A stretch of DNA of 38,072 nucleotides from the NCBI GenBank assembly GCA_020851375.1, contig JADZCV010000033.1, positions 1 through 38,072 on the forward strand, read 5' to 3'. Positions 1 through 38,072 of this stretch are shown in pieces (positions within the stretch are counted from its first letter, which is position 1; every line of letters starts with the position of its first letter). Both the position numbers and the translations under genes were made by a program. The notes beneath the pieces were generated by a model. It did no database searches, was not told the origin of the DNA, and saw nothing but the letters and a program-made list of their open reading frames with translations. This stretch comes from Nitrospirota bacterium (lineage in GTDB: Bacteria > Nitrospirota > 9FT-COMBO-42-15 > HDB-SIOI813).

Positions 1-270
1 ACAACCGGAAGCGGCCTTGGCTATCAGATCACAACCGACTTTACGCCTTACAGGGGATACCCGGAGCTTGCGCAGGGCGATGCTGACGCCGCAGACTGGA
101 TAACGAATGCACTCCGTAAGATAGACCAGGATATAGGGACAGGCGTAATCGGTGGAGGCACTTCCACGAGCGCCACGGCAGGCAGTCAGACACTACCGTC
201 CAATCCGGCTGGTTTTATCAATGTGATCATTGCTGGAGTGGCAAGGAAGATCCCGTACTATAACGTATAG
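1..270 (+). CDS. Tail fibre-like protein, C-terminal part (5' end missing)
   Basis: Frame 1 is open from the first base to TAG at 268-270 and gives 89 residues. It begins TTGSGLGYQITTDFTPYRGY and continues with LAQGDADAADWITNALRKID. This block is typical of short phage tail or fibre-tip proteins that begin MPxYKTGxVSVTNGS. Exactly such an N-terminus starts at 37921 at the other end of the window, so the two pieces are probably one gene in a circular genome. The C-terminus (SNPAGFINVIIAGVARKIPY) resembles the closing strand of a tail-tip protein. The family recognition is from memory; the link to the window's end is inference. Confidence 0.75.
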   Translation, partial: TTGSGLGYQITTDFTPYRGYPELAQGDADAADWITNALRKIDQDIGTGVIGGGTSTSATAGSQTLPSNPAGFINVIIAGVARKIPYYNV

Positions 271-286
271 ATTATTACTTTTTATC

Positions 287-321
287 ATTTTACGGAAATT
301 GCACGGAATTTGCCGTAAAAT
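287..321. terminator. Hairpin between tail gene and attP; possible bidirectional terminator
   Basis: Arms at 287-295 and 313-321 pair perfectly over 9 bp (ATTTTACGG with CCGTAAAAT). The stem continues with AAATT/AATTT after one bulged G and closes on a 6-base loop, GCACGG. A and T runs flank it on both sides, so it could end the rightward tail transcript as well as leftward integrase read-through. It lies on the far side of attP from the integrase, the same relative place as the lambda sib element. Confidence 0.5.
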
Positions 322-400
322 TGGGGTATTTTGAGGCATTTTGAGGGGTGTGTCAGGTTTGTCACAAACACCATAACCCCCTGAAATGCTTGATTTTATT

Positions 401-446
401 TGGTGGGCCGTGGAGGGATCGAACCTCCGGCCCGCTGATTAAGAGT
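401..446 (-). other. attP: attP core: 3' part of tRNA-Lys(CTT)
   Basis: Read on the minus strand, these 46 bases match the anticodon loop (CTCTTAA, anticodon CTT), the variable region, the T arm (GGAGG TTCGATC CCTCC), the 3' acceptor strand ACGGCCC, a discriminator A and CCA. The 5' half of the tRNA is absent and the sequence departs from tRNA after about position 446, so this is not a functional tRNA gene. Tyrosine-integrase phages commonly carry such a 3' tRNA fragment so that the host tRNA is rebuilt on integration. The integrase gene ends 55 bases away. An imperfect inverted repeat (GGGGT/ACCCC, about 345-380) beside it might hold integrase arm sites. Confidence 0.85.
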
Positions 447-500
447 TTGTTTAGTATGATTCCGCTCCATTTCAGCCCATAACGCAACTATCAGAAAGAT

Positions 501-1703
501 TTAATAAAACTCATCTTCGCCCTTTTCGTCAAACATGGATTTATCGTTAATTTCCATTTGATTCGTTTGCAGTTTGTTTGCAGATTTATCTCCAAAGAGA
601 CTATCTTCAAGTCCTTTTACCGCAGCCTCCTGGAGCCCTGGGAGGGCGTGGCTGTATATGTCCATTGTGATCCCTATTCCAGAATGACCAAGGCGCTCGG
701 AAACAATTTTGGGGTGAACTCCCTGATGCAGGAGCAGTGTCGCATGACAATGCCTTAGATCATGGAACCGGATGACGGGGAGTTTTGCTCCCTGGGTGAC
801 TCGTTTAAAATCCCTGGTTGCCAAGTTGTGTGCGTGGACAGGCTTCCCATTTTGCTGGCAGAAGATAAGATCATGATCTTTATAATCAGCCCCGAAAAGG
901 CGCCGGTGATCGTTCTGCTCCTCCCGAAGATTTAACAGCTCGTCTACGACTATTTGCGGTAGAGGTACCGCCCGTCTGCTCTTATTGCTCTTGGGTTCCT
1001 TAAAGAGCTGGACCTTCCCGAGGCGATAGAATGTCTGTCGAATGCGGGCCACTTGCCGAGTTAAGTCCACATCTTGCCAGCGAAGTCCTAAGATTTCCCC
1101 TTGACGCATACCTGTCATAATAGCCATCAGGTAAATCCTGTAATATAAAGACTGCTGCGCACTGATGAGAAATTTCTTAACCTGTCCCTCATCCCATATT
1201 TTAGGCTCAGGTTTATTCTTCCTCGGTGGATCCACCATCTCACAGGGATTTCTTACCAGGAGTCCCCAGCGGACAGCATGCTGCAGGGCCTGACGAAGTA
1301 CCCTATGATGATAGAGCACTGTAGTTGGTGAAAGCCCAGTAGTTAATCGCTCACTGTAGTAACCCTGAATTTTCTGCGGAGATAGTTTGGTTAAAGGGAT
1401 ATTGCCGATGCACGGCTTTAAATGCAGTTTGATTGTTTCTTTATAACTTTTAAGAGTTGTTATTGCAACGGATCCAGAGGCATAATCTGATAGCCATTGA
1501 TCCAGATATTCACCAGTCTTTAATTTATGCGTCGGGATCGTCCCACCGCCAAGGAGCTGGCTCAAGAGATTTGTAAGATGTGTTTCAGCTTCTTTCCTGG
1601 TTCTGTGGGAGAACCACTTCTGCCGGCGCTTGCCTGCTTCATCCGGTTCGGTATCAATGACTACTGCGTAGCGTTTGCCTCGTTTTCGGATGTGTCCGCG
1701 CAT
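501..1703 (-). CDS. int: Tyrosine recombinase (phage integrase)
   Basis: A 400-residue site-specific recombinase that should integrate the phage at tRNA-Lys. The order is a short basic arm-binding region (about 1-45, RGKRYAVVID), a SAM-like core-binding domain (about 60-155) and the catalytic domain. All catalytic residues are visible: Arg200 (TGMRQGEILGLRW), a Lys near 238-241, His314 and Arg317 (HDLRHCHAT), His340 (RLGHS) and nucleophile Tyr350 (DIYSH). The length is normal. The 50 residues after the tyrosine are acidic and probably a tail. Its 3' end faces attP, as in lambda. The ATG is fixed by the N-terminal domain start and by a promoter so close upstream that the mRNA should be leaderless. 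Confidence 0.96.
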   Translation of the reverse strand: MRGHIRKRGKRYAVVIDTEPDEAGKRRQKWFSHRTRKEAETHLTNLLSQLLGGGTIPTHKLKTGEYLDQWLSDYASGSVAITTLKSYKETIKLHLKPCIGNIPLTKLSPQKIQGYYSERLTTGLSPTTVLYHHRVLRQALQHAVRWGLLVRNPCEMVDPPRKNKPEPKIWDEGQVKKFLISAQQSLYYRIYLMAIMTGMRQGEILGLRWQDVDLTRQVARIRQTFYRLGKVQLFKEPKSNKSRRAVPLPQIVVDELLNLREEQNDHRRLFGADYKDHDLIFCQQNGKPVHAHNLATRDFKRVTQGAKLPVIRFHDLRHCHATLLLHQGVHPKIVSERLGHSGIGITMDIYSHALPGLQEAAVKGLEDSLFGDKSANKLQTNQMEINDKSMFDEKGEDEFY

Positions 1704-1711
1704 ATTGGCGT

Positions 1712-1740
1712 AGTATAATGTTTATGTTAAAGAGAATCAA
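1712..1740 (-). promoter_or_regulatory. Sigma70-type promoter of the integrase
   Basis: On the minus strand, TTGATT (1735-1740) is followed by exactly 17 bases and then TATACT (1712-1717). A start site about 7 bases after the -10 box would be near 1705, within two bases of the integrase ATG at 1703. No Shine-Dalgarno sequence could then be present, so a leaderless transcript is predicted. This separates the integrase from the genes upstream of it. Confidence 0.6.
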
Positions 1741-1771
1741 CTATTAATCTGAACAACTATTAATCAGCGAC

Positions 1772-2215
1772 CTAAAACGCCTCTCCCCTAAAATGCGGAC
1801 ACCACCAGACCCCCTGCTTTACTGCTTCCGCCTGGAACTGATCTTCAAGTGAAGAGGGATGATGCCCTCCGATTTTAAGCGGGTGAATATACTGACACGG
1901 TGACAAGGGTATGTATGTCTTTGGCTTATCCTCAAGTTCCATCTCCTGGTGGCGCTTTCTGATCTGGACCATGGGATCATCTCCCTCGAGGGCCTCTTCA
2001 TAACCCTCAAGAATCTCGTCATACATATCTGACATACTTACCGATAGCGCAAGTCTCCTCCCTTCTTCCTTTGCATCAACACCAAACATCCAGCAATATG
2101 CCCTGTAGTCTCTGCAAAGCAGGCTACGCATGTAACACTCAAGAGTTTTATTTGTCTCCCATGGCATCACCGGCATGTTGTTAATCTCGATGCTGACACC
2201 TTTCCATGACCGCAC
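1772..2215 (-). CDS. Unknown acidic, Cys-containing protein, possibly missing its N-terminus
   Basis: The frame gives 147 residues from a GTG start with no ribosome binding site. I do not recognise the family. It has scattered Cys and Trp (CYMRSLLCRDYRAYCW, WWCPHF), a highly acidic stretch around residues 65-85 and a Pro/His-rich C-terminal third. The upstream frame is closed by TAG near 2245 and has no ATG. A small ORF with an excellent ribosome binding site overlaps the 5' end in another frame. The protein is therefore either translated by coupling from that ORF or is the body of a gene broken by a one-base frameshift. It sits in the cargo block between integrase and repressor. Confidence 0.55.
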   Translation of the reverse strand: MRSWKGVSIEINNMPVMPWETNKTLECYMRSLLCRDYRAYCWMFGVDAKEEGRRLALSVSMSDMYDEILEGYEEALEGDDPMVQIRKRHQEMELEDKPKTYIPLSPCQYIHPLKIGGHHPSSLEDQFQAEAVKQGVWWCPHFRGEAF

Positions 2216-2279
2216 TATCTGGAAGAGTTTCTGAAACAGCTTTAACTGCTGCTACAAATAATAAAAATATTCTTTTCAT
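2181..2279 (-). CDS. 32-residue hydrophobic leader ORF (signal-peptide-like)
   Basis: AAAGGAGGG, 8 bases before ATG at 2279, is one of the best ribosome binding sites in the region. The product starts MKRIFLLFVAAVKAVSETL, which looks like a signal peptide or small membrane anchor, and stops at TAA 2181-2183. It overlaps the 5' end of the 147-residue ORF by 35 bases in the other frame. A shift of one base would join the two into one protein with a hydrophobic N-terminus. Alternatively it is a coupled leader peptide. Confidence 0.5.
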   Translation of the reverse strand: MKRIFLLFVAAVKAVSETLPDSAVMERCQHRD

Positions 2280-2311
2280 GATTAGTCCCTCCTTTATTGG
2301 CCCTATAAACC

Positions 2312-2686
2312 CTATCTGATAACTGTTTCAATTCCGCTCCCGGGTAATTCCTTTCCGCAGTACCGGCAAACAATCGCTTCAGCCTTTATCATCTCCGCAC
2401 AGTAAGGACATTTTTTCATGTCTGACGATAGAGTAAACGATCTCTTTGTTTTGCAATACGGACATTCAATCGCTTCTTTCCGGCGCCATTCATTACATTT
2501 AAGACACTTCCAGCCATCCTTGCTAAAATCCTCTATCTTTATTTCTGGCAATACAAGAAGAATTAAAACTACGAGCGGTGTGAGGAGTAGGCTACATACT
2601 ACCCATCCACCAATGGAACGCTTCTTTTGTTTTGCCAGAAGATAGGCGAGAATGGCGCCTATGATCCAGACTGCTACAAATGGCAT
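2312..2686 (-). CDS. Small membrane protein with two cytoplasmic zinc ribbons
   Basis: This 124-residue protein has two predicted transmembrane helices (about 3-18 and 27-46) with a basic loop between them (KQKKRS). Two four-cysteine zinc ribbons follow: C61-C64/C75-C78 and C93-C96/C107-C110 ([18 protein letters not shown]). The second ribbon is of a type common in bacterial membrane proteins. The N-terminal membrane part resembles the minus-strand moron at 29765-29944 in its VW...A..Y.LA..K.RS pattern. It lies in the lysogenic cargo block and may act at the cell envelope, for example in superinfection exclusion, but that is a guess. The ribosome binding site is weak (AGGG). Confidence 0.75.
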
Positions 2687-2707
2687 TTCAGTTTTCCCTG
2701 CCTTAGA

Positions 2708-3514
2708 TTAAAGATGCTTCACCCAATGCTCTTCCGAGATGATTGATACAGGGCTACCTTTCTCCTTCAATTCAATAGCTGCCTTTATTTTTAACCCGTG
2801 TGTCGAGTGTTTCCAATCAGTGCTCCCAAGCAAGCCGATCACAAGATAATTAGTTTTCTGAGTGACATTTGATTGAGGTATGCCGCCTCTATATGTAATT
2901 TCCCTCTCGCATTTATTTCGTGCGCCATAGCAAAACTTTCCAGTTAAACAAAATTGCATGCTTTCAAATATAATCGGAGGTGCTGGTTTATCAAGAGGCA
3001 ATAAAGTTGAAGCATGGGAAAGATTCTCAATTATTTCTCCGGTGCTATAATCAATTAATTCATGTTCTGGCCTGCATCCAGTTATCTCAGACAACAAATT
3101 GAAAAGCTCCGCTCTTTCGCCATCATCAATGATATTGTCCTCAAGAATTTTCTCTATTCGGGAGGCCAAAATATTAGCAGGCCATGTATCCACGATCTCC
3201 CTACTCAGATTAAGCCAATGGGCAAGAAATCGGGCTTCGCTGTCATGTAATATCCTATCCGCCTGAATGCCCTTGCAAAGGCCTATTAATTCATCAATGG
3301 TTCTATTTGTAAGACGTTTTGCACTGAAATTTCTATTGATTGGTTGGCCATGGGGACCAAGATTCTTGCTATTATTACGAATCACAGTATCGTTGGTCTG
3401 CTTTTCCTCATTTTCAACTCCACCTAATCCAATTGTTACGATTAAATCCTTTTCTTCAGGCATAGGACACCCACATTCAAGCGAGTCATGTTCAACACAG
3501 TAATGGTATTGCAT
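2708..3514 (-). CDS. BRCT-domain protein with helical TerB-like region
   Basis: The C-terminal 80 residues form a BRCT domain of the bacterial ligase/exonuclease type: FCLTGKF, RGGIPQSNVTQKTNYLVIG, then KIKAAIELKEKGSPVSIISE and a final Trp. Before it is a helical region with an acidic EF-like look (LEDNIIDDGERAELFNLLSEITG) that often accompanies BRCT in bacterial accessory proteins. The N-terminus has CVEHDSLECGCP, perhaps metal-binding. BRCT domains bind partner proteins or DNA ends; no catalytic domain is present. I chose ATG at 3514 (268 residues) because GGAGGAG lies 5 bases before it; the GTG six bases upstream would overlap that site. The role is unknown. Confidence 0.85.
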   Translation of the reverse strand: MQYHYCVEHDSLECGCPMPEEKDLIVTIGLGGVENEEKQTNDTVIRNNSKNLGPHGQPINRNFSAKRLTNRTIDELIGLCKGIQADRILHDSEARFLAHWLNLSREIVDTWPANILASRIEKILEDNIIDDGERAELFNLLSEITGCRPEHELIDYSTGEIIENLSHASTLLPLDKPAPPIIFESMQFCLTGKFCYGARNKCEREITYRGGIPQSNVTQKTNYLVIGLLGSTDWKHSTHGLKIKAAIELKEKGSPVSIISEEHWVKHL

Positions 3515-3516
3515 AA

Positions 3517-3595
3517 TCACTCCTCCACGTTTTCAATGTCGGCCTTCCCCATCTCGTAATCATGCTGGACCTTCTGATATTCCCAACGGGGACAT
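3517..3595 (-). pseudogene. 25-codon ORF interrupted by a possible C-run frameshift
   Basis: AGGG lies 8 bases before ATG at 3593-3595, but the frame soon stops. In the other frame the sequence reads CPRWEYQKVQHDYEMGKADI and ends at TGA 3517-3519, directly coupled to the BRCT gene. Removing one base from CCCC just after the ATG would give an intact protein starting MSRWEYQKVQHDYEMGKADI. It is either a real small gene with a sequencing or natural frameshift, or a remnant. Confidence 0.35.
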
Positions 3596-3598
3596 GAA

Positions 3599-4033
3599 TT
3601 ATTCCCTTATGATCTGACATTGGACTATTTCTTCTTCGCCAACTGATGTTGGAACGACGGCGAGATGAGGGAGTAATCGTCCCCAGAAATTAAAGTTGGC
3701 CACTGCCTGAATAAAATATATCTTTCCAGGCTCAACTTCAATTGATAAACTCTCAACCATTATTGGACTCTTTGACCAAATAGTTACTTTGCCAGGTATT
3801 GCCTGGAAATAGAAATAACTGCCACTCAACATTACGACGTCTCTGGCTTCTGTACTTACTTCCATAGTTCTGATTGTGCCATCAGGGGGCCGGTAAACAT
3901 AAATGAGGGACTGATTGATGGGAATCTCATTTATTCCTACAAAATGCGGCCCGAGTGGGACACATGAGGTGCAAGCCATGAATAAAAAAAAGATAGCAAT
4001 GACTATCTTAATAAATGTCTTATCTAACACCAT
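3599..4033 (-). CDS. DUF2846-like lipoprotein
   Basis: Read from ATG at 4033 this is 144 residues. The alternative ATG at 4048 is less likely, because GGGAG sits 8 bases before the 4033 ATG. The N-terminus is a lipoprotein signal: charged VLDK, hydrophobic IVIAIFFLFMA, then Cys21 (FMAC), with Cys24 (TSC) as an alternative lipobox. The mature part has SLIYVYRPPDG and PGKIYFIQAV, the beta-strand pattern of DUF2846 proteins. It is probably anchored to a membrane facing the periplasm or surface. Prophage lipoproteins near the repressor often alter the lysogen surface or block superinfection; that role is only inferred. Confidence 0.8.
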   Translation of the reverse strand: MVLDKTFIKIVIAIFFLFMACTSCVPLGPHFVGINEIPINQSLIYVYRPPDGTIRTMEVSTEARDVVMLSGSYFYFQAIPGKVTIWSKSPIMVESLSIEVEPGKIYFIQAVANFNFWGRLLPHLAVVPTSVGEEEIVQCQIIRE

Positions 4034-4097
4034 AATGTTTACTCCCATTCAATATCCAACTGGTAAACGTTCTCCCATACTCTGCAATAGCTCCGAG

Positions 4098-4472
4098 TTA
4101 TTGTCCGGAATGTTTGATGTTTTTTTTGATGTCTTTCTCTTTATCAGGATTATCCAAGAAAGCCTCAATGTTCTGTTTAATTGCTACAATGGTCTTATCC
4201 TGCTTCTCCCGGAATATCCTCAGCAGTTTTTCGACGTATTCTTTTTCATCTTTGTCTTGTAATAAAACAACATCAGGATTATCACCGGTAAGGAGTTCCT
4301 CAACGGTGACTCCTAAGACCTTGGCAACTTCATAAAGCTCATTAGCTTTTGGAATTGAGCCTCGCATGATGCTATTAACTATCCCCTTTTTTATACCCTT
4401 AGAAATTAAAGCATGCGTGCCACCGTGGTTTTTTGAAAATTCTATGTAGTTGTCTTTTAAGGACTTTCCCAT
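4098..4472 (-). CDS. XRE-family repressor-like regulator
   Basis: This 124-residue protein has a lambda-repressor-type helix-turn-helix at about residues 15-60 (THALISKGIKKGIVNSIMRG, then KANELYEVAKVLGVTVEELL). A charged helical C-terminus follows, with no LexA/S24 self-cleavage domain. It is transcribed away from the rightward early promoter at 4500, the usual place for a lysogeny repressor. Loss of repression would need another route than RecA-stimulated self-cleavage, such as an antirepressor. Repeated ATCAACTG motifs in the adjacent control region are candidate binding sites. Confidence 0.85.
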   Translation of the reverse strand: MGKSLKDNYIEFSKNHGGTHALISKGIKKGIVNSIMRGSIPKANELYEVAKVLGVTVEELLTGDNPDVVLLQDKDEKEYVEKLLRIFREKQDKTIVAIKQNIEAFLDNPDKEKDIKKNIKHSGQ

Positions 4473-4477
4473 AATAG

Positions 4478-4542
4478 TATCAAGTAGTACAAATAATGCT
4501 TGACAAATGTATCAACTGATGTATACTTCTCTCCATCAACTG
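4478..4542. promoter_or_regulatory. Candidate operator repeats in the divergent control region
   Basis: GTATCAA occurs at 4478 and again at 4509. ATCAACTG occurs at 4511-4518 and 4535-4542, 24 bases apart. The first ATCAACTG extends into the palindrome ATCAACTGAT (4511-4520). These sites lie inside and just after the rightward promoter, so a bound repressor would block it. A leftward promoter for the repressor should also lie here, but I see only weak candidates such as TTGTCA with GATACT. Confidence 0.45.
4500..4527 (+). promoter_or_regulatory. Rightward early promoter
   Basis: TTGACA (4500-4505), 16 bases, TATACT (4522-4527). This is a near-consensus sigma70-type promoter starting transcription near 4534, toward the non-coding region and the early genes. 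Candidate operator repeats overlap its spacer and flank its start point, as in a PR-type phage switch. Confidence 0.7.
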
Positions 4543-5134
4543 GGAGATAGTTAATGATCAATTATTCAAAAGCATCAGTGGGTGATGGTTACTTTGCTAT
4601 ACCGCTGTCTATGGCCTGCCATAGAATAAAATGCATTGAAGTAATCAGGATATGGCGCTCCTGGCTTCAACGTACCACAAAACAGCAGCATTCTGACTGT
4701 AACCATCTGGTATTGCATCTCAACAGAGACCCCTACTTCAAACTGACATTTGCGATAGGAGGACTTCATCACACACCGGTGATGAGATGTCTCTTCTACC
4801 TTTTACCCTCGATCACCCATCAGTCAGACTTCAAGGGGTGTCAGCCCCAAAGCAAAGAGGGTGAACTCAAAAGTTTGGTCATATTAATGAACCTCCTTTT
4901 GAGATTTCGGGGCTTAAGCCCCGAGTCGAAAACAGCTTGGGCGGGCAGACTATCTCCCAAAGACACGTCTATGCCCGGCCAGGAACAGAAAGGCCCTGTG
5001 GATCCCTGCCGGAGACCGGGGCCTTTCCTGTATTTATTAGTGTTTATATCACATCCCCCTACAGTAGTAAATAGATTATTGTCCATATTTAGCGTGTCGT
5101 CAGCTAACCAGTTAAGGGAGGGTTTAAGGGTTCC
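4543..5134 (+). ncRNA. Hairpin-dense untranslated region; candidate structured RNA
   Basis: About 590 bases follow the early promoter and contain no credible gene. Long open frames exist on both strands, but their composition and lack of ribosome binding sites mark them as chance. The region is rich in inverted repeats: CTATGG/CCATAG (4609-4624), TCATCAC/GTGATGA (4766-4785), GGGG/CCCC (4835-4848), CTCAAAAG/CTTTTGAG (4866-4904), the perfect 16-base palindrome CGGGGCTTAAGCCCCG (4908-4923), GGGCAGAC/GTCT-AT-GCCC (4943-4976) and the long stem at 4985-5031. Several arms (GGGGCT, AGCCCC, CTTGGG, CCCAAAG) could pair in alternative ways. It may be a structured leader, an attenuator or a separate small RNA. 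It matches no RNA family I know. Confidence 0.4.
4985..5031 (+). terminator. Strong stem-loop, possible terminator or attenuator
   Basis: ACAGAAAGGCCC (4985-4996) pairs with GGGCCTTT and CTGT (5019-5031), with one bulged C and a loop of about 22 bases. It is followed by ATTTATTAG, not a clean T run. It could terminate or attenuate the early transcript before the first gene at 5135, or be the 3' domain of a structured RNA. Confidence 0.4.
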
Positions 5135-5389
5135 ATGCACAGAAGTTTATTAGCTCCACAATGCATAAACGAGTCGCTTGAGCCTGCCACTGATGCTGTC
5201 AAGAGGAAGCTAAGGGTTTGCGCAAATATCGCATGCAGGGAGCTGTTTCAGCCACAAAGAGACTGGCAGAAGTTCTGCTCCACTGAATGTCATGATGATT
5301 ATCATTCGATGGCTCATCAGATCGGGACTGCCGCCCTCGATGCTGTTTATGGTCTTAAGATAGCGAAGGAGGGCAGGAATGACCAGTAG
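5135..5389 (+). CDS. Small treble-clef zinc-finger protein
   Basis: This is the first early gene, 84 residues. The centre reads CANIACRELFQPQRDWQKFC, followed by STEC and then HDDYH. It is a CxxxxC...CxxxC treble-clef finger that recurs in small phage and plasmid regulators. It probably binds zinc and DNA or RNA. It overlaps the next gene by 11 bases and so is translated with it. AAGGG lies close to the ATG, a modest ribosome binding site. Confidence 0.65.
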   Translation: MHRSLLAPQCINESLEPATDAVKRKLRVCANIACRELFQPQRDWQKFCSTECHDDYHSMAHQIGTAALDAVYGLKIAKEGRNDQ

Positions 5390-5882
5390 AAAGACTGAAT
5401 TATTCTCTAATCCTTCATCTCTCCGGGAAGCCCTCTATGACATGGTTCATCGCTCGAAGATTCCAGCAAAGGCACAGGTTGAAGAGCTTGGAATCTCATA
5501 CTCATATCTCTGTAATGCATCAAACCCAAACCTTGAGGGAGAAGGGTTTGATTATCAGTTACGGCTCTTAATCCCTCACACAAGAATTACTCAGAACTTC
5601 ACCGCTCTTAACTTTATTGAGCAATCACTTGGGAGAATTGCCATTCAGATACCAAATGCTACCCCGTCAACCGGTGACCTTGTTAAGGAGTTCTCAAGGA
5701 CTACATCTGAATTCTCTGACATCGCACGCGAGATTGGAAATGCACTGCAGGATGACAAGATAACAGAAGCCGAATACCGGCGCCTGGAGAAGGAGAGTTG
5801 GGAGTTGATCCGCCAGACTATTCTACTGCTTGAAAAAGTCAAAGAGGCGGTAAGACCTAACGGGGGTGCATATCATGAGTGA
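5379..5882 (+). CDS. Phage regulatory protein, CII-like (CP76 family)
   Basis: This 167-residue protein matches the CP76/CII-type phage regulator pattern. An N-terminal helical DNA-binding part (SLREALYDMVHRSKIPAKAQ, then LGISYSYLCNASNP) is followed by LLIPHTRITQNFTALNFIEQ, SLGRIAIQIP, and a C-terminal coiled helix ending in KESWELIRQTILLLEKVKEA. The family is thought to act in the lysis-lysogeny decision or early gene control. A strong AAGGAGGG precedes the ATG, and its end overlaps the next gene. Confidence 0.8.
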   Translation: MTSRKTELFSNPSSLREALYDMVHRSKIPAKAQVEELGISYSYLCNASNPNLEGEGFDYQLRLLIPHTRITQNFTALNFIEQSLGRIAIQIPNATPSTGDLVKEFSRTTSEFSDIAREIGNALQDDKITEAEYRRLEKESWELIRQTILLLEKVKEAVRPNGGAYHE

Positions 5883-6153
5883 GAACAGTGCTACAGGCAT
5901 AGAGAGGTTCTCTCATCGGCGCTTACTCCTCACTGTAAAAGAGGCTGCTGAAGTGCTGGGTCTCTCTCCCCGTATGGTCTACGAATTCGCCAACAGAAAG
6001 ATGTTCCCTGAGGGAGTGGTAATCAGGCTGGGTAAGTCTATGTACCTGAGTCGTCCACGTCTTGAGATTTGGCTTGGTGCAAGAGAGAAGGAAGAGAAAG
6101 AGCGACAGGAATTGAGGGTGAGAACTGCTGGGGTTGTCTGGCCTCGGTATTAA
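5875..6153 (+). CDS. Excisionase-like HTH protein
   Basis: This 92-residue protein carries a MerR/excisionase-type winged helix at about 18-62: LLLTVKEAAEVLGLSPRMVY, then a recognition wing with VVIRLGKSMYLSRPRLEIWL. Such proteins bend DNA at att sites or regulate transcription. I chose ATG at 5875, which overlaps the previous stop as ATGAGTGA and has GGGGG 8 bases upstream; a GTG at 5866 is in frame. It is the best candidate for the recombination directionality factor of the tyrosine integrase. Confidence 0.75.
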   Translation: MSENSATGIERFSHRRLLLTVKEAAEVLGLSPRMVYEFANRKMFPEGVVIRLGKSMYLSRPRLEIWLGAREKEEKERQELRVRTAGVVWPRY

Positions 6154-6172
6154 AGAAAGGGAAGGCGATAGC

Positions 6173-6220
6173 ATGATTACCGGCACGTTAAAAAAATTCG
6201 ATACGAAGGGGATTAAATAA
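6173..6220 (+). pseudogene. 15-codon fragment resembling the start of the gene after the HNH endonuclease
   Basis: ATG at 6173 has AAGGGAAGG upstream and encodes MITGTLKKFDTKGIK before TAA. The gene just after the HNH endonuclease starts MISGTIVKVEP, so the first residues nearly agree (MI[TS]GT[LI]xK). It may be the truncated start of a duplicated copy produced when the endonuclease gene arrived. As a peptide gene of its own it would be very short. Confidence 0.4.
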
Positions 6221-6221
6221 G

Positions 6222-6860
6222 ATGGGGGTACCTAAACAGTTGAATCACAGAAACAGGGAATGGTTGATTGACGAATATATCACTAAAGATAAAACAATAG
6301 CTACTATGGTCAGAGAGACGGGCTCCACGAAAGGGACTATCAGCAGATGGTTAAAATACTATGGTATATCGGTCATGAGGAAAAAGGAATCACGAGAGAT
6401 TTTAAGGATTAAGTCTATCAACAAATTTGAAAATTCTTATATCCCCATCCCTGAATCCGGATGCTGGATTTGGGTTGGACATACGGAATTGAAAGATGGT
6501 TATGGTAGATTTTATGATTACCAGACCAAAAAGACTTTTTTTGCTCATAGAGCATCATGGGAATTGTTTGTTGGCCAAATACCAGTAGGGGGACTTGTTC
6601 TCCATCATTGCGATACTCCTCCTTGCGTAAACCCGCACCATCTCTTCATCGGAACAGTCCGGGATAATTATTGGGATTGTCATAATAAGAAGCGTCATTC
6701 TCACGGCATTAAGCACGGAATGTCTAAATTAACAGAAGGTGATGTCCGTGCTATACGGGAGGATCATAAGACCAATCCAGAAATTGCTAAACGCTATGGC
6801 GTGACTTCGACAATGATCGGTTACATTAAGAGGCACCAGAATTGGAGGCATGTCCAATGA
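6222..6860 (+). CDS. HNH homing endonuclease
   Basis: This 212-residue free-standing endonuclease has an N-terminal helix-turn-helix (about 15-45, TIATMVRETGSTKGTISRWL), an HNH_3-type nuclease core with His128-His129-Cys130, Cys135, Asn137 and His139-His140 (LVLHHCDTPPCVNPHHLFIG), and a C-terminal helix-turn-helix (about 170-205, NPEIAKRYGVTSTMIGYIKR). Such enzymes cut phage DNA lacking the insertion and spread by gene conversion. The gene looks more A+T-rich than its neighbours, which fits recent arrival. It sits between a short fragment and a gene with a similar start. Its stop overlaps the next start as ATGA. Confidence 0.9.
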   Translation: MGVPKQLNHRNREWLIDEYITKDKTIATMVRETGSTKGTISRWLKYYGISVMRKKESREILRIKSINKFENSYIPIPESGCWIWVGHTELKDGYGRFYDYQTKKTFFAHRASWELFVGQIPVGGLVLHHCDTPPCVNPHHLFIGTVRDNYWDCHNKKRHSHGIKHGMSKLTEGDVRAIREDHKTNPEIAKRYGVTSTMIGYIKRHQNWRHVQ

Positions 6861-7093
6861 TATCCGGCACCATCGTTAAGGTTGAGCCAACGCAAGACAA
6901 TGTGTCTATCACCATCAAGGTCGGCTACGATCATTATCTTGAAGCTGCCTCGATGTTGATGAAGGCTAAGAATAACAATGAAGGTGTTTGTGTTCTTCCG
7001 GCGCAAACTGAGCTTTCGGAGGGACGGGAAGAACTCCTCCGGAATATCAGAGACAACCTTGAGGCAATCAGGGAGAAGGTGAACGGGCTATGA
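6857..7093 (+). CDS. Conserved-looking small phage protein, unknown
   Basis: This 78-residue protein starts MISGTIVKVEPTQDNVSITI, a beta-rich N-terminus, and ends in an acidic amphipathic helix (ELLRNIRDNLEAIREKV). GGAGG lies 8 bases before the ATG, which overlaps the endonuclease stop. No function can be assigned. The 15-codon fragment before the endonuclease copies its start. Confidence 0.65.
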   Translation: MISGTIVKVEPTQDNVSITIKVGYDHYLEAASMLMKAKNNNEGVCVLPAQTELSEGREELLRNIRDNLEAIREKVNGL

Positions 7094-7281
7094 ACCAGCA
7101 CAGCATACGGAAACTCAAAAGCGTGCGGGTGTGTTCATGTGGCCGCATATTCAACAGCAAGGAAGATGCGGCAGGTCACAGAAAGACATTTTTAACCAGA
7201 AAGGAGGAAGTAGATGGCGACAAAACCACAGACGGTCAAGGTGATGGTGTTCCTGAAAAAGAGTCAGGTGCAGAGGCTTGA
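7090..7281 (+). CDS. Small zinc-finger-like protein, unknown
   Basis: The 63-residue frame starts with an ATGA overlap on the previous gene. Residues 13-33 (VRVCSCGRIFNSKEDAAGHR) resemble a C2H2-like finger. The last third runs 68 bases into the ribbon-helix-helix gene in another frame and looks like shadow sequence, so the functional part is probably the first 40 residues. Confidence 0.5.
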   Translation: MNQHSIRKLKSVRVCSCGRIFNSKEDAAGHRKTFLTRKEEVDGDKTTDGQGDGVPEKESGAEA

Positions 7282-7363
7282 TGCGATAGCAAGGAAATCA
7301 GCAGGCACGAATCGTTCAGTATTCATCAGAGAGGCGATTGATTATTATCTCAGGAAAGGGTAA
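7214..7363 (+). CDS. Ribbon-helix-helix (CopG-type) DNA-binding protein
   Basis: This 49-residue protein starts MATKPQTVKVMVFLKKSQVQ and continues with RLDAIARKSAGTNRSVFIRE and AIDYYLRKG. It is a complete ribbon-helix-helix fold: one beta strand, helix A, a GTNRS turn and helix B. Such dimers are small repressors. AAAGGAGG lies just upstream of the ATG, the strongest ribosome binding site in this cluster, so it is real despite overlapping the previous frame. Confidence 0.8.
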   Translation: MATKPQTVKVMVFLKKSQVQRLDAIARKSAGTNRSVFIREAIDYYLRKG

Positions 7364-7366
7364 GTG

Positions 7367-7549
7367 ATGGAATGCGCCAAATGTCAGAATAATATGAGTT
7401 ACGAAACCTCACAGGGTGTCTCGTATTACCGCTGCTGGTGTTGTGGCAACCGGATATATCCGGAACATCCAAGGCGGGAGGGAGCAGGAGTTGATATTAA
7501 GAAGGGTGTTGTCCTGACGAGGGACAGGAAAGGAGGTGGTGGAGAATGA
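7367..7549 (+). CDS. Small zinc-ribbon protein
   Basis: This 60-residue protein has C3-x2-C6 and CWCC-type cysteines (MECAKCQNNMSYETSQGVSY, then YRCWCCGNRIYPEH), a rubredoxin-like knuckle pair. The rest is basic and disordered. I chose ATG at 7367 over GTG at 7364. It is coupled to the next gene by an ATGA overlap. Function unknown. Confidence 0.6.
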   Translation: MECAKCQNNMSYETSQGVSYYRCWCCGNRIYPEHPRREGAGVDIKKGVVLTRDRKGGGGE

Positions 7550-7752
7550 CCGGGAAAGATATAGTGACAGCGGCTGAAAGGCTGAGGCTACTCAAGAGGC
7601 CGGAGACTCCAGTACGGAGATTCATTAGAAACATGATTGCAGCAAAACATATAAGAGGAGGTTATGATGCAGTTCCTGAGCGGGTTGATCGTAGGGGTAG
7701 CGATAGGGATAGCGGTGGTGTTCATATATGCGCTGTGTGCGGCGGCAGGTGA
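7546..7752 (+). CDS. Unknown small basic protein
   Basis: The 68-residue frame starts in an ATGA overlap after GGAGGTGGTGGAGA. The first 40 residues (MTGKDIVTAAERLRLLKRPE, then VRRFIRNMIAAKHIRGG) look like a helical basic protein. The remainder overlaps the next membrane-protein gene in a different frame and may be shadow. No family recognised. Confidence 0.45.
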   Translation: MTGKDIVTAAERLRLLKRPETPVRRFIRNMIAAKHIRGGYDAVPERVDRRGSDRDSGGVHICAVCGGR

Positions 7753-7813
7753 GGCAGATGAGAGGGCAGAGAGAATATTACGTCAAGCAAGAAAAGAAAA
7801 GGAGCTTGTTTAA
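7667..7813 (+). CDS. Small membrane protein, DUF3789-like
   Basis: This 48-residue protein has one transmembrane helix, MQFLSGLIVGVAIGIAVVFI, followed by ALCAAAGEADERAE and a charged tail. The pattern (hydrophobic helix ending in CxAAGxADxR) is that of DUF3789 phage proteins. AGGAGG lies 5 bases before ATG 7667; ATG 7664 is too close to it. It overlaps the next gene as TAATG. The role is unknown but it should sit in the inner membrane during early infection. Confidence 0.7.
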   Translation: MQFLSGLIVGVAIGIAVVFIYALCAAAGEADERAERILRQARKEKELV

Positions 7814-7968
7814 TGTACGCATTAATCTACTCAAACACCGACATCGTGGCCGTGTCAGATGACAAAAACAAGCTCCTGCAATATAGGGACAGCCTGCCGC
7901 TTGTTGAGAAGATGATGTATGTGGTAGCAGAAAAGAAAGAAGGATATTGGGAGAAGATAAGGGGGTGA
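7813..7968 (+). CDS. Unknown 51-residue phage protein
   Basis: The product is MYALIYSNTDIVAVSDDKNK and ends in KKEGYWEKIRG. The TAATG overlap with the membrane protein and the short gap to the next gene place it in the same coupled run. The mix of beta strand and helix and the good coding appearance support a real gene. Function unknown. Confidence 0.6.
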   Translation: MYALIYSNTDIVAVSDDKNKLLQYRDSLPLVEKMMYVVAEKKEGYWEKIRG

Positions 7969-7972
7969 TGAA

Positions 7973-8275
7973 GTGAGAGACGCACAATATGGCATCATAG
8001 ATTTTATGTCAAGCCCTGATCAGCTGGTCATCATAGATATAGGACCATGGCATATACATTCCACCATCACAAATAGTGTGGAGCTGGTGGTTGATAGGCT
8101 TGTGAGTCAGTGCCTTCTTCCGGCAGGGCGAAGGCTCTTTTATTACGATTCAGAAGGGGAACTCGCTGAAATACTGATACGAGATGGAATGTTTGCAGGA
8201 TTTGCATCAGTTACAGATCTAAATGAAAAAGCCTCGTCAGCGGCAACTAACGAGGCAACAAAAGGACAACCATGA
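7973..8275 (+). CDS. Unknown 100-residue protein
   Basis: It uses a GTG start with GGGG 8 bases upstream. The product has alternating hydrophobic strands (QLVIIDIGPWHIHSTITNSV, LAEILIRDGMFAGFASV) and a short polar tail. The stop overlaps the next ATG (ATGA). No family recognised. Confidence 0.6.
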   Translation: MRDAQYGIIDFMSSPDQLVIIDIGPWHIHSTITNSVELVVDRLVSQCLLPAGRRLFYYDSEGELAEILIRDGMFAGFASVTDLNEKASSAATNEATKGQP

Positions 8276-8469
8276 CAACAATAGCAGTAACAGAAGAGAT
8301 TGTCAATTTGCATGACCAGACTTATTGCGATGGAACGCTGTGTATCGGATGCGATTATAACCATGAGTTCTCGGAGTTGGAGCCTTGGGGTGATACCGTG
8401 GTGGAGAGGAAGTTGCGGGAGTGCATCGTTGAGAATATTGGGGATTGTCCGGGGGTGAGGAAAAGATGA
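8272..8469 (+). CDS. Unknown Cys-containing small protein
   Basis: This 65-residue acidic protein has CDGTLCIGC near the centre and two more Cys near the end, a possible metal site. ATGA coupling at its start and a 4-base overlap with the next gene put it at the head of the recombination module. Function unknown. Confidence 0.55.
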   Translation: MTTIAVTEEIVNLHDQTYCDGTLCIGCDYNHEFSELEPWGDTVVERKLRECIVENIGDCPGVRKR

Positions 8470-10454
8470 GTCCATTGCGCTGGTTTCAATGTCCCGATAA
8501 TGAACGGATTGAAACAGTCGCTTGCCTTGCCGAAGGTGGCTGCCGGATGGGGTCCAGATGCGCCTCTCGATCATATCTCAAGATTGCAGCCCGTGATCGG
8601 AGGTGGACTGGAAAGCCCTCGACCACACAACTGATCGGGGGGACCCTTCACGCTTTCCTCAGGATCACCAAAGATTATGCCATATCCCCGGATTCAAGGG
8701 CCTTCATGATTACCGGGACGAAAAGCCACGCCGCACTTGAGGATGCGGGGGATGAATACTCTCTATTGGAAGAACGATTCGATGGGGAGGATGTAGACAT
8801 CACGGGAATCGCTGACATCCTTGAAAGCGAGAATGGCCGCAATATTGAGATAGATACGAAGGTCTCTGGCTCCTACAAGGTCGCCAAGGCCCTCGGTTTC
8901 TACGTTGAGGACGAAGAAACAGGAGAAGTCTACAAGAGCGGCAAAAAGAAAGGGCAACCGAAGACCCGGAAGGTTCTTAAGCGGGATGACTCAAAGATCG
9001 ACCGGAGAGAATGGGAGTTGCAGCTATCTAAATATGCTATTGAGTTTGAGAAGCGGGGTTTCAAGGTTGATGAACTGCGGATACAAGCGATTGTAAGGGA
9101 TGGAAATACATACATCGCAAGAAGCCGGGGGGTTTTCAGGAACGTCTATTTCTTTAAAATCAATCGCATCCCTGATATGGAGGTACTGGCATATTTCGAA
9201 AGAAAGCGGGTTGCCCTCCTAATGGCTTTAGAGTTGGGTTGGTGTGATGAAATCTGTACCGCAGAGGAAAACTGGGACGGCCTCAAGTGTCAGAAATACT
9301 GCGAAGTTGCAGAGCATTGCAAGTATGGGAAATTTTTAAAACAGGAAAGGACGGTAGAGGAAATGGCTATTAAAGGATTGTCGGAGGTAAGGCGGTTGCC
9401 GCGCCTCGGCAAGATAAGATTAGGTATCAAAAAGAAGAACCAAAAGGGAGTTGAGTATCCGGCGGAAGTGGATTACTTCATCCTGGACCCGCAGACCCCA
9501 TCGGACTTGGAGAATCAGAAGCTCATCGAGGAGTTCCAGCGACTCTACGGGGAGCAGCCAAAGTCGATCAAGATTATGTTCCCTGTCGCGGACTCGGATG
9601 TCTATTTCCCGCAGTTCTACAAGCGATACGGCTCAGGAGCGTCGCTCAAATGCAAGGGGGATGGGGAGACGGCAAGCTGCACAAAGCCAGAGTTTGCGGA
9701 GGGGTTGAAGCAGATCGGCAAGGATGAGCTTGACTTGATCCGGGTGCAATGCCATGGGAAAGAGTGCCCGTATTATCAGAAAAAGGAATGCTCAGAAGTT
9801 GGGACGTTGCAGATTCTATTGCCTGAGCTTCCCGGTGCTGGGGTCTGGCAGATTAGCACTGGATCGTTTCACTCTATCGTAAATGTGAATTCCTGCATCG
9901 AGTATATCAAGGCTGTCTGCGGACGCGCCCACATGATCCCACTGACGTTGGAGAGGAGGGAGCAGGAGACCAGCTACGACGGAAAGAAATCGAAACACTA
10001 TATCCTGCACGTCAACATGGACTTCAGGCTGTCAGATATTCAGAAGTTTGCCATGATTGATCCAACAAAAGTGCTTCTTGAATTACCGGCCCCTGAAGCA
10101 GAAAAAGAGGATATCTTGTATCAGGAAAACAGGTCAGTTGATATTGACATGGCAACAGGGGAGGTTTTACAGCCAGGTGAACTTGATATCAGGACGATTA
10201 TCCGTGACAGAATAACAGATATACAGAAAATCACTTCACAAACAGAGACTGAGGTATTGAAGGATTTTTCGAGTGCAAAGAAAAATGGGAAAGATGAAGT
10301 CATGTATGCCAGAGATTTAGATCACCTCATGAAAAGTGACGCATGGGCTAAAGACACCCTCAGTAAGATGGACCTGTGGATTAAAGCAAATACGCCACCG
10401 GCATCAGAATACGATCCGAGCACGGTGTTTAATGAAAAGGAGGTCCGGGCATGA
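8466..10454 (+). CDS. Cas4-like PD-(D/E)XK nuclease fused to phiC31 gp3-like domain
   Basis: This 662-residue protein starts at ATG 8466, with GAGG 5 bases upstream. Residues about 1-290 form a PD-(D/E)XK nuclease: His88, Asp117 (DITGIAD), Asp130-x-Lys132 (IEIDTKV), Gln187-Tyr190 (QLSKYA). Cysteines flank it (C9, C20, C26, C32; C260, C264, C275, C279, C285), which suggests a Cas4/AddB-type iron-sulfur cluster. Residues about 310-545 resemble the gp3-like recombination directionality family: LGKIRLG, PKSIKIMFPVADSDVYFPQF, KCKGDGETASC, LQILLPELPGAGVWQISTGS. The phage has a tyrosine integrase, so the second domain probably serves general recombination, not serine-integrase control. It overlaps the ATPase gene by 4 bases. 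Domain calls are from motif memory. Confidence 0.75.
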   Translation: MSPLRWFQCPDNERIETVACLAEGGCRMGSRCASRSYLKIAARDRRWTGKPSTTQLIGGTLHAFLRITKDYAISPDSRAFMITGTKSHAALEDAGDEYSLLEERFDGEDVDITGIADILESENGRNIEIDTKVSGSYKVAKALGFYVEDEETGEVYKSGKKKGQPKTRKVLKRDDSKIDRREWELQLSKYAIEFEKRGFKVDELRIQAIVRDGNTYIARSRGVFRNVYFFKINRIPDMEVLAYFERKRVALLMALELGWCDEICTAEENWDGLKCQKYCEVAEHCKYGKFLKQERTVEEMAIKGLSEVRRLPRLGKIRLGIKKKNQKGVEYPAEVDYFILDPQTPSDLENQKLIEEFQRLYGEQPKSIKIMFPVADSDVYFPQFYKRYGSGASLKCKGDGETASCTKPEFAEGLKQIGKDELDLIRVQCHGKECPYYQKKECSEVGTLQILLPELPGAGVWQISTGSFHSIVNVNSCIEYIKAVCGRAHMIPLTLERREQETSYDGKKSKHYILHVNMDFRLSDIQKFAMIDPTKVLLELPAPEAEKEDILYQENRSVDIDMATGEVLQPGELDIRTIIRDRITDIQKITSQTETEVLKDFSSAKKNGKDEVMYARDLDHLMKSDAWAKDTLSKMDLWIKANTPPASEYDPSTVFNEKEVRA

Positions 10455-11683
10455 AGATCATAGAATTGCAGTCAGAAAACATCAAACGCCTCAAGGCAGT
10501 GCGCATCAAACCTGACGGTTCTTTGGTACAAATCAGCGGAAAGAACGGCGCTGGGAAGTCGTCCGTTCTGGACAGCATCACAATGGCCCTTGCCGGCAAG
10601 GATACAATACCAGATAAGCCCATCAGGGAGGGAGAAGAAAAAGCCCGGGTAGTGGTGGATCTCGGGGACATCAGGGTCACGAGGACTTTTACCAGTAATG
10701 ACAAGACTTACCTTGCAGTAGAAACAAAAGAGGGGGCGAAGTATCCGTCCCCTCAGGCGCTGCTAGACAAACTCACTGGCAGCCTCTCATTTGACCCGCT
10801 GGCTTTTACAAGGATGGAGCCTAAGAAACAGGTAGAGACCCTCAGGCAACTGGTGGGCATTGACTTCTCAGGGCTGGATAAGGAGCGGACAGCCCTCTAT
10901 GAGGAGCGCCAGCGAGTCAACAGAATCCTCAGGGATATTGAAGGCAAACTGCAATCATTGCCGGAGGTCGAGGCACCGGATAAGGAAGTTGATATAGCCG
11001 CCTTGTCCGAAACCCATGCGGAGGCGGCGGCGCAGAAGAACCGGAATGCAGAAAAAAGGTTGCGGCTTGAAAGGCTAAATGATTTATCGGGCGTTCTGGA
11101 GGCAGCATTTGAGAAGGCCCGGGTAGAATTACAGAAAGCTGAGGAGGTATTGAAGGATCATTATAGAAAGTGTGTTGCACTCAAGAAAGAGATATCAGGT
11201 TTAAATGATCCTGATATGTCAGACATCACGGAACAACTCCGCACAGCAGAGGTGACCAACCGTCTCGTCAGGCAGAAGATTGAGCGAAACAAGGTCATTG
11301 CTGAGCAGGAAAAGGCAGAAGACGAGGCGGTCGCCTACACAAAGGAAATCCAGGACATTGATAACAAGAAACAGAATATCCTGACAAGCGCAAAATTCCC
11401 TGTTCCTGGTCTGTCTTTCGATGAGTCCGGCGTAACTTATAACGGAATCCCCTTTGCTCAGGCCTCAAGCGGGGAACAGCTCAGGGTTTCTGTTGCGATG
11501 GGGTTGGCGCTCAATCCAAAGATACGTGTCATCCTGATCCGGGACGGCAGCCTTCTCGATACTGACAATCTCAGGATAATTGGAGAGATGGCGGAGAGTT
11601 CTGATGCCCAAATATGGATTGAAAAAGTTTCTGATGGCGAAGGCCCTGGGATCGTAATTGAGGATGGGGAGCTAAAGGAATGA
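10451..11683 (+). CDS. SMC/RecF-like AAA ATPase
   Basis: This 410-residue ATPase is of the RecF/SbcC/Rad50 kind. Walker A is GKNGAGKSS (about 30-38), an antiparallel coiled coil spans roughly 140-310, the ABC signature is SSGEQ (339-343), and Walker B is RVILIRDG (359-366). It is short compared with SbcC and has a small arm. Coupled by ATGA to the nuclease gene, it probably works with it on DNA ends, like an SbcCD- or RecF-type pair in phage recombination. Confidence 0.85.
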   Translation: MKIIELQSENIKRLKAVRIKPDGSLVQISGKNGAGKSSVLDSITMALAGKDTIPDKPIREGEEKARVVVDLGDIRVTRTFTSNDKTYLAVETKEGAKYPSPQALLDKLTGSLSFDPLAFTRMEPKKQVETLRQLVGIDFSGLDKERTALYEERQRVNRILRDIEGKLQSLPEVEAPDKEVDIAALSETHAEAAAQKNRNAEKRLRLERLNDLSGVLEAAFEKARVELQKAEEVLKDHYRKCVALKKEISGLNDPDMSDITEQLRTAEVTNRLVRQKIERNKVIAEQEKAEDEAVAYTKEIQDIDNKKQNILTSAKFPVPGLSFDESGVTYNGIPFAQASSGEQLRVSVAMGLALNPKIRVILIRDGSLLDTDNLRIIGEMAESSDAQIWIEKVSDGEGPGIVIEDGELKE

Positions 11684-11877
11684 CAGCGAAAGAATGGAAT
11701 GAAAAATACACCGTTGGCATGCGGGTGATTTATACTCCAGTGATGGGCAGACCTAAAAAGATTGAGACCGTGGCGACAAGTAAGGCTTGGGAGCTTAGAG
11801 ACCAGACGCCTGTTATTAAGATTGCAGGAATAATTGGAGGAGTGGCACTCTCTCACGTAGAAATAATTAATGGATGA
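11680..11877 (+). CDS. Unknown small phage protein
   Basis: This 65-residue protein starts MTAKEWNEKYTVGMRVIYTP. The repeating beta pattern suggests a small SH3-like barrel (TVGMRVIY, KIETVATS, VIKIAG, GVALSHVEII). It is coupled by ATGA to the ATPase and overlaps the next gene by 8 bases. Confidence 0.6.
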   Translation: MTAKEWNEKYTVGMRVIYTPVMGRPKKIETVATSKAWELRDQTPVIKIAGIIGGVALSHVEIING

Positions 11878-12229
11878 CGATTTATTTAAAAAAGAAATCT
11901 GCCCGGATTGTGGGGGTCAGCAAAACCGATTTAATGACGGCAGCCGTTACTGTTTTAATTTTTGTCACACTAAAATAGATTGGGACGATGAGGAAGGAGA
12001 AAATATGCAATTAAAAACGATTATAAAAAAGGTCTCAACGACGACGAAAGATGATGGCATTGATGCCAATGTCGTCTTTGAGTTCATCGTCACGCCTCAG
12101 ACCATAGGGGCGCTGATGGAGCTCCTTGAGCTGCAGGGTCAGACGGTTATTTTGAACGTAGCGCCGGTGCAGCAGGATCTTTACAGGCAGAATGATATTC
12201 ATCCGGCTATGGCGGGGACATTGCCATGA
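11870..12229 (+). CDS. Zinc-ribbon protein with possible internal second start
   Basis: The 119-residue frame has a zinc ribbon at 11-34 (CPDCGGQQNRFNDGSRYCFN, then FCH) followed by a beta-alpha domain from Met46 (MQLKTIIKKVSTTTKDDGID). GGAAGGAG lies 5 bases before the codon for Met46 at 12005, so a shorter 74-residue form may also be made. Either two genes have fused or one gene has two starts. The C-terminal part resembles small phage early proteins of unknown role. Confidence 0.6.
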   Translation: MDDDLFKKEICPDCGGQQNRFNDGSRYCFNFCHTKIDWDDEEGENMQLKTIIKKVSTTTKDDGIDANVVFEFIVTPQTIGALMELLELQGQTVILNVAPVQQDLYRQNDIHPAMAGTLP

Positions 12230-12402
12230 AGTGCCGGAGTTGCGGGAAGGAGATAGTCTTCCTGAAAACACGGAAGGGGAATTTAATCCCAGTAAATGCG
12301 GAGACCATTCAGGGTAAGGAGACCACTTTTGATGTGGCGAGTGGTCATGTACCGCATTTTAGCACGTGCCCTGATGCTGGGAAGTGGAGGAAATGGCCGT
12401 GA
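12226..12402 (+). CDS. Small zinc-binding phage protein
   Basis: This 58-residue protein starts MKCRSCGKEIVFLKTRKGNL and includes PVNAETIQG and HVPHFSTCPD. The CxxC, the PV(N/D) segment and a late H-x-x-H/C-P-D are typical of a small zinc protein found in many phage replication regions. It is coupled on both sides by 4-base overlaps (ATGA and GTGA). Function unknown. Confidence 0.75.
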   Translation: MKCRSCGKEIVFLKTRKGNLIPVNAETIQGKETTFDVASGHVPHFSTCPDAGKWRKWP

Positions 12403-12557
12403 GCGATAATACCTGTCGCTGCAACTGCATTAATGTCCACAGAGATTGCGATCACGTTTGGGATGGTCCATTCGTGGTGTTTTGCAACATAGGCACTGCC
12501 ACATGCTCAAAATGTGGATGGTGGGCAATGAATCATGATGTGTTGGTGCAATCATAA
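12399..12557 (+). CDS. Cys/His-rich small protein
   Basis: This 52-residue protein starts at GTG 12399 (GTGA overlap; GGAGG 8 bases upstream). It has seven Cys and several His: CRCNC, HRDCDHVW, CSKCGWW. This suggests one or two zinc sites. An in-frame ATG at 12393 is too close to the ribosome binding site. Unknown role. Confidence 0.6.
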   Translation: MSDNTCRCNCINVHRDCDHVWDGPFVVFCNIGTATCSKCGWWAMNHDVLVQS

Positions 12558-12859
12558 TGAGTGAGAATGCTGAGGCAATACTTCGGTTAAAAGAAATGCT
12601 ATATATACAAACTACTTTTACGACGGCTGATTATGAGAAGCGCATAATTATGCTTACGCGGGCCAAATACGGCATTAATCATGTCTCAGGCGATGATATT
12701 ATTCGGCAATTGTGGATTGCTCATTCTAAATGGCAATTCTATCCTGATAAAATGTGGCGGCTAAAGATACCTCATCACAAAACTACAGATGAGCCGACTG
12801 ATGATTGGTTTCTGAGTAGGATTGCGGATGTATTTATTCATACCACACGGAGAAAATAA
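12557..12859 (+). CDS. Unknown 100-residue protein
   Basis: The start overlaps the previous stop as TAATG. The product is alpha-helical with several Trp (RQLWIAHSKWQFYPDKMWRL) and no recognised motif. The sequence is relatively A+T-rich. It ends just before the next zinc protein. Confidence 0.6.
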   Translation: MSENAEAILRLKEMLYIQTTFTTADYEKRIIMLTRAKYGINHVSGDDIIRQLWIAHSKWQFYPDKMWRLKIPHHKTTDEPTDDWFLSRIADVFIHTTRRK

Positions 12860-12861
12860 AA

Positions 12862-13431
12862 ATGAATGTGTTGTCAATAGAATGTAAACCTTACGAAGCC
12901 TTTATAAGCACAGAGCTTTGTAAGCTCAGAAAGAAGCGGGCATTTGCTGCCGGTGATGGAATTACCTTTAAGAAATGCCTTGAGTGTAAGGAGGGGGAGA
13001 CAGTGGACATACTTGAAGGAACTACGCAAATACCTCAACTCGATAACGGGTATTTAAGGAGAAAGCAATTGATGAAAGATGAGCAGACGAAAAAGAAGAA
13101 CGATAACCGTGTTCGCAAATGCAGGGTATGTGAAAGGGTGGTAGGGGAAGGAGAAAAATATTCCTTAAAAACAGAAGAGTGCAAGCAATGCTATCAACGG
13201 AGATGGCTGGCGGAAAAGAGGCAGAAGGAGCATGGTATCGGCAACACACCAGCCCCAGAAGTCCCGAAACGAGAGGTGAAAAAACAACAAACAGTTGCGA
13301 GAACTCCCAGTAAGGACTCCGGTGCTATGGCCAAACTGGATGAGGAAATAGCGGTAAGGAAAGATAAAGTGAATAGGCTTACTGAGGAGATTGAGGTGCT
13401 TGAGAGGGTAAAGGAGATGTTGGCTGGATGA
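12862..13431 (+). CDS. Zinc-finger and coiled-coil protein
   Basis: This 189-residue protein has a first Cys group (C8, C20, C39, C42: KKCLECKEG), a central zinc knuckle (KCRVCERVVGEGEKY, then CKQCYQRRW), a disordered linker and a C-terminal coiled coil (LDEEIAVRKDKVNRLTEEIE). It may be a DNA-binding regulator or a scaffold for the replication module. It overlaps the resolvase gene by 4 bases. Confidence 0.6.
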   Translation: MNVLSIECKPYEAFISTELCKLRKKRAFAAGDGITFKKCLECKEGETVDILEGTTQIPQLDNGYLRRKQLMKDEQTKKKNDNRVRKCRVCERVVGEGEKYSLKTEECKQCYQRRWLAEKRQKEHGIGNTPAPEVPKREVKKQQTVARTPSKDSGAMAKLDEEIAVRKDKVNRLTEEIEVLERVKEMLAG

Positions 13432-13946
13432 AAGGGACATTTATTTCTATAGACCCGAGCATTAATACCACAGGATATGCTGTATTTACCGACGGTGAGC
13501 TTATTAGGTCAGGAGTTATCCGTACTCCGGATATTCCTGGCTATATGAGGGTGGCGCACATCATGAAAGAGATGTGGTCAATCGCCCTTAAGTCTACGGC
13601 TGCCGGAAGGGGGTATTCCAAGACGGCGCTGGTAATAGAAGTGCCGGATTCGTTCTCATATCAACGGTCACAGCGCAACGGAAGGTCACTTAATCAGGGG
13701 TCATTACAGAAGCTGAACTGGGTTATAGGCGGACTTTATGCTCTGAGCGGTGTGTGGGCGAATGCGGGGACAATTTATTCCGTAACACCGAGGCAATGGA
13801 AGGGTAATAGAAACAAGGAATGGGATCAGATTGCCACGGGTATAAAACAGAAAGATGAAAGTGATGCAGTGGCGTTGGGGCAATGGTGGTGTAGGGTTGG
13901 GAATGTAATGACAGTAAATGAAAATTATACGAGTACGAGGAGGTGA
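13428..13946 (+). CDS. RuvC-like Holliday junction resolvase
   Basis: This 172-residue protein has the RNase H-fold acidic residues of RuvC: Asp9 (FISIDPSINTTGYAVF), Glu71 (ALVIEVPDSF), and Asp143/Asp146 (KDESDAVALGQWW). Its length matches RuvC. Phage versions resolve branched DNA before packaging or act in recombination. It lies between the recombination and replication genes, and its stop overlaps the next start by one base (TGATG). Confidence 0.85.
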   Translation: MKGTFISIDPSINTTGYAVFTDGELIRSGVIRTPDIPGYMRVAHIMKEMWSIALKSTAAGRGYSKTALVIEVPDSFSYQRSQRNGRSLNQGSLQKLNWVIGGLYALSGVWANAGTIYSVTPRQWKGNRNKEWDQIATGIKQKDESDAVALGQWWCRVGNVMTVNENYTSTRR

Positions 13947-14710
13947 TGGGAAAAAATCCTGCATTCCTATTCTATCCAGGTGATTGGGTCCAAGATACAA
14001 GGATCCTATCCTTACGCGCGAAGGGGGCTTGGATAGACTTACTATGCATGATGTGGCGTTCTACCGAACGCGGTACGGTCACACTTTCATGGCCGGCGTT
14101 AGCGAGATTGCTCTCGGCGCATTTAGATGAGGCGAAGCTGGCAATTGAGGAGCTTGCTGAGCATAGAATTTGTGATTGGGTAACGGACAGTAACGGTAAT
14201 GTAACGCTCATTAATCGCAGGATGGTAAGAGAGGAAAAGCAAAGGATTTCAACAAGATTGAGAGTGAAACGCTTACGTAACGCTGAATGTAACGCTGAAT
14301 GTAACGCTGATGTAACATTGCATTCTTCAGTTTCAGTTACAGATTCAGTTACAAAGCAAAAGAAAGAAACAGATAAATCTGTTTCCTCAGCGTCAGAAAA
14401 ATCTACTGACGTTGAGGCGGTAGAATGGCCAGAAGATGTAATTGCGCAGGAGCTACTTAATTTCCTGCGCGCACAGAAATACTTCCCTACGTATCCGCAG
14501 GGGCATCTACTGGCTTATCGTTGGTGGGATAATGTTTCACAAATAGTCGGCGGTATTGATATAGTCTGGATTGAAAAGGAATTTGCAAAGATGAGTAATT
14601 GGATATATCACGAAAAGCCACACAAAAAACCAACACCAAAGGGCCTTATGCGTTTTATACGATCTTGGCTTGAGAGGGCATATGAAAAAGAGAGATGTAG
14701 ACCTCGATAA
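13946..14710 (+). CDS. Replisome-organizer-like replication initiator (DUF1376-like)
   Basis: This 254-residue protein starts like DUF1376/phage replisome organizers: PAFLFYPGDWVQDTRILSLR, AKGAWIDLLCMMWRSTERGT, then a winged-helix region with LARLLSAHLDEAKLAIEELA. A low-complexity linker (about 110-155, NAECNAECNAD and Ser/Thr/Lys) precedes a helical C-terminal domain with several Trp. It probably binds the origin and loads the host helicase, as lambda O does. The DNA encoding the linker is an iteron array. I chose ATG 13946 over GTG 13943. Confidence 0.75.
   Translation: MGKNPAFLFYPGDWVQDTRILSLRAKGAWIDLLCMMWRSTERGTVTLSWPALARLLSAHLDEAKLAIEELAEHRICDWVTDSNGNVTLINRRMVREEKQRISTRLRVKRLRNAECNAECNADVTLHSSVSVTDSVTKQKKETDKSVSSASEKSTDVEAVEWPEDVIAQELLNFLRAQKYFPTYPQGHLLAYRWWDNVSQIVGGIDIVWIEKEFAKMSNWIYHEKPHKKPTPKGLMRFIRSWLERAYEKERCRPR
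14180..14416 (+). repeat. Iteron cluster; putative replication origin inside the initiator gene
   Basis: GTAACG occurs at 14180, 14190, 14201, 14277, 14289 and 14301, with GTAACA at 14312. The 14277-14310 part is a 12-base tandem repeat, GTAACGCTGAAT, of nearly three units. Two copies in the opposite sense (TTCAGTTACA at 14332 and 14344) are also 12 bases apart. An A-rich stretch follows, containing a perfect 9-bp-arm inverted repeat (14366-14385) and a 10/11 hairpin (14386-14416). Helically phased iterons beside an A-rich segment within the initiator gene resemble lambda ori within gene O. Confidence 0.6.
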
Positions 14711-14981
14711 AAACATCGGTAGCGATGGCCAATGTGCCTGGAAAAATAAATCCTCAGGACTTCGATGTCGAATGACCGGAACAGTCAGCAGCGGAAAAGA
14801 ATGGTTTTGCACTTGGCACCACGTTGTTATGCATGACCCTGAATGGGCAGAAGATTATCAGCAGTTCATGGGGTGGAGGGAGAAGATCAGGGCAGAATAT
14901 CCGGGGACTGATTGGCTACCGGACGATGTAGTATGGCAAGCAATAACTGGCCGGACTGAGAGAGTGAGGATCGCAGGATGA
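14682..14981 (+). CDS. Unknown Cys/His zinc-binding protein
   Basis: This 99-residue protein starts at ATG 14682 with GAGAGG upstream, overlapping the initiator gene by 29 bases. It has a C-x-C-H-type site (GQCAWKNKSSGLRCRMTG, then WFCTWHHVVMH) and a Trp-rich C-terminal half (WREKIRAEYPGTDWLPDDVV). It resembles small phage proteins at the end of replication modules. Its stop overlaps the next start (ATGA). Confidence 0.6.
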   Translation: MKKRDVDLDKNIGSDGQCAWKNKSSGLRCRMTGTVSSGKEWFCTWHHVVMHDPEWAEDYQQFMGWREKIRAEYPGTDWLPDDVVWQAITGRTERVRIAG

Positions 14982-15538
14982 TTAATATCAAGATCGACAT
15001 CAAGGGGATGAAAGAAGTGCAACAAGCCCTTGACCCTAAAACATTCCAGAAGGTCATCACCCGAACAATGAACAAAACCGCAGACCAGGCGCGCATTGCG
15101 GCGACACGACAGATACGGAAGGAATACAACATCAAGGCCAGCAGGATCCGTGAGGGAATAAGCACCACCCGTGCAACATGGCAACGGCCTGTAGTTATAA
15201 TCAGAACGAAGGGCAGGCCCCCTGGCTTACAGCACTATGACGCACGAAGTACAAAGAAGGGCGTGACAGTCAAGGTTAAGGGTGTCCGGAAGGTCGTCAA
15301 GGGCGGCTTCATGCCAAGAAGTATAACTGGTGTCTATAAGCGCACAGGACTTGCGCCCGTACGGGCAACAAGGGGTAAATATGCAGGACAAATAAGAGAG
15401 CCAATCAAACGACTGTTTGGCCCATCTCTTCCCAGTATGATGAAAGTAGTCGGCGTCCCGGAGATTGAAAGGGTGGTCAACGAGCAGGTTCAAAAAATAT
15501 TTGAGCATGAATTGGAATGGGAGCAGGGTAGGAAATGA
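14978..15538 (+). CDS. Minor tail protein Z-like (GpZ family)
   Basis: This 186-residue basic protein matches the prophage minor tail protein Z pattern: QQALDPKTFQKVITRTMNKT, ARIAATRQIRKEYNIKASRI, then KGRPPGLQHYDARSTKKGVT and VYKRTG. GpZ helps finish tail assembly in lambda. Its position ahead of the terminase is unusual, since Z normally lies between head-tail joining and tail tube genes. ATGA overlaps couple it to both neighbours. Confidence 0.75.
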   Translation: MINIKIDIKGMKEVQQALDPKTFQKVITRTMNKTADQARIAATRQIRKEYNIKASRIREGISTTRATWQRPVVIIRTKGRPPGLQHYDARSTKKGVTVKVKGVRKVVKGGFMPRSITGVYKRTGLAPVRATRGKYAGQIREPIKRLFGPSLPSMMKVVGVPEIERVVNEQVQKIFEHELEWEQGRK

Positions 15539-16161
15539 ACGGGTCCTTCCTGAGGGGGAGCGTTGCGGATAACCATGAGCGCAAAATACCGTTAGATTGT
15601 GAGCCTATAGGAGATTTGCTTGCTATGATCGTTAACAAGAAACAACTGTCAGACATCCTCGGAAAGACAGAGCAAACCCTTACTCTCTGGCAGAAAGAGG
15701 GTATGCCAATTAAGGATATTGCTTCGTGTCGAGGTAGGAAGAACAGCTACGAAACAGCGGAAGTCATCAACTGGCTTATAGAGCGCGAAAGAGGGGATGA
15801 CACATCGTCCTATAATGCGGAACGTACCCGTTTGACCCGTCTCCAGGCAGATAAGACGTCAATTGAAATTGCGACCCTTACAAAAGAGCTTATTCCCGCA
15901 GAGGAAGCAGAGCGCCACTGGGGGGAACTGGTTGCAGCTTTTAGAGCAAGAATGTTGGCAGTACCAACAAAGGTTTCCTACCAGGTCTTAGGACTCGAGG
16001 ACCTTCACGCTATACAAAGGCTTCTTGAGGATCAGGTCCATGAGGCATTAAACGAATTAAAGGAGTATCCAGATGTTTTCAGAAAGCCAGACAAGAACAA
16101 AAGAGGCAATAAGAAAGTCGGCAAAGGTAGCAGCTCCTCCTCCAAGACTAAACGTAAGTGA
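15535..16161 (+). CDS. Terminase small subunit (Nu1-like)
   Basis: This 208-residue protein has a Nu1-type winged helix (MIVNKKQLSDILGKTEQTLT, then LWQKEGMPIKDIASCRGRKN and SYETAEVINWLIE), a helical middle (AERTRLTRLQADKTSIEIAT) and a Lys/Ser-rich C-terminus. It binds the packaging site and recruits the large subunit. Family members usually begin at the MIVNKK methionine, here residue 31 (15625), which is a plausible alternative start. The 15535 ATG has AGGG upstream and an ATGA overlap. Confidence 0.85.
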   Translation: MNGSFLRGSVADNHERKIPLDCEPIGDLLAMIVNKKQLSDILGKTEQTLTLWQKEGMPIKDIASCRGRKNSYETAEVINWLIERERGDDTSSYNAERTRLTRLQADKTSIEIATLTKELIPAEEAERHWGELVAAFRARMLAVPTKVSYQVLGLEDLHAIQRLLEDQVHEALNELKEYPDVFRKPDKNKRGNKKVGKGSSSSSKTKRK

Positions 16162-17929
16162 GTGGGCGGACCAGTTCCGCCGGCTCTCTCCTGAATCGTC
16201 TTCAGAGCCGGGACAATGGCAGACCGACAGAGTTCCCTATCTACGCGGTATCATGGACACCGTAAACGATCCGCAGATTGAGGCAATAGTCATCATGTCA
16301 AGCTGTCAGGCAGGAAAAACCGAAGCGTTGTTGAATGTCATCGGATATAACATCAATCAGGACCCGTCTCCTATCCTGGTCATCATGCCCACACTGGAGC
16401 TTGCGGAGTCCTTTTCAAGGGACCGGCTTGCGACGATGATCCGCGATACGAAAGTCCTCAGATCCCTTGTCAAAGATCCCCGGAGCCGGGACGGTGAAAA
16501 TACCCTCTTACACAAAAAGTTTCCAGGTGGGCATATCACTCTTGCCGGGGCGAATTCTCCGGCGTCCCTCTCTTCCCGCCCTATAAGGATCGTTCTTTGC
16601 GATGAGGTTGACAGATACCCCCTCTCTGCAGGCACGGAAGGCGATCCTGTCAGTTTGGCGCGTAAGCGCTCTGCTACGTTCTGGAACCGAAAAATTATTT
16701 TGACCAGCACTCCCACAATCAAGGGCGTCTCAAGGATAGAGGCGGCTTTCGAGGAGTCGGATCAGAGGCGATACCATGTCCCTTGTCCCGATTGTGGAGC
16801 ATTTCAAGTCTTAATATGGGGACAGGTCCAGTGGCCGGAGGATAGGCCTGATCTCGCCTCCTATGTCTGCGAGGCGTGCAGCAGGAAGATCACCGATGCT
16901 GACAAGATCAGGATGCTCAGGGAAGGGGAATGGAGGCCCACAGCCCCTACACGAAAGACCGCTGGCTTTCATCTCAATGAAATATATTCTCCATGGATTA
17001 GATTCGTTGATATGGTAGAGGCCTTCAGGGAGGCAAAGAAACTCCCTGAGACACTAAAAACTTGGGTCAATACCTCACTGGGTCAATCATGGGAAGAGGA
17101 AGGGGCGTCTCTCGAAGAGGAATCTCTATCAGGCCGGAAAGAACCTTACGATCTTGACCCGATACCTGGCAACATCGTTCTCATCACTGCGGGCGTTGAT
17201 ATTCAGGATGACAGGATTGAGGTCGAGACAATCGGATGGGGCCGTGATTATGAGTCCTGGGGACTTGAATATCAAATCTTCTACGGGGATCCAGCACAGC
17301 CGGGTATATGGAATCAGCTTGACCAGTTCTTGCAAAAAGTATATATCCACGAGAAGGGGTTTAGGCTTCGGATTACATCAGTCTGTATTGACAGCGGTGG
17401 ACATCATACACAGGAAGTATACCGTTTCTGCAAACCCCGATATGGTCGCAGGGTTTTTGCAATCAAGGGGATGGGTGGCCCGGGCAAAGCACTTGTAGGG
17501 AAGCCGTCAAAGAGCAATTCTGCCAACTGTCCCCTATTCCCTATAGGAGCCGACACCGGAAAAGACCTCTTGTTCTCAAGGCTCAAGATCAAGGAACCGG
17601 GTCCCGGGTATTGTCATTTCCCGACCTCATACGATGAGGAGTTTTTCCTGCAGCTGACATCAGAGAAGGTTGTTACCCGGTATCTTAAAGGTCGTCCTTA
17701 CCGGCAGTGGGTCAAGAAGGCCTCCGGCGCAAGGAATGAGGCCCTCGATATCCGGGTCTATGCCATAGCTGCGCTTGAATTATTGAATGCTAAGTTGAAT
17801 AAGCTGGCAGATCAGTTTGATAGCAAGGCAAAGACACAAGAGCAAGAGAAGCCTCAAGAGCCAGCCAGCCAGACTCAGAGGGGGCGAAGGATAATTAACC
17901 CTGGCTGGATGAATTCATGGAAGAGATGA
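16073..17929 (+). CDS. Terminase large subunit, GpA family
   Basis: This 618-residue packaging motor is of the lambda gpA type. The ATPase Walker A variant is SSCQAGKTE (76-84), Walker B is IRIVLCDEVD (DE at 177-178), a zinc site is CPDCG...CEAC (238-269), and the nuclease has Asp375 (ITAGVDIQDDRIEVE) and an acidic CIDSGGHHT region near 448. The length is typical. AAGGAG lies 7 bases before the ATG. It overlaps the small subunit by 89 bases in another frame. Lambda-like terminases of this class usually cut at cos and make cohesive ends. Confidence 0.93.
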   Translation: MFSESQTRTKEAIRKSAKVAAPPPRLNVSEWADQFRRLSPESSSEPGQWQTDRVPYLRGIMDTVNDPQIEAIVIMSSCQAGKTEALLNVIGYNINQDPSPILVIMPTLELAESFSRDRLATMIRDTKVLRSLVKDPRSRDGENTLLHKKFPGGHITLAGANSPASLSSRPIRIVLCDEVDRYPLSAGTEGDPVSLARKRSATFWNRKIILTSTPTIKGVSRIEAAFEESDQRRYHVPCPDCGAFQVLIWGQVQWPEDRPDLASYVCEACSRKITDADKIRMLREGEWRPTAPTRKTAGFHLNEIYSPWIRFVDMVEAFREAKKLPETLKTWVNTSLGQSWEEEGASLEEESLSGRKEPYDLDPIPGNIVLITAGVDIQDDRIEVETIGWGRDYESWGLEYQIFYGDPAQPGIWNQLDQFLQKVYIHEKGFRLRITSVCIDSGGHHTQEVYRFCKPRYGRRVFAIKGMGGPGKALVGKPSKSNSANCPLFPIGADTGKDLLFSRLKIKEPGPGYCHFPTSYDEEFFLQLTSEKVVTRYLKGRPYRQWVKKASGARNEALDIRVYAIAALELLNAKLNKLADQFDSKAKTQEQEKPQEPASQTQRGRRIINPGWMNSWKR

Positions 17930-18117
17930 TTGAGATCCCCGACAAACTATTCTTCCGTCCAGACGAGGCAGCAAAGCTCATTGGCGTACACATAGAGACC
18001 ATCCGCCGGTGGATCCGTGAAGGAAAAATTCAGAGCACAAAGACCCAAGGCGGGCATAATCGCATTCACATAAGCCAAATATTGCAAAAAAGACCAGCAA
18101 TCCCAAGCAAACTATAG
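17917..18117 (+). CDS. Small MerR/excisionase-like HTH protein
   Basis: This 66-residue protein is almost entirely a MerR-type winged helix: LFFRPDEAAKLIGVHIETIR, then RWIREGKIQSTKTQGGHNRI and HISQIL. It overlaps the terminase end by 13 bases. It could regulate late genes or act as a second excisionase candidate. Its place after the terminase and before a terminator is odd for an early regulator. Confidence 0.75.
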   Translation: MEEMIEIPDKLFFRPDEAAKLIGVHIETIRRWIREGKIQSTKTQGGHNRIHISQILQKRPAIPSKL

Positions 18118-18176
18118 CAGACACCCATATATTATTTTGGTAATTTCCTTTACATGACAATATCTTGTTCCATGTG

Positions 18177-18213
18177 AGGCCATCTCGTGATGTGGGGTGG
18201 CCTTTTCTTTTTT
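18177..18213 (+). terminator. Intrinsic terminator before the lysis genes
   Basis: AGGCCA (18177-18182) pairs with TGGCCT (18198-18203), with an inner CATC/GATG pairing. TTTT-C-TTTTTT follows immediately. It should end the transcript covering replication, terminase and HTH genes. It stops two bases before the AGGAGG of the first lysis gene, so late transcription must pass it by antitermination or restart; I see no convincing promoter between. Confidence 0.7.
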
Positions 18214-18225
18214 ACAGGAGGATAT

Positions 18226-18423
18226 ATGAAAAGCCTATACTTACGACTCCTACGGGCAGCCTTGGCAACGGCAGTTCCACAGCTCATTATGCTTGTCCCG
18301 GGTGCGGTTTCCCTAATCCCGCCGCCGTACAATTTAATCCTGACTCCGGTCTTGATGGGTATAGCAAAAGGCTTAAGGGACGGCTTCCCACAAGCTTCAT
18401 GGCTTAAGTATATACCTTTCTAA
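18226..18423 (+). CDS. Small membrane protein, holin-like candidate
   Basis: This 65-residue protein starts at ATG 18226 with AGGAGG 4 bases upstream. It is strongly hydrophobic (LLRAALATAVPQLIMLVPGA, then PPPYNLILTPVLMGIAKGL) and could span the membrane twice. Immediately upstream of another membrane protein and an endolysin, it fits a holin or antiholin. No specific holin family is recognised. Confidence 0.6.
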   Translation: MKSLYLRLLRAALATAVPQLIMLVPGAVSLIPPPYNLILTPVLMGIAKGLRDGFPQASWLKYIPF

Positions 18424-18439
18424 CAGGAGGATTTAACTG

Positions 18440-18673
18440 ATGAGTCCTCCGAACAGACGGGCGTCGGATGAGGTGGTAATCAGGATGGATATGAAGTTAG
18501 ATAATGCTTTAGAAGCTCTGGCGGAACATAAAAAGTGGCTTCTCTCCCATGAACAGAGGATTAACGAATGTGACCGTCAACATGTTCGGATTAAAACCAT
18601 CCTTGCGGGGGCTTCTGTTGGATTGACAATGCTCTGGACAGGGCTTTTATATTGGTTTAAGGAGCAGAAGTGA
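18440..18673 (+). CDS. Holin/XhlA-like protein with C-terminal membrane helix
   Basis: This 77-residue protein has a charged helical N-terminal part (DEVVIRMDMKLDNALEALAE, then HKKWLLSHEQRI) and one transmembrane helix near the C-terminus (ILAGASVGLTMLWTGLLYWF) followed by KEQK. This soluble-coil-plus-C-terminal-anchor layout is that of XhlA-like lysis proteins. AGGAGG precedes the ATG, and the stop overlaps the endolysin GTG. Confidence 0.65.
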   Translation: MSPPNRRASDEVVIRMDMKLDNALEALAEHKKWLLSHEQRINECDRQHVRIKTILAGASVGLTMLWTGLLYWFKEQK

Positions 18674-19050
18674 GTGGAGGGATTGTCGGAACTGATATGC
18701 TAACACTAAGAGAAAGACAATCTGTCTTTGCCAGTTACGTAGGACAGCTATTAACTAAGGCCACTGAGTTAGGAACTCCGGTAGTGGTGCTGGAGTGGTA
18801 TCGTTCGAAAGAACGGCAACAATATTTAGTTAGTATCGGACGAAGTCGGACGCTTAACAGTAAGCACATAGACGGTCTTGCGGTGGATTTATGCTTTCTG
18901 GCTGATTTGAAAGACGACGGCCAAATGAATTGGACGGCGGATAAGTACAGACACCTTGGCGTCTATTGGGAATCATTAGACCCTAAGAACCATTGGGGTG
19001 GCGGTTGGCAGACTTTTGTAGACGCCCCTCACTTTGAGTATGGAGGCTAA
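18670..19050 (+). CDS. Endolysin, M15-family L,D- or D,D-peptidase
   Basis: This 126-residue protein is a zinc peptidase of the VanY/M15C kind. The metal ligands are His66 and Asp73 (SKHIDGLAVDL) and His121 (DAPHFEY). The catalytic Glu is not obvious by eye. There is no signal peptide, so it needs a holin to reach peptidoglycan. The GTG start at 18670 has AAGGAG 5 bases upstream and is better supported than ATG 18697. Confidence 0.85.
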   Translation: MSGGIVGTDMLTLRERQSVFASYVGQLLTKATELGTPVVVLEWYRSKERQQYLVSIGRSRTLNSKHIDGLAVDLCFLADLKDDGQMNWTADKYRHLGVYWESLDPKNHWGGGWQTFVDAPHFEYGG

Positions 19051-19052
19051 TT

Positions 19053-19418
19053 ATGTATAAATGGATAATCGGTATAGTAATAGTTCTACTATCAACGGCA
19101 GTGGCAATATCCCTGCCATTTAAGAACAAAATGACGCTGACTTGGGACGCTTCTACCAGTTCAATTGACCCTGACTTCGGTGGTTATAAAGTCTACTGGA
19201 GGCCCCAAGCACAGGCTGATTATACGGACTTGCAGAGCAGGGATGTAGGAAATGTCCTTACTGCTAACTTGCAGACTACAGTAACTACACTTAACGGAAC
19301 ATATTGCTTCGTAGTAACAGCTTATGATGTGGCAGGGAATGAGTCAGATTTCAGTAATGAGGTGTGTTCAAACTTTACAGTGAAGAAAAATCCACCTACT
19401 AATACAAGGATGCAATAA
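19053..19418 (+). CDS. Secreted or membrane-anchored FN3-domain protein
   Basis: This 121-residue protein has an N-terminal signal or anchor (MYKWIIGIVIVLLSTAVAIS) and one fibronectin type III-like domain: MTLTWDASTSSI, GGYKVYWRPQ, and YCFVVTAYDVAGNESDFSNE. GGAGG precedes the ATG. It directly follows the endolysin. It may be a spanin-like or surface adhesin protein; it has no lipobox. Confidence 0.65.
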   Translation: MYKWIIGIVIVLLSTAVAISLPFKNKMTLTWDASTSSIDPDFGGYKVYWRPQAQADYTDLQSRDVGNVLTANLQTTVTTLNGTYCFVVTAYDVAGNESDFSNEVCSNFTVKKNPPTNTRMQ

Positions 19419-20212
19419 TGGCGTTTTCTTTTGTAGAAAATCACGGAACAAATAAGGAGCAGACAAGTAATACTTCCTTATCTATTGCTCCGGCTTCTAC
19501 TATACCAGTAGGGGCTGTGTTAGTTCTATTCGCTGCTTGTGATAATATTGCAGTTTCTACCGGTGATACCACTACACACTCAGTTACAGACTCACAAAGC
19601 AATACCTGGACAAGGGTATCAGAAAAGACTTTTTCAGATGCAGGGGTAGCGTTGGATGGTGTAACAGTATCTACTCATCGTTGTGTTGTAACAACTCAAC
19701 TTACAACGGGAGATTCTATCACCTTAACAATTTCATCTGCCACAACAGCTAAGATAATAGGACTAACTGAGTTCTCAGTAGCAGCTGGAAGTACGCTTGA
19801 GACTACTACCACTACTGGAGCAACAAAAAACGAATTAGCAAGTGGGGGTACTGATTTGTCAGCAGCTTTTTCTGGATTAACATCAGCGGAATATTTGATT
19901 GTAAGCTCTGCCTCAATAGAGTCTGTAACAAGAACTTTAACACTATCAGAAGACGCTGATTATACGAATTTGGCAGATTTGGTATCACAGTCGGCATCTT
20001 CAGGGGCAATTTGGGGGTCTTTTAGATATAGAATTGCAACCCTTACAGGGGATACAGTTTTACCAACTTGGACATGGGCCTCCGGCACTTGTGATGCGGC
20101 CCATACTGTAGGAGTCATACATGAGGTAGTTAGTGCGGGAGGGAATAAGGCGGGAGGTCTGGTTAATGTAGCACAGCTAAAATCGCTGGTTAATGGAGGG
20201 TTAGTAAATTGA
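19418..20212 (+). CDS. Beta-rich structural or adhesin-like protein
   Basis: This 264-residue Ser/Thr-rich protein has alternating strands (TIPVGAVLVLFAACDNIAVS, SDSQSNTWTRV-like segments) and few charged residues. It resembles phage appendage proteins, but I cannot name a family. The C-terminal stretch (VNVAQLKSLVNGGLVN) looks like a short connector repeated in tail proteins. It is coupled by TAATG to the previous gene. Confidence 0.55.
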   Translation: MAFSFVENHGTNKEQTSNTSLSIAPASTIPVGAVLVLFAACDNIAVSTGDTTTHSVTDSQSNTWTRVSEKTFSDAGVALDGVTVSTHRCVVTTQLTTGDSITLTISSATTAKIIGLTEFSVAAGSTLETTTTTGATKNELASGGTDLSAAFSGLTSAEYLIVSSASIESVTRTLTLSEDADYTNLADLVSQSASSGAIWGSFRYRIATLTGDTVLPTWTWASGTCDAAHTVGVIHEVVSAGGNKAGGLVNVAQLKSLVNGGLVN

Positions 20213-22248
20213 GTGCTCCTTATTTAGGTGATTTTCCAGTAAACGGTAAGGTCTCATTCCTTTGGAATACAAACGGACAGGATGGAGCGTCTATAACCCG
20301 TTCCACGGATGGCACGTTAAAAATATTTAAGTCCAACGCTACTGCCTCAACGTGGGCAACAGAGCGTAATACTTTAAACGGAGTAACTCAGCTTGAGGAT
20401 TTTGATTCAACTGGTATCCATTCTGTATATATAGACTTATCTAACAATGATGATGCCGGTTTCTACGCCGCTGGTAATGAATACCAAGTTGCTATCACTG
20501 GAGCAACGATTGATACCAAGTCAGTAAACTCTGTGATAGCCAGTTTCAGCATTGAGCGGTCTGGTGGGGCTTTGGCAATCCTGAAAGATTCTACTTATGG
20601 TCTCTCAGCCCTTGAGACCCTTGTAGATGACCTTGAGAGCAGGTTGGGGACTCCTTCTAACCTGGGTAGTGGAGCAACAGTAGCAGCGAATCTTGTAGAT
20701 ATAGAAGCCCAAACAGATGACATAGGTGCTGCTGGAGCAGGTCTTACAGCCATCCCCTGGAACTCTAACTGGGATGCCGAGGTGCAAAGTGAATGTGATG
20801 ATGCACTTGTGGCAAGAGACCTCGACCATCTGGTTAACAATGGGACAGGTGTTCCTGCTGTAGCTTCGGGTTCTTTCCTTGACCAGATAATGGATGATGG
20901 GACGGCAGTTTATGATAGGACTACTGATAGCTTGCAAGCACTGGCTGATTCGGGTGGTGGTGGGCCTACAGCAGCACAAATAGCCGATGCTGTATGGGAT
21001 GAAGCAATCAGTGGGCATTTAACAGGTGGTTCAACTGGGGAGAAACTCAATAGTGCAGCCTCCGCTGGAGACCCCTGGTCAACCGCACTTCCTGGCTCAT
21101 ATGGGGCGGGTACTGCTGGGAAAATAGTTGGTGATAACCTGAATGCTACAGTGAGTAGCAGAGCACCTGAAAGCGGTGGGAATATTGCAGCAATTAAGAC
21201 TAAAACCGATTATCTCCCGTCAGCAACAGCAGGTGCAGCAGGTGGCTTGATGATAGCAGGAGTCAATGCAGCTACTACATTCGCAAGCCTGACTGTCAGT
21301 GGGACATCTACCTTTACAGGAAATGTATCCTATGCCGCTGGAATTACCATAACCCAATCAACAACTAATGGTCATGGAATTTCTGTAACTGGGAATGGGA
21401 CGGGTCATGGATTATACAGTGTTGGTGGTTCGACTGGGGCTGGAGGAAAGTTTCAGGGTGGTGCAACTGGTATGATGGGGTTGCACTTAGTCGGAACAGC
21501 TGGTTATTCTGGATTATTTGCAGCTGGCAATGCTCAAGGCTCTGGAATAAGGGCAGATGGTGGTGCAACTGGGCATGGGATGCTTCTCATTGGTGGGTTT
21601 ACATCTGGTAATTGCCTGGAGTTGGAATTGGGGGCCTCTGGGTATGGGGTGCATGGTGATGTTCAAGGAAACCTATCTGGTTCAGTTGGCTCAGTGACTA
21701 ACGCAGTTACTGTAGGAACAAATAACGATAAAACTGACTATACTCTAAGTTCTGCAGGAATTCAGGCAATATGGGATGCTCTTACTTCAGCCTTGACGAC
21801 CATAGGGAGTATAGGGAAAAGGCTTGCTGATTATATTGATGCGGCCATATCCGGAAGGGCAAGTGCAGCAGACTATACAGCTGCAAGAGCCACTAAAATA
21901 GATAATTTGGATGCAACTATTTCCAGCCGTCTTGCTTCATCCGGATATACCGCACCGAACAACGCTGGCATCTCATCTATACTTTCAGAGAGTCTGAGCC
22001 ACCCGACACTTGCAGAGATAGAGGCATCCACTATTCTGGCGAAAGAGGCAACAGTTGCGGCCGTAAAAGTGAAGACTGATACTATTGTCTGGCAGGATAT
22101 TACGGACATAAAAGATGAAGGGCTGGGCAAGTGGTCAATCAACAAGTCAACGAATGTTCTGACTATGTATAAGGCTGACGGAGTGACTATCCTGAAACAG
22201 TTCAACCTCACGGACAATGCCTCTGTGAGTGAAAGGGTGCCGGTATAA
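20209..22248 (+). CDS. Large glycine-rich adhesin or tail-fibre-like protein
   Basis: This 679-residue protein uses a TTG start at 20209, with GGAGGG 8 bases upstream. The N-terminal 115 residues form a beta-sandwich-like domain (VSFLWNTNGQDGASITRSTD). A middle helical region has IADAVWDEAISGHLTGGSTG. A glycine-rich repeat section follows (about 385-475, with HGISVTGNGTGHGLYSVGGS) that looks like a beta-helix or triple-spiral. The C-terminus has alternating helices (IQAIWDALTSALTTIGSIGK). The architecture is known from phage receptor-binding proteins. It lies between lysis and portal genes, away from the tail operon. Confidence 0.7.
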   Translation: MSAPYLGDFPVNGKVSFLWNTNGQDGASITRSTDGTLKIFKSNATASTWATERNTLNGVTQLEDFDSTGIHSVYIDLSNNDDAGFYAAGNEYQVAITGATIDTKSVNSVIASFSIERSGGALAILKDSTYGLSALETLVDDLESRLGTPSNLGSGATVAANLVDIEAQTDDIGAAGAGLTAIPWNSNWDAEVQSECDDALVARDLDHLVNNGTGVPAVASGSFLDQIMDDGTAVYDRTTDSLQALADSGGGGPTAAQIADAVWDEAISGHLTGGSTGEKLNSAASAGDPWSTALPGSYGAGTAGKIVGDNLNATVSSRAPESGGNIAAIKTKTDYLPSATAGAAGGLMIAGVNAATTFASLTVSGTSTFTGNVSYAAGITITQSTTNGHGISVTGNGTGHGLYSVGGSTGAGGKFQGGATGMMGLHLVGTAGYSGLFAAGNAQGSGIRADGGATGHGMLLIGGFTSGNCLELELGASGYGVHGDVQGNLSGSVGSVTNAVTVGTNNDKTDYTLSSAGIQAIWDALTSALTTIGSIGKRLADYIDAAISGRASAADYTAARATKIDNLDATISSRLASSGYTAPNNAGISSILSESLSHPTLAEIEASTILAKEATVAAVKVKTDTIVWQDITDIKDEGLGKWSINKSTNVLTMYKADGVTILKQFNLTDNASVSERVPV

Positions 22249-22484
22249 TGGATTATCGGGGAATTGTTACAAGAGGCTACCATGTTGATGCGGGGGGACA
22301 AAGTGCTATCAGGATAGTGTCTCAAGGGTATATAGGGGCCTTAGCTGCCGTACAGGAGATATTCAATATTGTTGAGCGGACGGTCTATTTTCAGATTATC
22401 AGGGCAAAAGACCTGCTCTTCGGGAAAATGCAGTCTGAGGATGCGAGATTCACTATAACAAGAAGCCGTGAGGTGCAATTTTAA
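22248..22484 (+). CDS. Unknown small structural-region protein
   Basis: This 78-residue protein has no recognised motif (RGIVTRGYHVDAGGQSAIRI, then QEIFNIVERTVYFQIIRAKD). One-base TAATG overlaps with both neighbours show it belongs to the same translation run as the adhesin and the next beta-sandwich protein. Function unknown. Confidence 0.55.
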   Translation: MDYRGIVTRGYHVDAGGQSAIRIVSQGYIGALAAVQEIFNIVERTVYFQIIRAKDLLFGKMQSEDARFTITRSREVQF

Positions 22485-22801
22485 TGTCGTCAACGTATCA
22501 GTTCGTTGCCGGTGATACCGGCTCAAAGCTCAAGGTTACATGCAAAAATGATGCGGATAACTCCATTATTGACCTCACCGGCGCAACGGTGAAACTGAAA
22601 TGGAAGGACTCCGGAGGGGCGTTACAGACAAAGACAATGACAGTGTTAACACCGGCTACAAATGGGCAGGCTGAATATCAGTTTGCATCAGGAGAACTGT
22701 TTGCGGGAACCATGAACTTTGAAGTGGAGATAACGGATGCAGGTAGCAAGGTGATTAGGTGCCTTGACCTCATAATAGGGAAAGTAAGGGAATTGCTATA
22801 A
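22484..22801 (+). CDS. BppU N-terminal-like beta-sandwich protein
   Basis: This 105-residue protein has the pattern of the BppU N-terminal domain: YQFVAGDTGSKLKVTCKNDA, IDLTGATVKLKWKDSGG, GQAEYQFASGELFAGTMNFE, VEITDAG. In lactococcal phages this fold links the receptor-binding protein to the baseplate. Here it stands alone and may connect the adhesin to the virion. Confidence 0.7.
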   Translation: MSSTYQFVAGDTGSKLKVTCKNDADNSIIDLTGATVKLKWKDSGGALQTKTMTVLTPATNGQAEYQFASGELFAGTMNFEVEITDAGSKVIRCLDLIIGKVRELL

Positions 22802-23371
22802 ATGGAAATACCCGAAAAGGAACCGGCGGAATTCACAGCAGGTGATACAATTAAATGGAAACGGACTGATTTATCGTCAGATTATCCGGCTTCAATCTGG
22901 ACGCTTAAATATGTTTTACGTGGACCGTCGGTGCAGAACGTGACGGCAACTGCAGAAGGGGATAATTTCAGCATCACTATATCAGCATCGGCCTCAGCAA
23001 AATGGCTTCAGGGAAATTATCTCTGGGAAGCATATGCAACTAAAGGCTCAGGGGATAGTCTTGAAAGATACCTGGTAGATTCAGGGACTCTCACAATCAA
23101 GCAAAATCTTGAGGCGGTTACCGGCATTTATGATGGTCGGTCTCATTGCAAAAAGATGCTTGATGCAATAGAGGCGATCATGGAAGGCCGGGCGACTAAA
23201 GAGCATGAATCCATACAGATTGCAGGTCGTAGCATTACATTACTGAGACCTGAAGAGCTTATTAAGTGGCGCTCATTCTATCAGGCAGAATATAAAAGGG
23301 AACTGGCAGCGGAAAAGATTGCGAGAGGTGAAGCTACCGGGCGGCGAATACTTACGAGGTTTTCAGAATGA
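22802..23371 (+). CDS. Fusion of a beta domain and a gpW-like head-tail connector
   Basis: This 189-residue protein has an N-terminal beta-rich half (EFTAGDTIKWKRTDLSSDYP, WTLKYVLRGP) related in pattern to the preceding BppU-like protein. Its helical C-terminal half resembles gpW: CKKMLDAIEAIMEGRATKEH, then ESIQIAGRSITLLRPEELIK and WRSFYQAEYKREL. GpW-like proteins close the portal and join the tail. Its position just before the portal fits. It overlaps the portal gene by 4 bases. Confidence 0.7.
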   Translation: MEIPEKEPAEFTAGDTIKWKRTDLSSDYPASIWTLKYVLRGPSVQNVTATAEGDNFSITISASASAKWLQGNYLWEAYATKGSGDSLERYLVDSGTLTIKQNLEAVTGIYDGRSHCKKMLDAIEAIMEGRATKEHESIQIAGRSITLLRPEELIKWRSFYQAEYKRELAAEKIARGEATGRRILTRFSE

Positions 23372-24831
23372 GCGTGATGGGTAGAATTATGGGGTATTTT
23401 GGCTACAGCAAAAATAAAATGTCACGTCGTGGATATAGTGCCGCAATTCTGAATAGACTGACCTCTGATTGGGTTACATCGTCCAAGAGCGCCAACGAGG
23501 AAATAAGATATTCCCTGAGAATATTGAGGGCGCGAAGTCGTGAGTTGGCCATGAATAATGACTATGCTCGGAAATTCTTGAAGATGTGTGTTGTGAATGT
23601 GGTAGGTCCATCCGGTATTGCGCTCCAGAATAAAGCAAGGGACATCAATGGCAATTTAGACAAGATTGCAAACGATAAAATAGAAGAAGCGTTTTCTGAT
23701 TGGGGAAAGAAAGAAAATGCTGACGTAACAGGTAGATTATCCTGGCTCGATATGCAGAGACTATTTATTGAGACTGTTGCGAGGGATGGAGAAATACTTA
23801 TACGGAAAATCAAAGGGGCGAATCTCAATAAATATGCCTTCTCCCTGCAGCTCATCGAAGCGGATCATCTTGATGAAAATCATAATAAGACTCTTGAAAA
23901 CGGCAACAGAATAATTACGGGGGTTGAGGTTAATGCGCAAGGGAAGCCTTTAGCCTATCATCTGTTTACCCGTCATCCAGGCGATAATTCATACGGATAC
24001 GATGGCAAGTTATATGAACGTGTTCCCTCAGATGAGATTTGCCATGCCTTCATCACAGAGCGCCCCGGACAAGTAAGGGGTGTGCCCTGGATGCACACAG
24101 CCATGACCAGACTCAATATGCTGGGAGCCTATGAGGAGGCAGAGCTTGTTGCGGCGAGGGTAAGCGCTGCAAAGATGGGATTTTTTACATCCCCTTCCGG
24201 CGATGAATATGTCGGTGATGATAAAGATTCCAGCGGGAATGTCATATCCGAAGCAACGCCTGGAAGCTTTGAGCAGTTACCGCAGGGCGTTAACTTTCAA
24301 TCGTTTGACCCTCAACATCCCTCAAACGCTTTCCCATTTTTCATGAAGACGATGTTAAGAGGCATAGCAAGCGGCCTTGGAGTCTCTTATAACTCGATGG
24401 CCTCAGACCTTGAGGGGGTGAATTATTCAAGCATACGGGCCGGTACTATTGAAGAAAGGGACCTCTGGAGGATTATACAAACCTGGATGACTGAAAATTT
24501 CTGCAATAATATTTTCTCGGATTGGCTGCTCATGACCCTCGGCAAAGGGGCAATCTCATTGCCGCCGTCCAAATATGAGAAATTTAACGCTCCTGTATGG
24601 AATGTACGGGGGTGGCAATGGATAGATCCACTGAAAGATATTAAGGCCAACATTGATGCGGTAACCTTCGGGCTCAAAACCAGGACACAGATAGCGTCTG
24701 AGCAAGGCTACGATCTCGAAGATATATATGAGCAACTACAAGAAGAGCAGAAACTTGCGTCTCAGTATGGCCTTGATTTTATCTTACCAAATACACAATA
24801 CGCGGAGGGGATAGACAATGCGAAAAATTAA
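23368..24831 (+). CDS. Portal protein, lambda family
   Basis: This 487-residue protein fits lambda-type portals: SLRILRARSRELAMNNDYAR, KFLKMCVVNVVGPSGIALQ, QLIEADHLDEN, ERPGQVRGVPWMHTAMTRLN, LGVSYNSMASDLEGVNYSSI and RAGTIEERDLW. It forms the dodecameric DNA channel at the head vertex. The length is normal. It overlaps the protease-capsid gene by 14 bases. Confidence 0.93.
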   Translation: MSVMGRIMGYFGYSKNKMSRRGYSAAILNRLTSDWVTSSKSANEEIRYSLRILRARSRELAMNNDYARKFLKMCVVNVVGPSGIALQNKARDINGNLDKIANDKIEEAFSDWGKKENADVTGRLSWLDMQRLFIETVARDGEILIRKIKGANLNKYAFSLQLIEADHLDENHNKTLENGNRIITGVEVNAQGKPLAYHLFTRHPGDNSYGYDGKLYERVPSDEICHAFITERPGQVRGVPWMHTAMTRLNMLGAYEEAELVAARVSAAKMGFFTSPSGDEYVGDDKDSSGNVISEATPGSFEQLPQGVNFQSFDPQHPSNAFPFFMKTMLRGIASGLGVSYNSMASDLEGVNYSSIRAGTIEERDLWRIIQTWMTENFCNNIFSDWLLMTLGKGAISLPPSKYEKFNAPVWNVRGWQWIDPLKDIKANIDAVTFGLKTRTQIASEQGYDLEDIYEQLQEEQKLASQYGLDFILPNTQYAEGIDNAKN

Positions 24832-26653
24832 GACAGGGAAATTATACAGGACAATTGAGCTTCAAAGGGAAATGATGAATAAAGATGACAGGACTATTGA
24901 TTTGTCCTTCAGTTCGGAAGCGTCCGTGGATAGATGGTTTGGAACTGAAATACTGGATCACGGTCCGCAATCAGTTAGGCTTGGACGTCTGAACGGTGGC
25001 GGGCCGTTATTGTTGGATCATAGTACAGAAAAACAGATAGGTATCGTTGATAAGGCTGTAATCGGGGCAGACCGAAACGGTCGGGCTGTCGTGCGCTTTG
25101 GGAAAAGCGCATTGGCTGAGGAAGTCTACAACGATGTTCTCGACGGAATCAGGCGTAATGTGTCTGTGGGATACCAGATACATAACATGATTTTAGAAGA
25201 GGAAAAAGAAGGTGTTGCCACCTATCGGGCAACAGACTGGGAACCGCTTGAGATTAGTATAGTCCCGATACCGGCAGATACAACTGTAGGGATAGGGAGA
25301 AGCGGAGAGGGTGAACACGAAACAACAATCAGAGAAAGGAAGGGACGAGTTATGAAGTGTGAACACTGTAAACGAGATTTGCAGGAAGGGGTTGCCTGCG
25401 ATTGTAGAAAGACATCACCCCATGCGCATGTGGATGTAGAGGGTATTCAGGCCAAAGCAAGAAAAGAAGAGCAGGAGAGGGTAAGGGAAATTCTGGCGCT
25501 TGGCGAGCAGCACAAATGCCCGGAACTTGCAAGAAAGCACGTTAATGAGGGTACATCTCTTGATGATTTCAGGAAGGTCATGATTGATACAGTCTATTCC
25601 AAGGTGCATGTATCGGATACGCATAATCCTGAAATCGGGATGAATGATAGGGAGAAAAGAGGTTATAGCCTTGTTAAGGCAATTCGTGAAATGTCAGAGG
25701 GAATGTCAGTAAGCGGTCTTGAAAAAGAGGCATCCGATGCAACGGCAAAAATCTGCAAGCGTGATCCCCGTGGCTTCTTTATTCCACAGGATGTTCTTAA
25801 TATTTCAAAGCGTGCCATGCAGGTAGCGGATGCAACAAAAGGCGGATTCCTTGTAGGAACAGATGTCCTGGGAGGATCAATGATTGAGATGTTGCGGAAT
25901 AGGCCCAAAGTGGCACAGCTTGGAGCAAGGACACTGTCGGGGCTGGTCGGTAACGTTGCAATCCCACGGGTAACCGGAGGCGCAACAGCGTATTGGCTGC
26001 CTGAGACCGGCACAGTGACTGCATCAGATCAGGCATTCGGTCAGCTTGGCCTAATACCTCATAGGCTGGTGGGGAACACCGCATACACAAAAGAACTCCT
26101 GATGCAGGCATCGGTGGATGTTGAGGCATTTGTAAGAGAAGACTTAATGACAGTCCTCTCAATTGAAAAGGACCGTGCGACTATAAACGGCCTCGGTTCA
26201 AGCGGAGAACCCCTTGGAATACTAAATACCAGCGGCATCCTGACTGTCACGTTTGGCGCGGCGGCCACATGGGCTAAGCTTGTGGATTTTGAGACACAGG
26301 TGGCAAATGCAAACGCCGACGTGGGTTCGATGGCATATCTCACCACGCCTGCATCCCGCGGCAAATGGAAAGGCATTGTAAGGAGTACTTACAATACCAA
26401 ATTCCTGTGGGATGACGACGGACGCGTAAACGGCTACAGGGCAGAAGTGACTAAACAGGTGCCCTCAGATAAAGTAATATTCGGTAACTGGGCCGACGTT
26501 GTATTTGCTGAATGGGCCGGAATAGATGTGGTGGTTGATCCCTATTCCCTCAAGAAACAGGGGCAGATAGAGATTACCATAACCCTGTACAGCGACATCG
26601 GAATACGGCATGCTGTGAGCTTCTGTGTATCAACTGATTCAGGAGCGCAGTAA
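24818..26653 (+). CDS. Fused prohead protease and HK97-type major capsid protein
   Basis: This 611-residue protein has two parts. Residues 1-160 are an S78-type prohead protease: His68 (LLLDHST), Ser116 (NVSVGYQI), WEPLEISIVPIPAD. A linker with cysteines (MKCEHCKRDLQEGVACDC, from 179) and a coiled delta-like segment (EERQ-type, about 205-300) lead to the HK97 capsid fold (from about 330: ADATKGGFLVGTDV, VGNVAIPRVTGGATAYWLPE, ASVDVEAFVREDLM). Self-cleavage would release capsid subunits. An in-frame ATG at 25352 preceded by AAGGAAGGG could give a protease-free form. GGAGGGG precedes the first ATG. Confidence 0.9.
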   Translation: MRKIKTGKLYRTIELQREMMNKDDRTIDLSFSSEASVDRWFGTEILDHGPQSVRLGRLNGGGPLLLDHSTEKQIGIVDKAVIGADRNGRAVVRFGKSALAEEVYNDVLDGIRRNVSVGYQIHNMILEEEKEGVATYRATDWEPLEISIVPIPADTTVGIGRSGEGEHETTIRERKGRVMKCEHCKRDLQEGVACDCRKTSPHAHVDVEGIQAKARKEEQERVREILALGEQHKCPELARKHVNEGTSLDDFRKVMIDTVYSKVHVSDTHNPEIGMNDREKRGYSLVKAIREMSEGMSVSGLEKEASDATAKICKRDPRGFFIPQDVLNISKRAMQVADATKGGFLVGTDVLGGSMIEMLRNRPKVAQLGARTLSGLVGNVAIPRVTGGATAYWLPETGTVTASDQAFGQLGLIPHRLVGNTAYTKELLMQASVDVEAFVREDLMTVLSIEKDRATINGLGSSGEPLGILNTSGILTVTFGAAATWAKLVDFETQVANANADVGSMAYLTTPASRGKWKGIVRSTYNTKFLWDDDGRVNGYRAEVTKQVPSDKVIFGNWADVVFAEWAGIDVVVDPYSLKKQGQIEITITLYSDIGIRHAVSFCVSTDSGAQ

Positions 26654-26654
26654 G

Positions 26655-26864
26655 ATGAAGAAATATAAGGTCTTGACCGGGATACTCATCAAGGGTATTC
26701 CGGTCAATCCGGGCGAGGTGATTGAATTGAATCGTGACGACGCGGTTGTGTTGTTGGGCTATAAGCTCATAGAGCAATATGCAGAAAGTCGGACGGAGAT
26801 TCAATTAGAGCAGGACACACAGATTAAACGAAAAGGAGGAAAGAAAAATGGGAAAGCTGGTTGA
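26655..26864 (+). CDS. Small head-region protein
   Basis: This 69-residue protein starts MKKYKVLTGILIKGIPVNPG and continues EVIELNRDDAVVLLGYKLIE before a Lys-rich tail. The VLxGxxxxGxxxxPGExIEL pattern belongs to small proteins encoded beside capsid genes in many phages. AGGAG lies 9 bases before ATG 26655. It overlaps the next gene by 17 bases. Confidence 0.65.
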   Translation: MKKYKVLTGILIKGIPVNPGEVIELNRDDAVVLLGYKLIEQYAESRTEIQLEQDTQIKRKGGKKNGKAG

Positions 26865-27231
26865 TCTTCATAATGAATTATCACAGGAGAGATTGTTGGG
26901 TTCTGCTGCGAGGACGTCTACAGTAAATGGCTCCGCAGTTGATTTGCTCAATTATGACGGCAGTATCAAGGCAATACTGGAATCAGCGGCAGGAACAGGG
27001 ACATCCCCGACAATGGATGTAAAGATTCAGGATTCAGCGGATGGTTCTACAGGGTGGGCTGATGTGTCAGGGGCGACATTTACACAGGTCGTTGCTGCAG
27101 TATCCCTACAATCATTATCTCTTAACACAAGAGGCATGAAACGCTACATAAGAGCTGTTGTAACTATCGGCGGCACATCTCCATCGTTTACATGCTGCGC
27201 TGTGCTTGTCGGGCAGAAAAAGGTTATCTGA
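26848..27231 (+). CDS. Possible head decoration or stabilisation protein
   Basis: This 127-residue protein is beta-rich, with SAVDLLNYDGSIKAILESAA, MDVKIQDSADGSTGWADVSG, ATFTQVV, and MKRYIRAVVTIGG. This pattern is common among phage proteins encoded just after the capsid gene. A very strong AAAGGAGG precedes the ATG, as expected of an abundant virion protein. Its exact role is unknown. Confidence 0.6.
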   Translation: MGKLVDLHNELSQERLLGSAARTSTVNGSAVDLLNYDGSIKAILESAAGTGTSPTMDVKIQDSADGSTGWADVSGATFTQVVAAVSLQSLSLNTRGMKRYIRAVVTIGGTSPSFTCCAVLVGQKKVI

Positions 27232-27527
27232 TGACGTTTGGTGAGCAGGCAAAATATGATGTGGCGGCCTTCCTTGATCAATTCGGGGAGGCTGCCATAT
27301 TTAACGGCACGGAATCTATTACGGTAATCTTTGACTGTCCGAGCGAACCCGTGCTCGATATGGAAACCGGCGGCATCATGATTGCCGGGCCTAAAGCGCT
27401 TGTAAGAACTAATGATGTTACAAACGCTAAAGGAAAGACACTGAAGATAGATGGGGTCACTTATAAAATCATCGAGGCAAGACCGGATGGCGCCGGTATG
27501 ACGACATTACAGTTGAGCAGGGACTAA
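27231..27527 (+). CDS. Head-tail joining protein, gpFII-like
   Basis: Read from ATG at 27231 (TGATG overlap, AAGG 7 bases upstream) this is 98 residues. It includes AAFLDQFGEAAIFNGTESIT, VIFDCPSEPVLDMETGGIMI, ALVRTNDV, KGKTLKIDGVTYKI and a final strand. This is the pattern of lambda FII-like attachment proteins. It should form the ring between the head and the tail terminator. Confidence 0.75.
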   Translation: MTFGEQAKYDVAAFLDQFGEAAIFNGTESITVIFDCPSEPVLDMETGGIMIAGPKALVRTNDVTNAKGKTLKIDGVTYKIIEARPDGAGMTTLQLSRD

Positions 27528-27980
27528 ATGGCAGACTCTAAACGACAGCAGATTGTGAATGCAATAGACGGTAAGCTCAAGACCATCCTGGTATCGAATG
27601 GCTACGAAACAAGTCTCGGCAACAATGTCTATGAATACTGGGATGTTGCACTGGAAGAATCGGAGCTTCCAGGCGTGATCTGGAGGGATAGTTCTGAGAT
27701 ATGTACGCCATTGATATCAGATATGCAAGACAGGCTGCTCACTGTAAGTCTAACATTACAGGCAATAGGGGCGGACGCTCCAAAACAGCTCCGGAAGATG
27801 ATTGCCGATATCGAGAAGGCAATTAAAACTGATTTAACTTGGGGCGGGCTTGCGATAGATACAGACCCTGTCAATATGACTGAGGCATTTGAAATTGAAC
27901 ACAAGGAGCATTTGGTTGGGGCATGCAGAATAGAATTTACTTTGAAGTACAGAACGGGATATCTCAACCCTTATCAATAA
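27528..27980 (+). CDS. Tail terminator / minor tail protein U-like
   Basis: This 150-residue protein lies directly after the FII-like gene. It has an N-terminal helix (QQIVNAIDGKLKTILVSNGY), a middle helix (ADAPKQLRKMIADIEKAIKT) and a closing strand (GACRIEFTLKYRTG), like phage tail terminators that cap the tail tube. The assignment rests on synteny and general pattern. Confidence 0.65.
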   Translation: MADSKRQQIVNAIDGKLKTILVSNGYETSLGNNVYEYWDVALEESELPGVIWRDSSEICTPLISDMQDRLLTVSLTLQAIGADAPKQLRKMIADIEKAIKTDLTWGGLAIDTDPVNMTEAFEIEHKEHLVGACRIEFTLKYRTGYLNPYQ

Positions 27981-27994
27981 TAATGAGGTGAGAC

Positions 27995-28180
27995 ATGAAA
28001 GTGAAATTATCTCCAGCTACATGGCTGGAAGTTGGTAACAAAAAACATGCTCCAGACGATATTGTGGATGTGGATGAGGTCACAGGCAGGGGCATGATAT
28101 CAGGCGGCAGCGCCACAGAAATAGTAGAGGAGGTGAAAGGCGATGTTAACACGAAGAGCCGTAGTAGCAGCAAAGATTGA
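27995..28180 (+). CDS. Small unknown protein before the tail tube gene
   Basis: This 61-residue protein starts MKVKLSPATWLEVGNKKHAP and has VDVDEVTGRGMISGGSATEI. Such short proteins with KhAPDDIVDVDE-like segments occur next to tail tube genes. GAGGTGAGAC precedes the ATG. It overlaps the next gene by 38 bases, so its Ser/Lys-rich tail may matter little. Confidence 0.55.
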   Translation: MKVKLSPATWLEVGNKKHAPDDIVDVDEVTGRGMISGGSATEIVEEVKGDVNTKSRSSSKD

Positions 28181-29072
28181 GACCACAGAGGGGACAGCCG
28201 AAACTCTTGCAGCAGGGGATGCAAATTTTCTGGTTGTTGATCCAAAGTTTGATGCAGATATCCCTTTATTTAAGAGAGGTGTTGTTAATGGCAGCCTATC
28301 TCCCTATAATAGCATCCCAGGGAGTCAGATGGCGAGACTGAGCTTCAAGGTTGAACTTAGAGGGTCAGGGGCTGCAGGAACAGCTCCGGCGATAGGAAAA
28401 CTCTTGAAGGCTTGCGGGTTTGGCGAAACCATAGTTGCTTCTACAAGCGTAACGTATGACCCTATATCAACAGGCGTCCAATCACTGACAATGGCCCTTT
28501 ATAGGGACGGCATAAAGAAGCAGCTTAGAGGGGCAAGAGGAACAGTTAAGTATGATGGCAAGGGTGGAGAGCCAGGCATGCTTGATTTCTCATTCCAAGG
28601 TGTTTATGACGGGGTGTCAGACGTTGCATTATTGACCGGCTCAGGGATTGAAACAACCAATCTTCCTGCACTCCTAAATGCTGCGTTCTCTATTGCAAGC
28701 TTCCAGGCAAAAATATCATCAATCAGCATTGATATTGCCAATAAACTTGCCATTCGCTCAGATATTAACAAGGCGGAAGGATATTCCTCATGTCTGATTA
28801 CAGGCAGGGAACCAAAAGGCAGCTTTGACCCCGATGAAGAGCTTGTAGCGACCCATGATTGGTATGGCCGATTCAAGGCCGGAACTCTTGGTGCGCTGAC
28901 ATTCAAATATGACGGCGGGGCCGGAAACATCTGCACTATCACTGCGCCGAAGCTTCAGTATGCAGGCATTTCCGAGGGCAACAGGGAAGATATTGCAACT
29001 CTTGGGGTAGATTTTCTATTGACCAGGTCAGTAGCTGCCGGCAACGATGAAGTTAAGTTTGCGTTTACTTAA
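28143..29072 (+). CDS. Major tail tube protein
   Basis: This 309-residue protein has the tail-tube pattern: VVAAKIETTEGTAETLAAGD, FKVELRGSGAAGTAPAIGKL, LKACGFGETIVASTSVTYDP, then SLTMALYRDGIKKQLRGARG, TVKYDGKGGEPGMLDFSFQG and VYDGV. It stacks as rings around the tape measure. It plays the role of lambda gpV. GAGG lies near the ATG. Confidence 0.85.
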   Translation: MLTRRAVVAAKIETTEGTAETLAAGDANFLVVDPKFDADIPLFKRGVVNGSLSPYNSIPGSQMARLSFKVELRGSGAAGTAPAIGKLLKACGFGETIVASTSVTYDPISTGVQSLTMALYRDGIKKQLRGARGTVKYDGKGGEPGMLDFSFQGVYDGVSDVALLTGSGIETTNLPALLNAAFSIASFQAKISSISIDIANKLAIRSDINKAEGYSSCLITGREPKGSFDPDEELVATHDWYGRFKAGTLGALTFKYDGGAGNICTITAPKLQYAGISEGNREDIATLGVDFLLTRSVAAGNDEVKFAFT

Positions 29073-29086
29073 AAGGTGGAGGTTAC

Positions 29087-29587
29087 ATGGAGAGAAAAGA
29101 GTATGAAATAGGTAGCAAAAAGTTCTATCAGCAGGAGCTGGTGTGGGGACAGATTAAGTGGCTCATTGAATGGGCACGTACAAAAAATATTAATCTGGGA
29201 TCCCTTTCATCTTCAGAAATCCTTGTTCTCATCCAGGAAGAGTTACCTAAAATAATGGCCCTGGTGCTGATAGAAGACGGGAAAAAGCCCGCTGACAAGA
29301 TTTCCGATGGTTTTGAAGGGGTAAAAGGGCTTGAGGAATGGATCAACAGTAATATGACCGGCTCAATCGCAACGGAGGTGATAGCTGATTTTTTTACATT
29401 AAACAGGCCTGCACACCTTATAAACAGGATCAGCAGCCTGTTCAATCTGGCTACTGCGATGACTGGCTCGAAGAAACCCTTGCCATCCTCTGCGACGGGG
29501 ACATTACAAGACTCCCATGGATCCTCGGAAACGTTACCCCAGGAGAATCCGAGCCTTATATCCGCCGACAGATTGAACGGCGAATGA
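29087..29587 (+). CDS. Tail assembly chaperone G
   Basis: This 166-residue frame-0 product has a helical body (EYEIGSKKFYQQELVWGQIK, then LIQEELPKIMALVLIEDGKK and EVIADFFTLNRPAHLINRIS). The last 40 residues (from about MTGSKKPLPSSATG) look like shadow sequence, because the -1 frame there is the natural one. The position between tail tube and tape measure matches lambda G. A strong GGTGGAGG precedes the ATG. Confidence 0.8.
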   Translation: MERKEYEIGSKKFYQQELVWGQIKWLIEWARTKNINLGSLSSSEILVLIQEELPKIMALVLIEDGKKPADKISDGFEGVKGLEEWINSNMTGSIATEVIADFFTLNRPAHLINRISSLFNLATAMTGSKKPLPSSATGTLQDSHGSSETLPQENPSLISADRLNGE

Positions 29588-29763
29588 TGGAGGTGGCAGT
29601 ATTGGGCTTTATTGGAGTGAAATTGCCATGGCATAAAGAGACCACAAAGATTAGGCGCAAAGATCAGGGGATAGGGGAGTTTTGCGGAAAATCTTGCATG
29701 GATGAATGCTCAAGGCTATTTGGTGTGGCGCTGTGGCAAGTTTGTAGGACTTGTCCGGAATAA
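29087..29763 (+). CDS. Tail assembly chaperone GT, made by -1 frameshift
   Basis: Residues 1-103 come from frame 0 up to the T run at 29389-29395. After a -1 slip the frame continues from 29395 to TAA at 29761-29763, adding 122 residues for 225 in total. The added part reads like real protein: CDDWLEETLAILCDGDITRL, PWILGNVTPGESEPYIRRQI, then a Cys-rich end (CGKSCMDECSRLF). In lambda, GT is likewise made by a -1 shift and links the tape measure to tail tube protein. The -1 frame has a TGA immediately before the T run and opens exactly there. Confidence 0.75.
29389..29395 (+). other. T7 slippery heptamer for -1 frameshifting
   Basis: Frame 0 reads GA-T TTT TTT ACA, a perfect X-XXY-YYZ heptamer with all T. 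Sliding back one base puts the ribosome into the open -1 frame, which has its last stop (TGA, 29386-29388) directly before the heptamer. No stem has been folded downstream. Confidence 0.7.
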
Positions 29764-29764
29764 T

Positions 29765-29944
29765 TTATGAAAATAATGTTGTTTCAGGCTTCTTGTTTTT
29801 TAATGATGGAAGTTGAATCAGAATAAATGGAATTAATGGGCCAAAGATAAAGGCTGCGCTTATCCATTTATCAGATCGGCCTTTAATAGAGGCTAAGACG
29901 TAAGTTATATAGGCACTAACGAACCATACCATAATGAATGTCAT
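29765..29944 (-). CDS. Antisense moron: two-helix small membrane protein
   Basis: This 59-residue minus-strand protein lies between rightward tail genes. It starts MTFIMVWFVSAYITYVLASI, then KGRSDKWISAAFIFGPLIPF and ILIQLPSLKNKKPETTLFS. Two transmembrane helices flank a basic loop, the same layout as residues 1-47 of the cargo protein at 2312-2686. The DNA is A+T-rich against its surroundings. Its own near-perfect promoter places the transcript start at or within a base or two of the ATG. These are marks of a moron: an added gene expressed from the prophage. It may alter the lysogen membrane or exclude other phages, but its role is unknown. Confidence 0.75.
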   Translation of the reverse strand: MTFIMVWFVSAYITYVLASIKGRSDKWISAAFIFGPLIPFILIQLPSLKNKKPETTLFS

Positions 29945-29950
29945 AGGATA

Positions 29951-29979
29951 TATATATCGTTTTACGTGGCGGTTGTCAA
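29951..29979 (-). promoter_or_regulatory. Near-consensus promoter of the antisense moron
   Basis: On the minus strand, TTGACA (29974-29979) is followed by exactly 17 bases and TATATA (29951-29956). The expected start site falls near 29944, the ATG itself, so the mRNA should be leaderless. It fires against tail transcription. Confidence 0.75.
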
Positions 29980-29995
29980 TGATAAGGGGTGATTC

Positions 29996-31705
29996 ATGGC
30001 CAGCACAGAACTTAAAATAGTTTTAGGTGCGGAAATAGCACAATTCATATCAGGACTTAAAAATGCTGAGACCAGCATGACCGGCTTCATCAACAAGATC
30101 AAGGGATTTCCAATTCATGCCGCCACCCTTGCAGTTGTAGCGAAAGAAGTTGTGGGCAAGGTCGGCGAACTCATTACCTTCACAGCAGATTACGGAGATG
30201 AATTACTAAAGGCTTCTCAGAAGACAGGCGTGGCAGTTGAAGAACTATCGGGGCTAAAATATGCGGCAGAACTGTCAGGCGTATCTTTTGAACAGTTAAC
30301 AACAAACCTCGGAAAGCTCTCGAAAAACTTATTTGATGCGGCCTCAGGGACGGGGGACGCTAAAGATGCCTTTAAGAAATTAGGGGTTGATGTTAAAGAT
30401 TCAAATGGGAATTTAAGGTCTTCCGAAGACGTTCTTATAGACGTTGCCGAGAAATTCTCGACAATGGAAGATGGCACGACCAAGTCGGCTCTTGCCATGA
30501 AAATATTTGGAAAATCAGGGGCAGACATGATCCCCCTACTTAATCAAGGCGCTGCTGGCATCAAAGAGGCAACAGAGGAGGCAAAAGCATTTGGGCTCGT
30601 CGTAGGCGAAGACGCTGCAAAGGAGGCTGAGGATTTTAATGATAATTTGGATCGCATGAAAGGCCTTGTTAAGGGAGTAGCTACGGCAATCGGCAATAAT
30701 CTGATACCTGCAATAAATGATTTAATAGAAGCTTGGATAGAATACAGCAAAAAAGTCAATAAAACTCCGAGTATATGGGAAGAAATGTGGAAGAAGGCAA
30801 GTCCATCGGCTGAGATTAATGAAAAACTCAAAGGCATCGGGTTTATGCAGGGCGGAGAATTTTGGATTGGAGAAGGTGTTGGTGGAACTATACCCCCAAG
30901 TCAATCCAATGCTAAATGGTCATCAGGAGGGAAAGATAAAAAGAAAAAAACATCTCCGCCGGTAATAGATGATGAAGAGAAAAAGAAAATTGATAAGGCA
31001 AAAAAGGAATACGAAGATTTTATGCAGGCCTATCAGGATGATTTTTCCGCGGCTTTCAACAAAATGGATAGGGAATACGAAGATTTTATGCAGGCCTATC
31101 AGGATGATTTTTCCGCAGCTTTCAATAAGATGGATAGGGAATACGAAGACTTCATGCAGGCCTACCGTGACTCATTTTCGGAGGAAATGCTGCCAACGAC
31201 CAAGACCTTCTCAGAAGGCTGGCATGAGGCCATTAAGAAATACGTGGAAGACACCGGCAGCATGTTCAATCTTGCCACTGATATGGCAAGACAGACCGCA
31301 CAGGCCATGCAGTCCGCCTTCCAGAACTTTTTCTTCGACATGTTTCAGGGGAAGATTACCAGCATGAAAGACCTTCTGCGGGGGCTTCTGACCTTTGCCC
31401 AGCAGGTGGCGTCCAACATCCTTGCAAGCATGGCGACTACGAAGATAATGTCTTGGGTGGGTTCAGCCGCTACTTCTATTCCTGCAGGGGCAATAGGTTC
31501 AGCCGCAGGCGGTGGATTTGTAATGGAGAAAACAGCAAGGTTATCCAGTGAAACTGAGAAGGTCACGGTCAACATCGTCAATTCCGGCAATACTGAAAGG
31601 CCTGATGTCTCATACAGAAGGAGCGACATTGAAGGGCTGGTATTGGATATTATATACCGGGATTACAATCGCAATGGCATGATGAGAAATCTGGGGACAA
31701 CATAA
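29996..31705 (+). CDS. Tape measure protein
   Basis: This 569-residue protein sets tail length. The N-terminal part has the usual TP901/lambda-type helices: LVVLGAEIAQFISGL-like start, YGDELLKASQKTGVAVEELS, LGKLSKNLFDAASGTGDAKD, then STMEDGTTKSALAMKIFGKS and GADMIPLLNQG. A Lys-rich linker and a 22-residue tandem repeat (about 338-400) follow, then a helical C-terminus (MARQTAQAMQSAFQNFFFDM) and a glycine/alanine hydrophobic segment near 500. It is short compared with lambda gpH (853), which suggests a tail well under 100 nm. AAGGGG precedes the ATG. Confidence 0.9.
   Translation: MASTELKIVLGAEIAQFISGLKNAETSMTGFINKIKGFPIHAATLAVVAKEVVGKVGELITFTADYGDELLKASQKTGVAVEELSGLKYAAELSGVSFEQLTTNLGKLSKNLFDAASGTGDAKDAFKKLGVDVKDSNGNLRSSEDVLIDVAEKFSTMEDGTTKSALAMKIFGKSGADMIPLLNQGAAGIKEATEEAKAFGLVVGEDAAKEAEDFNDNLDRMKGLVKGVATAIGNNLIPAINDLIEAWIEYSKKVNKTPSIWEEMWKKASPSAEINEKLKGIGFMQGGEFWIGEGVGGTIPPSQSNAKWSSGGKDKKKKTSPPVIDDEEKKKIDKAKKEYEDFMQAYQDDFSAAFNKMDREYEDFMQAYQDDFSAAFNKMDREYEDFMQAYRDSFSEEMLPTTKTFSEGWHEAIKKYVEDTGSMFNLATDMARQTAQAMQSAFQNFFFDMFQGKITSMKDLLRGLLTFAQQVASNILASMATTKIMSWVGSAATSIPAGAIGSAAGGGFVMEKTARLSSETEKVTVNIVNSGNTERPDVSYRRSDIEGLVLDIIYRDYNRNGMMRNLGTT
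31007..31190 (+). repeat. 66-base tandem repeat within the tape measure gene
   Basis: Two almost identical 66-base copies (31007-31072, 31073-31138) differ at a few third positions, and a partial third copy runs from 31139 to about 31190. Each full copy encodes 22 residues starting EYEDFMQAYQDDFSAAFNKM. Unequal crossing-over here would change protein length in 22-residue steps. Confidence 0.9.
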
Positions 31706-31706
31706 A

Positions 31707-32054
31707 ATGGCAGACTATCCCTCAAGCCTGTTAATTGAGTTCCCCTTTGATGAGTCCACTCCTGACTATGGTGTTATCCGCACAGAGATGGAAATGGGCT
31801 ACGTCCAGACCAGGGCAAGGACTACGATCGCTCCACGGGGATATAAGTTTTCTCATAGGAATCTTACCGCTTCCGAGATCTCGACATGGCTTACCTTCTG
31901 GAATGCAAGAAAAGGCGGAGGGGAGTCCTTTAACTTCACGGATCCACGGACCAGCGCCACGGTATCTTGCAGGTTTAAGCAGGCACAGTCGGTGATCCGG
32001 AGAACAGGGCCGGTAACTTATGACATAGATGTTGAGCTTGAAGAGGCACTTTAA
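31707..32054 (+). CDS. Minor tail protein gpM-like
   Basis: This 115-residue protein follows the tape measure as in lambda. It includes GYVQTRARTTIAPRGYKFSH, ASEISTWLTFWNARKGGGES and FNFTDPRTSATVSCRFKQAQ, a pattern shared by gpM and related distal-tail proteins. It should form a ring at the tail tip and help attach gpL. Confidence 0.75.
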   Translation: MADYPSSLLIEFPFDESTPDYGVIRTEMEMGYVQTRARTTIAPRGYKFSHRNLTASEISTWLTFWNARKGGGESFNFTDPRTSATVSCRFKQAQSVIRRTGPVTYDIDVELEEAL

Positions 32055-32074
32055 CGTTAATAAAAGGGAGATTT

Positions 32075-32392
32075 ATGAAGGCAATCAAGTTTGAGTTGAA
32101 GGAATTGGAAACAAAAGAAGGTAAGAACTTCCGGTATCGGGATGTTCTGGAGGTAATTGTCAAGACCCCTCAGGATAAGCAGGGGATACTTATTGCCGAG
32201 ATGAGGAGCCTCATCAAGATACTGGATAAGCTTGAGGCCGCAAACGGCTCGATGCTTCTCTCATCCGATGAGTGGAACATTTTAAAATCCCGGGCCGGTG
32301 TCTTCCCATGGGGGATGGTATCAAGGGAAATCGTCCAGTTTGTGGATGACCTTGAAGGGGCTAAAGAGATTGAACTGACAGAGGCATCGTGA
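32075..32392 (+). CDS. Unknown protein between gpM and gpL
   Basis: This 105-residue charged protein starts MKAIKFELKELETKEGKNFR and has a helix LIKILDKLEAANGSMLLSSD and a WGMVSREIVQFVDDL segment. Lambda has no gene at this place. It might be a tail-tip chaperone or regulator. GGGAG precedes the ATG, and its stop overlaps the gpL start. Confidence 0.6.
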   Translation: MKAIKFELKELETKEGKNFRYRDVLEVIVKTPQDKQGILIAEMRSLIKILDKLEAANGSMLLSSDEWNILKSRAGVFPWGMVSREIVQFVDDLEGAKEIELTEAS

Positions 32393-33003
32393 AGATAATC
32401 AATGCGAATCTCATTACAGAGAAAAACAAGCTCTCAACGTCTTCCGTCTGGCTGACGCTCCTCCAGGTTGAAGTATCAGACACAACCACTATTTACTTGG
32501 TCCCGAATCCCCAGTCAGTGACTTTTGACGGACATACTTATAATCCCTTTCCCTGCAAGATTGAGCCGGTGCGCTCTGATGCAAAAGGCGGCCTAAATGA
32601 GGTTGTGGTATCCGTCTCAAATGTCACACGGGAGATCAGCGCCTATGTTGAGGCAAATGATTTACGGGGCAGAACAGTTCGGTTGATAGGCGTAAACAGC
32701 GCAAACCTCTCAGACCCTACGGCTAAGGTCTTTGATGAAGAATATATCATCACGGAAATAGACATAACAGAGCAGCTTGTAAACTTCCGGCTTGGGCATG
32801 TAAGGTTCCTGCAGCAGAATTTCCCGGGAAGCCGGTTTTTCCGGGATAACTGCCGGTGGGTATATAAATCAACAGAATGCGGATATTCCGGAGGAATGAC
32901 ATCCTGCGACAAGATACTTGAAGACTCAAACGGTTGCAGGGCGCACGGAAATCAGTCCCGGTTTGGCGGCTTTCCGGTGCTGCCGTCTCCACGATATGTT
33001 TGA
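32389..33003 (+). CDS. Minor tail protein gpL-like, probable iron-sulfur protein
   Basis: This 204-residue protein has an N-terminal beta domain (VWLTLLQVEVSDTTTIYLVP, GLNEVVVSVSNVTREISAYV) and a C-terminal segment with four spaced cysteines, C155, C164, C173 and C183 (DNCRW, TECGY, TSCDK, NGCRAHGN), ending GGFPVLPSPRY. The lambda gpL C-terminus binds an iron-sulfur cluster with such cysteines. It overlaps the gpK gene by 8 bases. Confidence 0.85.
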   Translation: MKIINANLITEKNKLSTSSVWLTLLQVEVSDTTTIYLVPNPQSVTFDGHTYNPFPCKIEPVRSDAKGGLNEVVVSVSNVTREISAYVEANDLRGRTVRLIGVNSANLSDPTAKVFDEEYIITEIDITEQLVNFRLGHVRFLQQNFPGSRFFRDNCRWVYKSTECGYSGGMTSCDKILEDSNGCRAHGNQSRFGGFPVLPSPRYV

Positions 33004-33382
33004 TGACCTGATAGGCATACCGTATGTGGAATGCGGTCGGACACTGCAGGGGCTTGACTGCTTTGGACTTGTTTTAATATGTCAGAAGCGACTTGGCATC
33101 GAGGCCCCTGACCCTTTTCTCATAGAGCATAAGAAGGCAGTGCCTGAGAACGGCTGGTCAGACTGGATTATCCGGGAGTTTTCCGGCTGGGTGCAAATAA
33201 AAAAACCCATATTTGCAGCAGTTATTGTTTTCGCAAATAAGGATGGCATCCCGGATCATGCCGGTGTGATGATAGACGAGCGCCGGTTTATTCACTCAGT
33301 GCGAAAGGCAGGGGTAGTGATAGGGCGCCTTGACAGATGTCCATATCCGGTTATAGGAGCATATGAATACAGAAGAGCTTGA
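32996..33382 (+). CDS. Tail-tip NlpC/P60 peptidase (gpK-like)
   Basis: Read from ATG at 32996 this is 128 residues, starting MFDDLIGIPYVECGRTLQGL. It is the NlpC/P60 half of gpK: Cys22 (GLDCFGLV), His88 (IPDHAGVMI) and a third polar residue near His100 (RFIHSVRKAGV). It may cut peptidoglycan during DNA entry. The JAB/Mov34 half of lambda gpK is absent. A longer frame from 32918 overlaps gpL and is unlikely. Confidence 0.8.
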   Translation: MFDDLIGIPYVECGRTLQGLDCFGLVLICQKRLGIEAPDPFLIEHKKAVPENGWSDWIIREFSGWVQIKKPIFAAVIVFANKDGIPDHAGVMIDERRFIHSVRKAGVVIGRLDRCPYPVIGAYEYRRA

Positions 33383-36300
33383 TACAGGCACAGTTACACT
33401 GACTATAATAGAAAATCCCCTTGAAATGGAGCGCACCCGCTCATCTGTAAGCCTTCCTTATGAATGGGAAAAGTCTGTTTATGATGTCCTTCCGGAGAGA
33501 GTTTCAGCGCATCCTGACGATTGGGTAATTATCAATGACGGCAGAGAACTCACGATAGACGAGAGCAGGACAGTCCTCCTGCAGGCCGGTGGGGAGGTAA
33601 TCTGCTATCCGAGGATTAAGGATAAGGTTGTAAAAGGCGCCATCGGTATTGTGTTGATTCTGGCAGGGGTAATTTCTGGGACGCCCTGGCTTACATATGC
33701 TGGCGCTACTATGTTTGCAACCGCCATGGTCGAAGGTTTCGTTAGAACGCCCCGACCCAGGGATGGCGACACATCGTCCACATACGGCTTCGGCGGCATC
33801 AGAAACGACACCCGGATAGGGTCCCCCATCCCTGTAGTCTATGGAGAACACAGGGTCGGAGGCCATTATATTGAACTCCGGGTGAAGCCCGATATCGCCA
33901 CTGACAATGACACACTCCGTGCCCTTATTGCAGTTTCAGAGGGTGAGGTTGATAGTGTATCTACTTCATCATCTGAAGTTGAGATAAACGGTCAGGCAGC
34001 ATCAAACTATAACGGCCAACCTGCAATATCCATACAATCCAACACAGGTACAAACAGTCAGAGCGCCTTTACTCAGGATGGGTTTGGAGACGGCAGCGGC
34101 ACAACCTACAGTGTTGGTACCGTGATCAGCACATCCTGGCTTACCTATACCGGCTTTGGTACCAACATTACGGCGTGGGAACTGAACCTGACATTCCCGA
34201 CGGGTTTATGGTACAGCAACAAAAAAGGAGATATTAAGAATACGAGTGTTACCTTTGACATAGAATACAGACTCGTTGGCGCCGGTTCCTGGACAAGTGC
34301 CGGTCAGACGACAATTACAGCGTCAAAATTGCAGGCAGTACGAAGATATTTCCGGAAGGATGGCCTTACTGCAGGACAGTATGAGGTACGGATTAAACGC
34401 ACAAGCGAAGAGAGTACGGCATCAAGAAGGGCAGACCAGGCCCAGCTATCTTCAGTCACGGAGATAGTAAATGACGCCTACAAATACCCCAATGCCGCAC
34501 TCCTTGCCGTCTCTGCCGTCGCCACGAACCAAATCAGCGGCGGTCTTCCGGCAATCACCACAATCGTCAAGGGCAGGAAGGTCAGGGTCTATACTGACCC
34601 GAACACATACACGACTGTATGGACTGACAATCCCGCATGGGTCGTGCTCGATATGCTCACAAACACCCGCTACGGCATGGGATTACCATACTCTGATATG
34701 TACATCCAGAGTTTCATTGACTGGGCGGCATACTGTAATGAGCTGGTCCCTGATGGTCAGGGAGGGCAGGATAAACGTTCCACGTGCAACATCGTATTCG
34801 ATGCGGAAGAGAGATTGTGGGATGCAGTGCTTAAGGTTTGTGCAATAGGCTATGCCATGCTGATTAAATCCGGGAACAAGATTCAGGTAAAGATAGAGAA
34901 GCAGGATACACCGGTTCAGCTATTTACAATGGCGAATATTGTACGCGGGTCCTTTAAGGAATCCTTTATGTCGCTTCAGAACCGCTCAAACGTCTTTGAA
35001 GTGCAATACCTCAACAAGGACAATAATTACTTGCAGGACATGGTCACATGGGAAGATCCGGCCATATATTCCAGTGCCGAGGCAGTAAAGAAGCAGACTG
35101 TTACGACATACGGGATAACCCGAACATCTCACGCCATCCGGTTTGCAAGGTTCCTTGCGAATATCAACCGCTATATTACCCGCACGATACAGTTTGAGGT
35201 CGGCATTGATGCAATCGCCTGTGAGCCGGGGGATGTGATCAGATTCCAGCATGACGTCCCGCAGTGGGGCTTTGCCTCAAGGGCAGCGGTGGGATCCGGT
35301 TCAAGTTCAGTAGTCCTCGATACGGCAATGACGGTTGAGGCCAGCAAGACTTATCAGGTGCTGGTCCGACACTCTGACGACACGATAGAGACAAAAACCG
35401 TTACAAATACGCCGGGGACATATACGACTCTTACCATCTCCGGAACATGGACACAAACGCCAGCAGACGGTGATGTCGTGGCCTTTGGGGAGACCAGTAT
35501 CCTTGTCAAACCATTCCGGATCGTTGCCATCGAGCGCACCGAGCAGATGACTGCCCGGGTAACTTCAGTCGAATATAATGCATCTGTCTATGACGACAGC
35601 GATATCACAGCGGCAAACGTGGTCAATTATTCTGTGCTGCCGAATCCGAACAGTCCGCCGCCACAAGTCACGGACCTTGCGCTCTCTCAACTGGATGATG
35701 ATCAGCGCACCGTGGCTGTGACCTTTACCCCGCCAAATGACTACCGGTATCAGACGGCAAGGATATATAAAGTCGTGGGTGATATGAATGTCCCCATCGG
35801 GGAATCACGGGAAGGGGCCTTCTATATTCATGACACCCCGCCTGGCACAGAGCTGACAATTATAGTCATCTCAGTCTCTCGCACCGGAAGTCAGGCAAAC
35901 ATCTCACAGGCACCCTCTGCCACAATTACAGTATCAGCAGGCAGGCTGCCGCCCGATGTCACCGGACTTGAGCTTGTCGGACAGGGAAATGACACGGAGT
36001 TTGTCGGCAAGGATGCGAAGTTTCAATGGAGAGACAGGGGCAGGACATCAGGTTTTGGGCTTGAAGGCCTCGGTGAAGAGACACTTGGCGCCGGCGCTGG
36101 TGGTATTGACCCGTTCTTTAAAAACTACCGTGTCGAGATTTACAACACCGACGGAGTGACGTTGCGGCGTCGTGAATATGTCGTAGACCCGCTATATACC
36201 TACAGCCATGAGAAGAATTATGAGGATGCCCAGAGGCTTGAGGCCGGGGTGGTAGTCCGGTCATTTATGATTAAGGTCTGGCAGCAGGATACCTTCAACC

Positions 36301-37904
36301 AGATGTCGGCCAGTCCGGCAATCCTGACCGTATCAAATCCCTCACCCGGAATTGTGGGTAACTTTACTGTCACGGATGTCTACGGTGGCAGCCTTGCGAT
36401 CTCGTGGGATAAGAGCGCTGAGATTGATATTACCGGCTACAAGCTCCACATGAGCACAAATTCAGGCTTTACGCCGGATGCCTCAAATCTTATCTATTCC
36501 GGGCCGGACACGTACATTATCAAGAACAATCTGACACCAGGAACGACATATTATTTCAAGGTAGCAGCCTTTGACACTTTTGGGGAGAGCGGCCTTACAT
36601 ACTCAGGTCAGGTATCAGCTACGCCCAGCAGGGTAAAGACGAACTTCCTTGACCTTGAGATGCGGGTTCCTAAGATAGCCGGTATAAGCATTGATGCGAA
36701 CCCCTCAACAAACGTTGTGTCGTGGACAGCAGGCGTGATCAGCTATGTCAATGATGCAGGATCCCCTGCCTCTGTTACGACCTCATCCGGTAATGCCACA
36801 TGGACGAGCGGGCTACTCTATATCTACTGGGTCAAAGGGGCTACCACCATATCAACGACGACAAATCAGGCAACTGCCTATGCCGCTGACAACGTAATAT
36901 TGGGGACATATCAGGGAGGTACTGACCTTGTGGTTGATGTTGGCAGACAAGTGATCCACTCATCATTCATCAGGACAATATCCCTTTCGGCCATAAATGC
37001 TAACTTGGGTTATGTCACCGCAGGCACCCTTGAGGCAGTGACAATGAAATCCTCGGCCTCAATCAGTTATAACAACGGCACTGGCTGGTGGATAGGGATT
37101 GACGCCTCAACGCCGAAGCTCTTCATAGGTAACTCAGTAGGAAACAAGCTCACGTGGGATGGAACGACATTAACGGTTGTTGGTTCCATTACTATTCAGG
37201 GGGGCTCTGGATATGCGAACCTGTCGGACAAGCCAACTTCACTGTCCAGCATAAATTCAGGAGAAGGGACAAAGCTGTCAGGTATCCAAGCCGGCGCAAC
37301 TGCCAATTCTTCTGATGCTACTCTGTTAAACAGGTCTAACCACACAGGAACTCAGGGAGCAAGCAGTCTTGATACTACTGTTATATCCGGAGGAAAAATA
37401 ATAACGGGGTTACTGACAGCAGATAACATACAGACGGGGACTTTAAATGCTTCTTTAGTAACTGTTACAAATCTGTCCGCAAGTAATATAATTACAGGCA
37501 CAATATCGCTGAACAGATTGCCGGGATTAACCGTCTCTGATGCAGCTACTTATGGAGGTGCAGTCACTATATCGGCGACTATTTGGACTGACCTTGTTAC
37601 AATATCTTTTACAACGTCTGGCGGAACTGTGCATGTAATAGCCCGCTCTTGGATATATTTTAATTCCAGCGCTGGGCAGCTTGAATTCAGACTTAGGAAG
37701 GACGAGACAGCCGACTTAGATAACCAAACGATGTATTTTTCAAGCACGGCTGGTATTGGATACGGGTCATTTCTGAATATGTTCGGAGTAATTACCGGAT
37801 TATCTGCAGGTAGTTATACATTTAAACTTCAATCATACGGTGGAAGTGGAAATGGCAGAGCGGCAGCAGGTAGCAAGATAATGGTTATCGAAACTATAAA
37901 ATAA
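33363..37904 (+). CDS. Tail-tip host-specificity protein, gpI-gpJ-like fusion
   Basis: This 1513-residue protein is the central tail fibre. The N-terminal 130 residues look like gpI: a ubiquitin-like part, then a hydrophobic segment (KGAIGIVLILAGVISGTPWL, about 90-128). From about 140 the gpJ core follows: GGIRNDTRIGSPIPVVYGEH, RVGGHYIELR, VWTDNPAWVVLDMLTNTRYG, then VFEVQYLNKDNNYLQDMVTW. At least two FN3 domains (about 765-860 and 995-1085) precede a C-terminal fibre with Ser/Thr-rich receptor-binding repeats (LLNRSNHTGTQGASSLDTTV). It recognises the host surface. Confidence 0.9.
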   Translation: MNTEELDTGTVTLTIIENPLEMERTRSSVSLPYEWEKSVYDVLPERVSAHPDDWVIINDGRELTIDESRTVLLQAGGEVICYPRIKDKVVKGAIGIVLILAGVISGTPWLTYAGATMFATAMVEGFVRTPRPRDGDTSSTYGFGGIRNDTRIGSPIPVVYGEHRVGGHYIELRVKPDIATDNDTLRALIAVSEGEVDSVSTSSSEVEINGQAASNYNGQPAISIQSNTGTNSQSAFTQDGFGDGSGTTYSVGTVISTSWLTYTGFGTNITAWELNLTFPTGLWYSNKKGDIKNTSVTFDIEYRLVGAGSWTSAGQTTITASKLQAVRRYFRKDGLTAGQYEVRIKRTSEESTASRRADQAQLSSVTEIVNDAYKYPNAALLAVSAVATNQISGGLPAITTIVKGRKVRVYTDPNTYTTVWTDNPAWVVLDMLTNTRYGMGLPYSDMYIQSFIDWAAYCNELVPDGQGGQDKRSTCNIVFDAEERLWDAVLKVCAIGYAMLIKSGNKIQVKIEKQDTPVQLFTMANIVRGSFKESFMSLQNRSNVFEVQYLNKDNNYLQDMVTWEDPAIYSSAEAVKKQTVTTYGITRTSHAIRFARFLANINRYITRTIQFEVGIDAIACEPGDVIRFQHDVPQWGFASRAAVGSGSSSVVLDTAMTVEASKTYQVLVRHSDDTIETKTVTNTPGTYTTLTISGTWTQTPADGDVVAFGETSILVKPFRIVAIERTEQMTARVTSVEYNASVYDDSDITAANVVNYSVLPNPNSPPPQVTDLALSQLDDDQRTVAVTFTPPNDYRYQTARIYKVVGDMNVPIGESREGAFYIHDTPPGTELTIIVISVSRTGSQANISQAPSATITVSAGRLPPDVTGLELVGQGNDTEFVGKDAKFQWRDRGRTSGFGLEGLGEETLGAGAGGIDPFFKNYRVEIYNTDGVTLRRREYVVDPLYTYSHEKNYEDAQRLEAGVVVRSFMIKVWQQDTFNQMSASPAILTVSNPSPGIVGNFTVTDVYGGSLAISWDKSAEIDITGYKLHMSTNSGFTPDASNLIYSGPDTYIIKNNLTPGTTYYFKVAAFDTFGESGLTYSGQVSATPSRVKTNFLDLEMRVPKIAGISIDANPSTNVVSWTAGVISYVNDAGSPASVTTSSGNATWTSGLLYIYWVKGATTISTTTNQATAYAADNVILGTYQGGTDLVVDVGRQVIHSSFIRTISLSAINANLGYVTAGTLEAVTMKSSASISYNNGTGWWIGIDASTPKLFIGNSVGNKLTWDGTTLTVVGSITIQGGSGYANLSDKPTSLSSINSGEGTKLSGIQAGATANSSDATLLNRSNHTGTQGASSLDTTVISGGKIITGLLTADNIQTGTLNASLVTVTNLSASNIITGTISLNRLPGLTVSDAATYGGAVTISATIWTDLVTISFTTSGGTVHVIARSWIYFNSSAGQLEFRLRKDETADLDNQTMYFSSTAGIGYGSFLNMFGVITGLSAGSYTFKLQSYGGSGNGRAAAGSKIMVIETIK

Positions 37905-37920
37905 TGTATGGAGGTAGGGT

Positions 37921-38072
37921 ATGCCACAGTACAAAACAGGCATAGTAAGCGTTACAAACGGCTCAAACACCGTGAATTTTTCAGGCGCATCATCCGGAGC
38001 AGAAAGCGTAGCGGTTGGTGACACATTTAAGGTAGACCGGAACGGTGAGGCGATATATCAAATATCCTCACG
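37921..38072 (+). CDS. Tail fibre-like protein, N-terminal part (3' end off the window)
   Basis: It starts MPQYKTGIVSVTNGSNTVNF and continues to NGEAIYQISS at the window's edge, with GGAGG 7 bases before the ATG. This N-terminus is typical of short tail-tip proteins whose next block reads TTGxGLxYQIxxDFTP, exactly what opens the window at base 1. About 12-15 residues appear to be missing between the two parts. It is probably the same gene as the one at 1-270. Confidence 0.75.
   Translation, partial: MPQYKTGIVSVTNGSNTVNFSGASSGAESVAVGDTFKVDRNGEAIYQISS

Follow-up and report, generated by a model that had tools for sequence, protein, structure and literature searches.

A small gene, P0001, runs antisense within the tail operon of a prophage in the window (the whole stretch of Nitrospirota DNA that was analysed, 38,072 nucleotides), and superinfection exclusion is suggested by where it lies, by its topology in the membrane and by its relatives. 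The preferred reading, at a probability of roughly 0.6, is that P0001 encodes a superinfection-exclusion protein that would be expressed in the lysogen, be located in the inner membrane and act on incoming tape measure proteins. The assignment of P0001 as a moron is supported by its being an inserted, A+T-rich gene with its own promoter. The features concerned are listed in Table 1.

Table 1. Positions and layout of P0001, its neighbours, the island with the second copy and the antisense genes at related tail junctions
Feature	Position	Strand	Description
P0001	29765..29944	-	Antisense moron, encodes a membrane protein of 59 aa with two helices
-35 element TTGACA	29974..29979	-	17-nt spacer to the -10 element
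-10 element TATATA	29951..29956	-	6 nt before the ATG at 29944
Tail-tube-like protein gene	28143..29072	+	PHROG tail family
G-like tail chaperone ORF	29087..29587	+	Assigned by position
T-like ORF	29584..29763	+	Frameshift from G (chaperone GT), by position and CRTCPE motif
Tape measure protein gene (TMP)	29996..31705	+	PHROG tape-measure models, E 1.2e-59
P0002	2312..2686	-	Hairpin and zinc ribbons, lysogeny module
Island with P0003	C45 263322-273175		L005 10323-20000, running on into L002
L040 and homologs L093/L094			Antisense junction ORF, 55 aa, TTGACT-N16-TATAAT-6 nt-ATG
L045			Antisense junction ORF, 34 aa, TTGACA-N17-TAAGAT-6 nt-ATG
L100			Antisense junction ORF, 62 aa, two helices, TTGAAG-N17-TATAAA-6 nt-ATG
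L038			Antisense junction ORF, 54-57 aa, two helices, extended -10 and Shine-Dalgarno
L103	5829-6887	-	Three tandem paralogous antisense membrane genes filling the 1.3-kb GT-TMP gap

P0001 is a conserved coding gene

P0001 is an ATG-to-stop ORF of 59 codons with the product MTFIMVWFVSAYITYVLASIKGRSDKWISAAFIFGPLIPFILIQLPSLKNKKPETTLFS. An A+T-rich gene for a two-helix membrane protein, directed against the tail genes between GT and the tape measure gene, had been described in the earlier note, and the location, the A+T content (66% in P0001 compared with 53% across the window) and the two helices seen by hydropathy all agreed with that description. An AlphaFold2 model also placed helices at 2-21 and 25-49, with low confidence (mean pLDDT 65.6). 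The turn KGRSDK is positively charged, and a polar C-terminal tail, PSLKxxKPETTLxS, is conserved. The adjacent G/GT pair was assigned on three grounds: gene position, overlapping frames and a CRTCPE motif at the C-terminus, which is seen again in relatives.

A homolog, P0003, is present in the same 2.5-Mb genome and is 63% identical to P0001 over 56 residues, with the C-terminal tail nearly invariant between the two. Identity by codon position was 60/81/41%, and dN was 0.36 while dS was about 2.8, a value near saturation. The bias among codon positions and the excess of dS over dN indicate that the protein is under purifying selection, and P0001 is confirmed, on these sequence comparisons, as a genuine coding gene that is conserved as such. 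No close relatives outside its own genome were found in phage records, viral contigs, genome contigs or 60 relatives, and only profile-level relatives were found beyond the source genome. A candidate relative in L004 (E 0.39) was dismissed as similarity by chance, and P0001 had no match in a library of defence-system models.

Promoter and predicted leaderless layout

The sequence TTGACA-N17-TATATA, which had been claimed to end at the ATG, is present and ends 6 nt before it. Its description as near-perfect was slightly overstated: it is a good match, with 10 of the 12 consensus positions (a consensus match and not an RNA measurement), lacking the highly conserved final T of the -10 element. 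The standard promoter scan omits this promoter because the scan requires that T. When the sequence upstream of P0001 was dinucleotide-shuffled, an equally good promoter at the ATG-abutting position arose with P 0.003. Since only 6 nt separate the -10 element from the ATG, transcription is expected to start at, or one step away from, the A of the start codon, and the mRNA of P0001 is predicted to be leaderless. Owing to this layout with its own promoter, expression of P0001 is predicted from the quiet prophage.

The same arrangement was observed upstream of P0003 (TTGAGA-N17-TATAAT-5 nt-ATG, shuffle P 0.00015), so that an ATG-abutting promoter has been kept in both copies despite unrelated surrounding DNA. 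As a control, viral contigs were scanned for the exact consensus leaderless promoter; among the matches listed, such promoters precede mostly soluble proteins, indicating that leaderless promoters are not a general mark of membrane genes. A palindrome at the -10 element, GATATATATATC, was considered as an operator and rejected, as the window has no other copy of it and its occurrence does not exceed chance expectation. A promoter in leaderless position (TTGACA-N16-TATAGG, 5 nt) was also seen at the start of a J-like tail-tip gene (window 33363), possibly by chance.

No terminator-like site was found on the minus strand between P0001 and 26398. An own terminator is an accessory feature of morons, since some morons have none.

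The GT-TMP junction in related phages

About 90 related tail regions were collected from viral contigs and genomes by their tail-tube homologs. In most of them GT and TMP lie within about 60 bp of each other or overlap, and the gap in the window measures 232 bp; because the gap is closed in most relatives, that of the window represents an insertion, which is the defining trait of a moron. The absence of an insert from most junctions is consistent with the on/off occurrence among relatives that the earlier note proposed to look for; no close relative of P0001 itself was found outside its genome.

Relatives with a larger GT-TMP gap often carry a small antisense membrane ORF there (Table 1), mostly unrelated in sequence to P0001; these ORFs have hydrophobicity in common, not sequence. 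In four independent families (P0001, L040/L093/L094, L045 and L100) the -10 element stands exactly 6 nt from the ATG, and the differences between L040 and L093 are mostly synonymous (dN 0.067, dS 0.47). When the gaps were shuffled, 1-8% of trials gave a hydrophobic antisense ORF (about 6% for the window gap), and no more than 0.03% gave one preceded by such a promoter. The three paralogs of L103 all begin with MTQPS and are 30-40% identical to one another; a weaker promoter (TTGATT-N17-GATTAT-6 nt) precedes the first gene and is lacking from the other two. The L103 array resembles an amplified and diversified exclusion gene.

Promoters in leaderless position were also counted at ATGs with a match of at least 10/12 over the collected loci, window included. 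They occurred at 8 of 1233 antisense ATGs downstream of the tail-tube gene and at 8 of 21977 elsewhere, a roughly 18-fold ratio that is not a clean test because three of the first eight are mutual homologs, at least two (L110 and L133) are not in the gap proper or not membrane genes, and the window itself is counted. The direction of the enrichment on the antisense strand beyond the tail-tube gene is clear.

An antisense membrane ORF was absent from the junctions of L027 (with a gap of 120 bp), L028, L029, L076 and many others. After GT in L029 (from 6644), L076 (from 2341) and L086 (from 5663), sense ORFs with signal-peptide-like starts were found instead of a tape measure gene, and these three phages seem to have a different tail layout.

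A second copy in a satellite-like island

P0003 lies on contig C45, just within one end of a 9.8-kb island that is flanked by exact att repeats, copies of a tRNA-Glu 3' end of at least 44 bp (C45 263322 and 273131). The island encodes a tyrosine integrase, a primase/polymerase-like protein, an HK97-type capsid protein, both terminase subunits and a small HTH protein whose AlpA-like match is weak. No tail genes were recognised in it, nor portal, protease or connector genes. Compared with the prophage of the window, the terminases are 43% and the capsid proteins 32% identical, and P0001 and P0003 are 63% identical; their gene is the sole DNA-level match between the two elements (75% over 80 bp).

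Capsid-forming PICI satellites have been described as cfPICI (PMC11389934). The island shares with them the integrase, primase-like, AlpA-like, capsid and terminase genes and the lack of tail genes, and it is located between tRNA-Glu repeats; it differs in that portal and protease were unrecognised and in having no known helper. From this gene content, the island is likely to be a capsid-forming satellite of cfPICI make-up.

Relationship to the KGRS-hairpin family

P0001 carries a hairpin with a turn of the A-x2-KGRS-x3-W type. In hhalign, P0001/P0003 aligned with eleven zinc-ribbon-type hairpins at 94.8% probability (E 5.3e-8), and P0001 matched phrog_9201 at E 6.5e-4. By profile, the hairpin is thus homologous to those of P0002 and of AGF88078 of Salmonella phage FSL SP-016 (PHROG 8436/9201), the latter a KGRS hairpin located between a gp14-type chaperone and the tape measure. 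The phage members of the family belong to PHROG 8436 and 9201, families with no assigned function, and many bacterial genomes of the source phylum encode members of the family. Unlike these members, P0001 and P0003 lack the C-terminal zinc ribbon that is present in P0002, and have their own conserved tail.

P0002 lies on the same strand as the repressor and integrase. Zinc-ribbon proteins of the P0002 type were found elsewhere in the tail region of Vibrio phage P2 and Providencia phage PSTCR8lys and in other contexts in PseuP_222 and KP12, indicating that they are not confined to the GT-TMP junction. In Klebsiella prophages (L162, L163, L166 and L167), the tape measure or tail gene is immediately preceded by a gene for a three-helix zinc-ribbon membrane protein. 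One of these prophages, phi8.2 (L166), has this gene as two separate ORFs, so that it looks disrupted there.

Comparison with known exclusion systems

The earlier note had stated that no lambda phage gene corresponds to P0001. The phage search indeed returned no match, but the statement overlooks the closest precedent, gp15 of the lambda-like phage HK97, a 62-aa protein whose gene occupies precisely this GT-TMP junction. Like P0001, gp15 has an N-terminal membrane helix, is absent from most relatives and forms its own transcription unit (for P0001, by promoter match). It is a sense gene with a Shine-Dalgarno start, its own terminator, one helix and a YebO-like sequence, whereas P0001 is antisense, predicted to be leaderless, two-helical and not YebO-like. 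HK97 gp15 matched PF13974 (YebO) at 1.2e-8, while P0001 had no match to this Pfam family, indicating that P0001 is not a homolog of gp15, though it may work like it. As presented in PMC10883804, gp15 is a proven superinfection-exclusion moron that blocks DNA injection (Cumby et al. 2012, cited therein), and the exclusion depends on tail tube/tape measure genes.

A second precedent is gp065 of Pseudomonas phage YMC11/02/R656, which matched Imm_superinfect (PF14373) at 1.6e-18; P0001 had no match to this family at E up to 1. The R656 protein, of the T4 Imm type, resembles P0001 in being a two-helix hairpin with a basic turn and in having chaperone-type ORFs on one side of its gene and the tape measure gene on the other, and differs in its sense orientation, zinc ribbon and C-terminal domain. 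In addition, an association with tape measure proteins at the time of injection has been described for SNIPE, a defence protein of the membrane that was reported recently (PMC13190303).

Proposed function and alternative explanations

The precedents of gp15, Imm_superinfect, the SP-016 hairpin, the Klebsiella proteins and SNIPE make exclusion at the inner membrane by way of the tape measure the likeliest function of P0001. For its transcription start, membrane insertion, exclusion, tape measure target and shut-off by late transcription, we infer the following course. In the silent prophage, host RNA polymerase would start at the A of the P0001 ATG, and the leaderless mRNA would run against the tail operon. 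The 59-aa product would enter the inner membrane as a two-helix hairpin and interfere when the tape measure of an incoming siphophage opens a path for DNA through that membrane. Upon induction, late tail transcription would pass head-on through P0001 and silence it, so that exclusion would be limited to the lysogen. The antisense orientation could thus plausibly serve as a switch, with only the minus-strand promoter firing in the lysogen.

A different membrane role in lysogeny or lysis, as a holin/antiholin-like hairpin or as a modifier of the host membrane unrelated to other phages, is unlikely but the best placed of the alternatives. Such roles are common among small two-helix proteins, and the hairpin family, to which no function is assigned, is often found in bacterial genomes as well. 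However, holin genes are normally found in the late operon and not opposing it under a constitutive-type promoter, and the recurrence of such genes beside the tape measure gene, together with the gp15 and Imm precedents, favours exclusion.

It is less probable again that the transcript matters more than the protein, that is, that it extends antisense into T and G and silences stray tail expression in the lysogen, the protein being secondary. The gene is antisense to the tail genes, and the lack of a terminator-like site as far as 26398 leaves room for such an RNA role. Against this, the protein is under purifying selection, and the unrelated antisense genes of relatives are alike in hydrophobicity rather than in sequence. 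In the island, which lacks tail genes that could be silenced, the copy is retained together with its promoter, which also argues that the protein matters.

At a slightly lower probability still, the product could mainly regulate competition between prophage and island, for example by one excluding the other. The greater identity of P0001 and P0003 than of the terminases and capsid proteins, and their being the sole DNA-level match, would fit such a conflict, but there is no sign of satellites in the relatives whose junction carries a different antisense membrane gene.

A chance ORF beside a chance promoter is extremely improbable and was effectively ruled out: although about 6% of shuffles of the window gap yield a hydrophobic antisense ORF, P0003 is a conserved homolog with synonymous-biased change and a promoter at the same position, and antisense membrane ORFs recur in the junctions of relatives.

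Implications for exclusion genes and satellites

Both small exclusion proteins of the membrane and morons inserted at the GT-TMP junction are already known. As far as the literature shows (largely excluding subscription papers), the recurrent antisense orientation and the leaderless layout in several unrelated genes appear to be new, as do the tandem array and the presence of one such gene in both a prophage and a satellite-like island of the same cell.

Superinfection exclusion determines which prophages and satellites share a cell. To our knowledge, few exclusion proteins are known beyond model phages, because they are tiny and unannotated. The fixed GT-TMP address and the promoter layout make exclusion candidates findable in raw sequence, and the address links each candidate to the tape measure on which it probably acts, a pairing that is directly testable. 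The same gene in an island with capsid genes suggests that satellites may carry exclusion too.

A broader generalisation is tentative, and we consider it rather less probable than the function proposed for P0001: the GT-TMP junction of lambda-type siphophages may serve as a dedicated site for cassettes that encode exclusion proteins expressed in the lysogen, many of them antisense and leaderless, and matched to the adjacent tape measure gene. If this is true, tape measure and exclusion gene would move together, amplify and diversify, as in the three tandem copies of L103, and capsid-forming satellites reliant on those tails would borrow the exclusion genes.

Other features of the prophage

At 24818-26653 of the window, a 611-aa ORF represents a fusion of a prohead protease (Peptidase_S78) with an HK97-type capsid domain. 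In the TMP, residues of about 340-395 (near 31014-31180) comprise three near-identical tandem repeats, YEDFMQAYQDDFSAAFNKMDRE, and this pattern suggests a recent change in the coding of tail length.
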